Origin: Pirellulimonas nuda
Lineage (GTDB): Bacteria; Planctomycetota; Planctomycetia; Pirellulales; Lacipirellulaceae
NCBI RefSeq assembly: GCF_007750855.1
Contig: NZ_CP036291.1
Span: 6,050,905 to 6,114,904 of the forward strand
Direction: 5' to 3'
DNA length: 64,000 nucleotides
Shown: positions 1 to 64,000 of the stretch, piece by piece
Layout: every line of letters starts with the position of its first letter
Position numbering within the stretch: position 1 is the stretch's first letter
Position numbers and translations under genes: made by a program
Notes under the pieces: generated by a model
Databases searched by the model: none
Seen by the model: the letters and a program-made list of their open reading frames with translations, nothing else
Told to the model about the DNA's origin: nothing

Positions 1-214
1 CTACTCCGTCACCGACAACCCGACCGCGTCGAAGTACTTCCACAAGGCGGACGCCCACCTCCGCGCCGGCCAAGAAGTTGCGGCGGTGCGGGCGTGGGAA
101 GAGGCGGAAAAACTAGGGCTCTCCCTCGACGAGCTCCCCCAGGTTGAGCACAAGCGGTTCAACGAAATGAAGAGCAAGATCGAGTCGCTCCGCGCCAGGA
201 GCGCCTCCCGCTAG
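1..214 (+). CDS. C-terminus of a TPR-like protein (5' end outside window)
   Basis: An open frame enters from the left edge (codons start at base 2) and stops with TAG at 212-214, giving about 70 residues. The visible part reads as a helical repeat followed by a charged tail. It contains YFHKADAHLRAGQEVAAVRAW, which has the small/large residue spacing of a tetratricopeptide repeat helix pair, and then a basic, Glu-rich terminus. This resembles the last repeat of the large TPR proteins common in planctomycetes, which usually act as protein-protein scaffolds. Domain family is inference from the helix pattern; nothing can be said about catalytic function because the start lies outside the window. 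The neighbour downstream is 128 bp away on the same strand. Confidence 0.6.
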   Translation, partial: YSVTDNPTASKYFHKADAHLRAGQEVAAVRAWEEAEKLGLSLDELPQVEHKRFNEMKSKIESLRARSASR

Positions 215-342
215 CCGCCAATGGGGGGTTTTCGGGGCGAAGATTTGTCCGGCGAGTCGCGCATAGTTAGGATAAGGGGTCAACAGCGGACCCCCGCCCA
301 CCGGCGGGGCCGCCCCCATCCGCCTCTCACCTGATCGGTTCG

Positions 343-1107
343 ATGCCCACGCTAGCCCCCACCGCCATCCGCACCGCGCGGCCAGCCCTCTCGGCAATCG
401 GCGCCGTACTCATCATCACCGTGCTGGGGGCGGGCGTAGCGACGGCCCAGACGCCCCGCGTCGTAACGGCGCGCGAACCCTACGTGCCCGAGGACCGCGT
501 GCTGAGGGTGCAGGTGCGCGTGCCGCTGGCCAACCTGCTCAACGCGTCGGACAGCAGCCGGGTAGTCGAGATCAGCCGCGTCGGGCCCGACCAGACCGAC
601 GCCGACCCCACCAGCGACCCGTTCCTCGACGAGCCCAAGCAGGCGGCTGCCACGCCAGATTCAGCGACGCCCGACGCCCAGGACGACCCCTTTGCCGACG
701 CTCCGGCCGACCCGTTTGCAGACAATGGGGCGGCAAGCGGCGCCGACAGCCCGGGGGTAGACGTCCCGCAAGAGGCGGTCGGCTCGATGGCGCCCGGCGG
801 CGTCTTCGGCGCGCTGGGGCGTTCGCTCTTTGGCGGCGTGAGAGAGCAGCTCCCCAACGTGAGCGTGCGGGGCGTAGGCCCCGGCCCCATGCCCCCGGCC
901 CAAGACGTCGACCCGTTCGGCGGGCCCGGCCCGGGCGCGCCGGGCCCGATGGACGACACAGACCCGTTCGGCCCCGAGCCGGCCCCCCCCTCCTCGGAGG
1001 ACCCGTTCGGCGCAGCGCCATCGCCACCCGCGGGCGACGACCCGTTCAGCGGGGCCGACCCATTCAGCAACCCTTCTAGCGATGAAGACCCGTTCGGCGG
1101 CCCCTAG
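343..1107 (+). CDS. Exported low-complexity protein with repeated DPF motifs
   Basis: This 254-residue protein of unknown function starts at an ATG. Residues about 17-36 form a hydrophobic segment ending in ATAQ, consistent with a signal peptide or anchor. The next ~60 residues look folded (VRVPLANLL, SSRVVEISRVG). From about residue 85 the sequence is Pro/Asp/Gly-rich and the tripeptide DPF occurs nine times (DPFAD, DPFGG, DPFGP, DPFSG and similar). This is probably a disordered tail exposed outside the cytoplasm. I do not recognise a family. A lipoprotein gene follows 51 bp downstream on the same strand, so the two may be cotranscribed. Long antisense frames over this gene are artefacts of the GC-rich repeats. 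Confidence 0.7.
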   Translation: MPTLAPTAIRTARPALSAIGAVLIITVLGAGVATAQTPRVVTAREPYVPEDRVLRVQVRVPLANLLNASDSSRVVEISRVGPDQTDADPTSDPFLDEPKQAAATPDSATPDAQDDPFADAPADPFADNGAASGADSPGVDVPQEAVGSMAPGGVFGALGRSLFGGVREQLPNVSVRGVGPGPMPPAQDVDPFGGPGPGAPGPMDDTDPFGPEPAPPSSEDPFGAAPSPPAGDDPFSGADPFSNPSSDEDPFGGP

Positions 1108-1158
1108 CCCGTCCGGCCGGGCCCGACGCGTCCCGTTAGCCACTCGACCGAATCCGGC

Positions 1159-1863
1159 ATGAATCGCGAGCCCAGCACCGTTTCCACTCTTCGACTGCGG
1201 CTGACGGTGGGGGGACTCGCGGCGTTGGCGATCGCGCTAGCGGGCTGCGAGCCCGACAAGCCCCCCACGACCACCGTCGAACCGGTCCGGACCCCAGAAG
1301 AGAAACTGGCGACCATCCTCTCGATGGTGCGCGAGGGGGTCGGCGACACCAGCTCGGGCGACCGACGGGTCAGGGCCGTCGTGCCGGGGGGGATGCAGCC
1401 GCAGTGGACCACCCGCGTCACCGAAGAGCTGCAGGAGCCCCGCACCCCGGGCGACCTCTACCGAGCGACGGTGCGGATCGTGACCGAGGGCTCGCTCATG
1501 GTGCGGATCAGGCCCAAGCCAGACGACGAGCCCTCCGACCGCAAGAGCCGCAACCCACGGCGGATGCCCGACAGCGGGCTGCAAGAGCTGCGGTACTCGG
1601 ACCCCGAAGGGGGCCGCGGCACGGCCGACGACATCGGCCTCGACTCGTACGACCCCGTCGGAGCGGCCAGCGCCGAAGCCGCACGCCTGCGCGAATCCGC
1701 GCCGCACACCCCCTCGATCAAGACCGTCGACTCGCGCAGCGAGAAGGTGTTCGTGCTGGTCTACGAGAACGACCGCTGGAACATGCTGACCGAGTTCGAA
1801 GAAGACTCGCCCGACATGGAGCTGTACATGCGCAGCTTCCAACGGGCGCTGCGACTGCAATAG
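1159..1863 (+). CDS. Hypothetical lipoprotein
   Basis: A 234-residue protein with a clear lipoprotein signal: basic N-terminus, hydrophobic stretch and the lipobox LALAGC, so Cys30 or thereabouts should be lipidated and the mature protein tethered to a membrane. The mature part is polar, with a segment rich in charged residues and a C-terminal stretch (VFVLVYENDRWNMLTEFEED) that looks like a beta strand pair in a small globular domain. No catalytic motif is evident. It sits 51 bp after the DPF-repeat gene in the same direction, and convergent with floA. A 7-bp perfect hairpin (CATAGCT/AGCTATG) lies about 25 bp after the stop but has no T-tract. Confidence 0.7.
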   Translation: MNREPSTVSTLRLRLTVGGLAALAIALAGCEPDKPPTTTVEPVRTPEEKLATILSMVREGVGDTSSGDRRVRAVVPGGMQPQWTTRVTEELQEPRTPGDLYRATVRIVTEGSLMVRIRPKPDDEPSDRKSRNPRRMPDSGLQELRYSDPEGGRGTADDIGLDSYDPVGAASAEAARLRESAPHTPSIKTVDSRSEKVFVLVYENDRWNMLTEFEEDSPDMELYMRSFQRALRLQ

Positions 1864-1996
1864 CGGCGTCAGTGACGCACGCAATCCATAGCTGCCGAGC
1901 TATGCTCGGTGCTGTGCGACTTACCGCGTTGCGCGTCTGCTAGCAGAAGTTTGCGAGAGCAACGTCGTCCCGCGACAACACCTTCGCGCAACAACG

Positions 1997-2995
1997 TCAA
2001 GCAGCGCCGTTGCTGCCGATGCGGTCGAGGTTCCCCTTGCGGAAGGCGTCCGCCATCGCCCGTGGGACTTCGGCCTCGGCCAGGAAGACGTGGGCGCGAT
2101 TGAGCGCCACCTCGGCCTTCATCTCTTGCTCGCGGGCCACCGCGTCTGCGCGACGCTTCTCGGCGAGCGCCTGGGCCTTGCGGGTGTCGGCCTCGGCCTG
2201 GTCCGCCTGCAGCCGGGCGCCGATGTTCTCGCCGATGTCGATGTCCGCGATGTCGATCGACACGATCTCGAACGCCGTGTGCGCGTCGAGCCCCCGCTCG
2301 AGCACCGCCTTGCTGATCCGGTCCGGGTTCTCCATCACGTTCAGGTGGTCCATCGAAGAACCGATGGCGGTGATGATCCCCTCGCCGACACGGGCGATGA
2401 TGGTGTCCTCGGTGGCGCCCCCGATGAGCTGCTTCAGGTTGGTGCGGACCGTGACCCGGGCCCGGATCTTGAGCTCGACGCCGTTCTTGGCCACGGCGCT
2501 CAGGGTCGAACGCGGCGACTTCTCCGGGTCGGGGCAGTCGATCACCTTGGGCGACACGCTGGTCCGCACCGCGTCCAACACGTCACGCCCGGCAAGGTCG
2601 ATCGCCGCGGCGCGGTCGAAGTCGAGGTCGATGTCCGCGCGGTGCGCCGAGACGATCGCCTGGATCACCCGGGGCACATTGCCGCCGGCCAGGTAGTGGG
2701 CCTCCAGCCGGCGGGTGTTGATGCCCGTGGTGGGGTCGGTCCCCACGCCCGCCTGCTGGGCCATGATCTTCGCCTCAACGATCGTGCGGGCGTGCACCTG
2801 CCGCAGGCTCATGAAGACCAGCGTGAAGGGGCTGACCGGGGCGTTGGACATGTACGCCTGCAGCCACAGCTTGCCGTAGCTGAAAACAAAGATCAGGCCG
2901 ACGACGACCAGCACCACCAACAAGAACCCGCCGGCGAGGTACAGCAAGCGGGTCATCGCCTCGGAGAGGGCGAGGGGCATCAAAGTGAGCAGCAT
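1997..2995 (-). CDS. floA: Flotillin-like protein FloA
   Basis: 332 residues, the normal length of the bacterial FloA (YqfA, UPF0365) family. A hydrophobic stretch at about residues 14-38 anchors the N-terminus in the membrane. The SPFH-like body follows with the family hallmarks, such as SFGKL-like [11 protein letters not shown], the conserved region around [10 protein letters not shown], and [18 protein letters not shown]. The C-terminus is an Ala/Glu/Arg-rich coiled coil ([20 protein letters not shown]). FloA proteins scaffold membrane microdomains and oligomerise. The gene is transcribed convergently to the upstream lipoprotein and away from the tRNA. Start ATG is at the high-coordinate end with no better upstream alternative. 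Confidence 0.93.
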
Positions 2996-3151
2996 GGCGT
3001 GAGCCTCGGGGAAGTAGCGTCGGTCCCACCATGGTAACCGCCAACGGGGCCCCCGGCCAACCAGGACGTCCGTTGCCCGCCCCCCCCATGGCGGCTATCC
3101 TCGCACCAGAGCGGCGGGAGATACCCCGCCGCTCTGGATTCTAAGCAAGCT

Positions 3152-3225
<74 letters not shown>

Positions 3226-3626
3226 TTTGGCGCTCCGTTGACGCCCCGTCGCGCGGCGTCCCGAGCCGCCGCTCGGGTGGTGGCCGGCGCCGGCGTGGCT
3301 GCTTGGCGCGCTTTGCGGCTCTCGGCTCGCCCGGCGGCGTTGCTGCCGGCCGTTGGTTGGGAGACGGGGGGCGGGTCCATCTCTCGCTTTCGGCGACGTC
3401 GAGGACTGGAGCCGTCCCCGTTCTTCGTCCCGGCTGCGAAACGCCCGTCGCATCTGCGCGTACGCCGTGGCCGGACCGAGCATCGCAAAGGGGGGGCGTG
3501 CACCACGTGATCCTTCGTGGCGACGCGCGTGGCGGGGCGCCGCCGGCCGCACTACCACGTCACACGCGTCTGGCGGCAATGAGTAGAATGCCCCCTACCC
3601 CTCATCCCTTCTCTCCGACCTTTGCC
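3226..3626. other. Gene-free stretch between tRNA and sulfatase
   Basis: About 400 bases with no convincing gene. Several short open frames exist on both strands but have no start context or recognisable protein. A TAGAAT hexamer at 3584-3589 could serve as a -10 element for the sulfatase that starts at 3627, though no good -35 was seen. The translated frame upstream of ATG 3627 stays open back to 3195, which would overlap the tRNA, so the long version of the sulfatase is rejected. Confidence 0.5.
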
Positions 3627-5171
<1,545 letters not shown>

Positions 5172-5182
5172 AGACCGAAATC

Positions 5183-5221
5183 GGGGACGTTCTACTCACC
5201 TCGGCAAAGTAGAAGTTCCCC
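5183..5221. repeat. Diverged copy of the GGGGACATTC palindrome
   Basis: Arms GGGGACGTTCTAC and GTAGAAGTTCCCC surround a 13-nt loop. The arms match the two intact palindromes at 10321 and 27383, whose arms contain GGGGACATTC and GAATGTCCCC, with a G/A change on each side. It lies 12 bp after the sulfatase stop codon. It may be an old repetitive extragenic palindrome and can fold in RNA, so it could contribute to 3'-end formation of the upstream message. Confidence 0.7.
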
Positions 5222-5232
5222 TTCCATCCTCC

Positions 5233-5253
5233 CCGGACACCCCTGTCCGGTTT
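5233..5253 (+). terminator. Hairpin between tandem sulfatases
   Basis: A 7-bp perfect stem CCGGACA/TGTCCGG with a CCCC loop is followed directly by TTT. The stem is GC-rich, but the T-tract is only three bases, so this is a weak candidate for a rho-independent terminator. It would separate the two sulfatase messages or act as an attenuator. Confidence 0.4.
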
Positions 5254-5280
5254 CAGAATGCAATCAGAAAGAGCACGTCC

Positions 5281-6660
5281 ATGTACAAAACACTAATTGG
5301 TGGAATCGCCCTTTTGTGCGCGTTGGCGGCTCATGCCGCGGAGAAGCCGAACATCGTCTTCATCTACGCTGATGACTGGGGCTGGGGCGATTTATCCTGT
5401 CACGGTCATCCGTGGCTGGAGACGCCGAACATTGACGCGCTGGCCCGCGAGGGGACGGACTTCCGGCAGTTCAATGTGCTCAACCCCGTCTGCTCGCCGA
5501 GCCGTGTTGCGGCCATGACCGGGCGCTATCCCTCCCGCTACGGCGTCAACAGTGTGTTCGGAGCCCGTCGTCCGGGGCCGGAGCAGCCCGACTGGCTGGA
5601 CCCCAAAGCTCCCACCACGCCCCGCTACCTCAAAGCCGCCGGCTATCGCACGGCCCACTTTGGCAAATGGCACATGGCCGTTGACAGGCTGCCTGGCCAG
5701 CCGGCGATGGCGGACTACGGCATCGACGAATCGGCGGTATATCACGGGCCGGGCCCGGGGATCCAACCGCACGCGATCGCCGACCGGGCGGCGCAGTTCA
5801 TCGAAGCCAACAAGGATCATCCGTTCTTTGTGAACGTGTGGCTTCACGAAAGCCATACGATGCACAGCCCCACCCCCGCCTCGCTGGAGAAATGGAAGCG
5901 CCTCGATGATGAGCAGAAGCGGATTTATGCCGCCGTCATCACCGACGGCGACAACAAGGTGGGCAAGGTGCTCGCCGCCCTCGATAAAGCCGGCGTGGCG
6001 CAGAACACCATCGTGGTTTTCTCCAGCGACAACGGCCCGGAGGGCACGAGCAGCAGCAAAGGATCACCCGGCAAGTATGGCAGCTACTACAGCGTCGGCG
6101 AGACCGGCGGCCTGCGCGGACGCAAGCGCAGCCTGTTTGAAGGCGGCGTCCGCACGCCGTTCATCGTGCGTTGGCCGGGGCACACGCCGGCCGGAACAAT
6201 CGATGACACGACCGTGTTCAGCGCCGTCGACTTGCTGCCCACCTTTTGCGCCGCTGCTGGGGTCACGCCCCCGGCCGAGGCCCGGGGCGACGGGGAGAAC
6301 CTGATCGCCGCATTCAATGGCGAGACCGTCGCCCGCACCCGGCCGATATTCTGGCTGCACACGGGCAAGAGATCCGAGCCAGATTGGTGGCCGCGCCTGG
6401 CCGTCCGCGACGGGGATTGGAAACTGGTGACGACCTTTGACGGCGCACGCGCCGAGTTGCACAACTTGAAAGCGGACCGTGCCGAAGCCGTCGCCAAAGA
6501 TCAGTCGAAGGAGCACCCAGAAATCGCGGCGCGGCTGACTAAGATGGCGCTCGACTGGTACGCCACACTGCCCACCAAGGCGGACCCCACGTGTATCAGC
6601 CCGAGCCGGGGGGCGGCGGAAGAAGAATCCAGCAGGATCGATGGCAGTCGAGCGAGGTAG
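5281..6660 (+). CDS. Secreted sulfatase (type I, formylglycine-dependent)
   Basis: 459 residues. A signal peptide occupies about residues 1-20 (ends AAHAA). Diagnostic sulfatase motifs: YADDWGWGDLSCHG with metal ligands Asp31/Asp32, formylglycine motif C71-S-P-S-R followed by MTGRYPSRYG, GKWHMA, and the second metal site FSSDNGPEG. It is an arylsulfatase A-type member and only distantly similar to the sulfatase 109 bp upstream, so the pair is not a recent duplication. The last ~15 residues after the final helix (SPSRGAAEEESS and on) are polar and may be extra. The sequence uses fewer GC-ending codons in places than neighbouring housekeeping genes, consistent with acquisition, though this was judged by eye. 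Confidence 0.93.
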   Translation: MYKTLIGGIALLCALAAHAAEKPNIVFIYADDWGWGDLSCHGHPWLETPNIDALAREGTDFRQFNVLNPVCSPSRVAAMTGRYPSRYGVNSVFGARRPGPEQPDWLDPKAPTTPRYLKAAGYRTAHFGKWHMAVDRLPGQPAMADYGIDESAVYHGPGPGIQPHAIADRAAQFIEANKDHPFFVNVWLHESHTMHSPTPASLEKWKRLDDEQKRIYAAVITDGDNKVGKVLAALDKAGVAQNTIVVFSSDNGPEGTSSSKGSPGKYGSYYSVGETGGLRGRKRSLFEGGVRTPFIVRWPGHTPAGTIDDTTVFSAVDLLPTFCAAAGVTPPAEARGDGENLIAAFNGETVARTRPIFWLHTGKRSEPDWWPRLAVRDGDWKLVTTFDGARAELHNLKADRAEAVAKDQSKEHPEIAARLTKMALDWYATLPTKADPTCISPSRGAAEEESSRIDGSRAR

Positions 6661-7058
6661 CACATGAGAGCATCCTACCGATTGCTGCGCGCCAGCCCGA
6701 CCCTCTCGAGTCTGAGAAGCAATACGTCGGATGTCTCCTTCCTGCTTCTCTACGACTCCAGCGGCCTTGTCTGACAGAGCCGGTTCAAGGCGCTGCGCAA
6801 TTGCCCGTCCCGCCCCCCGTAGGGCGACAGCGACTGGCGCCGGCAGACCGCGCGGTCCCTGGGGCTGGAAGCGTCGCGACGCCCGCGCGGCAGGCCGTGG
6901 CGTCGGAACAAGTTGAATGCCCCGGTTTGCATCCAGCCGGATTTGTTCTGGGCAGCCTGAGGGCCTGCCGAGTTGCACCCCCCGATTGGCGTGGCTACGC
7001 TACGACAGTCCGGCCGCCGCGCCGGAACGGCCCCTCAGGCTCCGTCAGGTGACATCCC
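6661..7058. other. Gene-free stretch before the sigma factor
   Basis: About 400 bases. Overlapping short open frames on both strands show no recognisable protein and no start signals. It probably holds the promoter for the sigma factor/kinase pair, but no clear -35/-10 pair was found. Confidence 0.4.
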
Positions 7059-7514
7059 ATGCCAGGGGCCCCCAAAGACCCGTCGATGGGCTGGCTCGAC
7101 GGCCTCCCCGTTGAGGACCGCGATGCGGCGCCGCTGATCTACGACGCTTGCTTCGAACGGCTCGTGGCGACCGCGCGCCGCGCCCTGGCGGGCGCCCCCC
7201 GGCGCGACACGGACGAGGAAGACCTCGCCAGCAGCGTCCTACCGAGCTTCTTCCGTGGCGTCGACGACGGGCGATCTAGCGGCCGGTTCTCGCGGGCGCA
7301 GCTTTGGGGGCTGCTTCTGACCATCGCGCGCCGCAAGGTGGCGCGGCTTCACCGACGCCGGTTCACGCTCAGGCCCGGCGCAGGCAAGGTGCGGGGCGAG
7401 ACCCCCCTCGCTAGCGCGGAACGCTTGGGCTGCGCCGAGCGGACCATCGAGCGGAAGATGAACAAGTTCCAACGGGTTTGGCTGGTGCTGAACCGGGAGT
7501 CGAACTGCGTGTGA
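7059..7514 (+). CDS. Shortened ECF-type sigma factor
   Basis: 151 residues. The N-terminal half is typical of planctomycete ECF-like sigma factors: DEEDLASSVLPSFFRG (region 2.1-2.2 type helix), LWGLLLTIARRKVARLHRRR (region 2.3-2.4, promoter -10 contact). The C-terminal half should carry region 4, normally after a ~40-residue linker and helix. Here VRGETPLAS runs directly into AERLGCAERTIERKM, the recognition helix, so the linker and the first region-4 helix are missing in frame. Family members are usually about 190 residues. It may be inactive or altered. The TGA stop overlaps the GTG start of a Ser/Thr kinase (GTGA), a pairing common in this phylum where the kinase may report on or control the sigma factor. 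Confidence 0.75.
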   Translation: MPGAPKDPSMGWLDGLPVEDRDAAPLIYDACFERLVATARRALAGAPRRDTDEEDLASSVLPSFFRGVDDGRSSGRFSRAQLWGLLLTIARRKVARLHRRRFTLRPGAGKVRGETPLASAERLGCAERTIERKMNKFQRVWLVLNRESNCV

Positions 7515-9475
7515 AGGACCCCAACAGCCTTTCCGCCGAGCGGATCGACGAAGCGTGCGACGCCTACGAAGCGGCCTGGGCCTCTGGCCCGCCCCCCGAC
7601 CTGCGGCGTTTCTTGGAGCACTATGGGTGGCGCGCCGAGGCCGAGGATCAATCGCTCTGCCTCGAACTGGTCTGTATCGACCTAGAGCAGCGTTGGCGAC
7701 GGAGCCCCCCCGCCGGCGATGGGCAGACGCCCCTAACGCTATCATCTCAGACGCTATCATCCCTCACGCCATCAACCCAGACGCTATCGGCCGAGGGCTA
7801 CGCCGAGGCGCTCTTCGGCCCAGGCGCCACCCCCTTTCCGGAGTGGGTCGCCACGGAGCGCACGCTGCGCGAACGCTCCGGCGATAGCGAAGCGGGCCGG
7901 AGTCTGCGGGAGCGCTACCGAGATTCCCCAGAGATCCTCGCAGCACTCGCGGGAGAAGCCCACGCGTCGCTCGACGCACGCGAAGCGGAGACGGCGCCCC
8001 GCCAGTCGGGCGGCTCCGGCGGGGGCCTGCACGTCCGCTGCCCACACTGCCACAACCCGATCGAGCTCGTGCCCGACGCGGAGCTGGCGAGCATCCTCTG
8101 CCCCAACTGCAGCAGCGACTTCTGCCTCGTGAGCGACGCCGCGCAGTCGCACGCCGCAACCACGGTCAGCCAGATCGGCCACTTTCGGCTGATCGAGCGT
8201 CTGGGGATCGGGGCATTCGGCACGGTTTGGAAGGCGCAGGACACCAAGCTCGACCGCACCGTGGCGGTGAAGATCCCACGCAAGGGGCAGTTCGACGAGA
8301 AGCAGGAGAAGGCGTTTCTGCGAGAAGCGCAGAACGTCGCTCAGCTAAGCCACCCGAACATCGTGCCGGTCTACGAGGTCGGGCGCGACGGCGACACGCT
8401 CTACATCGTCAGCAGGCTCGTGCGTGGGCTAACGCTGGCCGACTGGCTGACGGGTCAACAGCTCAGCGCCCGCGAGGCGGCCGGGCTGTGCATGAAGATC
8501 GCCGGCGCCTTAGAACACGCGCACCAGAGGGGCGTGGTCCACCGCGACCTCAAGCTGGGCAACATCATGCTGGACGAGGTTGGCGAGCCGCACCTGATGG
8601 ACTTCGGCCTCGCCAAGCGCGAGGCGGGAGAGATCACCGTCTCGCTGCAGGGGCAGCTACTGGGCACCCCGGCCTACATGTCGCCCGAGCAGGCGCGCGG
8701 CGATTCGCACGTCGCCGACTGCCGCAGCGACGTCTACTCGCTGGGGGTGATCCTGTTTCAGTTGCTCACCGGCGAGCTCCCGTTCCGCGGCAATCAGCGG
8801 ATGCTGCTGCACCAAGTCATCCACGACGAGCCGCCGAGCCCCAGGAAGCTCAACGCCACGGTGCCCCGCGACCTGGAGACCATCACCCTCAAGTGCCTCG
8901 AGAAGGATCCAGCCAAGCGGTACCAGACGGCCGAGGGCGTGAAGCAAGAACTCGGCCGCGTTCTTAACGGCTTGCCCATCCTCGCCAAACCCGTCGGGAT
9001 GGTTGGACGCGTCACCCGTTGGCTCTCCGGAAACCCGCAGAGCGCCCGCCTCGTAGCCGGCTCGATGCTAACGATCCTTGGCGGGGGGATCAGCGTCTAC
9101 TGCATTGTCGCGATCCTCGTCATGCACACGTGCTACTCCGAGGCCGACGTGCCTAGGCGAAAGCTTACCGGAGAGGTCGCCTTCTTGCTCATGGTGTACT
9201 ACCTGCCAACATTCTTGGCGGGGCTATTAACCTTGTCTGGAAGGCGGATCGGGTTGTGGCTCGGGGCCTTCGCTACGCTGCTCGGTTTCGCAACAACCAT
9301 TGCCGTAATCGCTGGACAGGTCGACTTGATCGTTGCCTACCGCAGCACGTCCTTTGAACGCTTCCATTACGTCCTCCCGTACAGCTTCTTCACGCTGATC
9401 GGTGCACTAGTGTGCGTGCTGGGAATCGCCTCGTGGCGCCCTGTTGGGCAAGGTTGTGAGTTGAAGCTCCGGTAG
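7511..9475 (+). CDS. Membrane-bound Ser/Thr protein kinase with zinc-ribbon-like motif
   Basis: 654 residues from GTG 7511, chosen because it overlaps the sigma stop by four bases. Upstream TTG 7478 would also be in frame but reads into the sigma C-terminus. Residues 1-110 are a helical region typical of planctomycete kinases. C177-P-H-C and C197-P-N-C form a zinc-ribbon-like pair. The kinase domain runs about 221-500: glycine loop LGIGAFGTVW, catalytic Lys254 (VAVKIP), HRDLKLGN loop (Leu where Pro is usual), DFGLAK, and SPEQ. Four hydrophobic segments follow (about 515-645), so the C-terminus is membrane-embedded rather than a sensor domain. Likely phosphorylates Ser/Thr of partners, perhaps linked to the adjacent sigma factor. 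Confidence 0.9.
   Translation: MKDPNSLSAERIDEACDAYEAAWASGPPPDLRRFLEHYGWRAEAEDQSLCLELVCIDLEQRWRRSPPAGDGQTPLTLSSQTLSSLTPSTQTLSAEGYAEALFGPGATPFPEWVATERTLRERSGDSEAGRSLRERYRDSPEILAALAGEAHASLDAREAETAPRQSGGSGGGLHVRCPHCHNPIELVPDAELASILCPNCSSDFCLVSDAAQSHAATTVSQIGHFRLIERLGIGAFGTVWKAQDTKLDRTVAVKIPRKGQFDEKQEKAFLREAQNVAQLSHPNIVPVYEVGRDGDTLYIVSRLVRGLTLADWLTGQQLSAREAAGLCMKIAGALEHAHQRGVVHRDLKLGNIMLDEVGEPHLMDFGLAKREAGEITVSLQGQLLGTPAYMSPEQARGDSHVADCRSDVYSLGVILFQLLTGELPFRGNQRMLLHQVIHDEPPSPRKLNATVPRDLETITLKCLEKDPAKRYQTAEGVKQELGRVLNGLPILAKPVGMVGRVTRWLSGNPQSARLVAGSMLTILGGGISVYCIVAILVMHTCYSEADVPRRKLTGEVAFLLMVYYLPTFLAGLLTLSGRRIGLWLGAFATLLGFATTIAVIAGQVDLIVAYRSTSFERFHYVLPYSFFTLIGALVCVLGIASWRPVGQGCELKLR
7736..7790 (+). 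repeat. 15-bp tandem repeat inside the kinase gene
   Basis: About 3.7 imperfect copies of a 15-bp unit ACGCTATCATCYCAG run from 7736. They encode the Ser/Thr/Leu-rich linker at residues about 76-93 of the kinase. Because the unit is a multiple of three, copy-number change would alter linker length without breaking the frame. Confidence 0.8.
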
Positions 9476-9700
9476 AGGGGGGGCCGGAAAGGCGGCCGGA
9501 ACTTCTTGCGGGAATAAAATGGGGACAATCTGGCTCTGTAGAAGACCCGCTTCTGCTAGCGAGACGCTGTCTCCCCAGGAGTTTGGCGATGGTGTTCGCC
9601 GGCGTCGCTAGCACTCGCGGCCTTGCTTTGACCCACCGCGCGCCAACCGCTACCCTGCCGCGCTCCGCTGGCCACCGCGTGCCCCGTTCGCTCCGCCGCC
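9476..9700. other. Intergenic stretch with a REP-like half site
   Basis: About 225 bases without a gene. At about 9518-9537 the sequence AATGGGGACAATCTGGCTCT resembles half of a repetitive extragenic palindrome of the GGGGACA type, but its second arm was not found. The rest shows nothing recognisable. Confidence 0.35.
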
Positions 9701-10078
9701 ATGATCTGTCACGCCGTAGGGACCCTTCTCCAAGACCGCACCGCGGGTCGGCGGCACGCGTTGGCCGCGGTGGCGTGCGTGCAGCTCTGCGTCGCCTCCG
9801 CGGCGATTGCCGACCAGGTCGTGACTGCTTCGAATGACCCCGTCCTCCAGTTTGCTCAGTTGCACGACACGGACGCCGACGCGTCTGCCGTGTCCTCGGA
9901 GCTGCTGATCGAAGGGCTTGCCGGCCCGACGTCCTTGGCGGCCCCGCCCGGGCTCACGCTCGAAGCATTGCCCGGGTTCGCCGGACAGGGGGGCGAGGGC
10001 ACGGAGGTTCTTGCCGATCCCGACGCACCCCCGAACGAGGTTGCCTACGTCCCATACGTCCCCTTGGAGCGTGTGCTG
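9701..10078 (+). pseudogene. 5' fragment of an exported-protein gene, cut by an IS element
   Basis: From ATG 9701 the frame encodes a signal-peptide-like N-terminus (hydrophobic LAAVACVQLCVASAAIADQ, residues about 21-39) and about 85 further residues of a secreted domain without known motif. It then runs into what looks like the terminal repeat of an IS256-family element at about 10079, and the frame ends about 20 codons later at 10144 in IS sequence. No continuation of the host gene was found beyond the element remnant. It is therefore read as a truncated exported protein of unknown function. Confidence 0.5.
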
Positions 10079-10317
10079 GGCTATTGTCAAATCTCGTGTT
10101 CTCTCCCGGTCGCTAAGCGGCGTCCTGCACGATACCGTCTTTGAAGATTCGTCCTTCGATGACGAGGGTGATCTTGTCGTGGCTGCTGAGCCTTCGCCAC
10201 TTCCGGGCGGCGGACTGGGCGAGCTTGAACATCATCGCCAGGCTGGTCCGCCGGGTTCCGCTCCCCTTGGTCTTGCGATGACGGAGGCGGATGGTGGCGA
10301 ACGTGGATTCAATTGAG
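10079..10317 (-). mobile_element. Remnant of an IS256-family insertion sequence
   Basis: On the minus strand a frame ending with TAG at 10113-10115 encodes SIESTFATIRLRHRKTKGSG and onward to KWRRLSSHDKITLVIEGRIF. This is the C-terminal segment of IS256-family (mutator type) transposases, whose conserved motif is PIESTFATVRLR. Everything upstream of that motif, including the DDE residues, is missing; homology stops at about 10315, where a GGGGACATTC palindrome begins. The terminal sequence GGCTATTGTCAAATCTCG at about 10079 looks like the element's end. Not mobile on its own. Confidence 0.75.
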
Positions 10318-10320
10318 GAG

Positions 10321-10372
10321 ACGAAAAGGGGACATTCCGCTTTATTGAAAAAGCAGAATGTCCCCTTTTCGT
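10321..10372. repeat. GGGGACATTC palindrome, intact copy
   Basis: Two 23-nt arms, 10321-10343 and 10350-10372, pair with one mismatch around a 6-nt loop (ATTGAA). The arms contain AAAAGGGGACATTC and GAATGTCCCCTTTT. The same palindrome recurs at 27383, with a diverged copy at 5183 and a half copy at 28021. It abuts the broken end of the IS256 remnant. Such elements are typical of REP sequences mobilised by IS200-like REP-associated transposases, but no such transposase gene is in the window. Confidence 0.9.
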
Positions 10373-10440
10373 CGCCCCCGCCGCTGCCTCCGGTCGCTGA
10401 CGCTTCCGGCTCCATGTGGGGTGGCGCGAGCGCGACCCGG

Positions 10441-11541
10441 CTACCGCTGCACGCGCGCCGACCCACCCGACGCCAGCGCCTCAACCTCGCTCAGCGTCGC
10501 CTGCGACACGTCGCCGGTGAACGTGGTCAGCAGCGCGCCGTGGGCCCAGCCTAGGCGCAGCGCGTCCTCGGCCGGCTTGCCCTTGATGAGGCCGTAGATC
10601 AGGCCCGAGGCGAAGCCGTCGCCGCCGCCGATGCGGCAGACGACGTCTAGCTCCATCGTCGGGCTGACGTGGCGTTCGCCGTCGATCCACAGCACCGCGG
10701 CCCAACTGTGGCGGTTGGTGCTCTTCACCTCGCGCAGCGTGGTGGCGACCGCGCGGATGTTGGGGTAGGCCTTGCGGACCGACTCGATCATGCCGAAGAA
10801 CGCCTCGGGGTCGAGCTTCGATTTGGACTCGACGTTTTGCCCTTCGAGGCCGAGCCCCTTCTGCAGGTCTTCTTCATTACCGACCAGAACATCGGTGTTG
10901 GCGACGATCTTCTTCATCAGCTCGCGGCCGTGGGCCTCGGCGTCGGCGCCACCGGCGGGGTTGAGCGTCTTCCACAGCTTGGCGCGGTAGTTGAGGTCGA
11001 ACGAGGTGATGGCGCCCGCCTGTTTGGCGGCCTGCATCCCCTCAACAATCAGGTCGGCGGTGTGGGGGCCGATCGCGGCGAAGATGCCGCCGGAGTGGAA
11101 CCAGCGGCAGCCGCCGGCGAAGACCTGCTTCCAATCGATGTCGCCCGGCTTCAGCAGGGCGGCGGCTTCGTTGGCGCGGTTGTAGAACACCACCGGGGGG
11201 CGGACGCCGTGGCCGCGGTCGCTGTACACGGTGGCCATGTTGGGGCCGCGGACGCCGTCGTGCTCGAACCGCTTGTAGAAGGGGCGGACGCCCCGCTCGC
11301 GCACCTGGCGTTCGATCAGCTCGCCGACGCCGTTGTCGACCATCGCCGTGGCGATGCCGGTCGAGAGGCCGAAGCAGCTCGCCAGGTTGGCGGCGACGTT
11401 GTACTCGCCGCCGGAGACGTGGACTTCGAGGGAGCGGGCGGCCCGGAAGGGGACCTGACCCGGGTCGAGCCGGTTGACGAGGGCGCCCAGGGACAGCAGA
11501 TCGAGCTCGCAGGGCTTGGTCGAAACGGGAAGAGGGGCCAT
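10441..11541 (-). CDS. PfkB-family sugar kinase, 2-keto-3-deoxygluconate kinase-like
   Basis: 366 residues from ATG at 11541. A second ATG seven codons upstream (11562) is possible, but the internal one has the purine-rich GCGAGA ahead of it. PfkB hallmarks: GGEYNVAANLA near residue 46 (sugar-binding side), DLNYRAKLW in the middle (DxNxR-type motif of KDG kinases), and GGGDGFASGLIYGL near the C-terminus with the catalytic Asp and anion hole. These enzymes phosphorylate furanose-type sugars or sugar acids with ATP in the cytoplasm; KDG kinase acts in hexuronate and Entner-Doudoroff catabolism. The exact substrate is inference. It is divergently transcribed from the Nramp-like transporter, with 91 bp between starts. 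Confidence 0.85.
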   Translation of the reverse strand: MAPLPVSTKPCELDLLSLGALVNRLDPGQVPFRAARSLEVHVSGGEYNVAANLASCFGLSTGIATAMVDNGVGELIERQVRERGVRPFYKRFEHDGVRGPNMATVYSDRGHGVRPPVVFYNRANEAAALLKPGDIDWKQVFAGGCRWFHSGGIFAAIGPHTADLIVEGMQAAKQAGAITSFDLNYRAKLWKTLNPAGGADAEAHGRELMKKIVANTDVLVGNEEDLQKGLGLEGQNVESKSKLDPEAFFGMIESVRKAYPNIRAVATTLREVKSTNRHSWAAVLWIDGERHVSPTMELDVVCRIGGGDGFASGLIYGLIKGKPAEDALRLGWAHGALLTTFTGDVSQATLSEVEALASGGSARVQR

Positions 11542-11632
11542 GGTTGTCTCGCGTTGAGGCATGCGGGTGATTCTGGGGCGGGGACTGTGTATGCTATTGC
11601 CACTAATCTCCCCCGCTAATCCACGAATCGCA

Positions 11633-13381
11633 ATGGTCCAGCCCGACAACCGTTTAGCCCGCGACCGGGCCGCCCTCGACGCGGTGGCCGACCGCGGCCC
11701 GGCCGCCAAAGCCGTCACCTATCTCAGGCTCTCCGGCCCCGGCTGGCTGCAGAGCGCCATCACGCTGGGTGGCGGGTCGCTGGCCGGCGGGCTCTACCTG
11801 GGCGTTTTGTGCGGGTACAGCATGATGTGGCTGCAACCGCTGGCGATGATGCTGGGGGTGGCCATGCTCTCTGCGATCGCCTACGTGACGCTCTCAACAG
11901 GGCGCCGGCCGTTCCGGCTGGTGGTTGAGGAAGTGAACCCCGTGCTGGGTTGGGGCTGGGCCATCGCCACGATCATGGCCAACATCGTGTGGTGCCTGCC
12001 GCAGTTCACGCTGGGGGCCGCGGCGCTGCGCCAGAACCTGCTGCCGGGCGTGCTGGGGGACGAGGCGACCGGAACGCTCGGCGGGAACACCGGATTGGTG
12101 GTGGCCGTGGCGCTGCTGGCCACGTGTGCGCTGGCGACGATCGCCTCGTACGAACGCGGCGGCCGCGGCATGGCCATCTTTGAGTCGGTGTTGAAGCTGC
12201 TCGTCGGGGTGATTGTGCTGTGCTTTGTTGGCGTCGTGTGGAAGCTGACCGGCGTGGCGGGGGGCATCGACTGGAGCGCCGTGTTTAGCGGCCTAATCCC
12301 GCGGCTCTCGTCCGTCACGGAGCCATCGCCCGCGTTTCGCGAGCCCCTGGCCGCAGCCGGAGACCTGGGGTCGCGGTTCTGGCAAGGGCTGATCGTGGGA
12401 GATCAGCGCGACGTGATGTTCACGGCCGCGGCCACCGCGGTGGGCGTCAACATGACGTTCCTGCTCCCCAACTCACTGCTCGACCGCGGCTGGGACCGCC
12501 GGTTCCGCGGGCTGTCGATCGTGGACTTAGGGGTCGGCCTGTTCATCCCGTTCATGATCGCCACGAGCTGCGTGGTGATGTCTTCCGCGGCGCGGTTCCA
12601 CGGCCAGTACAATGAGGCCCTGGTGGCGGCCGAGCCCAGCATCGAGGCGACGCGCGAGGCGGCCGGCGCCGCGCCGGCCAAGGAGTACCTGGGGCTGCTT
12701 GATAAGCGGTTGGGGGCCGAGTACGGCGAGGACGCAAGCGGGTGGAGCGACCAAGAACGCCAGGCGAAGCGCGCGGCGCTGCCCGCCGCGGACCGGCAGC
12801 TCGCGGCCATGTTGGTCCGACGCGACGCCTCGGACCTGGCCGCGGCGCTCGAGCCGTTGGTGGGGAAGTCGGTGTCGCAGTTGGTGTTTGGCTGCGGCGT
12901 GCTGGCGATGGCGTTGTCGACCATCGTGGTGCTGATGCTGATCAACGGCTACGCGGTGTGCGAGGTGCTGGGGCAGCCTCACCGGGGGATGGTGCACTTT
13001 CTCGGCTCGCTGGCGCCGCTGGTGTTCGGGGTCGTGGTGCCGTTCTTCTGGAAGGACGCCATGTTTTGGCTCGCGGTGCCGACCAGCGTGTTCGGCATTA
13101 TGCTGATCCCGATCGCGTACTTCGTGTTCGTGTTCCTGATCAACAGCCGCCGGGTGCTGGGGGACGCGGCGCTAACCGGGGGGTGGCGTACGGCGGTCAA
13201 CGCGGTGTTGATCCCGGGCGCGGCAATCGCCGCGGGCGCCGCCGGCTGGAGCATCTGGACACGCACCCAGCCCTTCCCCGGGACTGGGATCGAGACGCGC
13301 TGGATCGCGATCGCCGCCTCGGCGACGTTTATCGCCCTTGCATTGCTGGTGCGCCGCAAGGCGCTATCCCGGCCAACATAA
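11633..13381 (+). CDS. Nramp-related membrane transporter without the canonical metal motifs
   Basis: 582 residues from ATG 11633; an upstream in-frame start at 11561 would add a non-matching leader. About eleven hydrophobic segments are visible. The overall order (SGPGWLQSAI in TM1, PxxxLGxxAL region in TM3, IPFMIATSCVV in TM7) fits the Nramp divalent-metal transporter fold. However, the TM1 metal motif DPGN reads LGGGS and the TM6 MPH motif reads NMTFLLPNS. A ~100-residue soluble insertion (about 325-425, rich in Glu/Ala/Arg) sits between later TMs. Metal transport is therefore uncertain. It may be a planctomycete-type Nramp paralogue with another substrate. Divergent from the sugar kinase; downstream lies the IS701 element. 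Confidence 0.8.
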   Translation: MVQPDNRLARDRAALDAVADRGPAAKAVTYLRLSGPGWLQSAITLGGGSLAGGLYLGVLCGYSMMWLQPLAMMLGVAMLSAIAYVTLSTGRRPFRLVVEEVNPVLGWGWAIATIMANIVWCLPQFTLGAAALRQNLLPGVLGDEATGTLGGNTGLVVAVALLATCALATIASYERGGRGMAIFESVLKLLVGVIVLCFVGVVWKLTGVAGGIDWSAVFSGLIPRLSSVTEPSPAFREPLAAAGDLGSRFWQGLIVGDQRDVMFTAAATAVGVNMTFLLPNSLLDRGWDRRFRGLSIVDLGVGLFIPFMIATSCVVMSSAARFHGQYNEALVAAEPSIEATREAAGAAPAKEYLGLLDKRLGAEYGEDASGWSDQERQAKRAALPAADRQLAAMLVRRDASDLAAALEPLVGKSVSQLVFGCGVLAMALSTIVVLMLINGYAVCEVLGQPHRGMVHFLGSLAPLVFGVVVPFFWKDAMFWLAVPTSVFGIMLIPIAYFVFVFLINSRRVLGDAALTGGWRTAVNAVLIPGAAIAAGAAGWSIWTRTQPFPGTGIETRWIAIAASATFIALALLVRRKALSRPT

Positions 13382-13468
13382 CAAGCCTACCCTACCCACC
13401 TGCCCCGACCGGCGTGGCTGGCGTCAAGATTGTCCCTCGACGACGCCGGCTAACACTACAGCGCTAGG

Positions 13469-13706
13469 TCACGTCCATCTGCATCGTATCAGGCCTTTGA
13501 GAATGATGCCGTTTCTCCGCAGTTTTTTCAGGGTTCGCTTCCGGTGGGAGGCCCGCGCGGCGGCGTTGCGTTGTTGCCAGTGCTGGATGACGTTGGCGGT
13601 GTGCTCGATGAGCGTCGGCGAGGCCCGGCCGTTACGCTGCCAACTCGGCAGCAGCGCGCCGACGGCGGCGTGGACTTGGCAGACCGTGACCTCCGGATTT
13701 TTTCCC
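13469..13706 (-). pseudogene. Out-of-frame C-terminus of the IS701 transposase
   Basis: In the frame offset from the main transposase, KNPEVTVCQVHAAVGALL and on to RKRTLKKLRRNGI reads as the normal C-terminal helix bundle and basic tail of IS701-family transposases. It joins the main frame at the six-A run (13698-13703). It has no start of its own and can only be made by frameshifting or transcript slippage. Confidence 0.8.
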
Positions 13707-14909
13707 CCGCAGCCGTTCACGACAGCGGGCCAGGAACAAGTAGCTGACGCACGACAGGATCAAATGGCGTTTGAGACCGAGGTAACAGCGGCCCTCCCAC
13801 TGATCGAGTCCGATCTCCTGCTTCTGGTCGCGGAAGCACCGTTCGACGCGCCACCGCGAGAACGCGACCAGCAACAACGTCTCGATGGTCGTGTCGGACG
13901 GGGCGTTGCTGATGAAATACTTCACCTCATCGTGGTTCAATGCGTTGCGGGCGACGAGCAGGTGGAGTTCGATCCCCGGCAACCCGTCGTCGTTCTTCAT
14001 GACGATGCGGGCGTGCTTCGCCTCCCACACGAGCGGCCCCTTCTCGCCGTCCTTCACGTAGTACCGGGTCCACGCTTGATCACGCAGCTCGGGCCAGTTC
14101 TCGGCGAGGTCTTGCACGCTCTGCGGGGCGCTCGCTGCGGCGACCAACCGCGGGACCTTGCGGGGCCGGCCGCGACCGCCGCGGCGAAAGGGTCGCTCCG
14201 TCACGCGCGGCCGGTCGGTCCAACACGAGAACGTCGTCGGGACCTCGGCGACGAAGCGTTGCTTTCGACCGTCCAAGCCCTGCAAAAACAGCGGCTTTCC
14301 GCCGTAGCCTTCGTCGAACGTCAGCCAGTCGAACATCACGCCGTGGGCCGCGGCCCGATCGCAAAGCTCCAGGGCGATCTTCCACTTGGAGCGGTAGACC
14401 ATGTCCTCGGGAATGCCGGCGGCCCGACACCGCTGGCGGTCCTCCGACCAACTCTCCGGCAAGAACAGCTCGCCGTCGACCAGCGCGTGGAAGTCGCCGG
14501 TCGCGTAGCCCAAGTGGACCGTGACGATGCCGTTCTCCTGCTTGCCGACGCAGCCGCAGTACTGCCGCTGCACGCCGGGCGTCTTGTCCCCCTTCTTGAC
14601 GTCGCTCGTTTCGTCGATCAGGCCGATCGAGTGCGGCCCCGCATGATCTCGGAGGACGATCTCTTGGAGTCGCCGGCGCACGGCGTCTTCGTCCCAGCGG
14701 TGCTGGGCCAGGAACTCTTGCAGCGTCCGCGGCGCCACTCCGGCGGCCAGCGCCATCGGCTCGCAACTCTTCGCGGGCAGTTCGGAGAGTTGGCCTTCGA
14801 CGTAGGTTGGCAAGTGCGCACGAGTATCTCGACGCGAGAAACAGGCGTCGAATTCGTGCAAGTAACTCGTCAATTCCGGCTTCAAACGGCGGATCTCATC
14901 GGCGTCCAT
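13632..14909 (-). CDS. IS701-family transposase, frameshifted near the C-terminus
   Basis: 425 residues in this frame from ATG 14909. Family features: helical N-terminal DNA-binding part, SIGLIDETSDVKKGDKTPGV (first catalytic Asp), WLTFDEGYG (second Asp), and FSRWRVERCFRDQKQEIGLDQWEGR (the YREK-like segment with the catalytic Glu). After LARCRERLRGKKSG the frame reads a short Arg/Pro-rich tail unlike the family. The expected C-terminus lies in the neighbouring frame (13469-13720). A run of six T on the plus strand (six A in the gene) at 13698-13703 is the shift point; five A would restore one frame. Either a mutation or slippage at the A run. Confidence 0.88.
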   Translation of the reverse strand: MDADEIRRLKPELTSYLHEFDACFSRRDTRAHLPTYVEGQLSELPAKSCEPMALAAGVAPRTLQEFLAQHRWDEDAVRRRLQEIVLRDHAGPHSIGLIDETSDVKKGDKTPGVQRQYCGCVGKQENGIVTVHLGYATGDFHALVDGELFLPESWSEDRQRCRAAGIPEDMVYRSKWKIALELCDRAAAHGVMFDWLTFDEGYGGKPLFLQGLDGRKQRFVAEVPTTFSCWTDRPRVTERPFRRGGRGRPRKVPRLVAAASAPQSVQDLAENWPELRDQAWTRYYVKDGEKGPLVWEAKHARIVMKNDDGLPGIELHLLVARNALNHDEVKYFISNAPSDTTIETLLLVAFSRWRVERCFRDQKQEIGLDQWEGRCYLGLKRHLILSCVSYLFLARCRERLRGKKSGGHGLPSPRRRRRAAAELAA

Positions 14910-15051
14910 GCTAGCGGCCCTGCGCCAGGTCGCCCCCCTGCGACACCAACAACATGGCCGATCGCCCAAACGCAAACAAGATCAACGTAGCGCTGTAGTA
15001 CTAACTGCGCCGGTCCCACGTCCGTCGACACGCACTCACGAGAAGACCACG

Positions 15052-16521
15052 ATGGCTGCCACACGACCCGGTTCCTCCCTCGGCGCCTACGCGCTGTTCG
15101 CCACGGCGGCCCTGCTGCTTCCGGGCTGCGATTCCAAGAACGACCCAATCGCAAAGGCAGGAGCGGGCGAGAAAGACGCCCCCGGCATCATGGAAACCAA
15201 GGCGATCGCGGAAGAGGGCTTCGTCTACGGGCTTCCGATCGTGATGAACTACGCGGTCATGCACGACTACGCCGTTGACAAAGACTCCGGCCAATTCAAA
15301 GCGCCGTTTAACGAGATCAAGAACGAGGCGCGGGTGTTCACGTACAAGGACACCGCGATCGTCACCCCCAACAGCGACACCCCGTACTCCTTCTTGTGGA
15401 TGGACCTGCGGGCCGAGCCGATGGTGCTGTCGGTCCCGGAGGTCGAAAAGGGGCGCTACTACGCCGTGCAGCTTGAGGACGGCAACACCTTCAACTTCGG
15501 CTACATCGGCAGCCGGGCGACCGGCAACCAAGCTGGCGTTTACCTGGTGGCGGGCCCTGATTGGAAGGGAGAGAAGCCCGAGGGGATCAAGGAGGTCTTC
15601 CACTCCACCACGCAGTTCGCGCTGGCCGGCTACCGGACGCAACTCTTCAATGCCGCAGACATGCCGAACGTCGAGAAGGTGCAGGCGGGCTACAAGGCGC
15701 AGCCGTTGTCCGCGTACCTCGACAAGCCCGCCCCCCCTGCCCCGGCCAAGATCGACTTCCCGAAGATCGACAAGGCGATGGTGAAGACCGGGTTCTTCGA
15801 CTACCTCGACTTCGCACTCCAGTTCGCCCCCGCGGGCCCCGAAGAAAAAGAGATCCGCGCAAAGCTGGCGAGCATCGGCGTCGGGCCGGGCAAGAAGTTC
15901 GACTTCAAAGACCTATCGCCCGAGCACAAGGCCGAGGTGCTGATCGCGATGAAAGAGGGCGAGTCGAAGATCGATAACTTCCTGACCCAGCAGCAGAAGG
16001 AAGTGAACGGCTGGAAGATCGGCTCGTTCTTTGGCGACCGCGCGTTCTTCGACGGCAACTGGCTGCTACGCGCCGCCGGCGCCAAGGGGGGCATCTACGG
16101 CAACGACGCCGTGGAGGCGACCTATCCCATGACACGTGTAGACGGCTCCGGGCAGACGCTCGACGGCAGCAAGCACGACTACACGGTCACGTTCCCTGAA
16201 GGTCAACTGCCGCCCGTGAACGCGTTCTGGTCGGTCACCATGTACGACGGCAAGACACAGCTCTTGATCGAGAACCCGATCCAACGCTACTTGATCAACT
16301 CTCCGATGCTGCCTGAGCTCAAGATGAACGACGACGGATCGCTCACCCTGTACATCCAGAAAGACTCCCCGGGCAAGGAGAAAGAGTCGAACTGGCTCCC
16401 GGCGCCCGACGGGCCGATCTACCTGGTCATGCGGCTCTACTGGCCGAAAACCGAGTCCCCTTCGGTGCTCCCCCCCGGCGAGGGGAGTTGGAGCCCGCCG
16501 CCGGTAGTCGCGGTTCAATAG
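15052..16521 (+). CDS. DUF1254/DUF1214-domain lipoprotein
   Basis: 489 residues from ATG 15052, preceded by GAGAAG at suitable spacing. The N-terminus carries a lipoprotein signal with lipobox LLLPGC, so it is exported and membrane-anchored. The DUF1254 part is seen around TPNSDTPYSFLWMDLRAEP and DGNTFNFGYIGSRATG; the DUF1214 part near the C-terminus around FWSVTMYDGKTQLLIENPIQRY and LMRLYWPK-like VMRLYWPK. Proteins with both domains are widespread in bacteria and have no settled biochemical role. A longer open frame upstream runs into the IS701 end and is not used. A standalone gene by spacing. Confidence 0.92.
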   Translation: MAATRPGSSLGAYALFATAALLLPGCDSKNDPIAKAGAGEKDAPGIMETKAIAEEGFVYGLPIVMNYAVMHDYAVDKDSGQFKAPFNEIKNEARVFTYKDTAIVTPNSDTPYSFLWMDLRAEPMVLSVPEVEKGRYYAVQLEDGNTFNFGYIGSRATGNQAGVYLVAGPDWKGEKPEGIKEVFHSTTQFALAGYRTQLFNAADMPNVEKVQAGYKAQPLSAYLDKPAPPAPAKIDFPKIDKAMVKTGFFDYLDFALQFAPAGPEEKEIRAKLASIGVGPGKKFDFKDLSPEHKAEVLIAMKEGESKIDNFLTQQQKEVNGWKIGSFFGDRAFFDGNWLLRAAGAKGGIYGNDAVEATYPMTRVDGSGQTLDGSKHDYTVTFPEGQLPPVNAFWSVTMYDGKTQLLIENPIQRYLINSPMLPELKMNDDGSLTLYIQKDSPGKEKESNWLPAPDGPIYLVMRLYWPKTESPSVLPPGEGSWSPPPVVAVQ

Positions 16522-16583
16522 CGCGGCGCCGCGGCGGGTAGGCCGGCTCGATCGTCGTCCTGCCACCCCGCAAGGCGGGCACG

Positions 16584-17111
16584 CTAGGCGCTCGCCTTGA
16601 GGTCGGGCTCGGCGAGCACCGGTCCGTTGCTTTCCTGAGCCTCCATCGCGCGTCGGGCGCGATCGACCGTCTCTTGCGTTCCGGTGACTAGCAGCACGGC
16701 GCGGCCGTTCTTGAGGTGTTTCTCGATCTGGAACTTGCGGTCGTCTTTGACGCGCCCAAAGGCCAAGCCCGCCAGGGTGACGCCCCACAGCACGCCGATC
16801 GCCCCCCCCAGCAGCCCGCTTTGCCACATCCCGCCGAACAGCGTCGGGAAGAAGTACAGCCCCAGCCCTCCCCCCAGCACCAAGCCTATGCTGAGCCCAA
16901 AGGCCATCCGGGTGGCCCGGCTGGGGACGCTGCGGACCACTTCGAGCCGTTCGGCATTTAGGGCGTCTTTCCCCTGCAAGATGCTGATGGCGCCGGCGTG
17001 GAAGTCGTCTTCCAGCAGCCGCAGCCTGGCTTGCCTAGCGTCTTCAAGCGACTCGAAGACGGCCACCATCTCTGGGGGGTGCGGATCGGCGTTGCGGGTA
17101 TGCGTAGTCAT
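16584..17111 (-). CDS. Membrane protein of the general-stress type, function unknown
   Basis: 175 residues. The N-terminal ~60 residues (VAVFESLEDARQARLRLLED) resemble the small alpha/beta domain found in general-stress proteins of the YflT/DUF1269 kind, which bind nothing known. Residues about 68-115 hold two Gly-rich hydrophobic segments. A second alpha/beta-like motif follows (HLKNGRAVLLVTGTQETVDRARRAM). The layout, with soluble domains around a Gly-rich membrane hairpin, is like DUF1269 membrane proteins. Function cannot be inferred. It lies between the DUF1254 gene (convergent) and the S41 protease gene (same strand, 78 bp). Confidence 0.75.
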   Translation of the reverse strand: MTTHTRNADPHPPEMVAVFESLEDARQARLRLLEDDFHAGAISILQGKDALNAERLEVVRSVPSRATRMAFGLSIGLVLGGGLGLYFFPTLFGGMWQSGLLGGAIGVLWGVTLAGLAFGRVKDDRKFQIEKHLKNGRAVLLVTGTQETVDRARRAMEAQESNGPVLAEPDLKASA

Positions 17112-17189
17112 GGCTTGCCTCCTGATTGAGCGGACGGGGTACGTCGCTGCAATCGGGGCGCCAAGCCAGGCGCGAAACGCCGCCGGGGC

Positions 17190-18944
17190 CTAACGCATGG
17201 CCACCTGCCGCACCGCGGCCTCGATCGCCTGGGCGAGGGCCGCGTCGAGCTGCGGATCGGGCTTCGACGGACCGCGGTAGGCGACGACGGTCTTCTGATT
17301 GTCGGCCGGGGAGACCAGCAGCCCCGGGTCGGGGCTCACGCCGACGCCGTTGATCGGTTTGCCCAGCGGCGAGTAGAACTTGGCCGTGGTCAGCCGGATG
17401 CCGGCGCCCCCGATGCCCAGCGGGAAGATGCCCTGCACCGAGCCCTTGCCGAACGACCGCTGGCCGACGATCGCCCCGCGGTGGTTGTCGCGGATCGCGG
17501 CGGCAAAGATCTCGCTGGCGCTGGCGCTGTCGCCGTCGATCAGCACCACCAACGGCACCCGCCAGGTGCCGCCGCGGTTGGCGCGGTAGTCGAAGTCTTC
17601 GCCCGGGCTGCGGCCGCGGGTCGAGACGATGCCCCCCTGGGCGACGAACTTGTCGGCCAGCTCGACCGCGGCGGTCAGCAGGCCGCCGGGGTTGCCGCGG
17701 AGGTCGACCACCAGGCTCTGCATCCCCTGACGGTGAAGGTCCCACAACGCGGTGTCGAAGTCGCGGCTGGTGGTCTTCTGGAACACCGGCAGCCGCAGGT
17801 ACGCCACCCCTTGGGTCTTGTCGATAATGCTCACGTCTTCGAGGCTGGGGACCTCTACATGCTCGCGCCGGACCGCCACGATGTGGGCGCCCTGCCGAGC
17901 GGCGCTCGGCGGGCCGCGGTAGCCGACCGTCGATCCGCCCTGAGGCTGCGTGTCCGCCAGGCTGGGCGCCAGGTCGCTGCCGGCCGGGACCACCGACACG
18001 CGGCACGTCGAGCCCTCAACGCCGGTGAGCAGCGCCGCCGCCTCGTCGGTAGAGAGTTCGGAAGTGACCCGCCCGTCCACGGCTACGATCCGGTCGCCGG
18101 CGTAGATGCCGGCCCGTTCGGCCGGGCTGCCCGGGATGGTGCGGACGACCAACAGGTCGCCGTTGTCGGCCTTGAGCTCGACCCCTAGGCCGACGAAGTT
18201 TCCTTCGATCTGCGAGTAGACGTCGCGGAGCTGGTCGGGAGTCAGGAACGACGAGTAGTGGTCGAGCCCCTCCGCGGAGGTCGCGGCGAACTCCAGCAGC
18301 GTGGCTGCTTTGCTCAGCCCCAAGCGGAACTCGCCGATCCGAGCCGCCTCTTCTGCGGCTTCGAGCATCTGCTGGCGGCTCGAGATCGCCCCGCGGCGGC
18401 TGATAGCGGCCCGCATCTCTTGCCCGGCCGACACGATCTGCTCACCCGAGGCGCGGACGCCGTTGCTGGTGCGGAACGCCTCGCTCCGCAACGCCACGTC
18501 GACGCCGTACCCGCCGCGTTGGACGAGCTGGCTCCAAGGGGGAGACGTCACGTAGTGCGAGTCGATCTTCCGCAGCAGGTCCGACAGCAGGTCGCGCGCC
18601 TCACGCTCGCCGAACGAGCGGACGGCGGCCAGGAAGCTGGGGTCGGTGTAGCGGCGGTCGAGGCTGTGGTGCACGCGGGCGATGTCGAATCGCTGCTGCA
18701 GCTCGGCGCTGTCCGGGAACTGGCGGAGCGCTTCTTCGTACTGCCCGAGGGCCTCGGACCAACTCCCCTGCTGCTCGAGCGCTAGCCCGGCGCTGAGGGT
18801 TTTGGCGATCTCCGCAGGTTCTGTTGGGTTAGGCTGCTGGGCCTGGGCCGACGGCGCCAGGAGCAGCCCGGAACAGATACACCAGCACAACAGTGCAGGC
18901 GAAAGCAAGAGCCGGAGGCTTGGGGTTGGGACCCTGTAACGCAT
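17190..18944 (-). CDS. S41-family C-terminal processing protease with PDZ domain
   Basis: 584 residues from ATG 18944, placed before a signal peptide (hydrophobic LLLSPALLCWCICSGLLL, cleavage near SAQAQQ). Residues about 30-100 hold a TPR-like helical stretch. The PDZ domain is around GLGVELKADNGDLLVVRTIP and GIYAGDRIVAVDGR. The peptidase domain has VVDLRGNPGGLL, catalytic Ser in DSASASEIFAAAIRDN, and catalytic Lys in RSFGKGSVQ. S41 proteases degrade or trim C-termini of exported and envelope proteins. A longer frame upstream of 18944 lacks signal-peptide character. The 913-bp gap upstream probably contains its promoter. Confidence 0.93.
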   Translation of the reverse strand: MRYRVPTPSLRLLLSPALLCWCICSGLLLAPSAQAQQPNPTEPAEIAKTLSAGLALEQQGSWSEALGQYEEALRQFPDSAELQQRFDIARVHHSLDRRYTDPSFLAAVRSFGEREARDLLSDLLRKIDSHYVTSPPWSQLVQRGGYGVDVALRSEAFRTSNGVRASGEQIVSAGQEMRAAISRRGAISSRQQMLEAAEEAARIGEFRLGLSKAATLLEFAATSAEGLDHYSSFLTPDQLRDVYSQIEGNFVGLGVELKADNGDLLVVRTIPGSPAERAGIYAGDRIVAVDGRVTSELSTDEAAALLTGVEGSTCRVSVVPAGSDLAPSLADTQPQGGSTVGYRGPPSAARQGAHIVAVRREHVEVPSLEDVSIIDKTQGVAYLRLPVFQKTTSRDFDTALWDLHRQGMQSLVVDLRGNPGGLLTAAVELADKFVAQGGIVSTRGRSPGEDFDYRANRGGTWRVPLVVLIDGDSASASEIFAAAIRDNHRGAIVGQRSFGKGSVQGIFPLGIGGAGIRLTTAKFYSPLGKPINGVGVSPDPGLLVSPADNQKTVVAYRGPSKPDPQLDAALAQAIEAAVRQVAMR

Positions 18945-19857
18945 GTATCGATCCGTCTCGGGAGGGTGAGCGCGGCTGCGGAACAAGACGACCGGCGGGC
19001 AGTGTCCCAACTCCCGGGGGGTCGCCGAGGCGGTTGGGCGCCCCCAAACGCGGGACCGCCAACACACGTTGCCTCAGTCGAATTTAGCTCACGCAAGCGG
19101 CCGGGTCAAAAATCCGGGACGCGGAAAGTTGCCCTTGGTGCGGACCGCCGTGGGTAGGACCTTCACAGACGGTCCTATAGGCACACCACACCACCGATTG
19201 CGACGCTTGCGCCGATTGCCCGGCGCCCCGGTCGGAACCCTGCCCCGGCGGTCGCTCTACCCTTGGGCAGCGACGTTCACCAGGAACAAAAGCTCAACGG
19301 CGTCCTGCCAGAAAAGCCGGGAAAGCCCACTCCCGGAGACAGCGTTCGGGCCATCCTGCGGCCCGCCCATGATACGCGGCGCCGCGGCGGGTGGTTCATC
19401 CGGAGAGAAAACGAAAACGACGAATGTCGGGGCGATCAGAAGGCGCCCGCAGAGTACCGCTACGCAGCGATAAAGGCGCAAAAAAAGCCGTCCCTTTCGA
19501 CCCACGCGGCATTGGAGGGGGAGGACTTTGACCGCGAAGGCATGTGGAAAGGGACGGCCGGTTTGCGGTCCGTCGGGTTCTCAGCGGCAAGGTCGGCGGA
19601 GCAGCTCCGACGATCAACCTGCACGTCTCTGAACCTCTTAGGGATTGGGATCTGGGGGTGGGTTGCGACGCCGTGCGTCGAATCAGTTACAACACAACCC
19701 CGGGGCGGCTGGGAGGGACCCGCCCCGAGGCGTGTTGTTGCTTTTGCTTATTACGTGAACGAACCCAAGAAGGTTCGCGAAACGGGTTGGCGTTTTGATC
19801 GTTTTTTGAAACCTGCCCCCACCCAACCCCCAACTTCAATCAGGACAAGGCGTTACG
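18945..19857. other. Long gene-free region between the S41 protease and purH
   Basis: More than 900 bases with several open frames on both strands, none with recognisable protein sequence or start context. It holds a 12-bp inverted repeat (GCCGTCCCTTTC at 19487-19498 and GAAAGGGACGGC at 19547-19558) and a strong bipartite hairpin at 19690-19737 that may act as a terminator or attenuator ahead of purH. Otherwise nothing was seen. Confidence 0.5.
19690..19747 (+). terminator. Bipartite hairpin with T-rich tail upstream of purH
   Basis: An outer stem CAACAC/GTGTTG (19690-19695 with 19732-19737) encloses an inner GGGGCGG/CCGCCCC stem (19702-19708 with 19720-19726). TTGCTTTTGCTT follows. It ends about 110 bp before the purH start, so it could be an attenuator in the purH leader or simply end transcripts from upstream. 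No antiterminator partner was identified. Confidence 0.4.
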
Positions 19858-21432
19858 ATGACGCAATCCCCTCGGGTCGAACGGGCCCTGATCAGCGTAA
19901 GTGACAAGACCGGGCTCGCCGAGTTCGCCCAGCGGCTGGTCGCCGCCGGCGTGCAGCTCTTCAGCACCGGCGGATCGCGCAAGGCGCTCGAAGAAGCGGG
20001 CCTGCCGGTGACCGATGTCGGCGAGCACACCGGCTTCCCGGAGATGATGGACGGCCGCCTCAAGACGCTCCACCCGCTGGTGCACGGCGGGCTGCTGTGC
20101 CGACGCGACAACCCGCAGGACATGGCCTCGGCGGCCGAGCACGGCATCGTGCCGTTCGAGCTGGTGGTGGTGAACCTCTACCCGTTCCGTGAGACCATCG
20201 CCCGACCGGGCGTAAGCGTGGCCGAGGCGATCGAGAAGATCGACATCGGCGGGCCGACCCTGGTCCGCGGCGCCGCCAAGAACCACGCGTTCGTCACCAT
20301 CGTTACCTCGGCCGAGCAGTTCGGCGCCGTCGCCGATCAGATCGAGGCCGATGGCGCCACCACGTTCGAGCTGCGCCGCGCCCTGGCCGGCGCCGCGTAC
20401 GCCCACACCGCCGCGTACGACGCGGCCATCGCCGGCTACTTTGAGCGGCTCGCCTCCAGCGACGGCGCTTGGCCCGAGCGGATGACCGTTTCGCTGCGGC
20501 TGAAATCGTCGCTCCGCTACGGCGAAAACCCCCACCAAGCCGCGGCCGAGTACGTCTCGGAGAACCCGGCCCCGCACGCGCTGGTAAACGCAGAGCTGCT
20601 CAACGGGAAAGAACTGTCGTACAACAACCTGCTCGACCTCAGCGCAGCGCTGGGCGTCGCGCGGTCGCTCCCCGTTCCGGGCGTGGCGGTTCTGAAGCAC
20701 AACAACCCCTGCGGCGCCGCGACCGCGGCCACCATCGGCGACGCGACGCGCAAGGCCTGGGAGGGCGACCCCGTGAGCGCGTTCGGCTCGATCCTGGGCT
20801 TCAACGCCCCGGTCGACGAGGCGGCCGCCGAGTGCTTGGCGGAGCCGGGCAAGTTTGTCGAAGCCATCGCGGCGCCCGACTTCACCCCCGAAGCGCTCAA
20901 GGTCCTCACCACCAAGCCCAAGTGGAAGGCGAACGTCCGCTTGCTGCGTGTTGGACGGGTTGTGCCGGGCGAGGCCGGTGTCGAGCTACGCGCCATCGAC
21001 GGCGGATACCTGGCGCAAAACGCAGACGACCTGCCCGACCACGAGAGCGACTGGACCGTGGCGACGGACACCAAGCCTTCGGACGCGCAGATGGCCGACC
21101 TGCGGTTCGCCTGGGCCGCGTGCCGGCACGTCAAGTCGAACGCGATCGTGCTGGCCAAAGAAGGGATGCTGGTGGGCGTGGGCGCCGGCCAGATGAGCCG
21201 GGTCGACTCGGTAGAGATCGCCATCCGCAAGGCGGGCGAGCGGAGCCGGGGCGCCGTGCTGGCCTCCGACGCGTTCTTCCCGTTCGACGACTCGATCGCC
21301 GCGGCGGCCGAGGCGGGCGTGGTCGCGATCATCCAGCCGGGGGGGAGCCGGGGCGACGCCGACGTAATCGCGGCCTGCAACCGGCACGGGCTGGCGATGG
21401 TGATGACCGGGCGGCGGCATTTTCGGCATTGA
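19858..21432 (+). CDS. purH: Bifunctional AICAR formyltransferase / IMP cyclohydrolase
   Basis: 524 residues, the standard PurH length. It catalyses the last two steps of purine synthesis in the cytoplasm: formyl transfer to AICAR and ring closure to IMP. The N-terminal IMP cyclohydrolase (MGS-like) domain has ALISVSDKTGLAEFAQRL, FSTGGSRKAL and DGRLKTLHPLVHGGLL. The C-terminal formyltransferase domain has RYGENPHQAA, LKHNNPCGAA (catalytic His region) and the terminal FFPFDDSI segment. ATG start follows directly from the family N-terminus. It is not in an operon with other pur genes here. An unusual hairpin lies in its leader and a long inverted repeat lies right after its stop. Confidence 0.97.
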   Translation: MTQSPRVERALISVSDKTGLAEFAQRLVAAGVQLFSTGGSRKALEEAGLPVTDVGEHTGFPEMMDGRLKTLHPLVHGGLLCRRDNPQDMASAAEHGIVPFELVVVNLYPFRETIARPGVSVAEAIEKIDIGGPTLVRGAAKNHAFVTIVTSAEQFGAVADQIEADGATTFELRRALAGAAYAHTAAYDAAIAGYFERLASSDGAWPERMTVSLRLKSSLRYGENPHQAAAEYVSENPAPHALVNAELLNGKELSYNNLLDLSAALGVARSLPVPGVAVLKHNNPCGAATAATIGDATRKAWEGDPVSAFGSILGFNAPVDEAAAECLAEPGKFVEAIAAPDFTPEALKVLTTKPKWKANVRLLRVGRVVPGEAGVELRAIDGGYLAQNADDLPDHESDWTVATDTKPSDAQMADLRFAWAACRHVKSNAIVLAKEGMLVGVGAGQMSRVDSVEIAIRKAGERSRGAVLASDAFFPFDDSIAAAAEAGVVAIIQPGGSRGDADVIAACNRHGLAMVMTGRRHFRH

Positions 21433-21438
21433 GAGAGT

Positions 21439-21537
21439 AGGGAATAGGGGTTAGGTGCGAGGGGCGAGAACGCGCAAGCGGTGTGTTGGACGCTAAACCA
21501 CCGCTAGCGCGTTCTCGCCCCTCGCCCCTAATCCCTC
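21439..21537. repeat. Long inverted repeat after purH
   Basis: The left arm (about 21439-21483) with GGGGCGAGAACGCGC and AAGCGGTG pairs with the right arm (about 21499-21537) containing CACCGCTAGCGCGTTCTCG and CCCCTAATCCCT. The loop is about 15 nt. A diverged half copy appears upstream of dnaE (23655-23706). As a strong RNA hairpin it may also end the purH transcript. Confidence 0.8.
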
Positions 21538-21644
21538 GCCCCACCCCCGGGCCCCGCTGCTTCGCTTATTCTTGCCGCGCCGGGCTCCCCATGATATACC
21601 GTAAGTTGGCCATCCGTATCGCGTTACGCCCGCCCCAGCCCTTC

Positions 21645-22325
21645 ATGACCGTTATCACGTTGCGAGTGCTGGACGGAGCCGATCGGGGTCGCGTGTACGC
21701 CGACCTAGCGATCCCGGTCACGATCGGCCGCGAAGAGGGCAACTCGGTCCAGCTCAACGACGAGCGGATCAGCCGGTACCACATCAAGATCCAGGAAGAC
21801 CAGGAAAAGATCGTCCTGACCGACCTGGAGAGCACCAACGGCACCCGCGTCAACGGCGAAGAGACGCACCTACGCATCTTGCGGTTCGGCGACGTGATCG
21901 ACGTCGGCCGCTCGAAACTGCTCTACGGCACACGCGAGCAGATCAGCGCCAGGCTCGAAGCGCTCAAGGCGGCCGGCGCGTTCCAGGGCGACGGCGGCGA
22001 CCTCGACCGCATGACCGAGCAGGCCGAGTCGGCCCCAACGGGCGAGTTCGAGCAAGACTGGAACGACTCCGAGCAGCTCCGCAGCACGCTGCACATCCCC
22101 TCCGCGCCCGACCTGCCCGAGGGCCTCAGCCCGGGCCAAGCGGCCGAAGTCTCCGAGCTGCTGGAGTACCTGCACCTGCGGGCCCGCAGCCTCGTGCAGG
22201 GGCTGGCGCCCCCAGACCGCGAAGGGAACGTGGCGTTCAACTACGAGCAGTGGCAAGACCTGCTAGACATCCAGTCGCAGCTCGCCGAGTACCTGCAGCG
22301 GATCGGCGACCCGGAAGGCGAGTAA
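21645..22325 (+). CDS. FHA-domain protein
   Basis: 226 residues from ATG 21645. The FHA domain covers about residues 1-95, with the phosphothreonine-binding motifs IGREEGN, SRYHIKI (Ser/Arg/His) and LESTNGTRVNGEE. The rest is helical and acidic with no known domain and ends in a probable coiled coil (LLDIQSQLAEYLQRIGD). FHA domains bind phosphothreonine peptides, so a link to Ser/Thr kinases such as the one at 7511 is plausible but not shown. A longer frame upstream starting in the inverted repeat is rejected because it encodes no FHA-like leader. Confidence 0.88.
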   Translation: MTVITLRVLDGADRGRVYADLAIPVTIGREEGNSVQLNDERISRYHIKIQEDQEKIVLTDLESTNGTRVNGEETHLRILRFGDVIDVGRSKLLYGTREQISARLEALKAAGAFQGDGGDLDRMTEQAESAPTGEFEQDWNDSEQLRSTLHIPSAPDLPEGLSPGQAAEVSELLEYLHLRARSLVQGLAPPDREGNVAFNYEQWQDLLDIQSQLAEYLQRIGDPEGE

Positions 22326-22347
22326 CGCATCGCAGCGACGACGAATC

Positions 22348-22418
22348 GGACGCGGATCCGCGCGGATTCCACGCGCCGTGTCCGCGTAGATCCCTTAGAT
22401 CCGCAGTAATCCGCGTCC
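22348..22418. repeat. Inverted repeat with GGACGCGGAT/ATCCGCGTCC ends
   Basis: A 10-bp perfect inverted repeat (22348-22357 and 22409-22418) encloses further dyad fragments such as ATCCGCGCGGAT and TCCGCGTAGATCC. It fills the gap between the FHA gene and the next membrane-protein gene. Similar ATCCGCG-type repeats are common in planctomycete intergenic DNA; that statement is general knowledge rather than a search result. Confidence 0.65.
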
Positions 22419-22447
22419 CATTCTCCGGCCCAACGGCGACAGATCGC

Positions 22448-23152
22448 GTGCCCAACCCCTTTCGATTGCTCGGAAAGCTCAAGAACATCCTGCTGAGCCT
22501 GGCGTCGGCCAACCTCAAGCGTTTCTTTGTGAGCGCCGTGATCGGCGTCGCGTTGTTCGCGGCCATCGTTGGCGCAGGGGCCTTCTACTTGGCGCAGAAC
22601 GCCGGCGGCGTGTCGCAGGCAGCGGTGGCCGTGGTGGTGGCCGTCGCCAGCCTGATCACCGGCCTGCTGTGGGCCGCGGTAGCGACCGCCCACGGCTTCC
22701 TGCAGACGGTCGTCGAGTCGACCGGCGTCGGGCCGCTCATCAGCAAGCTGGTGTTCAAGCAGGCCCTCGGGGTGAGCGACAAACGGCCCCAGGGGTCGAG
22801 CGAGGTCGCGGCCGAACTCGACGCCGCCGACGACCGGCAGGCGAAGCAGGCGGTCGAAACGCGACTGGCGTCCGTCTTCTCTTCCGCCAAGCTCGAAGAG
22901 TGGCTCCCGGCACGCGGCCGGTGGATCGCCAAGAAGCTCATCGGCTCGGTCGGCTGGGCCGTCACCACCGCCGTGCTGGGCCGACTCCCCGCGGGCCCCG
23001 TCAACCTGCTGGACCTCAGGTCCCACCTCGCCGACGGCCTGAACGACGCCGCGGTCGGCATCTTCACCACGCGGCTTGTCGTGGCGGCCACGCTGGCGAC
23101 CGGGGCGCTGGCCTTCTTGTGCCTGGCCGCAGCGGTGCTGGCGGCGCTGTAG
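22448..23152 (+). CDS. Membrane protein of unknown function
   Basis: 234 residues from GTG 22448 (VPNPFRLLGKLKNILLS). A longer in-frame extension upstream reads through the repeat and is rejected. Three hydrophobic segments are visible: about residues 27-50 (VSAVIGVALFAAIVGAGAFY), 55-80 and the C-terminal 208-233. Between them is a soluble, charged stretch (about 95-170). No family recognised. It follows the FHA gene by 122 bp on the same strand. Confidence 0.7.
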   Translation: MPNPFRLLGKLKNILLSLASANLKRFFVSAVIGVALFAAIVGAGAFYLAQNAGGVSQAAVAVVVAVASLITGLLWAAVATAHGFLQTVVESTGVGPLISKLVFKQALGVSDKRPQGSSEVAAELDAADDRQAKQAVETRLASVFSSAKLEEWLPARGRWIAKKLIGSVGWAVTTAVLGRLPAGPVNLLDLRSHLADGLNDAAVGIFTTRLVVAATLATGALAFLCLAAAVLAAL

Positions 23153-23316
23153 GCCCCGCCCGCTGTCCGCGGCTACAATGACAATGATGCGAGTGCTGCC
23201 CAATCGCCGGAGATGCAAACGTTGCTGCGCCGGCGATACGCTCAGCGGCGAGGACGTGCTGCCGGGTTTGCTTGTGGGGTGGGGGAGTTGTTTCCGGCAA
23301 GGTGAGGGTTCAGTAG

Positions 23317-23565
23317 GTGCGTTATCTGATCGGTGGATTGCTCCTGTCAACTATGTTGATGACTGTTGTCGTCTGCGGCGCACCGATCGCAGCGGCATTG
23401 AAGACGGGCAGGTTCTACGAATCCGCCGGTGAGCACTCACTTGAGATTCGTCGCTACCCATAGCGGTTCGCACGGGTGTTGCTCCTCAACGGATACTTGG
23501 CGATCGGCGGGCTGCTTGGCCTTTGGCTGTTTACGAGCGATATTCTCGATTGGATAGGCGAGTGA
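23317..23565 (+). pseudogene. Small two-TM membrane protein gene split by an in-frame TAG
   Basis: From GTG 23317 a frame encodes a 48-residue hydrophobic peptide (VRYLIGGLLLSTMLMTVVV, residues 1-19) ending at TAG 23461-23463. The same frame then continues for 33 codons (RFARVLLLNGYLAIGGLLGL and on to DWIGE) to TGA at 23563-23565. Together they would be an ~82-residue two-TM protein. Base composition here is less GC-rich than the neighbouring genes. Simplest reading: a nonsense-mutated gene. A TACAAT hexamer at 23174-23179 lies upstream. No homologue is recognised. Confidence 0.4.
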
Positions 23566-23654
23566 GCCACCTGCTCACCTAAGAGAATCTGGCAGACCGG
23601 ACCTGCTTTTCGCGTCCTTCGCCTGTCAAGCCGCTTGTCTTAGACGCTCACGCG

Positions 23655-23706
23655 CGGTTCACTGCTAGCGTCGTCCCCAGCCCCCAATCCCTAGCCCCCA
23701 GCCCCG
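23655..23706. repeat. Half copy of the purH-downstream repeat
   Basis: GCTAGCG, CCCCAGCCCCCAATCCCTAG and CCCCAGCCCC resemble the right arm of the inverted repeat at 21499-21537 (GCTAGCGCGTTC and CCCCTCGCCCCTAATCCCT). No left arm is present. It lies just before the dnaE start. Confidence 0.5.
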
Positions 23707-23728
23707 TCCGCCGCAGGCGGACCACAGC

Positions 23729-26700
23729 ATGGACGCTCCCCCCTTCGTTCACCTCCACTGCCACAGCCACTTCAGCCTGCTGGATGGCGCCAGCCCCATC
23801 AAGAAGCTGGTCGGGCGGGCCAAAGAGCTGGGGATGAACGGCCTGGCGCTCACCGACCACGGCAACCTGTACGGCGCCATCCCGTTCTACAACGCCTGCC
23901 GTGAGGCCGAGATCAACCCGGTGCTGGGCTACGAGGCCTACATCGCCCCCGGGAGCCGGCTCGATAAGTCGGGCGCCTCCAGCAGCAAGGAGGCCAGCTT
24001 CCACCTCACGCTGCTGGCCCAGAACCGCACCGGCTTCCGCAACCTGGTGAAGATGGCGAGCCGCGCCTACCTGGACGGCTTCTACCACAAGCCGCGGATC
24101 GACAAGGAGCTGCTCAAGGCGCACAGCGAGGGGATCATCTGCCTGAGCGGCTGCGTCAGCGGCGAGCTCTCCAAGACGCTGCTCTCCGGCGCCACGGCCG
24201 AGAAGGCGTTGGAGACCGCCCGCCCCATCGCCGAGTGGTTCCAGAAGCTGTTTGGCGACCGCTACTTCTTGGAGATCCAGAACAATGGGCTCGAGATCCA
24301 GCAGCAAGCGATGGAGCTCACGTCGCTGCTGGCGCAGCAGGTCGGCCTGCCGCTGGTGGCGACCAGCGACGCGCACTACGTCCGCCGCGAGGACGCGGTC
24401 GCCCAAGACGTGCTGCTGTGCATCAACACGGGGCGTTTCCGCACGGACACCAACCGCATGAAGATGGAGGGGGACCAGTTCTTCCTCCGCAACGCGGAGG
24501 AGATGTTCGCGGCGATGCCCGAGCACGCCGAGGCGCTCGCCCAGAGCCAGCGGATCGCCGACTCGGTCGACATCGACCTCGAGCTCGGCAAGCGGCACTT
24601 CCCGACCTACGTTCCTCCGGAGCAGAAGAAGCCGGCCGAGTACCTGCGCGAGATCTGCCTGCAGGGGCTCCGCGAACGCTACGCGAAAGACAACACCCGC
24701 TGGAAGGACGAAGACCCGGCCACGGGCGAGCTCTCCGAGGAGGTCCACGCGCGGCTCGACCGCGAGCTGCACGTGATCGAGAAGCTGGGCTTCCCCGACT
24801 ACTTCCTCATCGTGTGGGACTTCGTCCGCTACGCCGTCGAGCAGAAGATCCCCTGCACCGCCAGAGGATCGGGGGTCGGGTCGCTGGTCTGCTATGCGCT
24901 GCGGCTCAGCCACGTCTGCCCGCTGCGGTACGACCTGCTGTTCGAGCGGTTCCTCGACGAGAACCGCGAGGAGGCGCCCGATATCGACATCGACTTCTGC
25001 AAGGAGCGCCGCGGCGAGGTCATCCAGTACGTCAAGGACAAGTACGGCGAAGCCAACGTTGCCCAGATCGGCACGTTCGGCACCCTGGCCGCGCGGGCCG
25101 CGATCAAGGACGTCGGCCGCACGCTCAGCATGTCGATCTCCGAGGTCGAGCGGATCACGGCCATGGTCCCCGACCAGTTGGGCATCAGCCTCGACAAGGC
25201 GTTGGAGACCAGCGAAGAGCTGCGCGTCGAGTACGAGAAGAACAGCGAGACGCGGGAGCTATTGGACCTGGCCCGCAAGATCGAGGGGCTGGCGCGCAAC
25301 GTCGGCACCCACGCTGCGGCGGTCGTGATCAGCAACAAGCCGGTCGACGAGTACGTGCCGCTGCAGCACGTCAAAGGCAAGTCGGAAGTCATCACCCAGT
25401 GGGCGATGGGCGACGTCGAGGCGGCGGGCCTGTTGAAGATGGACTTCCTGGGGCTGCGGAACCTGACGATCCTCGCCAAGAGCGTCGACCTGATCGAGGA
25501 GGCACGCGGCGAGCGCGTCGACCCCGACGACTTCCCGCTGGACGACGGCGAGACGTTCGCGCTGTTGTGCCGCGGCGAGACCAAGGGCATCTTCCAGCTC
25601 GAGTCCGGCGGCATCCGCGACCTGCTGCAGCGGATGAAGCCCGACAGCTTCCACGACATCATCGCCACCAACGCCCTCTACCGCCCGGGGCCGCTGGAGG
25701 GGGGGATGGTGGACCAGTACATCGAGGTCAAGCACGGCCGGCGCCCCGCGGAGTACCCCCACCCGGTGATGGAGGACATCCTCTCCGAGACGCACGGGGT
25801 GATGGTGTACCAAGAGCAGGTGATGCGGATCCTCAACCGCCTGGGTGGGATCGAGCTCTCCAACGCGTACAAGTGCATCAAGGCGATCAGCAAGAAGAAG
25901 CTGCCGATCATCGCCAAGTTCCGCGAGGAGTTCCTCTCCGGCTCGCAATCGCAGGGGCTCGACAAGAAGAAGGCCGAAGACCTGTTCGGCATGATCGAGA
26001 AGTTCGCCGGCTACGGCTTCAACAAGTCGCACTCCACCGCGTACGCGCTCATCGCGTACATGACGGCCTACCTCAAGGCCCACTACCCGCTGGAGTTTAT
26101 GGCCGCGCTGCTGACCGGCGACATCCCGGGGCGCAACTTCAAGAGCAAGGACTCGCTGGTTGAGCACCTAGAGGACTGCAAGCGGATGGAGATCGAGGTG
26201 GTTCCGCCCGACGTGAACCGCTCGATGAGCCACTTCGCCGTGCGCGACGGGAAGATCTTGTTCGGGCTGTCGGCCATCAAGGCGTGCGGCGGGGGCGCGG
26301 CGGACGCGATCGTGAAGGAGCGCGCCGAGAACGGGCCGTTCGCAGACCTGTTCAACTTCTGCGAGCGCGTCGACCCGCAGTGCTGCAACCGCGCGACGAT
26401 CGAGACCCTGGTCAAGGCGGGCGCCTTCGACGCGTTTGGCGCGAAGCGGTCGCAGTTGATGGCGGTGGTCGAGCGGGCCCTGCAGTCGGGCGCCGCGCGG
26501 CTCGCCGACCGCAAGAGCGGCCAGAAGGGCCTGTTCGATGAAGCCGAAGAACAGGCCGAAGAGGCCGCGGTGCCGCTGCCCAACATCCCGGAGCTCGAAG
26601 AGAAGGAGCGGCTGATCCAAGAGAAGGAGGTGCTGGGCTTCTACCTCTCCAGCCACCCGCTCGAAGAGTTCGAGGCGATGCTGCGGACCTACTGCACACA

Positions 26701-27313
26701 CTCCAGCACCAGCCTCGGCAAGCTGGAGCACCGCACCGAGGTGCTGCTGGGGGGCATGCTGGCGGCCATCAAGGTGACCCACACCAAAAACCCCCGCCCG
26801 GGGAGCACCCACACCAAGTACGCCATGTGGGACCTGGAAGACCTAGACGGCATCGTCCGCTGCATCCTTTGGCCCGAGCAGTTCGCGGAGTTCGGCCATC
26901 TGGTGCAGGCCGACGCGATCCTCGGCATGCGCGCGGCCGTCGACCGTCGACCCGGCGCGGAAGAGGTAAACCTGATCATCAACGAGCTGATGCCGCTCGA
27001 CGCGATGGAGAGCCGCTTCACCAGCGGGGTGACCATCCGCGTCGACCAGCGCCGCGACGAGGGGCAGATGCTGGGGATGCTCCGCGAGATCATCCGCGGC
27101 TACCCCGGAGACAAGCCGCTGAAGCTGCGGATCGACCTGACAGACGGCGCCATCGCCGAGATGAACGTGCCCAAGCGTGTGCAGCTCAACGGCGAGCTGC
27201 GGCAGCGCGTGGAGGACCTGCTGGGCGAGGGCTCGTTCCGCCTGCAGGTGTCGCCCCCCAAAGCCAGCGCCCCGCCACAACGCGGCGGAAGACGCAACGG
27301 CAAACCCCGCTAA
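23729..27313 (+). CDS. dnaE: DNA polymerase III subunit alpha
   Basis: 1194 residues, normal for DnaE. It is the replicative polymerase catalytic subunit. The N-terminal PHP domain starts with HLHCHSHFSLLDGA and carries LTDHGNLYG and TSDAHYV. The polymerase core contains SGVGSLVCYAL, the catalytic PDIDIDF near residue 417, RPGPLEGGMVDQYIE and YQEQVMRI. Tandem helix-hairpin-helix follows (KACGGGAADAI), then the OB fold (LLGGMLAAIKVTHTK). It is DnaE1-like in length and organisation, not PolC. ATG start fits the family N-terminus. It appears to be transcribed alone, with a half repeat just before it and a perfect 23-bp palindrome 69 bp after its stop. Confidence 0.97.
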   Translation: MDAPPFVHLHCHSHFSLLDGASPIKKLVGRAKELGMNGLALTDHGNLYGAIPFYNACREAEINPVLGYEAYIAPGSRLDKSGASSSKEASFHLTLLAQNRTGFRNLVKMASRAYLDGFYHKPRIDKELLKAHSEGIICLSGCVSGELSKTLLSGATAEKALETARPIAEWFQKLFGDRYFLEIQNNGLEIQQQAMELTSLLAQQVGLPLVATSDAHYVRREDAVAQDVLLCINTGRFRTDTNRMKMEGDQFFLRNAEEMFAAMPEHAEALAQSQRIADSVDIDLELGKRHFPTYVPPEQKKPAEYLREICLQGLRERYAKDNTRWKDEDPATGELSEEVHARLDRELHVIEKLGFPDYFLIVWDFVRYAVEQKIPCTARGSGVGSLVCYALRLSHVCPLRYDLLFERFLDENREEAPDIDIDFCKERRGEVIQYVKDKYGEANVAQIGTFGTLAARAAIKDVGRTLSMSISEVERITAMVPDQLGISLDKALETSEELRVEYEKNSETRELLDLARKIEGLARNVGTHAAAVVISNKPVDEYVPLQHVKGKSEVITQWAMGDVEAAGLLKMDFLGLRNLTILAKSVDLIEEARGERVDPDDFPLDDGETFALLCRGETKGIFQLESGGIRDLLQRMKPDSFHDIIATNALYRPGPLEGGMVDQYIEVKHGRRPAEYPHPVMEDILSETHGVMVYQEQVMRILNRLGGIELSNAYKCIKAISKKKLPIIAKFREEFLSGSQSQGLDKKKAEDLFGMIEKFAGYGFNKSHSTAYALIAYMTAYLKAHYPLEFMAALLTGDIPGRNFKSKDSLVEHLEDCKRMEIEVVPPDVNRSMSHFAVRDGKILFGLSAIKACGGGAADAIVKERAENGPFADLFNFCERVDPQCCNRATIETLVKAGAFDAFGAKRSQLMAVVERALQSGAARLADRKSGQKGLFDEAEEQAEEAAVPLPNIPELEEKERLIQEKEVLGFYLSSHPLEEFEAMLRTYCTHSSTSLGKLEHRTEVLLGGMLAAIKVTHTKNPRPGSTHTKYAMWDLEDLDGIVRCILWPEQFAEFGHLVQADAILGMRAAVDRRPGAEEVNLIINELMPLDAMESRFTSGVTIRVDQRRDEGQMLGMLREIIRGYPGDKPLKLRIDLTDGAIAEMNVPKRVQLNGELRQRVEDLLGEGSFRLQVSPPKASAPPQRGGRRNGKPR

Positions 27314-27382
27314 CAGGCAAGCCAACACGCAAAGCCCCTAGCCGACGGGCTCCGCCCCGTCGGGGCCGAACACGCAGGAAAG

Positions 27383-27433
27383 CGAAAAGGGGACATTCTA
27401 CTTTACTGATTAAAGTAGAATGTCCCCTTTTCG
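27383..27433. repeat. GGGGACATTC palindrome, perfect copy
   Basis: Perfect 23-nt arms at 27383-27405 and 27411-27433 with a 5-nt loop (CTGAT). The core arm is CGAAAAGGGGACATTCTAC. It is the cleanest member of the family also seen at 10321 and 5183. Placed 69 bp after dnaE, it would fold into a strong RNA hairpin and could act as a bidirectional terminator. Confidence 0.92.
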
Positions 27434-27537
27434 TCCGTAACGTTGACTCAGCTCCGCCGGGGGCGGGGACGCCCCGGCTCGCAAAGTTGCACTCGCGGGG
27501 CGCGCCCTCCGATCGAGACACCCAAGAAGAGTACCCG

Positions 27538-27954
27538 ATGCCCGCCGCTGCACGCTTGATCGTCGCCGTCGTCGCAGGGATCGTCGTGGCGTTGGCCCTG
27601 CTGGTCGCCGTCGAGCTGTGGAGCGCCGTGGTTCATCCAACACCCGCCGACTTCGGCGGGACGACCGACCAGATGTGCGCACACGTCGCCAACTACCCGC
27701 CGTGGGTGCTAGCGCTGGTGGTCCCCATGTGGGGCTTCACGGCCTGGCTGAGCGCGTGGGTCGCAAGAAAGATCGGCGGCCGCAGCGCGGCCTGGGTCGT
27801 CAGCGTGCTGATGCTGGCCGCGGTCGTGCTGAACGTCGCGATGCTGCCGTACCCGGCGTGGTTTACGCTCGCGTGCCCGATCGTGGTCGGCGCCGGCGCG
27901 GCGTTCGGGAGTCAATTGAGCGTTCGCAAGAAGGCCCGGGAGCAGGATGCATGA
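27538..27954 (+). CDS. Small membrane protein, function unknown
   Basis: 138 residues from ATG 27538, preceded by AAGAAGAG as a good ribosome binding site. Four hydrophobic segments are visible: about residues 7-30, 57-76, 83-103 and 108-125. The mix of short loops (PADFGGTTDQMCAHVANYP) suggests an integral inner-membrane protein. No motif allows a function. The gene stands alone between the dnaE-distal palindrome and the vapC remnant. Confidence 0.72.
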   Translation: MPAAARLIVAVVAGIVVALALLVAVELWSAVVHPTPADFGGTTDQMCAHVANYPPWVLALVVPMWGFTAWLSAWVARKIGGRSAAWVVSVLMLAAVVLNVAMLPYPAWFTLACPIVVGAGAAFGSQLSVRKKAREQDA

Positions 27955-28020
27955 AGCGCGCCGGGCGCCAAATGTCATTAGGCATCGCAACCGACGGGCC
28001 TGCTTGCTCGGCCGGATACA

Positions 28021-28035
28021 GGGGACATTCCACTT
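28021..28035. repeat. Half copy of the GGGGACATTC palindrome
   Basis: GGGGACATTCCACTT matches one arm of the palindromes at 10321 and 27383; the partner arm is not present. It lies between the small membrane-protein gene and the vapC remnant. Confidence 0.5.
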
Positions 28036-28075
28036 CTTGTCGTAGACATGGCCCCTGGCTTGAGGAGCTAGCCGA

Positions 28076-28423
28076 CTACGAAAGGACCGTACACCCCGCG
28101 GGATGGTGCATGGCGCAGCCTTGGTCGAAGGTCACCAGCTCCATTGTCGCCGCCAAGGCAAACGCGGCGAGATAGGCGTCGTTCCAAAGCTTGGGTGAGA
28201 ATGTCTCTCGCTGCGAGAAGGTTCGCCAGTGCTGCTCGATCCCAAGCGGTTCGTCCGCGTAGGAGACCCGCGGGTCGGTATACAGCAGGTCGTAAGCGTC
28301 CCAGGCTTGAGTGAGGGTCAAAGCGTTCTGCTTGAAGACGCTCGGATTTGTCGCCAACCTAAGCAGCCCTTGCTGTGAGCAACGGCAAAAGAAGCGGTCT
28401 CCAGAAGGTCGACGCTCGCTCAA
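28076..28423 (-). pseudogene. N-terminally truncated VapC-type PIN toxin remnant
   Basis: The frame encodes QQGLLRLATNPSVF and LWNDAYLAAFALAATMELVTFDQGC, the middle and C-terminal PIN-domain motifs of VapC-type ribonucleases, including the conserved Asp residues of DAYL and TFD. The N-terminal ~40 residues with the first catalytic Asp (LLDVN type) are missing; the first visible family-like residues are FCRCSQQ, and the only start is a TTG in unrelated sequence. No antitoxin gene is next to it. A dead toxin remnant is the most likely reading. Confidence 0.7.
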
Positions 28424-28459
28424 TGGCGCCGGGGTCGAGGACGCCCCGGCTCACCACAC

Positions 28460-29341
28460 TCAGTCCACCCACGCGTAGCGCACAATACACCAAAGCGCCC
28501 GCAGCGCGTCGCGCATGCCGATCTTCTTGCCGTCGCTCCAGGTGCGGCCGTTGTAGCTCACGGGCACCTCGACCACGCGGCACCCGCGCCTGGCGAGCTT
28601 CGCGGTCAGCTCCGGCTCAAAACCAAAGCGGTCTTCGCGCAGGTTCATCCCCCGCGTGGCGCCGCGGCGGAAGACCTTGTAGCAGGTCTCCATGTCGGTC
28701 AGCTTCAGGCCGGTGGTGACGTTCGACGCCCAGGTGAGCAGGCGGTTGCCCAGCAGGTGCAGCGGGGTGGAGTTGTGGTTCTCCGCGTCCAGGAACCGCG
28801 AGCCGAACACCACGTCGGCGTCGCCGCGCTCGATCGGCTCAACCAGCCGCGCGTAGTCGGCGGGGTCGTACTCCAGGTCGGCGTCTTGGATTAGCACCAC
28901 CTCGCCGCGGGCGTGCACCATGGCGGTCCGCAGCGCGGCGCCCTTGCCGCGGTTGTAGCCGTGCAGGAACACGCGGACCTGCGGCAGGCGGTCGAGCTCG
29001 ATCAGGATATCGCGCGTGCCGTCGGTGCTGCAGTCGTCCACGATCACCAGCTCGTCGCACAGCCCCCCCTCGAGCACGCGGCGGACGATCTCGCGGATCG
29101 TCGTGCGTTCGTTGTACACCGGCATGAGCACGGTGAGCTTGACCGCGCGGGCGACCTCATCGGCGTGTTCTTCCGCGATCGCTTCGGCCAGCGCCGCCTC
29201 GGCCTCGGCCAGCCGGCCGAGCATCCGCTGGGTGTCGCGCTCCGGGCGGAGCGCGGGGAGCTGCGGTGCTTGGGGCTTCACGGCGACGATCGAATCGCCC
29301 TGGGCCGCTTCGTTCGGCTCTAGGTCTTGCTTGACTGCCAT
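28460..29341 (-). CDS. GT2-family glycosyltransferase (dolichyl-phosphate mannose synthase-like)
   Basis: 293 residues. Residues 1-65 form an Ala/Glu-rich extension that may be a coiled coil. The GT-A domain follows with LTVLMPVYNERTTI, VIVDDCSTDGTRD (UDP/GDP-sugar binding) and the DxD-type DADLEYDPADY. Then comes GSRFLD and a C-terminal acceptor region typical of DPM1/DPMS-type enzymes without the membrane domains. It likely transfers a sugar from a nucleotide sugar to a lipid carrier or envelope glycan. The large membrane protein encoded upstream on the same strand (73 bp) may be its partner. Confidence 0.9.
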   Translation of the reverse strand: MAVKQDLEPNEAAQGDSIVAVKPQAPQLPALRPERDTQRMLGRLAEAEAALAEAIAEEHADEVARAVKLTVLMPVYNERTTIREIVRRVLEGGLCDELVIVDDCSTDGTRDILIELDRLPQVRVFLHGYNRGKGAALRTAMVHARGEVVLIQDADLEYDPADYARLVEPIERGDADVVFGSRFLDAENHNSTPLHLLGNRLLTWASNVTTGLKLTDMETCYKVFRRGATRGMNLREDRFGFEPELTAKLARRGCRVVEVPVSYNGRTWSDGKKIGMRDALRALWCIVRYAWVD

Positions 29342-29390
29342 CTAACGCCTCGTGAAACGGAACGGGGTGCAGGACGCTTTCTCAGGGGTC

Positions 29391-29411
29391 GGTGCACTGC
29401 GTGCACCCTAC
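29391..29411. repeat. Short palindrome GGTGCACTGCGTGCACC
   Basis: GGTGCACTGCGTGCACCCTAC is a copy of one arm of the 28-bp inverted repeat at 56933-57003, where the arm reads GGTGCACTACGTGCACCC. Within itself it has a short dyad GGTGCAC/GTGCACC. It lies between the glycosyltransferase and the large membrane-protein gene, right after the stop of the latter. Confidence 0.6.
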
Positions 29412-29413
29412 GG

Positions 29414-31147
29414 CTACGACTCGGTGGATTGGTTCTCGGTACGGGCCACGGGCGCCGGCGTTACCGGGGCGGCCGTCGGGGCCTGCATGGGAAGCGCCGG
29501 CCACTGGCGCGACGTGAGCGAGTAGTGCTCGCCGATGATCCGCTGGTCGACCGGCAGGTAGCGGGGGCTCGCGGGGTCGTTGTACAGGTCGCTGCGGCCC
29601 CAAACCTGGGCCAGCCGGTCTTGGTACAGCAGCGTCCAGCCGGGCGTGCCCGCGGCCGCTGCTTCGAGGTTCTTAACCGCTTCTTCGCTCTCGCGTCCCA
29701 CGAGCACCAGCTCCGGCTCGGCGAAGGCCAGCACCCGGGCGCCGTCGATCGGGCCCGATTTGGGGCTGCGGAACCGCTGGCCGCCGTGCTCGCCGATCAA
29801 GAAGTCGAAGTGCATGTCCACGACCTCCTGCGGGTAGCAGGTGCGGAACCGGCCGTCGAACGCCACCGGGCACTCGGGCAGCGCGGCCAACGCGTACTGG
29901 GCCCAGTTGAACGCCACCACCAGCCGCCCCGAGACGCCGCGCTCGGACATGAACTGAACGGCGTCGACCGGGTACATGTGGCGGTAGACGGGCAGGTCGA
30001 CCAGCCGGTTGCCCAGCGCGTACGACTGGAGGGCCAGCGCCCCCCACAACGCCGAGGCGGCGGTCCACTTGATCCAGGGCGCCAGCCGGACGTCGGGGAG
30101 CGTGCTTGCGGCGGAACTGCGGACGTGGTTGATAATGGATTGCAGGTGCACCGGCAGCCAGAACCCGCACAAAATCGCCAAGAACGAGATGTGCCGGACG
30201 TGCGTCACCGCCTGCCAGGCGACCAGCGCCAAGATGGCCAGCTCGACCCAGTCGCGGCGCCGGCGGGTGAACGCGACGCACAGCAGCGTCGCGCCGAACA
30301 GCAGCAGCATCGGCACGAACACCGGGTCGGTGAGCTTGGTAGAGGCCCACTCGCTGATCTCGGGGCGGGGGCTCCCCAACGAGCGGCGGATCCATTGGTG
30401 CAGACCGTAGCCGTAGGGGTTCGCCAGCGTGCTAGCGGCCGTGGCCGCGGCGACAGCGCCCAGGCCCAGCGCGGTCCGCCACGCGAGCGGCCGGCCCCGT
30501 ACAATTGCTTCCAGAGCGCGGCCCATCAGGTAGGCCATCACGATGCCAAGCCCGGCGACAAAGCCGCCGTGGGAGTTGGTCCACACGACCATCACCACCG
30601 GCAGCACCGCCAACGGCGCCCAGCGGACGGTGTCTCCCGGTTCGGCGTCGGGCCGCTTGAAGCCCAGCTCCAGCAGGTACAAACAGACCGCACAGCACAT
30701 AAAGCTGAGCAGTTGGGGCCGCATGGGGAAGAAGGCGCCCAGGGCGATCGCGACCAGCAGCGCGACCCCCCAGGCGGTGATGGGGGCCACGCCGAGCCGG
30801 CGCGCCGCCAGCAGCATCAGCCCGATGATCGCCAGGCCCCACAAGCATTTGACGACCAGCATCCCCGGCACACCCAGCGTCCGGAACCCCGCGGCGAAGG
30901 CGACTTCCGCTAGGTTTTCGTGGTTGATCCAGGGGTGGTCGGGGGCCGTGAACGTGTGGGTCGCGGTGGCCGGCAGGGCGCCGTCGGCCAGCAGGTCCTC
31001 GCCGTACTGCACGTGCCCCCACAGGTCGGGGTCGACCAGGTTCATCGAGAACGCGAACGCAGCGGCCAGCGCGATGCAGAGGATCGCCAGCCCCGACAGC
31101 ATGCGGAGGTCGCGGTCCGGGGCGGGCAGTGGGGTCGGGGAGGACAT
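29414..31147 (-). CDS. Large multi-pass membrane protein, GT-C-like
   Basis: 577 residues with about ten hydrophobic segments, the first at about residues 16-34. Just after the first TM comes FSMNLVDPDLWGHVQYGEDL, a short periplasmic loop with acidic residues and His, then HPWINHENLAEVAFA. This loop pattern (acidic pair plus aromatic) is what is seen in GT-C fold glycosyltransferases of the PMT/mannosyltransferase type. The C-terminal ~200 residues are soluble (RHMYPVDAVQFMSERGVSGRL and on). Assigned only as probable GT-C-like; no strict motif. Gene 73 bp upstream of a GT2 gene on the same strand, fitting a lipid-linked sugar pathway. Confidence 0.7.
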   Translation of the reverse strand: MSSPTPLPAPDRDLRMLSGLAILCIALAAAFAFSMNLVDPDLWGHVQYGEDLLADGALPATATHTFTAPDHPWINHENLAEVAFAAGFRTLGVPGMLVVKCLWGLAIIGLMLLAARRLGVAPITAWGVALLVAIALGAFFPMRPQLLSFMCCAVCLYLLELGFKRPDAEPGDTVRWAPLAVLPVVMVVWTNSHGGFVAGLGIVMAYLMGRALEAIVRGRPLAWRTALGLGAVAAATAASTLANPYGYGLHQWIRRSLGSPRPEISEWASTKLTDPVFVPMLLLFGATLLCVAFTRRRRDWVELAILALVAWQAVTHVRHISFLAILCGFWLPVHLQSIINHVRSSAASTLPDVRLAPWIKWTAASALWGALALQSYALGNRLVDLPVYRHMYPVDAVQFMSERGVSGRLVVAFNWAQYALAALPECPVAFDGRFRTCYPQEVVDMHFDFLIGEHGGQRFRSPKSGPIDGARVLAFAEPELVLVGRESEEAVKNLEAAAAGTPGWTLLYQDRLAQVWGRSDLYNDPASPRYLPVDQRIIGEHYSLTSRQWPALPMQAPTAAPVTPAPVARTENQSTES

Positions 31148-31649
31148 CGCTGTGGGTGGCTGGGGTCGGCGCCGCCAGGCGGGGCCCCCAGCCGCGGGGG
31201 CGCGCGTCGCCGACTCGAAACCCTACCCCACGCAACCGGCGCAGGAGGCCGATGCGACCAGGTCTTCCCGGGCGGCAAACGGCCCCCAACCTGCGCAGGC
31301 GGCAGAATCGGGGCGATCCGGACCGCTAGCAAGCCAAGCCTCTCGCAGAGGCGCAGAGGCGCGGAGGAAGAAAAGGAGAGAACGCCAGGGGCGCCAAGCG
31401 ATCCTCCCCAAGAATGCGCGAACCTAGTGACGCAGGCATCCGCGCAACTACTAGCGAAATTGAGGCAACGATCGCGGTTTCAATCGTCTCTGCGTCTCCG
31501 CGCCTCTGCCAGAGTATTGCCCTGACAACCCCCGCGTTTCTGCCTTGGCCGGTTAGAGGGCTTCTGGTAGTTTTCCTGCGTTGAGGAAACGCAGACATTC
31601 ACCGGCCTGGGCGGCATCCGCCGCCGGCCGCTTTGACAGGGAGGTTGCG
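31148..31649. other. Intergenic region with CTCTGCG-type inverted repeats
   Basis: About 500 bases without a gene, between the GT-C-like gene and rimI (both starts face this gap). It contains GCCTCTCGCAGAGGCGCAGAG at about 31338 and its inverted counterpart TCTCTGCGTCTCCGCGCCTC at about 31487. The same family occurs again after rimI (32198-32347). Copies lie on both sides of rimI. Confidence 0.7.
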
Positions 31650-32156
31650 ATGATGAACGAGGAGCGCACCCGACTCCGGGTTCACATCCGCTGGATGATC
31701 CGCCGCGACATGGAAGAGGTCCTCCAGATCGAGCGGGGCAGCTTCGAGTTCCCTTGGTTCGAGGAAGACTTTGTCCGCTGCCTGCGGCAACGCAACTGCA
31801 TCGGCATGGTGGCCGAGTGCGGCGAGAAGATCGTCGGCTTCATGATCTACGAGCTGCACAAGACCCGGCTGCACATCCTCAACTTCGCCGTCGGCCGAGA
31901 GGCGCGTCGCAAGGGGGTGGGGGACCAGATGGTCCGCAAGCTGATCGGCAAGCTCAGCAGCCAGCGCCGGACGCGGATCTCGCTCGAGGTGCGCGAGACC
32001 AACCTCGACGCCCAGCTCTTCTTCCGCTCAACCGGCTTCATGGCGACCAGCGTCCTGCGAGAGTTCTACGACGACTCGCCCGAAGACGCCTACCTGATGC
32101 AATACGAGTGCGCCGCCGAGCAAGAAGCAGCCCACGTCCACCGCCTGGCGGGCTAG
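31650..32156 (+). CDS. rimI: GNAT-family N-acetyltransferase, RimI-like
   Basis: 168 residues from ATG 31650, or ATG 31653 one codon later; AGGGAGG at 31638-31644 suits either. The GNAT fold is shown by MIRRDMEEVLQIERGSFEFPW (N-terminal RimI signature with acidic residues), the acetyl-CoA binding segment VGREARRKGVGDQMV, and the C-terminal NLDAQLFFRSTGFMAT, as in RimI where it aligns next to the AxxFYxxxGF motif. RimI acetylates the N-terminal Ala of ribosomal protein S18 in the cytoplasm; related members acetylate other proteins, so substrate is inferred. Flanked by matching inverted repeats on both sides. Confidence 0.85.
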   Translation: MMNEERTRLRVHIRWMIRRDMEEVLQIERGSFEFPWFEEDFVRCLRQRNCIGMVAECGEKIVGFMIYELHKTRLHILNFAVGREARRKGVGDQMVRKLIGKLSSQRRTRISLEVRETNLDAQLFFRSTGFMATSVLREFYDDSPEDAYLMQYECAAEQEAAHVHRLAG

Positions 32157-32197
32157 TTCACCACACAGCCACCGAGGACACGGAGACTTCAAGAGAA

Positions 32198-32347
32198 GCC
32201 TCTCGCAGAGACGCAGAGGAAGAACAACGCGAATGCCCTGGCTCCGACTGCCATTGGCGCATAGCCTCATTCGCTTGGGTTGGTCGTGTGCACTTCTCGC
32301 AGTGTCGCTCTCTTACTCTCCGCGTCTCTACGCCTCTGTGCGAGATT
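32198..32347. repeat. CTCTGCG-type inverted repeat downstream of rimI
   Basis: GCCTCTCGCAGAGACGCAGAG at 32198 pairs with CTCTCCGCGTCTCTACGCCTC and on at about 32316-32347. Outside these are ACCGAGGACACGGAGAC (about 32171) and the counterpart GTCTCCGTGGCC (about 32367). It lies between rimI and the convergent octaheme cytochrome gene. Same family as at 31338-31514. Confidence 0.7.
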
Positions 32348-32389
32348 CTTCGTTAGTTTGCCCGACCGTCTCCGTGGCCTAGTGGCTTA

Positions 32390-34582
32390 CTACTTCGCCT
32401 GCTTGGTTTCTAGCATCCGTTGCAGGATCTGCTTTACGCGGGGGTCGGCGTTGTCGATCCGTTCCATTTCTTTGAGTGACCGCACCGCGGCGTCGAACCG
32501 CTCGGCGCTGCCCGTGGCGTCGTACTGCTTCTCGCGCAGCAGCGCCAGCCACATCCAGTATTCGCTGTCGTCGGGCCGCAGCCGCGCGGCCTCGGCGAAC
32601 GCCTTCTCAGCGGGGTCGAGCTCGCCCGTCAAGAACCGCAGCCGGCCGAGCTGGAACCACAGCTCGGGGCTGTCGGGCAGCATGCCGACGTCGCGCTGCC
32701 GCAGCTCGGCCTCCTCGCGCCACAGCGCCTCAACCTCTTCGGGCGACGCGCCGGTCGATTGCAGCATCGAGGCGAGTTGGTCGCGCGGGCCGCTCAGGTA
32801 GGGCGCCAAGCGGATAGCCGTACGGAGCTGATCTATCGATTCGCTCGACTCGCCCAGCGCCGCCGCCAGCCCGGCCAGGTTCTGGTGGCTGGAGGGGGCT
32901 TCGAGGTTCATCGCTTGTCGCTCGCGGTACTCGCCCAACGCGCGGTCGAACGCCGTGACCTGTTCGCCGCGCAGGTGCGCCGAGGGGCGCCCCGCCAACC
33001 GGCGGGCCGCCTCGGTGCGTACCGCGATGACCGGGTCGCCCAGCGCCGGCGCCAGCTTCTGCGCCAGGTCTTCTTCTGACTCGGCGTCGACCACGCGGAC
33101 CGCGGCCGATCGCACGAGCGCGTGCCGGTCTGCTAGCGCAGCGTCTCGGGCCTCGCGGCTGCGACGCGAGGCGTAGGCGGCCAGGTGCTCGACGGCGGTG
33201 GCGCGGACGATCTCCGGCGTCTCGGCCCGCTCAATCAGCTCGATCAGCAGCGGCTCCGCCCCCGGCTCGCCGAGCCGCGCCGCGTGGAACGCTGGCGCCC
33301 AGTGGGGATCGCCCGGGCGGTTGGGGCCGTACCACTCGACCACCTTATCGGCGGCCCACTGCGCGTCTTCTTCCGGCTTGTCGTGGCAGTTGTTGCAGGC
33401 GTTTGGGATGCCGAACTCTACCGTGAAGTCGGGCCGCGGGTTGCGGATGCTGTGGTCTCGCCGCGGGTCGACCACCATGTAATTGGTCGCCGGCATGTGG
33501 CACTCAACACACTGCGCGCCGTCCGAACCGGCCGGGTGGTGGTGGTGCAGCGGCGTGTCGTACTTGCCCGGCTCGTGGCACTGCAGGCAGAGGGGGTTCC
33601 CCTCGAACTTGGTCTTCAGCGAGTGGGGGTTGTGGCAGTCGGTGCAGCGGACCCCCTTGGTGTGCATCTTGCTCTGCGCGAACGACCCGTAGACGTACAC
33701 CTCGTCCTGGATCTGCCCGTCGGCGTGGTAGAGGCCCGCGTTGAGCAGCGCCGGCTCGTAGGCGTCCAGCAGCGGCGATCCGGGGCGGAAGTCGGGGTGG
33801 ACGTCCACGCGCCGCGAGTGGCACTTGGCGCAGGTCTCGATCTGCACGGTAGAGTCGAGGCTCTTGAGCCGCGCCAGCCCGTACCCGTGGCGGCGGTCCC
33901 AGAACAGCGAGTTGGCGCCGGCGAGTTCGACGTGCAGGCTCCCCGGGCCGTGGCACTCTTCGCAGCTTACGTTGATCTCGTCGAAGGTGGTGTGGTAGGA
34001 GTCTGTCGCGAGGTCGTAGTTCTTCTGCAGGTTGGTGGAGTGGCAGATGGCGCAGGTGCTGTTCCAGTTCTGCCCCACGCCGGTCCAGTGGAGCGGGTCG
34101 CCGGGCAGGATGCGCTCGTCGACCGCGTCTGGCGGGGGGACGTCGAACCACTGCTTCTTGTTCAGGTCCCACGACACCCGCAGCACCTGCACGCGGCCGT
34201 CGGGGAACTCCACCATGTACTGCTGCAGCGGGGTGTAGCCGAAGGTGTACTTGATCTCGAAGTCTTGGAACTTGCCGTCGGGCCCCTCGGTGTTCACCAT
34301 GAAGCGCTTCCCGTCGCGGAAGAACCGCGTCGTGACCCCCGCCTTCTCGAAGACCGCGTCGTTGAAGTCGCCCAGCACGGAGTCGTCGGTCGCCAGCTCC
34401 ATCGCGTGGTCGTGGTGCGAGCCGGTCCACTCGGTCAGCTCCTGCTGGTGGCACTTGGCGCACGCCTCGCGGCCGACGTAGGTCGCCTTGGCGAGGGCGT
34501 CCTCGGGGGCCGCGGAGTACCAGTCGAACCAAACCCCGCCGACGACGAGCAGGCCCAGGGCGATCAAGAAGAGTCGGAGCAC
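32390..34582 (-). CDS. Octaheme c-type cytochrome with HEAT and TPR repeats
   Basis: 730 residues from GTG 34582. An N-terminal hydrophobic segment (residues 2-20) is a signal or anchor. Eight CXXCH heme motifs begin at residues about 41, 177, 207, 251, 313, 332, 358 and 396. They are in the spacing of the multiheme cytochromes that handle nitrogen or sulfur oxyanions or transfer electrons, but no CXXCK is present. Residues about 440-560 are HEAT-like helices (AVEHLAAYASRRSREARDAAL). Residues about 575-725 have TPR-type repeats (LGRLRFLTGELDPAEKAFAEAARLRP). Exported, so it acts outside the cytoplasm. It is divergent from a dehydrogenase/cytochrome c gene starting 209 bp away. Redox partner or scaffold roles are inference. 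Confidence 0.9.
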   Translation of the reverse strand: MLRLFLIALGLLVVGGVWFDWYSAAPEDALAKATYVGREACAKCHQQELTEWTGSHHDHAMELATDDSVLGDFNDAVFEKAGVTTRFFRDGKRFMVNTEGPDGKFQDFEIKYTFGYTPLQQYMVEFPDGRVQVLRVSWDLNKKQWFDVPPPDAVDERILPGDPLHWTGVGQNWNSTCAICHSTNLQKNYDLATDSYHTTFDEINVSCEECHGPGSLHVELAGANSLFWDRRHGYGLARLKSLDSTVQIETCAKCHSRRVDVHPDFRPGSPLLDAYEPALLNAGLYHADGQIQDEVYVYGSFAQSKMHTKGVRCTDCHNPHSLKTKFEGNPLCLQCHEPGKYDTPLHHHHPAGSDGAQCVECHMPATNYMVVDPRRDHSIRNPRPDFTVEFGIPNACNNCHDKPEEDAQWAADKVVEWYGPNRPGDPHWAPAFHAARLGEPGAEPLLIELIERAETPEIVRATAVEHLAAYASRRSREARDAALADRHALVRSAAVRVVDAESEEDLAQKLAPALGDPVIAVRTEAARRLAGRPSAHLRGEQVTAFDRALGEYRERQAMNLEAPSSHQNLAGLAAALGESSESIDQLRTAIRLAPYLSGPRDQLASMLQSTGASPEEVEALWREEAELRQRDVGMLPDSPELWFQLGRLRFLTGELDPAEKAFAEAARLRPDDSEYWMWLALLREKQYDATGSAERFDAAVRSLKEMERIDNADPRVKQILQRMLETKQAK

Positions 34583-34790
34583 GTATAGGAAGCCGGGGCC
34601 GAGTGCGGGGATAATGGGTACTCTAGTCTAGCTCGGGCATCGGATTGGCTACACTGGGGGCAGCGCCCGAGGGTTTTTCCCACGAATCAACGGTATTACG
34701 CGGTTGACGTGGGCAGCGGCGGCGCGGGTATCCGTCGTGATTCGTGGCGCTGGTTCGATTCGCGGGCAAATCTCTTCTAACGGTCATGTG

Positions 34791-37379
34791 ATGACGAAAT
34801 CTCTGCGGCTGGTCGCATCCGGGCTGGTCTTGCTTCTTCCGTCGGTAGCCGTCGGCGACGATTCTCTTCCGGGCCAGCAACTGGCCGAGGGGTTTCGGGC
34901 GGAGCTGGTCTACGAGGTGCCGCGGGACGAGCAGGGCTCGTGGGTCTGTCTTGCCTACGCAGGCCGGGGGCGGATGGTTGCCTCGGACCAGACCGGCAAG
35001 CTGTACCTGGTGACCCCATCGCCCCTGGGCGCGCCGGCGGCCGAGTCGAGGGTCGAGCAACTCCCGCTCGAACTGGGGATGGCCCAGGGGCTGTCGGTCG
35101 TCAACGGCGACCTCTACGTGATGGTCAACAACCAGAAGCCGAAGCCCGCGTCGGGGCTGTACCGGGCCCGCGACACGGACGGCGACGGGCTGTGGGACGC
35201 GTCGGAGCTGCTCCGCGCGATCGACGGCCGGGGCGAGCACGGCCCGCACGCGGTGATCCCCTCGCCCGACGGCAAGCACCTGTACGTGTGCTGCGGCAAC
35301 GTGACCAAGCTGACGGAGTTTGTCGACTCGCGTGTGCCGCGGGTGTGGCAGGAGGACGTGTTGCTGCCGCGGCTGGTCGACCCGATGAAGCTGGCGCCCC
35401 ACCTGATGGCGCCCGGGGGTTGGATCGCCCAGTGCGACCTCGACGGCAAGAACTGGGTGCTGCACGCGATCGGCTTCCGCAACGAGTACGACATCGCCTT
35501 CAACGACCGGGGCGACCTATTCTCGTTTGACGCCGACATGGAGTACGACATCAACACCCCGTGGTACCGCCCCACACGCATCTGCCACGCGGCGAGCGGC
35601 GCCGACTTCGGCTGGCGGAACGGCTCCGGCAAGTGGCGCACCTGGTACCCAGACAGCTTCCCGCCGGCGGTGGAGATCGGCCCCGGCTCGCCCACCGGCA
35701 TCGCGTTCGGCTACGAAACGCACTTTCCCGAGCCCTACCGCAGCGCGTTGTTCGCGGCCGACTGGAGCCACGGGCGGATCTTCGCGGTGCACCTGGAGCA
35801 GTCGCCCGAGACGCTGATGTACGGCGGCACGTTCGAGACTTTTGCTACGGACACGCCACTGCCGACCACCGACCTCGCGGTGAACCCCGAGGATGGGGCG
35901 CTCTACTACACCACCGGCGGGCGCGGGGTGCAGTCGGCGTTGTGGCGGATCGTTGCGGAGGAGCCGGTCGCGGTCGTAGAACCCGTTGATGGGTCGCTAC
36001 CGCGGAGTGACGAGCTCAGCGGCGCAGCTTCGCGCCCGAATGAAACGCTCCTCGGGCCCGTCCGGGTAGAGTTCGTCGGGCCCGCCCCGGTAGATTTGTC
36101 CCCGGAGATGATGCAGCAGGCGTTGTGGCGGATCATACACCTGGCAGCCTTGGGCGGAGAGCAATCTTCCGGGGGGATCGAGTCGGTGCTGCGGGGACTC
36201 AAGGACTCCAGCAGACTCGTCCGTCACACGGCGCGGGTGGCGCTCGAGCGTCTGCCGTTGAGCCGATATCGAGAAGGTCTGTTGTCGTCGCCCCAGCCGG
36301 ACGACTCCATTGATGCATACCTGGCGCTGGCGCGTGCCGGAGACAAAGGGGACGCTCCGCGCGTCTTCGAAGTGCTCTCCCGGCGCGACTGGAACGCCCT
36401 AGACCCGATCGGTCGAACGGCGCTGCTCCGCACCTACGGCGTGCTCATCAGCCGCTACGGCCTGCCCGACGCCAATACACAGGCGGCGGTCGCCGATCAG
36501 TTAAGACAAGAGTTCCCCACCGGTGACGCCACTGTGGACACCGCCGCGGCCGCCGTGCTGATGACGCTTGGCGATGACCCCTCGGTCGCGGCCGTGGTGG
36601 GCCTGCTAGAAAAGACCAGCCTCGAGACCGAGAAAATCGACTACGCCCACGCGCTGACCGTGGCGAAGACCGGCTGGACCCCAGAGCTGCGGCGCCGCTA
36701 CTTCGAGGAGCTCAACGGCCTGTTGGCCTACGCCCGCAACCGCACGATGCGGGGCTACATCGACCAGATCGTTACGCTGGCCGAGGCGAACCTAGACGAC
36801 GCCGGGCGCCAAGCGGTGACCGAGCAGGTCGCGGCTCGCAGGGCGATGCTCACCGCCGGCGACGCGCTCGAGACGCGGCGCGTGGTCTCCAACTGGAACA
36901 TCGCCCAGGCGATGAAGGTCGTGGAGGAAGACAAGGGGCCGCGCGACCTTGAGCGCGGCCGCAAGCTGTTCGCCGCGGCGCGGTGCGCAGAGTGCCACAA
37001 GCACGGCGAGGTGGGGGGCGCGGTGGGGCCGGACCTGTCGACGGTGGGCAAACGCTTTGCGCTAGCCGACCTGCTGGAGGCGATCCTCGCCCCCGACAAC
37101 GTGATCAGCGACCAGTACCAGCAGACCGCGTTCGAGGTCGACGGCCGGGTGCTGGTGGGGCGGATCGTGAACCTGCAACAAGACAAGGTGATGATCTCTA
37201 CCGACTTCACCGACCCGAAGAAGTACGCCACGTTCAAGCAATCCGACGTAGAGAGCCAGCGCCCGTCGCCCACCTCACCGATGCCCAAGGGGCTGCTCGA
37301 CGTGCTGAACAAAGAGGAGATGCTGGACTTGGTGGCGTTCTTGCGTTCTGGGACCGACGCCGGCGTAGATGAGAATTGA
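34791..37379 (+). CDS. PVC-type dehydrogenase / HEAT / cytochrome c fusion
   Basis: 862 residues from ATG 34791. A signal peptide occupies about 1-22 (ends SVAVGDD). The N-terminal ~370 residues form a beta-propeller-like domain of the membrane-bound dehydrogenase type found in planctomycetes and verrucomicrobia (GQLAEGFRAELVYEVPRD-like start, DTDGDGLWDASELLRAI, GFRNEYDIAFNDRGDLFSFD, GGRGVQSALWRI). HEAT-like helices occupy about 430-650. The C-terminal cytochrome c domain has one heme motif RCAECHKHGE (residue about 730), followed by GGAVGPDLSTVGKRFALADL typical of PVC heme domains. It probably oxidises sugars or alcohols in the periplasm and passes electrons to c-type cytochromes. Its divergent neighbour encodes the octaheme cytochrome. 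Confidence 0.9.
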   Translation: MTKSLRLVASGLVLLLPSVAVGDDSLPGQQLAEGFRAELVYEVPRDEQGSWVCLAYAGRGRMVASDQTGKLYLVTPSPLGAPAAESRVEQLPLELGMAQGLSVVNGDLYVMVNNQKPKPASGLYRARDTDGDGLWDASELLRAIDGRGEHGPHAVIPSPDGKHLYVCCGNVTKLTEFVDSRVPRVWQEDVLLPRLVDPMKLAPHLMAPGGWIAQCDLDGKNWVLHAIGFRNEYDIAFNDRGDLFSFDADMEYDINTPWYRPTRICHAASGADFGWRNGSGKWRTWYPDSFPPAVEIGPGSPTGIAFGYETHFPEPYRSALFAADWSHGRIFAVHLEQSPETLMYGGTFETFATDTPLPTTDLAVNPEDGALYYTTGGRGVQSALWRIVAEEPVAVVEPVDGSLPRSDELSGAASRPNETLLGPVRVEFVGPAPVDLSPEMMQQALWRIIHLAALGGEQSSGGIESVLRGLKDSSRLVRHTARVALERLPLSRYREGLLSSPQPDDSIDAYLALARAGDKGDAPRVFEVLSRRDWNALDPIGRTALLRTYGVLISRYGLPDANTQAAVADQLRQEFPTGDATVDTAAAAVLMTLGDDPSVAAVVGLLEKTSLETEKIDYAHALTVAKTGWTPELRRRYFEELNGLLAYARNRTMRGYIDQIVTLAEANLDDAGRQAVTEQVAARRAMLTAGDALETRRVVSNWNIAQAMKVVEEDKGPRDLERGRKLFAAARCAECHKHGEVGGAVGPDLSTVGKRFALADLLEAILAPDNVISDQYQQTAFEVDGRVLVGRIVNLQQDKVMISTDFTDPKKYATFKQSDVESQRPSPTSPMPKGLLDVLNKEEMLDLVAFLRSGTDAGVDEN

Positions 37380-37404
37380 ACCGTTGGCGAGACCGACCTA
37401 GAAT
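37376..37404 (+). promoter_or_regulatory. Promoter TTGAAC-N17-TAGAAT before the Uma2 gene
   Basis: TTGAAC at 37376-37381 and TAGAAT at 37399-37404 are separated by 17 bp, close to the sigma-70 consensus. The -10 ends 6 nt before ATG 37411, so the transcript would start at or next to the start codon (leaderless). The -35 overlaps the stop codon region of the upstream dehydrogenase gene. Confidence 0.65.
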
Positions 37405-37410
37405 AGGGGC

Positions 37411-38007
37411 ATGACCGCAGCAACACAGAATGATCGGGTGTCCGTAGAAGACTACCTCGCCATGGAGCGGGAGTCCGACGTGCGCCACGAGTACGTGGGT
37501 GGGGCGGTCCACGCAATGGCCGGGAGCCGCGGCACGCACAACACGATTTCGGTAAATGCCGTGCGAGCTTTTGGCAATCAGTTGGAAGACTCGCCGTGCC
37601 AGCCGTTCGTGAATGACATCCGGGTGCTGATCCGCCTCCCGACGCACACACGGTACTACTACCCCGATTGCCTGATTGTTTGCGACGATCCGCCGACCAG
37701 CGAGATGTGGACCGAGAAGCCGGCGCTCGTGATGGAGGTGCTCAGCCGCAGCACGCGACGGATCGACTTGATGGAGAAAAAGGACGGCTACCTGGCGCTC
37801 CCGAGCCTCAAGGTGCTGCTTTATGTTGAGCAGGAGCGGGCCTACGTTCACTGCTATCGCCGCAGCGACAACGGGTTTGAGTTCGAGGCCTACGAGGGGC
37901 TGGACGCGGTGGTCCCGCTTCCGGAGTTCCGGATAGAGCTCCCGCTCAGCACGTTGTATCAACGCATCGAGTTCACGCCCGAATCGTACGAGCCGGAACC
38001 CCGGTAG
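37411..38007 (+). CDS. Uma2-family (DUF820) putative endonuclease
   Basis: 198 residues. Uma2 proteins have a PD-(D/E)XK nuclease-like fold. Here the features are SVEDYLAMERESDVRHEYVGG near the N-terminus, YYYPDCLIVCD (the catalytic Asp in PD), TEKPALVMEVLSRSTRRIDLM (E-x-x-S/K segment with Glu), and ALPSLKVLLYVEQERAYV. They are very common in planctomycetes and cyanobacteria in many copies and have no settled function. A consensus promoter lies directly ahead, with no room for a leader. Confidence 0.93.
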   Translation: MTAATQNDRVSVEDYLAMERESDVRHEYVGGAVHAMAGSRGTHNTISVNAVRAFGNQLEDSPCQPFVNDIRVLIRLPTHTRYYYPDCLIVCDDPPTSEMWTEKPALVMEVLSRSTRRIDLMEKKDGYLALPSLKVLLYVEQERAYVHCYRRSDNGFEFEAYEGLDAVVPLPEFRIELPLSTLYQRIEFTPESYEPEPR

Positions 38008-38073
38008 CCGCTCGCGCCGAGCGCAGCTCGGCGGCTGCCGGGTTTCCCGGTTTTCTACTTTCCCGCCCCAGCG

Positions 38074-38102
38074 TTTCGCTCTCGGGCGGTTCCGCGTAAA
38101 CT
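38074..38102 (+). promoter_or_regulatory. Promoter TTTCGC-N17-TAAACT before the penicillin acylase gene
   Basis: TTTCGC at 38074-38079 and TAAACT at 38097-38102 are 17 bp apart. The -10 ends 6 nt before ATG 38109, the same geometry as the promoter before the Uma2 gene, again suggesting a leaderless message. Confidence 0.45.
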
Positions 38103-38108
38103 CTTCGC

Positions 38109-40349
38109 ATGGAACCGATCGTACCCCGCGCCCCGCGGCACAAGTTTACGGCAGTCCGCGACGGGGCGGGGGTTCCCCACGTTGAGGCCGAGGACTGGGC
38201 CGGCGCCCTCTACGCGCTCGGCTACCTGCACGGCATCGACCGGCCTACGCAGCTCTACTTCGCCCGCGCGGTGGGGAGCGGGCGGGCCGCGGAGCGGATC
38301 GCCAACCGCCCCGAGCTGCTGGAGATGGACCGCTTCCTGCGCCGCGCCGGCGTGCACCGCGGCCTGCAGCAAGAAGCAGACGAGCTGGCGCCCGCGGTGC
38401 TCGAGCAGCTCGGCTGGTACTGCGACGGCGTGAACGACGCCATCCTCGAGATCGGCCGCTCGCTGCCGATGTGGGTCACGGGGTTCACCCCTCAGCCGTG
38501 GGACGCCGAGGCGGTGCTGCTGATCGGCAACCTGCTGAGCTTCGCCGGGCTGGCCGTGGGCGAGCAAGAGAGCGAGCGGCTGCTGCTAGAGCTGATCCAA
38601 CTAGCGCCGGACGACCAGCGGCTACGCGAGCTGTTCAGCCCCTACCTAGACGGCATCGACCTCGAGCTGCTGCGCGAGATCCGCATCACCCGGCGCCTGA
38701 GCGACGACGCGCTGGAGCTGCTCACCGACCTGCCCCGCTTGGCCGGCAGCAACGCCTGGGCCGTGAGCCCTCAGCGCTCCGCCAGCGGCGCCGCGCTATT
38801 GGCGGCCGACCCCCACCTGGAGGTCAACCGCTTGCCGGCCATCTGGTACGAGGCGGTGTTGAACTGGGGCGAGGGCCGGTACGCCATGGGCGCCACCCTG
38901 CCCGGCGCGCCGCTAATGTCGGTCGGGCGGACCCCCCGGCTGTCGTGGGGGGTCACCTACCTGGTCTCGGACACCAGCGACTTCTTTATCGAAGACTGCC
39001 GACCGGGGGGAGAGTCGGGCTGGCAGTACCGCCGCGGCGCCCAGTGGTGCGACTTCAAGCTCCGCACCGAAACGTTGGGCCGCAAGGGCGCTGAGACCGA
39101 GGAGATGGCGGTGCTGGAGAACGAGGTGGGCGTGCTCATGCAGACCCCCCCGGCGAACTCCCCGGGCAAGTACCTCTCGGCCGCGTGGGTGGGCAGCCGC
39201 CCCGGGGGGGGACGATCGATCCAGACGTGGCTCGACGTGATGGCCGCGGCCGACGTGCAGGAGGCGATGCGTGCGGTGCGCGACTCGCCCCACCCGTCGC
39301 TGGTGTGGGTGTTTGCCGACCGCGACGGGCACATCGGCAAGCAGGCCAGCGGCTGGCTCCCCGACCGCGGCCCGGGCCGGTCCGGCGTGGTCCCCATCCC
39401 CGCCTGGGACGAACGCAACCACTGGCGCGGCCTGGTCCCCAGCGACCAACTGCCGGGAGAGTACGACCCCCCCATCGGCTTTGTGGCCAGCGCCAACGAA
39501 GAGGCCTACCGCACCGACGGCCCCCCGCTGCACGCCTTCAGCCTGCCCGACTACCGCAAGCGGCGTATCTGCGAACGCCTGACGGAGCTGCCCCAGGCGA
39601 CCCTCGCCGACATGCAGGCGCTGCAGTACGACGTGCTGAGCGTGCAGGCCCGCGACCTGCTGCCGGTGCTGCTGGCGGAGGTTGAGCCCGGCCCGCTGCG
39701 CGACCGGCTGGCCGCGTGGGACCTGCGGTACGACCCAGACAACGAGGGGGCGCCCCTGTTCCAGGCCTTCTACCGCGGCGTGCTGCTGGAGGTGTTCGGC
39801 CACGAGGAGGGGCTCGGCTGGCGGCGGATGCTGTACCTCAGCACGCGGGTCGGCTTCTCGCAGTTGGTGCTCACGGCCGCCGACCGGCTGCTGCGGAAGG
39901 TCACTTCGTCTTGGTGGCGCGAGGGAGAGAAGGGAGAGATGATCCGCCGGGCAGCGGCCCGCGTAGCGGTCGAGCCGCGTCAGCCGTGGCGGGCGGTCAA
40001 CAGCTTCCAGTTCACCAACCGGTTCTTCGGCGGGGGGATGACGGGCCGGCTGCTGGGGTTCGACTCGTCCAGCACCGCGATGCCGGGCTGCCACGCCACG
40101 CCGTTCCAAGGCCACCTGCTAACCACCGCCACACGCACCACCACGTTCGCCCCCAGCTACCACTTTGTCACCGACATGGGCGTCGACGAGGCCCACACCA
40201 ACCTTCCGGGGGGGCCGTGCGAGAGCGTCTTCTCCAAGTGGTACCACAGCGACGTGAAGCGCTGGACCGAAGGGAAGTACAAGTGCTTATCCCCTGCAGC
40301 GCCGGGCAAAAAGAATGGAACCACGGATAGCACGGATGACAAAGGATAG
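38109..40349 (+). CDS. Penicillin acylase family Ntn-hydrolase
   Basis: 746 residues from ATG 38109. The family is recognised from VPHVEAEDWAGALYALGYLHGIDR in the alpha part, and LAGSNAWAVSPQRSASG, where Ser214 would be the N-terminal nucleophile of the beta chain after autocleavage (GSN motif), then LLAADPHLEV and the beta-chain pattern DRDGHIGKQASGWLP. Members hydrolyse amide bonds in acylated amino acids or beta-lactams, usually in the periplasm, but no signal peptide is visible here. The last ~14 residues (GKKNGTTDSTDDKG) are encoded by an intergenic repeat rather than conserved protein. It is convergent with the Nudix gene. Substrate unknown. Confidence 0.88.
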   Translation: MEPIVPRAPRHKFTAVRDGAGVPHVEAEDWAGALYALGYLHGIDRPTQLYFARAVGSGRAAERIANRPELLEMDRFLRRAGVHRGLQQEADELAPAVLEQLGWYCDGVNDAILEIGRSLPMWVTGFTPQPWDAEAVLLIGNLLSFAGLAVGEQESERLLLELIQLAPDDQRLRELFSPYLDGIDLELLREIRITRRLSDDALELLTDLPRLAGSNAWAVSPQRSASGAALLAADPHLEVNRLPAIWYEAVLNWGEGRYAMGATLPGAPLMSVGRTPRLSWGVTYLVSDTSDFFIEDCRPGGESGWQYRRGAQWCDFKLRTETLGRKGAETEEMAVLENEVGVLMQTPPANSPGKYLSAAWVGSRPGGGRSIQTWLDVMAAADVQEAMRAVRDSPHPSLVWVFADRDGHIGKQASGWLPDRGPGRSGVVPIPAWDERNHWRGLVPSDQLPGEYDPPIGFVASANEEAYRTDGPPLHAFSLPDYRKRRICERLTELPQATLADMQALQYDVLSVQARDLLPVLLAEVEPGPLRDRLAAWDLRYDPDNEGAPLFQAFYRGVLLEVFGHEEGLGWRRMLYLSTRVGFSQLVLTAADRLLRKVTSSWWREGEKGEMIRRAAARVAVEPRQPWRAVNSFQFTNRFFGGGMTGRLLGFDSSSTAMPGCHATPFQGHLLTTATRTTTFAPSYHFVTDMGVDEAHTNLPGGPCESVFSKWYHSDVKRWTEGKYKCLSPAAPGKKNGTTDSTDDKG

Positions 40350-40876
40350 CCACGAGAAGGCACAAAAAGAAAGAAGTCGAGCGCCGGGTGCCATGCCCAC
40401 GCTCGCGTGGGCATGCGACGTACGGAAGGCAGATGCCGAGTGCGCCACTCATGCCTACGGCGCGTAGCCGTGTGCCATGGTCCATGCTTGCGTGGCCATG
40501 CGTGGCTCCAAGGGCGGCCGCCTCGGGTGATTCGCATTGCCACGCGAGCGTGACAATGGCGCCCGGCGGTGACCGACAAAGAAACGAACCACGGATAGCA
40601 CGGATACGATTGCCACAAAAAGGCACGAAAAAGCACAAAGAACAAAGGAAATGACACCCTCGCCTTAATCCGCAATGTTCGGCATATAGCCGGGTGCCAT
40701 GGTCCACGCTTGCGTGGCCATGCGTGGCTCCAAGGGCGGCCGCCTCTGGTGATTCGCATTGCCACGCGAGCGTGACAATGGCGCCCGGCTCGAGTTAGTT
40801 CCACTTAATTTTGTGCCTTCTTGTGCCTTTTCGTGGCTATCCTTCGTCATCCGTGCCAACCGTGCTATCCGTGGTT
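40318..40876. repeat. Composite inverted-repeat cluster between two convergent genes
   Basis: Left arm GGAACCACGGATAGCACGG (from about 40318) continues with GATAGCCACGAGAAGGCAC. Right arm (about 40801-40876) is its reverse complement, reading CTTCTTGTGCCTTTTCGTGG and GTGCTATCCGTGGTTCC. A second direct copy of the left arm starts near 40588. Inside are two 96-bp direct copies (40472-40567 and 40694-40789) differing at two positions, both with internal dyads such as TGCCACGCGAGCGTGACA. Both flanking genes read into the arms. Nothing in it looks like a protein gene. Confidence 0.85.
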
Positions 40877-41392
40877 CCTTCGACTTAGCGCAAGCCGCAG
40901 CAGCACGACCAGCGTCTTGGCGTCGTCGATCTCGCCGCGTTCGGCCATCGCTAGGGCTTCCGGGAACGGGACGATCAGGTTCTCGATCTGCTCGCTTGCC
41001 TCGCGGGCGTGCTGGCCCTCGGTCAGGTCGTAGGCGAAGAAGCAGTACATCCGCTCGCTGAGGATGCCCGGAGACATGAAAAACGGCGGCGCCTCCTCCA
41101 GGCGTCCGGCGCGGTAGCCGGTTTCTTCGATCAACTCCCGGGCCGCGGTCTCGATCGGCGGCTCGCCCGGCTCCAGCGTGCCGGCGGGGGCCTCGATCAG
41201 CGTCCGGCCGACGGCGATCCGGTGGTTGCGGATCAGGCAGACCCGGCCATCTTCAAACACAGGCAGAACCACCACGGCGCCGGGGTGTTCCACTACTTGG
41301 TAGGGGGTTGTCCCGCCGCCGGCGAGCGGCGCCTGGTGCTCGACCACGCGGAACCGTTTGGCTTGCAGCAGCGTCGTAGGGGGTTGGCTCAT
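40865..41392 (-). CDS. Nudix hydrolase, ADP-ribose pyrophosphatase-like
   Basis: 175 residues. The Nudix box is present: GTLEPGEPPIETAARELIEE and TGYRAG, i.e. the pattern Gx5Ex7REUxEExGU with catalytic Glu residues. The surrounding GAVVVLPVFEDGRVCLIRNHR and PGILSERMYCFFAYDL match the ADP-ribose/NDP-sugar hydrolase subgroup. Such enzymes hydrolyse nucleoside diphosphate derivatives in the cytoplasm and are Mg-dependent. The exact substrate is inferred. The last residues (RRNHG) and the TAG stop lie in the GGAACCACGGATAG repeat arm at its 3' end. Convergent with the penicillin acylase gene and divergent from the M50 protease gene. Confidence 0.93.
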   Translation of the reverse strand: MSQPPTTLLQAKRFRVVEHQAPLAGGGTTPYQVVEHPGAVVVLPVFEDGRVCLIRNHRIAVGRTLIEAPAGTLEPGEPPIETAARELIEETGYRAGRLEEAPPFFMSPGILSERMYCFFAYDLTEGQHAREASEQIENLIVPFPEALAMAERGEIDDAKTLVVLLRLALSRRNHG

Positions 41393-41598
41393 CGTAGATC
41401 CTGAAACCTAGGGCTTTCCCCCGGTGATAGCGGGGTTTCTCGTTTGCCGCCGCCGGTGGCGAGTGATAACATACACTTTAGCAGGGGTTGCACGGCGGCC
41501 GCGACAGCGGTCCGACTGAGAGCCCTCTCTCGTTTCTCACAGAACCGACGACCGGGGCACGCCACGGACGGGGAATGGCCCCGCACAGGCGCAGGGCC

Positions 41599-42609
41599 AT
41601 GGCTAAGGCCGACCCATACCGCTGGAGCATTGCACTAGGAACCTGGTGGGGGGTGCCGGTGCGGGCCCACCTGCTGCTGGTGCTGTTCTGCGTGCTCGCC
41701 CTCGCGATGTGCTTCGACGGCATGGCGGCCGAAGCACTGGTGTTTGTCGGCGTGCTGATGCTCAGCGTCGCGTTGCACGAAGCGGCCCACAGCATCGCAG
41801 CGATCCGCATGGGGGGCGAGGTCGACCAGATCGTCCTGTCCCCGTTCGGCGGGCTGGCGGCGCCCCGCGTGCCGGACGAACCAGAACCGCAGGTGTTTGT
41901 CGCGGTCGCGGGCCTGATCACCAACCTCGCGATGGTGGTGCTGGCGACCGCCTCGCTGGTGGCGATGCGCGAACCCATCTCTGCCCAGCTCTTTAACCCG
42001 GTCGCCCCGCAAGGGCTGCTGGAGGGTACGCTGGGCGTCGTGGCCATCAAGCTGACGCTGTGGGTCAACCTCTCGCTGCTGCTGGTCAACCTGCTGCCGG
42101 CCTACCCGTTTGATATGGGCCCCGCGTTGCGGGCCATGCTGTGGCCGATGCTCGGCAAGCGTTCCGCCGCAGAGGCCACCGGGCAGGTCGCCCGCATGGC
42201 GGCCGTGGCGCTGTTGCTGGCGGCGGTGTTCCTCAGCAAGAACGAGCCCAACGTGTTTCCGCTGTGGGCGCCGCTGGTGACGCTGGCGGTGTTCCTGTTC
42301 TTTAGCGCCCACCAAGACCTGCTGCTGGCGCGGGGTGGGCCCGCGGGCACACGCAGCGCTTCGGACGATGATTCGGACCCCATGTGGGACAACGACGACG
42401 CCGACCCGATGGTCCTGGTAGAGCACGGCGCCGAGGCCTCGCGCCACGGCGGCGAAGCCGGCGCCGACGACGAAGCCACCGAAGACGCCCGCGTAGACGA
42501 CATCCTCGCCCGCCTGCACGTGGCGGGCTACGAGGAGCTGTCTGACGAAGAACGGGCCGTGCTCGAACGGGCAAGCCGGCGGTACCGCCACCGCCGCCGC
42601 GAAGGGTAG
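41599..42609 (+). CDS. M50-family (site-2 type) membrane metalloprotease
   Basis: 336 residues from ATG 41599. Several hydrophobic segments are present. The zinc-binding HEAAHS motif near residue 55 (LHEAAHSIAAIRMGG) and the second motif NLLPAYPFDMG near residue 165 (NxxPxxPxDxG type) identify a rhomboid-independent, zinc-dependent intramembrane protease as in the SpoIVFB/S2P subgroup. The last ~100 residues are acidic and polar (DPMWDNDDADPMVLVEHGAE), probably a cytoplasmic regulatory tail. Its natural substrate is likely a membrane-tethered anti-sigma factor or regulator, which is inference. It starts 206 bp from the Nudix gene on the opposite strand. An upstream in-frame start at 41488 is less likely. 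Confidence 0.9.
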   Translation: MAKADPYRWSIALGTWWGVPVRAHLLLVLFCVLALAMCFDGMAAEALVFVGVLMLSVALHEAAHSIAAIRMGGEVDQIVLSPFGGLAAPRVPDEPEPQVFVAVAGLITNLAMVVLATASLVAMREPISAQLFNPVAPQGLLEGTLGVVAIKLTLWVNLSLLLVNLLPAYPFDMGPALRAMLWPMLGKRSAAEATGQVARMAAVALLLAAVFLSKNEPNVFPLWAPLVTLAVFLFFSAHQDLLLARGGPAGTRSASDDDSDPMWDNDDADPMVLVEHGAEASRHGGEAGADDEATEDARVDDILARLHVAGYEELSDEERAVLERASRRYRHRRREG

Positions 42610-42773
42610 CCGCTGCCTCGGCCCCCTGCCGCTACAAGCGGCCCGCGCGCTCCAGGCCCGTTTCCTACTTGCAGCGCCGCCGCCCCGACAGCCGCTACGG
42701 GCGTTACAACCCGCGTCGCAGCCCCTCGGGATCCCGCAGAGTGTAGCTTGCCGGGGGGCGGGCAGCCGGCGCG

Positions 42774-44555
42774 GTGTATGTTTTTTTAGCGCCCCCCGTT
42801 GCGCCCAGCCTGCCCAGCCGTCGCCCCCGAGAGAATCGAACGTTGCCGGCGCCCGTCACCCAGCACCGCTACCGCAACAGCCCGATCAAGCCGACGCACC
42901 TGTTGCGCCTCTCGGATGAGGTCGTGCGGTCGGTCGACGAGCTCGAGCAGGCGTTCGGCCAGCCCTGGGCGGTGCTCGACACGGCTTCGGGCCGGATGCT
43001 CGCCGGCCCGGCCGACGCGTTGCCCATCGACTACTACAGCCGGCTCGGTCTGTGCGCCCAGATCGTAGTGCGTGGCGCCGCCGAGCCGATCGAGGACGCG
43101 GCCCCGCTGCTAGTGATCGGCGTCCCGCTGCCCGCCGCCGGGGGCCTCGACCAGTTGCTGGCCGTCACGGCGGTGCTGGTTGAGCCTGTCGAGCGTCGCG
43201 CAGACGTCGCGCCCGCCGCGGCGGTGCTGGGGATCGACGCCGACGCCGCGCTGCGTTGGGCCGGGCGACGCACGGTCTGGCCCGCTTCGGCGGCGCTGGC
43301 GACCGCCCGTGCGATCGCCGGCAGCCAACGCGATCGGCTGAAGCTGCGGGCCGTCCGCACACAGCTCTCGGAGGTCTCTTCCAGTCTGCTAGCGGCGTTC
43401 GAGGAGTTGACGCTGCTGCACCGGCTGACCGACCGCCTATCGATCACCGACAACGACAACGAGCTAGCGGAGCTCGCCGTGGAATGGCTGGCCGAGGTCG
43501 TGCCCGCCGAGAGCATGATGGTCTACTGGCGCAGCGCTCCCGACACGCTAGCGGGGGGAGGCCAATCGGGCGCCGCGCCGCACCTCGTGCACCGCGGCCG
43601 CGCGTTGTTCGAGCCGGAGCACGTGCCGTCGCTCCTGGAGAGCCTCGGCGACGAGGGCGCCCGGCGCTGCCTGATCTTCAACCGCGAGCTCACCGCACAG
43701 CAAGAGTGGTCGCACCCCCAGGTGCGCGAGCTGATCAGCGTGCCGATCTGCCCCAACGGCAAGGCGGCCGGTTGGCTGCTGGCGGTGAACCGGCGTTCCA
43801 ACGCGGGCGGCACGCGGGACTTCGGCGCGGTCGAGGCCAGCTTGATGTCCAGCGTGGCGGCCATCCTCAGCGTCCACGCCGGCAACCTGGGGCTCTACCG
43901 GCAGCAGAAGAGCTTCTTTGCGCAGGTGGTGCGGGCCCTCAGCTCCGCGATCGACGCCAAGGACCCCTACACCTGCGGCCACAGCGACCGCGTCGCGCGG
44001 ATCTCGGTCCGCCTGGGGCGCCAACTGGGCCTCTCCGCCGAACAGCTCAACACGCTCTACCTCTCTGGCCTGCTCCACGACATCGGCAAGATCGGCATCG
44101 ACGACACGGTGCTCCGCAAGGCGGGCCAGCTCACGCCAGAAGAGTACGAGCACATCAAGCAGCACCCCGAGCTGGGCCACAAGATCCTGCAGGGGGTAGA
44201 GCAGCTCGACACCGTGCTGCCGGTGGTCCTCCACCACCACGAGGCGTGGAACGGGGCCGGGTACCCGGCCGGGCTCAAGGGAGACGCGTGCCCCCAGTTG
44301 GCGAGGATTGTCGCGGTGGCCGACTCCGTTGACGCGATGGGGAGCGACAGGCCCTACCGCAAGGGGATGCACGAGGACAAGCTCGAAGCGATCCTCCGCA
44401 ACGGCGCCGGCGAGCAATGGGACGCCGAGGTGGTGTCGGCCTACCTGGCCGCGATCGACGACATACGCCAGATCGCAAAGACCGACCGCGACCCGCACTC
44501 GCTGGACGTTGGCACGTGGGGCCCAGAGACGCTCTCGCCGCTCGCAGCGTCGTGA
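42774..44555 (+). CDS. GAF-type plus HD-GYP domain protein
   Basis: 593 residues from GTG 42774; TTG 42843 (after GAGAGA) is an alternative, so the start is uncertain. The N-terminal ~190 residues are not recognised. Residues about 215-375 look like a GAF domain (LTLLHRLTDRLSITDNDNELA, then VPAESMMVYWRS and the SSVAAILSVHAGNL helix). The HD-GYP domain follows from about 380: HSDRVARIS, LHDIGKIGIDD (His-Asp), IKQHPELG, LHHHEAWNGAGYPAGLKG and ADSVDAM. HD-GYP domains hydrolyse cyclic di-GMP, so this is likely a soluble c-di-GMP phosphodiesterase with GAF control. Domain order is observed; the activity is family knowledge. Confidence 0.88.
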   Translation: MYVFLAPPVAPSLPSRRPRENRTLPAPVTQHRYRNSPIKPTHLLRLSDEVVRSVDELEQAFGQPWAVLDTASGRMLAGPADALPIDYYSRLGLCAQIVVRGAAEPIEDAAPLLVIGVPLPAAGGLDQLLAVTAVLVEPVERRADVAPAAAVLGIDADAALRWAGRRTVWPASAALATARAIAGSQRDRLKLRAVRTQLSEVSSSLLAAFEELTLLHRLTDRLSITDNDNELAELAVEWLAEVVPAESMMVYWRSAPDTLAGGGQSGAAPHLVHRGRALFEPEHVPSLLESLGDEGARRCLIFNRELTAQQEWSHPQVRELISVPICPNGKAAGWLLAVNRRSNAGGTRDFGAVEASLMSSVAAILSVHAGNLGLYRQQKSFFAQVVRALSSAIDAKDPYTCGHSDRVARISVRLGRQLGLSAEQLNTLYLSGLLHDIGKIGIDDTVLRKAGQLTPEEYEHIKQHPELGHKILQGVEQLDTVLPVVLHHHEAWNGAGYPAGLKGDACPQLARIVAVADSVDAMGSDRPYRKGMHEDKLEAILRNGAGEQWDAEVVSAYLAAIDDIRQIAKTDRDPHSLDVGTWGPETLSPLAAS

Positions 44556-44599
44556 GAGCAGCCCGACGTGAGAACCGCATTGGAACCCGCCCTGCCTTG

Positions 44600-45463
44600 C
44601 TAGCCCCGCACCAGGGCAGTCCCGGCCGGCGTCGCTAGCTCGCGACCCGCGACCGCCGCATGGCGGCGGACGTACCCAAGCCCCAGGGCCTCGCCCAACA
44701 GCGGCGCGGGGGCGACCGACGTCACTCGGCCCACCGGCTTGCCATCTTCCAACAGCTCGGCGCCGACCGCGGGCGCCGCGCCCGTGAACGCGAGCCCCAC
44801 CAACAAGCGATTGACGTGCCCGAGCGCGTCGATACGCGCCACGGTCTCCTGCCCCAGGTAGCAGCCCTTGTTGAATGAGATCGCCGACGCGTCGCGCGCC
44901 AACTCTTGCGGCAGCGTGGCGGCGTCGACGTCGCAGCCGTCCCGTGGGAACCGGCCTGCGATCCGCAGCGTCTCCCACGCGTCGTGCGCCGCGGGGCGCC
45001 CCCCGGCCGCGGCTAGCTGCTCGTAGAGCACCGCCTCTTCGGCCGGCCCGACGATCGCCACCCGCCAACCGGGGCCGAGCCCCTCCAGCGGAAAGCCGAC
45101 CCCTGGGGGCCCCTGGAACGCGACCGCGGCGAGGTCGCCGGGCGCGGTGATCGAGACGTCCTCGCGGATGTGGTACCGCTCGAGGTGCTCCGCGAGCTGC
45201 GCCGCGCGGTCCGACCCCAGCAGCACGTACAAGCAGCCATCGGAGCAGGCGATCAGCCCGAACGCCAGCACCCGCCCCTTCACGTCGGTGAACATCGACT
45301 CACACGCCTCGCCCGGGGCGAGCCGCTTGACGTCGTTGGTCGTCAGGTTCTGGATCAGCTTAGCGCGGTCGGCGCCGTGGATGGCGACCACCGACCAGCC
45401 CCGGAGCCGGGCGAAAGCGTCGCCCGCGGCGAGCGCCTCGATGTCACGCTCGGTCGCCGTCAT
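44600..45463 (-). CDS. ygfZ: Folate-binding protein YgfZ
   Basis: 287 residues from ATG 45463. The YgfZ/GcvT-like fold is shown by IHGADRAKLIQNLTTNDVKRL, FTDVKGRVLAFG and the family-defining SFNKGCYLGQETVARI (KGCYxGQE motif). YgfZ uses tetrahydrofolate and supports iron-sulfur cluster assembly or repair in the cytoplasm. Its ATG overlaps the TGA stop of the LarA-like gene by four bases (ATGA), so the two are cotranslated. The genes flank the PGK-like gene on the other strand. Confidence 0.95.
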   Translation of the reverse strand: MTATERDIEALAAGDAFARLRGWSVVAIHGADRAKLIQNLTTNDVKRLAPGEACESMFTDVKGRVLAFGLIACSDGCLYVLLGSDRAAQLAEHLERYHIREDVSITAPGDLAAVAFQGPPGVGFPLEGLGPGWRVAIVGPAEEAVLYEQLAAAGGRPAAHDAWETLRIAGRFPRDGCDVDAATLPQELARDASAISFNKGCYLGQETVARIDALGHVNRLLVGLAFTGAAPAVGAELLEDGKPVGRVTSVAPAPLLGEALGLGYVRRHAAVAGRELATPAGTALVRG

Positions 45464-46683
45464 CCGCCGCTCCGCATCGGCGCGGCGGCGTCTGCAACGA
45501 TGGCCACACGGTGCGCGTCTTCGATCACCAAGCAGTCCCCCATCCGCGTCGCCAGCCGGCTCAGCTCGGTGGGATCGGCGATCGGCGCGAGGCCCAGCGA
45601 CTCGACCTCGTCCGGGTTGCGGCGGCTCAGCAGGAACACGGGCCCGCGGCCGATCGCCTTGGCCAGGGTGACCGCGGGCTGGGCGTCCCAGCTCTGGTCA
45701 CGCGCGGCGCGCCGCGCCGCGTCGCCCAGGTCTTCGGCGTCGACCAGCCGGCCGAGCGACTTGCCCAACGGCTGGGTGACGTCCGCGCACACCGCCACGG
45801 CGCCGCCGGGCAGCAGGCCGGCGGACGCGGCGTCGACCGCCCGCGCCAGCGCGCCCCAGGTGGCCTCGCGTCCGTCCCCGCCGATCGTCACCAGCACCAG
45901 CCGTGAGCGCTCGCCCACCGTGCGGCGCCACGTGGCGCGGCTTATCTCGGCGGCGCGGGCGGCTACTTCTTCGGGCGCGCCGGCCAGGGCGTGCGCCACG
46001 CCGCCGCCGGCGGCCGCCACGATCCGCACCACCATCGCCGCGCCGGCCAGCCAGCCAGCCTCGTCCTGGGCCGCCGCGACGTCGGCCGGCGCCGTGCCGG
46101 CGAGCCTGCGGGCGGTGGCGCGGTCCGCGAACGCCGGGTAGAGCCCGGCGTACGCGCTGCCGTCTTCGTCGGCGCCGTTGCAGCCCACCGGGATCAGCAC
46201 GTCGGCGTCTAGCAGCACTCGGTTGAACGATACGGCCGACCCGTCGCGCGCCATCCCGGCGAACGCCATCCCGGAGTCGTCGTCGCCGTTGTGTTGCGAC
46301 ACGCGGGCCGTCACGCCCGAGGCCCCGATCCCCGAGGCCTCAACGCCTCGCTCCGCAGAGGCCGCGTCGTCGGCGCCCAGGGTCAGCAGGTCGATCGTCA
46401 GGCCGTCGCAGCCGCAGGCCTGCAGCGCTTCGAGCAGCCCGCGCACCACCTCGGCCAGGGCCGGGATGTCCGGGCCCAACGCCAGCGCGACGTGGTCTCC
46501 CGGGACCACCGCTTGCCGCAACGGCGGGTAGCCGATCGGCGCCTCGAGCGCGGCGCGCACCTGCTGGGCGGGGGCCCCCCCGGGGGGCGTCTCACCGGCG
46601 ATCTGGCCGGCGCCGTCGATCGGTCGCGCGCCGGGCAGGTCGACGGCCTGGCCGCCGAGGCCGGATGGCAGCTTCAGGATCAC
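45460..46683 (-). CDS. LarA-like protein (lactate racemase/DUF2088 fold) lacking a catalytic motif
   Basis: 407 residues from GTG 46683. The order of segments follows LarA: QAVVPGDHVALALGPDIPAL, LTLGADDAASAERGV, SQHNGDDDSGMAFAG, NRVLLDADVLIPVGCNG. In LarA the second of these would contain GTHRP with the catalytic His; here it is GADDA, so one of the two His pincer residues is missing. The His in QHNGD, at the place of the second, is kept. Lactate racemisation is therefore unlikely. It may bind a related small acid or nickel-pincer cofactor, or be a planctomycete-specific paralogue. It overlaps ygfZ by four bases. Confidence 0.75.
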   Translation of the reverse strand: MILKLPSGLGGQAVDLPGARPIDGAGQIAGETPPGGAPAQQVRAALEAPIGYPPLRQAVVPGDHVALALGPDIPALAEVVRGLLEALQACGCDGLTIDLLTLGADDAASAERGVEASGIGASGVTARVSQHNGDDDSGMAFAGMARDGSAVSFNRVLLDADVLIPVGCNGADEDGSAYAGLYPAFADRATARRLAGTAPADVAAAQDEAGWLAGAAMVVRIVAAAGGGVAHALAGAPEEVAARAAEISRATWRRTVGERSRLVLVTIGGDGREATWGALARAVDAASAGLLPGGAVAVCADVTQPLGKSLGRLVDAEDLGDAARRAARDQSWDAQPAVTLAKAIGRGPVFLLSRRNPDEVESLGLAPIADPTELSRLATRMGDCLVIEDAHRVAIVADAAAPMRSGG

Positions 46684-46881
46684 AGGGGCATCTCGCAGGA
46701 TATTTGGCCGAGTCTGTGCGCGATCCTATCGGCACGGGCCGGGGCTGCCAAGCGGCGGGAGCCGGGCGGGCGCCGCGCGCCTGGCCGCTGGCATCGCTTC
46801 TTTTCTAGGGCAAACGCCTCTGGTATCCTCTGTTGCTCCGTGAGAACTCTACCCACCTCCCGCCCACCTCGGTTTCCCGCC

Positions 46882-48264
46882 ATGCCCGTCGATCCGCAGT
46901 CCATGCTCCCCTGGCTCGAGACCATTGTCACCGGCGGAAACGCCGAGCCGCCGCGCGCCCTGGGAGACTACCTCGACGCGATCCCGCGTCTGGACTCGCT
47001 CGCCGACCTCCCCAAGGGGACCGCCGTGCTGGTGCGCGGCGACGTCGACGCCAAGCCGGGCGACAAGGTGGGCAAGGGAGACATCCGCCTCCGCTCGATG
47101 GTGGAAACCCTGCAGTACGGGCACGACCGCGGCTGGGTGCAGGTCGTCTTCGGCCACATCGGCCGCGACCCGCAGCAGTCGCTGGACAAGGTGGCCGCCC
47201 GCCTGGGCGGGCTGATGGGCGCCGACGTGCCGCTCATCAAGGGCTGGTACGACGAACAGACGAACACCGTCACGGAGCTCGCGGCCAGCCGCGTGGCCGA
47301 CGCGGCGCCCGGGTCGATCCTGATGCTAGAGAACACCCGCGCCTACGACATCGAGCGGGTCCTGTGGAAGGCCAAACCGGCCGACCTGCCGGCGATCGCC
47401 GAGAAGCTGGCCGATTTCGCCAACGAGGTGGCCGGGAAGATCGCCAAGGTGTACGTCAACGAGGCCCTCTCGGCCGGCAGCCTCGACGCCTCCAGCACGG
47501 TGGTCCCCGCCGCGATGGACCGCGTGGCGCTGGGCAAGTACGTGGCCAGCGAGTTCGAGGGGCCGATGAAGAAGTGCCTCCAAACGCAATTGGTGGTGTT
47601 CAGCGGCCTGAAGATCGACAAGCTGGACGATCTGGAAGCCATGATCGCCCGCGGCACCATCAAGCAGGTGTTCGCGGCCGGCTCGCTGGCGATGGCCCTC
47701 CGCAAGGCGATCGGCGAGCTGGACGGCAAGGACGTGTCGATCGGCGTGGCCGAAGACCCGTCTCACAGCGACAAGCCGTACTACATCCCGCGCGAGCGCG
47801 TCGAGCAGGCCAAGCAGATGGTGGCCGAGGGACGCAAGAAGGGGATCGAGTTCGTCGTGCCGGTCGATTCGGTGATCGAGGACGGCTCGGTCAAAGAGGC
47901 GCTGGAGGCCAGCGACCAGCAGTTCGACATCGGCCCCAAGAGCAGCGCGCTATTCGAGCAGAAGGTGACCGAATTCATCGAGGCCGGCGCCAAGGGCGCC
48001 GTGGCGTTCCACAACGGCGTGTTCGGCATGTTCGAAGACCCCCGCTTCGAGGCGGGCACGCGGAACTTCATCCCGCAGCTCAAGCGGATGACCGACGCCG
48101 GCGCGTTGGTCTACGTCGGCGGCGGCGAGGGGGGCAAGGCCCTGGAGAAGTACGGCAGCGAGTCGGACGTCACCCACGTCTTCACGGCCGGCGGCACGGT
48201 GCTCAACGCCCTGGGGAGCGAGCCGGTTCCCTACCTGGTCGCCCTGGCCATGGCCGCCAAGTAG
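46882..48264 (+). CDS. Divergent phosphoglycerate-kinase-family protein
   Basis: 460 residues from ATG 46882; upstream in-frame codons read into the divergent LarA gene. The whole PGK fold order can be followed: VLVRGDVDAKPG (for RVDFN), FGHIGRDPQQSL (HLGRP), LENTRAYDIE (LENVRFH), VYVNEALSAGSLDASS (VNDAFGTAHRAHAS), FSGLKIDKLDD (GAKVSDK), FDIGPKSSALF, GVFGMFEDPRFEAGT and YVGGGEGGKAL. Several substrate residues differ: DFN is DVD and the Arg/His pair of AHRAHAS is absent. ATP-binding segments (GGGE, DIGPK) are better kept. It may be a PGK paralogue rather than the glycolytic enzyme; a true pgk elsewhere would confirm that. Length is 60 residues above typical PGK. Confidence 0.7.
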   Translation: MPVDPQSMLPWLETIVTGGNAEPPRALGDYLDAIPRLDSLADLPKGTAVLVRGDVDAKPGDKVGKGDIRLRSMVETLQYGHDRGWVQVVFGHIGRDPQQSLDKVAARLGGLMGADVPLIKGWYDEQTNTVTELAASRVADAAPGSILMLENTRAYDIERVLWKAKPADLPAIAEKLADFANEVAGKIAKVYVNEALSAGSLDASSTVVPAAMDRVALGKYVASEFEGPMKKCLQTQLVVFSGLKIDKLDDLEAMIARGTIKQVFAAGSLAMALRKAIGELDGKDVSIGVAEDPSHSDKPYYIPRERVEQAKQMVAEGRKKGIEFVVPVDSVIEDGSVKEALEASDQQFDIGPKSSALFEQKVTEFIEAGAKGAVAFHNGVFGMFEDPRFEAGTRNFIPQLKRMTDAGALVYVGGGEGGKALEKYGSESDVTHVFTAGGTVLNALGSEPVPYLVALAMAAK

Positions 48265-48338
48265 CCGCCGATAGCCGCCACGCGCCGCAGCGGCGCCCGC
48301 GTATTGGGCCCCTTTCGGCCTGCGTGGTTTGGCCCGGC

Positions 48339-49682
48339 CTACGCGGTTTGGCACGTCGCGGCGGCTTCTTCGCAGAGGCTCTTGGCGGCGTCCGCCGTGG
48401 CGGCTTCGGCGATGATCCGCACGATCGGCTCGGTGTTGCTGGCGCGTACCAGCAACCACCGGCCGTCGGGCCAGTCGAGCCGCAGGCCGTCCATCCGGTC
48501 GGCCTCGGCCTGGCCGAAGTGGGCCTCGAGCCGGTCGAGCGCCGCGGCGATCTTGGCCGGCGGGACGGCGGCCTTCGCCTTGTGGATCGAGTACTGCGGG
48601 AGCCGGTCGGCGAGCTCGCCGACCGGCGCGTCGCGCGCCGCCATCGCATCGAGCACCAGCGCCATGCCAATCATGCTGTCGCGCACCAGGCAGACCGCGG
48701 GGTGGATCACGCCGCCGTTCCCCTCACCCCCCAGCACGGCGCCGGTGCGGAGCATCTGGTCGACCACGTTCGCTTCGCCCACGGCCGAGCGCGTGAAGGG
48801 CGCCCCGTACTTCTTGCAGAGGTCTTCGGTCACGCGGCTGGTGGAGCAGTTGGTCACCACCGGTCCGGTGCGGCGACGCAGCTCGTGATCGACGCACAGC
48901 CCCAGCGTCAGCTCCTCGCCCAGGTAACGCCCCGTGTGGTCGATCACCGCCAGCCGGTCGGCGTCTGGGTCTTGGCAGAAGCCGACGTCCGCGCCGAACT
49001 CCCGCACGGCGCCCAGCACTCCCGCCAGGTTCTCGGCGGTCGGCTCGGGGGTGTGCAGGAAGTCGCCCGTGGGCTCGGCGCCCAGCACCCGGGTCACGCA
49101 GCCGAGGCGTTCCAGCAGCCGAGCCCCGATCACGGCCCCGGCGCCGTGGTTGGCGTCTAGCAGCACGCGGAACCGCTTGGCCCGGATCCGGGCCAGGTCG
49201 ACCAGCGGCAAGATCCGCTCAACGTGGGCCTCGGCGGCAACCGTAACGGCCCTCGCCCGCCCCGCCACGCCCGCGGCGGGCTGCCACGCCTGGTCCTGGA
49301 ACCGCTCCTGCACCCGCACCCCGTCGGACGCCGGGATCACCCGCCCCGCGCCTGAGAAGAGCTTGATCCCGTTGTACTCGGCCGGGTTGTGGCTGGCGGA
49401 GACCTGCACGCCGCCGGCCGCCCGCAGGTTGCTCACCACCACGCCGATCGTGGGCGTGGCGGCCGGCCCGAGGCTCAACACCCGCCGGCCGCTGGCCATC
49501 AACGCCGTTTCCACCGCGGCGACCATCATCGGCCCGCTGGCGCGTCCGTCGTAGCCCGTGACGATAGGCCCCGCGGGGAGGGATTCGGCGAACGCGGCCG
49601 CGTACCGCATGGCGACCGCGGGGGTCAGCGTATCGCCCACAACGCCACGCAGCCCAGACACACTGATGATTAGCTCGGTCAT
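48339..49682 (-). CDS. glmM: Phosphoglucosamine mutase-type phosphohexomutase
   Basis: 447 residues, the normal GlmM length. The phosphoserine loop is VSASHNPAEYNGIK; the metal site is FCQDPDADRLAVI; the sugar-binding loop is GGEGNGGVI; the phosphate-binding loop is LLVRASNTEPIVRIIAE. GlmM converts glucosamine-6-phosphate to glucosamine-1-phosphate in peptidoglycan and lipopolysaccharide precursor synthesis. Distinction from phosphomannomutase by sequence motifs alone is not absolute. ATG at the high-coordinate end is next to apbE on the other strand; both start from the same ~155-bp gap. Confidence 0.9.
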   Translation of the reverse strand: MTELIISVSGLRGVVGDTLTPAVAMRYAAAFAESLPAGPIVTGYDGRASGPMMVAAVETALMASGRRVLSLGPAATPTIGVVVSNLRAAGGVQVSASHNPAEYNGIKLFSGAGRVIPASDGVRVQERFQDQAWQPAAGVAGRARAVTVAAEAHVERILPLVDLARIRAKRFRVLLDANHGAGAVIGARLLERLGCVTRVLGAEPTGDFLHTPEPTAENLAGVLGAVREFGADVGFCQDPDADRLAVIDHTGRYLGEELTLGLCVDHELRRRTGPVVTNCSTSRVTEDLCKKYGAPFTRSAVGEANVVDQMLRTGAVLGGEGNGGVIHPAVCLVRDSMIGMALVLDAMAARDAPVGELADRLPQYSIHKAKAAVPPAKIAAALDRLEAHFGQAEADRMDGLRLDWPDGRWLLVRASNTEPIVRIIAEAATADAAKSLCEEAAATCQTA

Positions 49683-49824
49683 AAGCCGGAGTATTCCTTA
49701 GCGCTGCGCAAACCGAAAGGGTAAGCCAGCCCGCCTGCAATCAAGGGCGCCCGGAAGCCTCCAGAGGTGGGACCGCAGTCGCCCCGATAAACGGCGGCTG
49801 CTCTGCGTTCCCAGCGGCATCCGG

Positions 49825-49830
49825 TACAAT
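49825..49830 (+). promoter_or_regulatory. -10-like TACAAT six bases before apbE
   Basis: TACAAT at 49825-49830 ends 6 nt before ATG 49837. As for the Uma2 and penicillin acylase genes, the position suggests a leaderless transcript. No clear -35 was found. Confidence 0.45.
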
Positions 49831-49836
49831 GCCCCT

Positions 49837-50904
49837 ATGCCCGCTCCCGACTCCACGCGCCGCGACTTCCTCACCGGCAAGGCCGCCGCGCGGTCGCTGA
49901 GCGATTCGGTGGGGTCGCTGGGGGCCTCGGGCGAGGGGACCGACGGCGCCTGCGTCTTGAACGTGGCCCGCCCCGCCATGGCGTGTCAGTTTGAGTTCCG
50001 CGTGCTCTCGACCGCCACCCACAACACCGGGCCCGCCGCGATCGAGGCGCTCGACCTGGTCGAGGCCATCGAGGACCAGCTCACCGTCTACCGCGACCAG
50101 AGCGAGGTGCAGGAGATCAACCGCACCGCGGCCCTGCACCCGATACCGGTCGAGCCGGGGCTGTTCGCGCTGCTGGAGCAGGCGGACGCCCTCTACCAAG
50201 AAACCGGCGGCGCGTTCGACCTGACCGCGGGGCCCCTGTCGAAGGCGTGGGGGTTCTTCGAACGCCGCGGACGCGTCCCCTCGGAGGCAGAGCTGGCGGC
50301 AGCCATGGCGCACGTCGGCTGGGGGCGGGTCTGCCTCGACCGGACCGAAAAGTCGATCCAGTTCACCGAGCCGGGGGTCGAGATCAACTTCAACAGCATC
50401 GGCAAGGGCTACGCGCTCGACCGCGCCGCCGACCTGCTCGCCGAACGAGGCGCCCCCGACGTGCTGCTGCACGGCGGCGGCAGCACGCTGGTGGCCCGCG
50501 GGCAGAACCGCGCCGCGGGGGTCCCCGGCTGGCTGGCGGGGCTGGGCGACCCGCTCCGATCCGGCCGCCGGCTGGGGGAGTTCTTGCTGCGGGACGAGGC
50601 GCTTAGCACCTCTGGCGCCGCGACGCAGAAGTTTGTGCAGGGGGGCAAGCGGTACGGGCACCTGATCGACCCCCGCACGGGGCGCCCCGCAGAGGGGGTC
50701 CACTCCGTCACCGTGCTGGCGCCCACGGGCGCCGCGGCAGACGCCCTCTCGACCGCCTTCTACGTGCTCGGCTGGGAAGGGGCGGAGGCCTACTGCGGCG
50801 GCCACGCGGATGTCCGCGCGTTGTTTGTGCTCCCTACCCCGGGGGGAGGGGTCGACGTGCGGACGCTCAACCTGCCCGAAGACGCCTGGCGCAGGTACCC
50901 GTAG
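49837..50904 (+). CDS. apbE: FAD:protein FMN transferase
   Basis: 355 residues. ApbE attaches FMN to Thr residues of exported redox proteins such as NqrB/C and RnfG. Motifs: MACQFEFRV near the start of the mature part, ETGGAFDLTAGPLSKAWGF, NFNSIGKGYALDRAADLL, VLLHGGGSTLV and HLIDPRTGRPAEGVHSV, followed by ADALSTAFYVLG (metal and FAD site). The N-terminus has RRDFLTGKAAAR, a twin-arginine-like motif, but a weak hydrophobic stretch after it. Export by Tat is plausible but not certain. It is divergent from glmM and 144 bp upstream of the DedA gene. Confidence 0.93.
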   Translation: MPAPDSTRRDFLTGKAAARSLSDSVGSLGASGEGTDGACVLNVARPAMACQFEFRVLSTATHNTGPAAIEALDLVEAIEDQLTVYRDQSEVQEINRTAALHPIPVEPGLFALLEQADALYQETGGAFDLTAGPLSKAWGFFERRGRVPSEAELAAAMAHVGWGRVCLDRTEKSIQFTEPGVEINFNSIGKGYALDRAADLLAERGAPDVLLHGGGSTLVARGQNRAAGVPGWLAGLGDPLRSGRRLGEFLLRDEALSTSGAATQKFVQGGKRYGHLIDPRTGRPAEGVHSVTVLAPTGAAADALSTAFYVLGWEGAEAYCGGHADVRALFVLPTPGGGVDVRTLNLPEDAWRRYP

Positions 50905-51048
50905 CGACGCCTCCCTGGGTCCGGGCGGCGGCCGGTACTGAAAACCGCTGCTTCCCGCTACAATGCGGCACCGCTAAACGTCACCCATCTACCCCGTTGT
51001 CGCATCCAGGCGGGATGCGGCTCGGCTGGCCCCCCGTCGGTTCTTCGC

Positions 51049-51792
51049 GTGCTCAACTTCCTGCTCAGATTCGAGTACGCGGGGATCATCGCGTTCCTGA
51101 CGCTCTGCGGTCTGGGGCTGCCGATCCCCGAAGAAGCCGTGGTGGTCCTCTCCGGCGTGCTCAGCTACCAGGAGACGCTCGACTGGTACTACGCCCTCCC
51201 CTCGTGCCTGATCGGCGCCCTGCTGGGGGACAGCGTGATGTACTTCATCGGCCGGCACTTCGGCCACGAGTGGCTCACCAAGCACAAGAACTTCGCCCGC
51301 TTCATCGACCCCGACCGCGAAGAACAGGTCGAGAAACTGGTGCTGAAGCACGGCTTCAAGGTGATGCTGCTCACCCGATTTATGTTCGGCGTGCGCGGCC
51401 CCGTGTACTACGCCGCCGGCGCGGCCAAGGTGCCCTACCTGAAGTTCTTGCTGTGGGACCTGGTGGGCGCGTCGCTGGTGATCAGCGTCTTTTTCGGCCT
51501 GGCGTTCCGCTACGGCCGGCAGATCGAGAAGCTGGCGTCCGACTTCGAGATCACCTTCACCATCATCGTGCTGGCGGCGCTGGTCGTCACCGGCGTGATG
51601 GTCTACCGCAGCCAGAAGCGCCGCGTGGGCAAGGCGTTCGACGAGATGGCGGCCGAAGACCAGCAGGCAGAGGCGCCCAGCGAGCCGGGCGCCGACCTGT
51701 CGGCCTCGATCCCCTCCCCGTCGACCAACGGCGCGCCGCACGACACGGCTTCGGCGCCCGCGCCGGCGGCGGAGTTGGAGCGTTTGGAGTAG
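51049..51792 (+). CDS. DedA-family (SNARE-associated) membrane protein
   Basis: 247 residues from GTG 51049. The DedA/VTT domain is shown by the N-terminal CGLGLPIPEEAVVVLSG (E/P-rich re-entrant loop), IGALLGDSVMYFIGRHFG, and the F-(X)3-R motif in LLTRFMFGVRGPVYYAAGAA, followed by VPYLKFLLWDLVGA. TM segments cover most of residues 5-185. The C-terminal ~50 residues are disordered, Ala/Pro/Glu-rich. DedA proteins are flippase-type membrane proteins needed for envelope and lipid carrier homeostasis. A TACAAT hexamer at 50959-50964 could be the promoter -10. Confidence 0.9.
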   Translation: MLNFLLRFEYAGIIAFLTLCGLGLPIPEEAVVVLSGVLSYQETLDWYYALPSCLIGALLGDSVMYFIGRHFGHEWLTKHKNFARFIDPDREEQVEKLVLKHGFKVMLLTRFMFGVRGPVYYAAGAAKVPYLKFLLWDLVGASLVISVFFGLAFRYGRQIEKLASDFEITFTIIVLAALVVTGVMVYRSQKRRVGKAFDEMAAEDQQAEAPSEPGADLSASIPSPSTNGAPHDTASAPAPAAELERLE

Positions 51793-51893
51793 CGTGAGTC
51801 GGCCGGGCACGCCGGCGGCGATCCGTGCACGCCGCGTGCTGCGATGCCCCTTGTCCCGAGTTCCAGGGCCCCGCGTCTTGTGAGGTGTCTGTC

Positions 51894-53654
51894 ATGCCAG
51901 CCCGTCTCGTCACACGCGGTTCGATGCAAATTATTCTCTCAGTCGCGATCGCGCTCGTTTGCGCCCCCGTCGTTGCACAGTCTATGCTGCGCGTCGTCGG
52001 TCCGAAGACGCTCGACCCCGATCGGCCCCACCTGCTCCGCGTCGAGGAACAAACCAAACAAGGTTGGCGGTTGGTCGATCCGGCCGCGTTGGTGGTGGGG
52101 GTCGAGGGACCGGCGAGCCTGGTTCAAGACCCGTCACGCCAGGCGATGAACCCCGTCACTGTTCGCCCCGACGCCCGCGAGGGAGCGTTCACCGTCAACG
52201 CAGCGCAGGGCGACCGCTCGGCCAGCGCCTCGTTCGCTATCGGACCGCAGGCGCCCGCGGGCTCGGTGCGACTTCAGATCAACCCCAGCCGAGTGCTGCA
52301 CGAGTTCCAGGGCCTGGGGGGCGGCGTGCTGTTCTACGACAACCAGTGGGAGCTGAGCCAAGGGGACGAGATCTGGAAGTGGTGCTTCGAGGACGTCCAC
52401 GCCACGTACCTGCACCTGCTCGCTCGCCCCGACTACGAGCGGGCGAACGACAACGACGACTGGCGGACGATCGACCCCGCGGGCTTCGATTTCAAGGCGT
52501 CCAACCGCGCGCTGAAGGTGGCCGAGCGGGCGCTGGCGATCGATCCAAACCTCAAGCTCTACCTCAGCGTCTACTCCCCCCCGGCCTGGATGAAAGTGGG
52601 CGAGACGACCCGCGGCTCGGCGGGGCTCAAGGCCGGCAAGGCGTACCGCCAAGAGTTTGCCGAGTACGTGTTCGCGTACCTGAAGCACGCCGCCAGCCGC
52701 GGCGTGCGGTTCGAGTACTTCGCCCCGTTCAACGAGCCCGACTGGACCCACAGCCAGGACGGCATGCACGTGAAAGACTTCGCGGAGCTCGTCGGGCTGT
52801 TCGACGACATCACCACCGCGCTCGCCGAGCTGATCGAGGCCGACGACGACCTCGAGATGCCGCGGCTGATCTTCCCCGACTCGCTCGGCGCCGGCGCGCT
52901 CACGCGGACACGCGAGAACCGCGCGGTGCTGACGGCCAACCGGCGGATGCTCGAGGAGAAGGTCGACGTGTGGGGCGTCCACGACTACTGGAACACGGCC
53001 GGCTACTGGCCGGTGCGGTTCGAAGAGCTGCGTGCGCTACCCCCGGTGGGCGCCAAGCCGATCTGGATGACCGAGTGGGCCCAGCGCGACAATCGGGGCG
53101 ACCTGGAGAGCGCCAACCAGTACGGCGCCAACATCCTCAACGCGCTGCGCAGCGGCGCCCAGGCCTGGATGGTGTTCGAGTGGTGCCACCCCAGCGGCAA
53201 CCAATCGGGGCTCATTAGTTGCGACTGGGGCGCCAAGCCCCCCCACAAACGCTACTGGCGCAGCCAGGCCTACTACACGTTCCAGCAACTCGCCAACACC
53301 ACGCCGGCGGGGGCGCAGGTAGTGGACGTATCAGCAGAGCTGTCGGGCATTGCAAAGCCGTCAAGCAAGGGCCAGAGCCTGCCGGTCGAGTACTTGGCGC
53401 TAAAGACCCCCCAGGGGATGGTGCTGCACGTCGCCAACACCACCGGCGAACCGGTGACGGTAGAAGTCGAGTGGCGCGGCGACGGGGGCCCGGCCGGCGG
53501 GGCGCTGGTGACCGACGCACTGCGGCATAGCCGGCCCTTCACGACGGACGAACTGGCGCTGCGCACCAACCGACGGAGCGCATCGTTCACGGCGCCAGCG
53601 AATAGTTTGGTGACGGTAGTAGGATGGGTCGAGCCCGCCGAAGGCGAGCGCTGA
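51894..53654 (+). CDS. Secreted GH30-type glycoside hydrolase
   Basis: 586 residues from ATG 51894, with GAGG eight bases upstream. The signal peptide is at about 11-29 (MQIILSVAIALVCAPVVAQ). After an ~80-residue N-terminal part, a TIM-barrel glycosidase of clan GH-A is seen: HEFQGLGGGVLFYDN, LKLYLSVYSPPAWMKVGE, the acid/base Glu in YFAPFNEPDW, and the nucleophile Glu in IWMTEWAQRDN. This fits GH30 enzymes acting on xylan, glucosyl or galactosyl substrates outside the cell. A C-terminal beta domain follows. The final ~10 residues (VGWVEPAEGER) lie inside an intergenic repeat. Substrate cannot be read. Confidence 0.88.
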   Translation: MPARLVTRGSMQIILSVAIALVCAPVVAQSMLRVVGPKTLDPDRPHLLRVEEQTKQGWRLVDPAALVVGVEGPASLVQDPSRQAMNPVTVRPDAREGAFTVNAAQGDRSASASFAIGPQAPAGSVRLQINPSRVLHEFQGLGGGVLFYDNQWELSQGDEIWKWCFEDVHATYLHLLARPDYERANDNDDWRTIDPAGFDFKASNRALKVAERALAIDPNLKLYLSVYSPPAWMKVGETTRGSAGLKAGKAYRQEFAEYVFAYLKHAASRGVRFEYFAPFNEPDWTHSQDGMHVKDFAELVGLFDDITTALAELIEADDDLEMPRLIFPDSLGAGALTRTRENRAVLTANRRMLEEKVDVWGVHDYWNTAGYWPVRFEELRALPPVGAKPIWMTEWAQRDNRGDLESANQYGANILNALRSGAQAWMVFEWCHPSGNQSGLISCDWGAKPPHKRYWRSQAYYTFQQLANTTPAGAQVVDVSAELSGIAKPSSKGQSLPVEYLALKTPQGMVLHVANTTGEPVTVEVEWRGDGGPAGGALVTDALRHSRPFTTDELALRTNRRSASFTAPANSLVTVVGWVEPAEGER

Positions 53655-53686
53655 CCCATCGCGTCATTGATCGCCGTGATGGGTCA
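53623..53686. repeat. GATGGGTC-type inverted repeat between convergent genes
   Basis: GATGGGTC (53623-53630), GACCCATC (53653-53660) and GATGGGTCA (53678-53686) form two overlapping dyads. The first arm and loop encode the C-terminus of the GH30-type protein, whose TGA stop is at 53652-53654. The MFS gene ends about 40 bp further on the other strand, so a hairpin here could end both transcripts. Confidence 0.7.
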
Positions 53687-53725
53687 GCCCCCGACGGATC
53701 CGGGGGCCGACCGGGCAACGAACGA

Positions 53726-54970
53726 TCATTCCTCCGGCAGCGTCTTCTCCGGGTCGGCCTGCGTCCACAGCACGATCGCCAGCGCGTTCATCGCCGCCGC
53801 TAGGTAGAAGAACGGCAGCGTTGAGCCGGTCCATTCCTTCAGGTACGGGAAGGCCAGCGAGGTGACGAACGCCCCGATGTTGCCCGCCATGTTCATCGTC
53901 CCCGACACCAGGCCGGCGTGGCGGTGGCCGATGTCGACGCAGAACGTCCAACTGGGTGCCAGCGTCATGTCCGCGCCGAAGATCGCCAGCGTCAGCCAGG
54001 CGACCGACTCCTGCGCCGTATCGGCGCTGGAGAGCCCCAGCATGCCCGCGGCCGCCAGCAGGAAGCCGATGGACGCCGGCAGCGCCCTGGACCAACGCCG
54101 CCAGCCGCGGCGGTAGAGGGCGTCGATCATGGCGCCGGCGGTCAGGCTGCCGAAGAAGCCGCCGATAAACGGCGCCATCAGCAGCAGGCCCGCCTCCGAG
54201 GGGTTCAGGTCGTAGGTCCGCTTCAGGTAGGGGTACATCCACGACAGGCCGAAGAAGAACGTGAAGTTCGAGCAGAAGTATTGGGCGCACATCAGCCACA
54301 TCTCTTTGGAGCGCCACATGGCGCCCGGCGCCAGCCGCCCCGTGGCGGTGGGGGGGCGTTGGCGGCCCGCCTCGATGTAGGCCCGCTCTGCCTCGCCCAC
54401 GCCTCGGTGGCTGGCGGGGTCGTCGCGGAACAACAGGAACCAGACGACCGCAAACACCAGGCCGATAACCATCCAGATCTGGAAGGTGTTCCGCCAGCCG
54501 TACTGCTCGATCATCCAGGCGATCACAAAGAAGGCCACCGCGGCGCCGAACCGCGATCCGGCGAAGTTGATCCCCTGCACCAGCCCCCGTTCCTTGACGG
54601 GGATCCACGAGTACACGGCCCGCGACATGCCGGGGAAGGCGCCCGCCTCGGCGGCGCCGAACAAGAACCGCACCACGACCAGCGACCACAGGCCGATCGT
54701 CCAGCCGGTGGCGCCGGTCAGGAGCGACCAGCCGGCCACCACGCCGGTGATCAGCAGCCGGGGCCCGAACCGGTCCGCGAGCCAGCCCGAGGGCGCCTGC
54801 AGCAGGGCGTACCCCAGCGAGAACGCCGACAGCGCCAGCCCGAACTGGGTGTCGGAGAGGCCAAACTCGGTCGAGATCGGCCCCGCGGCCGCCGAGATGC
54901 AGGCGCGGTCGACGTACAGCAGCACCGAGATCAAGAAGGTGCCGCAAACCAGCAAATAGCGTATGGGCAT
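53726..54970 (-). CDS. MFS transporter (sugar acid / anion:cation type)
   Basis: 414 residues from ATG 54970, chosen because the longer upstream frame adds a non-hydrophobic leader. About twelve TM segments are visible. The MFS loop 2-3 signature appears as GWLADRFGPRLLITG, and RFLFGAAEAGAFPGMSRAVYSWIP is characteristic of the phthalate/glucarate/galactonate (ACS) subfamily. The neighbouring GH30-type glycosidase is convergent, so uptake of sugar-acid products is a reasonable guess; substrate is inference. The gene starts 225 bp from a possible small ORF on the other strand. Confidence 0.9.
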   Translation of the reverse strand: MPIRYLLVCGTFLISVLLYVDRACISAAAGPISTEFGLSDTQFGLALSAFSLGYALLQAPSGWLADRFGPRLLITGVVAGWSLLTGATGWTIGLWSLVVVRFLFGAAEAGAFPGMSRAVYSWIPVKERGLVQGINFAGSRFGAAVAFFVIAWMIEQYGWRNTFQIWMVIGLVFAVVWFLLFRDDPASHRGVGEAERAYIEAGRQRPPTATGRLAPGAMWRSKEMWLMCAQYFCSNFTFFFGLSWMYPYLKRTYDLNPSEAGLLLMAPFIGGFFGSLTAGAMIDALYRRGWRRWSRALPASIGFLLAAAGMLGLSSADTAQESVAWLTLAIFGADMTLAPSWTFCVDIGHRHAGLVSGTMNMAGNIGAFVTSLAFPYLKEWTGSTLPFFYLAAAMNALAIVLWTQADPEKTLPEE

Positions 54971-55529
54971 AGTTGGCGTGACGGGTCGGATGAGGAAAGA
55001 GGAGCAGACGAGCGGCCGGCCAAAGACACGGCTGGGTCCTAGGATGGCGCAGCGGGCTGGCGATGACAAGGCAAGAAGCCGCCAAGAGACGCGTCCGGGG
55101 GCGCCGCCTAGACACGTGGCCAAGCGGATTTTTCCTATTCTCTGAGAATCCGGAATTGCTCGCCGGCCCCCGAGGCGATATTGTTTCTTCTGCTATGACT
55201 ACCTGCCTGTCGATCACCGCGCCCCGCCCCCGCCGCCTAGGCGTGCTGCTGTGCGTGCGTACGTGGATCGACCTGGCCCAGCTCCACCTGCAAGCCGCTC
55301 GCCGCTACCAGAACTGGCGCGGCCGGCTCCGTCGTTGAGCGCCGCGGTGCGTCGCCCCCGTCCGCCGGCCTAAGCCCTCGGCGGCCCCTCTTTCGGCCAC
55401 GCCCCGCCTACCCGGCTTCTTCTGCACGCCAAGCGTCCGTCGTCCCCCCGGGGGGGCGCGGCCGCCCACGGACCATCCCCCTAATCGACGACGGCGCAGC
55501 CCGCCGCTTCCAGCCCAAGGACCACGACT
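54971..55529. other. Gap between MFS transporter and DUF3326 gene
   Basis: Over 500 bases, of which only the possible small ORF at 55195-55338 might be coding. It also holds the 13-bp palindrome ATTCTCTGAGAAT at about 55137-55149, which could be an operator for the MFS gene or the downstream gene. Nothing else recognised. Confidence 0.4.
55195..55338 (+). CDS. Possible small protein (47 residues), function unknown
   Basis: ATG 55195 to TGA 55338 encodes MTTCLSITAPRPRRLGVLLC and on to NWRGRLRR, a small basic peptide with a short hydrophobic core. Upstream is an AT-richer stretch (GATATTGTTTCTTC) that could be a promoter. No homologue or motif known. GC-rich DNA easily produces such frames, so confidence is low. 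Confidence 0.25.
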   Translation: MTTCLSITAPRPRRLGVLLCVRTWIDLAQLHLQAARRYQNWRGRLRR

Positions 55530-56930
55530 TTGAAGATCAGCCAGCACCAGATCGCCTTCCGCCGCTTCCTGAACGAAAACGCCCCGCTAGAGAGCCTGCG
55601 CTCGGCCGTTGAGGCCCACTGCGGCGTCGGGTCGCAGGCGGTGCGCGTCGCCATGATGGGGCGCGACCGGCGCGGGCACGTGGTTGAGATGGAGACCGTC
55701 GAGGGCGCCACGCGCCCGATGGCCAGCGTGTTCGACTACCGCCAACGCGCGACCGAACGCACCGCCGCCTTCAACGCGGTGATGCTCATCCCCACCGGTT
55801 CGGACTGCTTGATCGGCGGCCACGCGGGAGACGCCACCCCATCGGCGCGGCTGCTGGCCTCGGTGTGCGACAACCTAGTGCTGCACCCCAACGTGGTGAA
55901 CGCGTCGGACATCAACGAGCAGACCGACAACATGCTGTACGCCGAGGGGAGCCTGATCACCCGTCTGATGATGGGGACGATCGGGCTGCGCAAGGTCCGT
56001 CAGAACCGGCTGCTGCTGGTGACCGAGGACCGCCCCGAGGCGCCCGACGTGGTCGATCAGACGATCAACTGCGCCGAGGGCGCCCGCGCCACGCTGGGGG
56101 TCGACATCCGCGAGGTGGTGGTGCTGGAAGAGGGACTCAGCATGCGGACCGGCTTCAGCGAGTCGGGCCGCGTGACCGGCGCCATCGATCGTCTGGCGCA
56201 CCTGGTAGACGTGCTGGAGCGCAAGGCGGGCGAGTACGACGCGGTGGCCCTGGCGACCAAGATCACCCCCCACATGGACTCGGTGGCGCTGCACCACGCC
56301 TACTTCGCCGGCGGGGGCGCCAACCCCTGGGGCGGGGTCGAGGCGGTGCTGACCCACACCCTGAGCGGCCTGCTGAACGTGCCGACCGCGCACGCCCCCA
56401 CCATGAGCAGCGAGGCGCTCAAGACGCAGAGCTGGGGCGTCGTGGAGCCGCGCAAGGCGGCGGAGATCATCTCTACCACCTACCTGTTCTGCGTGCTCAA
56501 GGGGCTGCACCGGGCGCCGCGGGTGGTCACGCAGGTCGACGGGGCGTTCGACCCCTCGGTGGTGTCGGCCGAGGACATCAGCGCCCTGGTGATCCCCGAC
56601 GGCTGCGTGGGGCTCCCCACCCTGGCCGCCTGCCAGCAGGGGGTGCCGGTGATCGCGGTCCGCGGCAACAAGAACATGATGAAGAACGACCTGACCCAAC
56701 TGCCGTTCGAGGCGGGGCAGCTCATCTTCGTCGAGAACTACCTGGAGGCCGCCGGCATGCTGGCCGCCCTCAAGGCGGGCGTGGCCCGCGACGCCCTGGC
56801 CCGCCCGATGAGCCCGCTACGGGTCAGCCGAGTCGGCAAGGTCGCCCCGGCGGCGGCGGCAGATAAGCTCAATGGCCACGCGACCAGCGTGAAGAATGGC
56901 CACACGAACGGCCATGCGCTCAAGGCGTAG
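55530..56930 (+). CDS. DUF3326-domain protein
   Basis: 466 residues from TTG 55530, the first start in the frame. DUF3326 proteins occur in cyanobacteria, plants and planctomycetes and have no established function. Recognisable conserved segments are MLIPTGSDCLIGGHAGDATP, DNLVLHPNVVNASDINEQTDN, GLRKVRQNRLLLV, HHAYFAGGGANPWGGVEAVL and TLAACQQGVPVIAVRGNKN. The last ~35 residues are Ala/Asn/His-rich (NGHATSVKNGHTNGHALKA) and probably disordered. No signal peptide. A perfect 28-bp inverted repeat begins 3 bp after the stop and the next gene starts 4 bp after that repeat ends. Confidence 0.85.
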   Translation: MKISQHQIAFRRFLNENAPLESLRSAVEAHCGVGSQAVRVAMMGRDRRGHVVEMETVEGATRPMASVFDYRQRATERTAAFNAVMLIPTGSDCLIGGHAGDATPSARLLASVCDNLVLHPNVVNASDINEQTDNMLYAEGSLITRLMMGTIGLRKVRQNRLLLVTEDRPEAPDVVDQTINCAEGARATLGVDIREVVVLEEGLSMRTGFSESGRVTGAIDRLAHLVDVLERKAGEYDAVALATKITPHMDSVALHHAYFAGGGANPWGGVEAVLTHTLSGLLNVPTAHAPTMSSEALKTQSWGVVEPRKAAEIISTTYLFCVLKGLHRAPRVVTQVDGAFDPSVVSAEDISALVIPDGCVGLPTLAACQQGVPVIAVRGNKNMMKNDLTQLPFEAGQLIFVENYLEAAGMLAALKAGVARDALARPMSPLRVSRVGKVAPAAAADKLNGHATSVKNGHTNGHALKA

Positions 56931-56932
56931 CG

Positions 56933-57003
56933 GTGTAGGGTGCACGTAGTGCACCAATGCCAACCGAACCCAGCCGCATTGGTGCACTACGTGCACCCTA
57001 CAC
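56933..57003. repeat. Perfect 28-bp inverted repeat filling the gap between two genes
   Basis: Arms 56933-56960 and 56976-57003 are exact reverse complements, containing GTGTAGGGTGCACGTAGTGC and GCACTACGTGCACCCTACAC, with a 15-nt loop. They start 3 bp after the DUF3326 stop and end 3 bp before the GTG start of the decarboxylase. A partial copy is at 29391-29411. Confidence 0.93.
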
Positions 57004-57006
57004 GCC

Positions 57007-58464
57007 GTGCCCGCTCCGATCGTCGATACGCTCGCCGCCTACGCCCGCGCGGGATACTTCCCGTTCCACACCCCGGGACACAAGTACGGGCCGTTCGCGC
57101 CGCAGAGTTTGCGCGCCGTGTTAGGGGACGCGGCTTGGGGGCTCGACCTGCCGTCGATGACGGCGACCGATAGCCTGTTGCACCCCACACGGTGTATCGC
57201 GGACGCCGAGCGCCTCGCGGCCCAGTTGTTCGGGGCGGCCGACACGTACTTCCTGGCTGGGGGGAGCACGCAGGCCGTGGCGGGGATGCTGCTGGCCGCG
57301 GTCCCCCCAGGGGGCGTGGTGCTGCTGCCGCGGAACGTCCACCGCTCGGTGGTGGGGGGGCTGGTGCTGTCGGGCGCACGGCCGCGGTTCTTGCGGCACG
57401 ACGTGCTGGCCGAGTCGGGCGCGTTGGGCGTGAGCGAGGCGTCGCTACGCGCGGGGCTGGACGCCCATCCCGATGCGGCCGCGGTGCTGCTGACGCGCCC
57501 CAGCTACTACGGGCTGGCGGTCGACCTAGAACCGGCCCGCCGGCTCACACGCGAGCGGGGCGTCAAGCTGTTGGTGGACGAGGCGCACGGCGCCCACCTG
57601 CGGTTCTGTCCCAACAGCGAGGGGCGACCGACCGCGGCGCTCGACTACGGCGCCGACCTGGTCGCCCAGAGCTGGCACAAGACGCTCGGCGCCCTCGGGG
57701 GCGCCGCGGTGCTGCACCGCGGCCAGGGCTCTGCCGTGCCCGCCGCACGTGTGCGCGCCACGCTGAACCTGCTGCACTCCACCAGCGCCAGCCTGCTGCT
57801 GCTGGCGTCGCTGGACGCCGCTCGGCTGACCCTCGCCGAGCAGGGCGAGGCGTTGTTCGCCGACGCGGTCGCACAGGCCCGCCGGCTGGCCGAGCGCATC
57901 AACCAGCTACCCGGGCTGCGGGTGCTGGCGGCAGGAGAGCACCCGGAGCTGGCCCGGCATCAGATCGACCCGCTGCGGATGACGATCAACGTCGCCGGCG
58001 CGGGGTGGACCGGGTACGAGGCAGAGCTGCTGCTACGCTCGGACGCCTACCGCATCGAGGACGAGATGAGCGACCCGTTCAGCATCGTGCTGGTGCTGGG
58101 CCCGGGCGACCCCGAAGAGGCCCGCCAGCGGCTGCTGGCGGGGCTGGCCCACATCGCTGAGAACCCGAAGCCGGTGCGCGACGGCGAGGCGTTCACCGCG
58201 GACATGCTGCAGCCCCCGCTCCCGCCACAGGCGGCAACGCCCCGCGAGGCGGCGCTGGCCGAGCAAGAAACCGTGAGCTTCCCAGCGGCCGTGGGGCGGA
58301 CGTGCGCAGAGACGATCGCCTTCTACCCCCCCGGCATCCCGCTGGTGATGCCGGGCGAGACGATCACCGCGCCGCTGGTGAGCATCGCCCAGCGGCTGCT
58401 GAGCGCGGGGGCGTACCCCCACGCGCTCGACAGCAGCCTGCAAACGGTGTCGGTCGTCGCCTAG
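57007..58464 (+). CDS. PLP-dependent Orn/Lys/Arg decarboxylase-family enzyme
   Basis: 485 residues from GTG 57007. The fold I PLP enzyme of the arginine/lysine/ornithine decarboxylase family (Gram-positive SpeA type) is recognised by FPFHTPGHKYG near the start, DSLLHPTRCIADAERLAAQLFG, FLAGGSTQAVAGMLLA, the Asp in LLVDEAHGAHLRF, the PLP-Lys in AQSWHKTLGAL, and the C-terminal FYPPGIPLVMPGE. It would make a polyamine precursor such as agmatine or cadaverine. The substrate is not determined by motifs. Only 76 bp separate it from the DUF3326 gene, and that gap is filled by the inverted repeat. Confidence 0.92.
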   Translation: MPAPIVDTLAAYARAGYFPFHTPGHKYGPFAPQSLRAVLGDAAWGLDLPSMTATDSLLHPTRCIADAERLAAQLFGAADTYFLAGGSTQAVAGMLLAAVPPGGVVLLPRNVHRSVVGGLVLSGARPRFLRHDVLAESGALGVSEASLRAGLDAHPDAAAVLLTRPSYYGLAVDLEPARRLTRERGVKLLVDEAHGAHLRFCPNSEGRPTAALDYGADLVAQSWHKTLGALGGAAVLHRGQGSAVPAARVRATLNLLHSTSASLLLLASLDAARLTLAEQGEALFADAVAQARRLAERINQLPGLRVLAAGEHPELARHQIDPLRMTINVAGAGWTGYEAELLLRSDAYRIEDEMSDPFSIVLVLGPGDPEEARQRLLAGLAHIAENPKPVRDGEAFTADMLQPPLPPQAATPREAALAEQETVSFPAAVGRTCAETIAFYPPGIPLVMPGETITAPLVSIAQRLLSAGAYPHALDSSLQTVSVVA

Positions 58465-58467
58465 GTT

Positions 58468-59418
58468 CTACCGCTTGCGGCGCAGCGTCCCCGCGGCGGC
58501 GGCTACGCCCAGCAGCAGCACCCACGCGGCCGGCTCGGGCACGGCGGCGCCGCTAACAGCGAGCTGCGTGCCGCTTGTGGCGCTGGCGCTCATTACGGGC
58601 AGCGAGTACACGTAATTGTTCGTGAGCGTCACGCCGCCGGCGGCCGAAACCGAGGTCATTAGGCCGACTTCTGTACCGTTTTCCGACGCGGCGTCGATGA
58701 TCGAGTCGAGGTAGTCTTGCATCTCGGTGTTGAACTCTTGGTACCCCTCCAGCTTGCCGGCCAGGGCCATCTGCGGCTCCAGCAGCCGATCGCGGATGCT
58801 CAGCACCCGGTTCTCGGCCAGACCTAGGGCCGCCTCGACGTGGGCCGCGGCGTTGCCGGGCAGGTTGAGGGCGCCGATCTTGTTCACCAGGTCGTCAAAG
58901 CGGCTGATCGACCGGTTGAGCGCGTCGGCGGGGCGGCCGAGGGCGTCGATCGACAGCTCGACCCCATTGAGGAAGATATCGTGCTTGCTAATGAGGTGCT
59001 CGACGCCGCTGACCACGGCGGTGTACTCGGGGCTCTCGAAGAAGTCGGAGATGTTGGCCAGCCCGTCGTCGTAGTCCATCTGAAGACCGCTGAAATCGGT
59101 CTCAAACTTCCCTTGGACCGAATCCGCGATCTGGCAAGCGTCTAACGGGTGAGTGATCACCGGGATCGGGAACGTCGGGATGTGGACGGTGGGGATCGTG
59201 TAGCTGGGGATATTGAACGTCGGGATCGTAAACGAAGGAATCGTGTACGACGGTAGATTCGCGACTTTGCTGCGCGCCTCATCCACGCGGGCCTGCACCT
59301 TGGCGAGCGCGTCGTGCACCTTTTGCGAGAAGTTGAACTGGCTAAGGTCGATCGCCTCGACGCGCACCGGCAGAGCGACCAGACAAATCAACACGAGAAG
59401 GGCGGGCAACGTGCGCAT
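58468..59418 (-). CDS. PEP-CTERM-type exported protein with IP-rich pentapeptide repeats
   Basis: 316 residues from ATG 59418. Signal peptide at about 1-22 (ends VRVEA). Residues 57-91 form seven consecutive 5-residue units of the type xxxIP (SYTIP, SFTIP, TFNIP, SYTIP, TVHIP, TFPIP, VITHP). The middle of the protein is helical. The C-terminus has VPEPAAWVLLLG, a TM-like stretch and RRKR, the PEP-CTERM sorting signal processed by exosortase. Probably cell-surface or matrix protein. Its stop is 3 bp from the stop of the decarboxylase gene on the other strand. Confidence 0.82.
   Translation of the reverse strand: MRTLPALLVLICLVALPVRVEAIDLSQFNFSQKVHDALAKVQARVDEARSKVANLPSYTIPSFTIPTFNIPSYTIPTVHIPTFPIPVITHPLDACQIADSVQGKFETDFSGLQMDYDDGLANISDFFESPEYTAVVSGVEHLISKHDIFLNGVELSIDALGRPADALNRSISRFDDLVNKIGALNLPGNAAAHVEAALGLAENRVLSIRDRLLEPQMALAGKLEGYQEFNTEMQDYLDSIIDAASENGTEVGLMTSVSAAGGVTLTNNYVYSLPVMSASATSGTQLAVSGAAVPEPAAWVLLLGVAAAAGTLRRKR
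59146..59250 (-). repeat. 15-bp tandem repeats encoding IP-rich pentapeptides
   Basis: Seven 15-bp units coding xxxIP are seen on the minus strand (59146-59250), with third-base and second-position variation. They correspond to residues 57-91 of the PEP-CTERM protein. Confidence 0.85.
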
Positions 59419-59505
59419 TTCAAACGCTCCTAGATACAGGAAAAAAGCGAATCTCCCGCAGATTCTAAGGCCCTGCTAGGAACCAGTAAAGCACCCGCGT
59501 TTGCC

Positions 59506-60858
59506 CTATTTGCCCAGCCATCCAGATTTTCGAGCGATTGCGGACAGACACAACCCGACGCCGGCAAGCCACAACGCAGAGGGTTCGGGGACCGAGGCGG
59601 GGCCGACGGGGGCCGGCGACGCCGGGGCGTCACGCCACACGGTGTAGTCGGCGGCGTTGACCTGGCCGTCGCCGTTGCCGTCTGCCCCCAGGCCCGCTGG
59701 AGACAGGTTGCCGTAGCTGGCGCGCCAGGCGTCCAGGTCGCGGGCGTCCACGGCGCCGTCGCCGTTGTAGTCGCCCGGGGTGGTTGGCGTGGGCGCGGTC
59801 GCTACAAACGAGACGACGCTCAGCGTGCTAAATGGGTCGCCGCCGCTGCTGTCGTCGACCACACCCAACAGCACCCACGAGCCATCGGCCAACTGCGGCC
59901 CAAGCGTGAGCCCCTCCAGGTTCTGGCCGCTCGACCCGTTGACCGTCCCTGACCACAGCAGCGTCTTCGTGACCGGCGCGTAGGCGTTGCCGATCAGCCC
60001 CGACGCGGGGAGCCCAGTGCCGACGTCGGTCGCCGTAGAAGCGTCGACCAGGTAGAGGCGGTGCCGATAGCTCACCGACAGCGTCGCCGCGAACGACCGC
60101 TCCATCGCCACCAGGGCGCCGTCCGGCAAGACCACCAGGTCGGAGAGGCCGGCTTGGGGCTGGCCGAACAGGGGCGCCGCATGGATCGCGTCGAGCGGGT
60201 AGGCGTACTGCTGCGCCGGGGCGTACGTGGCGCCCGATCGGTCGTAGCGCAGCAGCCGCACCACCGACCCGGCCGACGTGGTCGTCGCGGGGCCGTCGGC
60301 CGTGAGGGCGTCTTCGTTGGCGGTCCACAGCGCCCCGCCGCCGGGCGACGCGGCCAGCGATTCGAAGCCGCGGTTGCCGCGCCGGGTTGCGAACACCGCC
60401 GGGGTCGACAGCGACTGGACCTCGGCGCCGGTCGTCAGGTCGTACGCGCGCACGGCCGGGGTCCCTTCTTCGCTGAGATACACGCGGTCCGGGGCGCCGG
60501 GCACGAGCGCTACGCCCTCGAAGTCGCGGTTGACGCCCAGCGTGAGCGTCGCCGCCGCTGCCGCGGACGTGATGGCGCCCGTGGCAGAGAACGTCACGTC
60601 GAGGCTGGTCAGCACGCCGGCGCCGTCGGAGACGGCCAGGAAGCGGTGCGCGCCCCCCTGGGTCGGCCCGGCGTAGGCCACGCCGCTCAGCTCGCTGACG
60701 CCGACAAACGCGCCCGGGTCGATGCCGTGGATGCCGCTCAGAGTTACCGTCCAAGGCGCCCCGTCGGCCGACCCGAGCAGCGACGCCCCCAGCGCGGCCA
60801 GTGCGACCAAGCACGCGCGGGATGGGGCGAGCAGCCCCCTGGCGGATCGATCAACCAA
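59506..60858 (-). CDS. Exported esterase-like (phytase-fold) protein with dockerin-type segment and PEP-CTERM
   Basis: 450 residues from TTG 60858 (GGA 6 bp upstream); an overlapping ATG in another frame gives an unrelated peptide. Signal peptide at about 13-33. Residues about 35-345 match the beta-propeller 'esterase-like activity of phytase' family: ISGVELSGVAYAG-like ELSGVAYAG, NRDFEGVAL, GNRGFESLA, LSDLVVLPDGALVAMER. A dockerin-type calcium-binding pair follows (GDYNGDGAVDARDLDAWRAS and GNGDGQVNAADYTVWRD). The end is the PEP-CTERM signal (VPEPSALWLAGVGLCL). Probably a secreted phosphoesterase-like protein held in the envelope or matrix. Activity is inference. Confidence 0.88.
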   Translation of the reverse strand: MVDRSARGLLAPSRACLVALAALGASLLGSADGAPWTVTLSGIHGIDPGAFVGVSELSGVAYAGPTQGGAHRFLAVSDGAGVLTSLDVTFSATGAITSAAAAATLTLGVNRDFEGVALVPGAPDRVYLSEEGTPAVRAYDLTTGAEVQSLSTPAVFATRRGNRGFESLAASPGGGALWTANEDALTADGPATTTSAGSVVRLLRYDRSGATYAPAQQYAYPLDAIHAAPLFGQPQAGLSDLVVLPDGALVAMERSFAATLSVSYRHRLYLVDASTATDVGTGLPASGLIGNAYAPVTKTLLWSGTVNGSSGQNLEGLTLGPQLADGSWVLLGVVDDSSGGDPFSTLSVVSFVATAPTPTTPGDYNGDGAVDARDLDAWRASYGNLSPAGLGADGNGDGQVNAADYTVWRDAPASPAPVGPASVPEPSALWLAGVGLCLSAIARKSGWLGK

Positions 60859-60940
60859 CGTGATTCCATTTTGACGGGGCGAGGCGACGCTCCATCATCG
60901 GCTGCCACGGGGGACCATTCAACCACGCACCCGCCATCCC

Positions 60941-61023
60941 GCGAGCCGGGTCGTCCCCGACCCCGGCGCGTCTGAGTAGAGCCTGGATTGCGACGCGCCG
61001 GGGTCGGGAACGACCCGGCTCGC
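60941..61023. repeat. 32-bp inverted repeat, one mismatch
   Basis: Arm 60941-60972 (GCGAGCCGGGTCGTCCCCGA and on to CGCGTC) and arm 60992-61023 pair over 32 bp with one mismatch and a 19-nt loop. Related shorter sequences occur near 27462-27482 and 28430-28452 (GACGCCCCGGCTC). It lies in the 267-bp gap where both flanking genes start, so a pure terminator role is unlikely. Confidence 0.88.
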
Positions 61024-61125
61024 AACGGGAGAGTTCCGCTTCTGCGGGTCGATCGGGTCGTGCCGCCTCCCGCCCGTTCTGCATGACCTAGGCTTGCGAG
61101 ACCCCAAACCGCGAGCCCCCGCGCC

Positions 61126-62280
61126 ATGACCGCTATCCCCTGGACGCCCCCCCAACCGCTGCCCCCGGCGATCGCCAGGCCGCGCGTGCGCGTGCTGCAC
61201 GTGATCAACGGCGAGCACTACGCCGGCGCCGAGCGCGTTCAGGACCTGCTCGCCCTGCGGCTGCCGGAGCAGGGCTTCGACGTCGGCTTTGTGAGCCTCA
61301 AGGCGGGCCGCTTCGGCGACGTGCGGCGTTCGACCGAGGCGCCCCTGACCGAACTGGCCATGCGCTCGCGCTGGGACCTGAGCGTCGCCCGCGACATCGA
61401 GCGGGCCGTTTACGAAGGGGACTACCAGATCATTCACGCCCACACGCCGCGGGCGGCGCTGGTGGCGTCGCTGGCGGCGCGTCGCACCGCGACCCCGCTG
61501 GTGTACCACGTCCACAGCCCCACCAGCCGCGACTCGACGCGGCGTGTGCAGAACTGGATCAACACGCGTATCGAGCGCTACAGCGTGGCGGACGCCAAGC
61601 GAGCGATCGTCGTCTCGCCGACGCTGGTCGACTACGCACGCTCGATGGGGGTCCCCGCCGACCGGATCGCCTGTGTGCTCAACGGCGTGCCGGCCGCGCA
61701 GCGCGCGGCGCCCCGCTTGCCGCCGACCGGCCGCTGGACGATCGGCATGGTCGCCCTGTTCCGCCCGCGCAAGGGCGCCGAGACGATGCTGGCCGCGCTG
61801 GCCGGGCTCCGGCGGCAGGGCTGCGACGCACGCCTGCGGATGGTCGGGCCGTTCGAGACCCCGGCCTACGAAGAGAAGCTGTTGGCCCTGGCAGCGGAAC
61901 TGGAGCTGACCGGCGTGGTCGACTGGACCGGCTTCACCGACCGGGTGGATCGTGAACTCGCGTCGATCGACCTGCTGGCGCTCCCCAGCCTGTTCGGCGA
62001 GGGGCTGCCGATGGTGGTGCTCGAGGCCATGGCCGCGGGGCTGCCGATCGTCGCCACCCGTTGCGAAGGGGTCTGCGAGGCGGTGTCCGACGGCCGCACG
62101 GGGCTGCTGGTCGAGCCGGGCGACCCGGCGGCGCTGGCCGCGGCGATCAGCCGCATCACCTCCCGCGAGCTCAGCTACGCGGCGCTCAGCGCCGCGGCGA
62201 TCGCCCGGCACGCGGAGCGGTTCTCCGATGTCGCGATGGCGCAGCAGGTAGCGGAAGTCTACCGCGAGATCCTCGGATAG
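61126..62280 (+). CDS. GT4-family glycosyltransferase
   Basis: 384 residues from ATG 61126. GT-B fold, GT4 family: N-terminal VLHVINGEHYAGAERVQDLL with the conserved GGAE-like start, IIHAHTPRAAL, SPTLVDYARSMGVPADRIACVLNGV in the linker, C-terminal nucleotide-binding motif LPSLFGEGLPMVVLEAMAAGLPIVATRCEGVCE (EX7E type). It is cytoplasmic or membrane-associated and transfers a sugar from NDP-sugar, probably in surface polysaccharide or lipid glycan synthesis. Substrate unknown. Divergent from the esterase-like gene. Confidence 0.93.
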   Translation: MTAIPWTPPQPLPPAIARPRVRVLHVINGEHYAGAERVQDLLALRLPEQGFDVGFVSLKAGRFGDVRRSTEAPLTELAMRSRWDLSVARDIERAVYEGDYQIIHAHTPRAALVASLAARRTATPLVYHVHSPTSRDSTRRVQNWINTRIERYSVADAKRAIVVSPTLVDYARSMGVPADRIACVLNGVPAAQRAAPRLPPTGRWTIGMVALFRPRKGAETMLAALAGLRRQGCDARLRMVGPFETPAYEEKLLALAAELELTGVVDWTGFTDRVDRELASIDLLALPSLFGEGLPMVVLEAMAAGLPIVATRCEGVCEAVSDGRTGLLVEPGDPAALAAAISRITSRELSYAALSAAAIARHAERFSDVAMAQQVAEVYREILG

Positions 62281-62350
62281 CCGCCGGTGCGTAAGCCGGC
62301 GGCGATTAGGCGCTAGCGCGTATCGTTGGGGCTGCTTCGGGTGGCGCTGG

Positions 62351-63238
62351 TTATCTGGGCGCGGTTTGGGGGACCTGAGCCTGCGCCGGCGGCGCGGCCG
62401 CGGCGTCGTCTTCGACGCGGGTCCACCCCCACGGGGTGCTGGGCTTGGCGAACAACTGGTTCCAGAGCTGGGTGACCCGGCTGTTGACCGTCATCTGCGA
62501 GACGTCGAACACGTACGTCTCGCGGCTGCCGTCGGGGACGTTGATCTGGATGGCGGTCGGCATCAGCTTCTGGCGGTCGAGCATCACCTCAACCGAGCGG
62601 TAGTTGGCGGCGTCGCGCTGCGTCTTGGGGACCGCCACCAGGCGGACCATCCCCTCGGGCGCCCGCGGGTCGATCCGCATCCAGTAGCGTTCTTTGAGCT
62701 TCGCGGCGGGGGCGCCAAAGATGAACGGCAGCGGCCCGTCAACGATCCCCTGCCCACGCATCTCGGGCGGGATAGTGCGGACCACCAGCTTCTTGTCGTC
62801 GTGCTTGTACTCGTACATCGCCTCGCCGTCGCACACCCAGTGCTGGCCCAGCGCATCGGCCTTGCTCTCGACGTACTTGCCGGTGGGGGACGACGTGTCG
62901 CCCGGCGTCCGCGGGTCCCACTGCCAGACCTGCTGCTTCTCGACCTGGAAGCTCCCCTTGTCCGGCTTCTGGTAGCTGATCTTGCCCGACTCGTACTTGT
63001 AGGCCTTGTCGGGCGCGGGGCTGTAGATGTTGTAGACGTGCAGGTCGAACGGGCACTGGAAGGTGGTGACCTTGCTGCTCTCTTGCTCCCACTTGTCTAG
63101 CACCTGGTCGAGGTACGCCTGCTCGATCGTGTTGAGCTGGAACGGCGCGCCGGCCTGCGGCGCCTGGGCCTGCGCGAGGGCGGGGGCCGTTAACAGGAGT
63201 GTGCAGAGGATCGTGGCGCGGCGGGCGGTGGCTTCCAT
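62351..63238 (-). CDS. Exported TIGR03009-type protein
   Basis: 295 residues from ATG 63238. Signal peptide at about 7-25 (ends ALAQAQ). The family TIGR03009, known mostly from planctomycetes, is recognised from the middle part: LDKWEQESSKVTTFQCPF, YKYESGKISYQKPDKGSFQV and YEYKHDDKKLVVRTIPPEM, and by its length. Function unknown; the pattern of beta strands resembles outer-membrane lipoprotein-sorting (LolA-like) proteins. The C-terminal ~20 residues are Ala/Pro/Gln-rich. A longer upstream frame is not supported by any signal. It lies between the GT4 gene (convergent) and another exported protein (divergent start). Confidence 0.85.
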   Translation of the reverse strand: MEATARRATILCTLLLTAPALAQAQAPQAGAPFQLNTIEQAYLDQVLDKWEQESSKVTTFQCPFDLHVYNIYSPAPDKAYKYESGKISYQKPDKGSFQVEKQQVWQWDPRTPGDTSSPTGKYVESKADALGQHWVCDGEAMYEYKHDDKKLVVRTIPPEMRGQGIVDGPLPFIFGAPAAKLKERYWMRIDPRAPEGMVRLVAVPKTQRDAANYRSVEVMLDRQKLMPTAIQINVPDGSRETYVFDVSQMTVNSRVTQLWNQLFAKPSTPWGWTRVEDDAAAAPPAQAQVPQTAPR

Positions 63239-63407
63239 GCGCTGGCTCGTCGAGGTTGGAGTGGGATTCGGCTGCGACTTATAGCACCGCCCCGGGCGGC
63301 CACCTACCCCGATCTGCCCCCCCAAGGGCGGGCCGTCTGCCGCTGACGCCGACGGCCAGCCCTTGCGGTCTTGACGCGCCCGGTGACTGTTGCGAGCATC
63401 CCGCGCG

Positions 63408-64000
63408 ATGAAGGGCCCCCTCTCCATGCGCCTGGGCGCGCTGCTGCTAGCACTCTCGCCGACGCTCGCGTCGGCGCAGTCCGCTACGTTCGTGTCCCGT
63501 GCCCCGCAGATTGGCGAGCAGTCGGAACAGCACACGCGGGTCGAGCTGGCGCTGAGCACCCGCGCCCGGCGGGGCGCCGAAGTGGTCGAAGAATCAGACG
63601 CTCGCGTGCGGCGAGAGCTGACCCGGGTCGTCACCGCCCGGCGCGTCGAAGACGGGCTGATGACCGCCGCCGACGTACGCTTTGGGGCGGTCTCACAGTC
63701 CGACGGCCCCGGGCCCGCGGTTGCCGAACCGATCGAGAACAAACGCTACCACTGCCAGCGCGTGGACGACGGCCTGCGCGTCACCACCCCCGACGGCCAA
63801 CTGCCGCGGATGGAAGAATACACGATCGTCGCCGCCAACATGGAAGCGCTCGGCCAACCCAACCCGCTCGCCGAGTACCTGGCGGGCAAGACCGTCGCGG
63901 TCGGCCAGCGCGTAGAGCTGCCCCCAGAGATCGCCGAGCGGATGCTCGGCATCGGCAAGCAGCTCGGCGCCGCGCAGCGGTTCGACCTCACGCTGCGGCG
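63408..64000 (+). CDS. Exported protein, 3' end outside window
   Basis: From ATG 63408 (or 63426) the frame is open to the end of the window, about 197 codons. The N-terminus has MKGPLSMRLGALLLALSPTL ending ASAQS, a signal peptide, and the mature part is rich in Arg, Glu and Val with repeated acidic/basic patches (STRARRGAEVVEESDARVRR, NKRYHCQRVDDGLRV). No known domain was recognised. It is divergent from the TIGR03009-type gene, with 169 bp between starts. Confidence 0.75.
   Translation, partial: MKGPLSMRLGALLLALSPTLASAQSATFVSRAPQIGEQSEQHTRVELALSTRARRGAEVVEESDARVRRELTRVVTARRVEDGLMTAADVRFGAVSQSDGPGPAVAEPIENKRYHCQRVDDGLRVTTPDGQLPRMEEYTIVAANMEALGQPNPLAEYLAGKTVAVGQRVELPPEIAERMLGIGKQLGAAQRFDLTLR

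Follow-up and report, generated by a model that had tools for sequence, protein, structure and literature searches.

Two convergent genes of Pirellulimonas nuda, one encoding a penicillin amidase-family protein and the other a Nudix hydrolase, both end inside copies of the same repeat. We consider it very likely that a dispersed element with inverted arms lies between these genes and supplies both C-terminal tails and both stop codons, and that elements of a second repeat family were inserted later. Within the window, by which we mean the whole 64,000-nucleotide stretch of DNA that was analyzed, the acylase gene (38109-40349, + strand, 746 aa) matches Pfam PF01804 over residues 15-725 (E 4.5e-137). 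Its frame runs into a repeat arm from 40317, where the codons GGA ACC ACG GAT AGC ACG GAT GAC AAA GGA TAG encode the terminal GTTDSTDDKG* (40317-40349, + strand; residues 737-746). The Nudix gene (40865-41392, - strand, 175 aa) matches PF00293 over residues 37-159, and its frame closes with AGG AAC CAC GGA TAG to give RRNHG*. The last codons of that frame, AAC CAC GGA TAG (NHG*, 40865-40876, with the TAG at 40865-40867), fall inside an inverted arm of the repeat. A sequence-only reading of this DNA had recognized both of these ends, and each frame is confirmed here, although that reading set the acylase stop 12 codons on, where we count 10 sense codons from the start of the shared 19-mer.

The repeat cluster between the two genes spans about 570 bp, and repeat searches resolved it into two families, which we call A and B. 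An arm of family A is about 65 bp long, with CACGGAT units first and GGCACAAAAA units after them; a family B element is about 103 bp long and consists of two inverted hairpins. Read from the acylase side, the cluster comprises an outer forward family A arm, with CACGGAT units and then GCCACGAGAAGGCACAAAAAG (40310-40375, + strand); a divergent family B half-site with a single REP-like hairpin (40383-40418, + strand); a REPIN-like family B element with two inverted REP-like hairpins (copy 2, 40465-40567, unstranded); a second forward family A arm that is a direct repeat of the outer one (40578-40645, + strand); another REPIN-like family B element about 95-97% identical to copy 2 (copy 3, 40687-40789, unstranded); and the inverted family A arm (40810-40880, - strand). 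A 19-mer recurs without mismatch at 40317-40335 (+) and 40860-40878 (-), and a single-mismatch third copy is found at 40585-40603 (+). A chance match is excluded, as the 19-mer is expected 0.02 times per whole window and no shuffle gave three copies. The arms had previously been described as reverse complements 480 bp apart. The first part holds, exactly for the 19-mers and at 90% complementarity for the longer arms (40322-40369 and 40817-40864), while the separation is in fact 524 bp between the two exact 19-mers and 447 bp between the longer arms. The same description of the tails was otherwise sound but overlooked the second forward arm and, between the arms, two 110-bp repeats that are 95% identical (40458-40567 and 40680-40789). 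The arms are inverted relative to each other, so each gene encounters the same sequence in its own sense direction. Family A arms read NHG* in one frame and TTDSTDD in another, and often carry TGA or TAA at the outer edge.

Both families are dispersed. The host genome is one 6.62-Mb contig, and the cluster gave more than 100 BLAST matches elsewhere in it. Our survey of family A is based on stretches picked from BLAST and pattern matches and is not a complete census; within it, most family A copies form inward-facing A+...A- pairs, and the gaps that hold them lie between genes of every relative orientation, 28 between co-directional, 4 between convergent and 5 between divergent neighbors. Many of these pairs contain a further inverted unit type, AATGACCAA, and in most loci the inward pairs form terminal inverted repeats. 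Target-site duplications were found for 0/15 pairs, a weak test given the blurred edges of the element, and on this basis family A was not classed as a MITE. The possibility that the arms are terminal repeats of an IS200-like gene, or the TIR family of a TIR-associated tyrosine transposase, was rejected, with no A arms around any of the 15 Y1_Tnp matches. It seems improbable that family A is an undescribed mobile or recombining nested palindrome (CACGGAT, GGCACAAAAA and often AATGACCAA) that settles at stop codons and re-terminates genes across this planctomycete genome without target duplications or a known transposase. Of 59 genomes from the family and order, 8, the host genome among them, have a CACGGAT-triplet pattern, and the GGCACAAAAA module was found in none of 198 other sampled genomes of the phylum with two mismatches allowed. 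Along the host chromosome, family A looks sparse between about 1.81 and 4.08 Mb (G000:C1), with 3 known places against about 40 elsewhere; how far this third of the chromosome lies from the replication origin may have a part in the apparent sparseness.

The tails seen in the window recur on other genes of the host. Among 33 gene 3' ends that face a family A arm, in genes called by our own codon-usage script rather than curated, 5 have their stop codon within the arm, 20 end about 0 to 20 bp from the arm edge, 6 end at 21-60 bp and 2 are further away. An RsmE-like gene (L137), so labeled from its sequence and not from a profile search, ends ...ADGGNHG* inside an A arm, and a second conserved gene (L139) ends ...NYAEGDHG* inside another; each of these ends is absent from the 19 orthologues examined for that gene. 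Two further genes, at L142 and L148, share the ending ...DA* where GACGC(T/G)TAACCACGG meets the frame. Here GACGCTTG precedes ACCACGG at the edges of the two family A pairs and looks like an outward extension of the element, so that genes with no relation to each other end in DA* alike. Candidate genes ending in A arms at L144, L145, L154, L158 and L165 were discarded in favor of a better-scoring gene on the opposite strand. We also observed a short A-type inverted pair (L137:3293-3355) just before the likely start codon of the RsmE-like gene (L137:2570-3391). In another genus, the orthologue of the second conserved gene (L139:1441-2013) ends ...ELHESHESGIF* (L222), from CACGAATCTCACGAATC, a motif resembling the family A units, and no inverted partner of this motif was seen downstream.

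We also considered the identity of family B. Each element consists of two REP hairpins in inverted orientation, the organization of a REPIN, and family B copies bracket two genes, at 858.7 and 865.8 kb, that are RAYT-like and Y1_Tnp-like. The Y1_Tnp matches of these genes score 22.5-23.8 bits, approximately at the Pfam cut-off of 23, and an HVH motif is present in translation. Because its copies bracket the two RAYT-like genes, family B is best read as a putative REPIN of the host genome, albeit one in which the GTAG tag was not seen. Neither a conserved GTAG nor a conserved CGTC tag was found by eye in the printed family B copies, whose ends read GCCGGGTGCC, and family B was therefore not placed in the GTAG or CGTC superfamilies. 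The two RAYT-like ORFs (2350-3147 and 9457-10101 (-)) lie in one 10-kb stretch (L167:2218-12001; G000:C1:858217-868000) and are surrounded by at least six copies of family B; this stretch is a likely source locus of the REPINs. Next to it, at L167:12019-13494, an ORF begins NHQGHEEHEGQ, which looks like the product of a tandem CACGAAG unit. This suggests that CACGAAG-type units may represent a further repeat family in the host genome.

We propose a model wherein a family A element with two inward-facing inverted arms came to lie between two convergent genes, its arms landing at, or a few codons from, the original stop of each. The arm GGAACCACGGATAGCACGGATGA... is open in the acylase frame (GTTDSTDD..., with a stop 10 codons in) and provides an immediate stop in the Nudix frame (NHG*), and the outcome is a 10-residue tail on the acylase and a 3-residue tail on the Nudix hydrolase, each past the conserved protein. 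REPIN-like family B elements would then have inserted between the arms, and the addition of an extra A arm would have completed the cluster. We infer this order of events, as well as the arrival of the arms by insertion rather than by rearrangement and the mobilization of family B by RAYTs. All of the relatives we compared lie outside the genus of the host, and a search of their 80 orthologue loci gave a family A or B match in 0/80. Along with the dispersal of the family, the lack of such tails in orthologues and the presence of the same tails on unrelated genes, this supports the earlier proposal that the tails derive from an inserted repeat cluster.

The same loci speak to the history of the junction. 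The acylase and Nudix genes are adjacent in 0/80 loci in relatives, and the convergent junction is therefore lineage-specific; it could have formed by rearrangement. A rearrangement might also account for the tails, if separate A arms already stood at the 3' end of each gene and were joined by recombination between dispersed repeats, an explanation that we think unlikely. It fits with the absence of acylase-Nudix adjacency in any relative examined, whereas the other side of the Nudix gene is conserved: its divergent neighbor, a site-2/M50-type protease by the HEAAH motif in its translation (41653-42609, + strand), is kept beside it in at least 26 of 29 Nudix loci of relatives. Family A repeats are present at many genome sites, and the unpaired extra forward arm and near-identical family B copies are consistent with unequal recombination. 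However, the A+/A- pair is the usual unit elsewhere, in co-directional gaps too, making the arrival of a whole pair the simpler explanation. Partner arms are also more alike than non-partners across the family (22 pairs, permutation p 0.003), though the inner pair of the window is not.

The arms could form a long hairpin selected as a bidirectional 3' end of the convergent genes, serving as a terminator or an mRNA stabilizer, though we find this doubtful. The predicted fold is very stable, at -321 kcal/mol compared with -215 for shuffled sequences (z -14.5), but strong folding is expected of any inverted repeat. Most A arms are found no more than 20 bp from a stop codon, paired arms are alike, and REPs are similarly placed (PMC3733652), all of which would be consistent with selection on 3' ends. 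Against this, intrinsic terminators are unconvincing (1.3 sites are expected and 3 were found, all of them weak and one within the Nudix gene), copies also occur between divergent genes (5/37), an Rfam search for known RNA families returned no match, and the repeats are absent from the loci of relatives.

The sequence-only reading had taken both genes to have had their original 3' ends replaced by the cluster, and here our results differ. The PF01804 domain ends at residue 725 of 746 and the PF00293 domain at residue 159 of 175, both upstream of the repeat. In the alignment with 45 acylase orthologues, conservation runs to L727, with column occupancy decaying after it. The C-terminus of the nearest acylase orthologue, ...YKPLAPGGPGE*, aligns with ...YKCLSPAAPGKKN, just upstream of the repeat, and another of the closest orthologues stops at ...LSPDAK*, likewise aligned just upstream of the repeat. 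For the Nudix protein, the part common to 29 orthologues ends at about R171 and the repeat-derived part comprises residues 173-175. Protein lengths are ordinary (746 against an orthologue median of 739 for the acylase, 175 against 172 for the Nudix hydrolase). Because the domains and conserved C-termini precede the repeat, and because the nearest acylase orthologue stops approximately where the repeat begins, we view the tails as short add-ons. That the insertion cost one or both genes conserved 3' coding sequence is very unlikely. In favor of such a loss, the Nudix protein departs from WDRLR, a sequence common in relatives just before the position of the repeat, in the six residues that immediately precede its repeat-derived end, and some 3' sequence may have been lost there. 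Yet WDRLR is also missing from the nearest Nudix orthologue (68%), which ends LLRWAATH, and the domains of both proteins are complete and the conserved end of the acylase is intact. As read from these alignments, the repeat appears to have extended or re-terminated variable tails while conserved sequence was kept, and the added tails are probably neutral or harmless. The idea that the tails have long belonged to the proteins, matching the repeats by coincidence or gene conversion, is scarcely credible and was rejected: nothing was found in its favor, the GTTDSTDDKG tail occurs in 0/45 acylase orthologues and the NHG tail in 0/29 Nudix orthologues examined, the 19-mer is not expected by chance, and unrelated host genes have the same tails.

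With the stop and last residues of each gene in a dispersed repeat, and with orthologues that have neither tail nor repeat, both ends can be described as repeat-derived 3' ends. Comparable cases are known. REPs are small dispersed palindromic repeats that lie no more than about 20 bp from the 3' ends of genes, convergent pairs included, and their termini often give the flanking ORF its TAG stop (PMC3733652). Family A likewise lies at 3' ends and supplies stops, but is not a 20-40 bp GTAG or CGTC REP, having instead a 65-bp arm, an inverted-pair arrangement and nested sets of short units. In Erwinia, an ERIC/RU-1 fusion at the 3' end of the amidase gene ECA3499 removed the normal stop and added residues past the conserved amidase domain (PMC2759123); there the repeat is a different one (the 127 bp ERIC), a single gene is affected and the tail is longer, at 35 residues (PMC2759123). 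The QMITE1 and QMITE2 inverted-repeat elements of Coxiella lie over the 3' ends of functional genes, mutT included, with little change in protein length (PMC5896051). The full-size copies of QMITE2 differ from family A in sequence and carry direct repeats of 7-9 bp (PMC5896051); family A shows no target duplication. Family B resembles known RAYT-associated REPINs in having two REP-like hairpins in inverted orientation and in bracketing two genes for RAYT-like HUH transposases; it differs in having no conserved GTAG tag and in sitting inside a family A element. A literature search for the repeat sequence itself returned only unrelated papers, and one on planctomycete MITEs returned the REP paper and others that, by title and abstract, are not about family A. 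Repeat-supplied stops and C-termini have thus already been described for REPs, ERIC and the Coxiella MITEs, making this case an ordinary but well-documented one; the nested design of family A and its mode of movement were not found in these papers.

At one site, and for both of the genes that face it, small repeats have rewritten protein ends and left the conserved domains untouched. The same repeat family does so repeatedly within one genome, and the 33 gene ends that face its arms provide a natural test set for the neutrality of such tails. For annotators there is also a caution: identical tails on unrelated proteins, such as [N/D]HG*, are repeat-derived and do not reflect homology.
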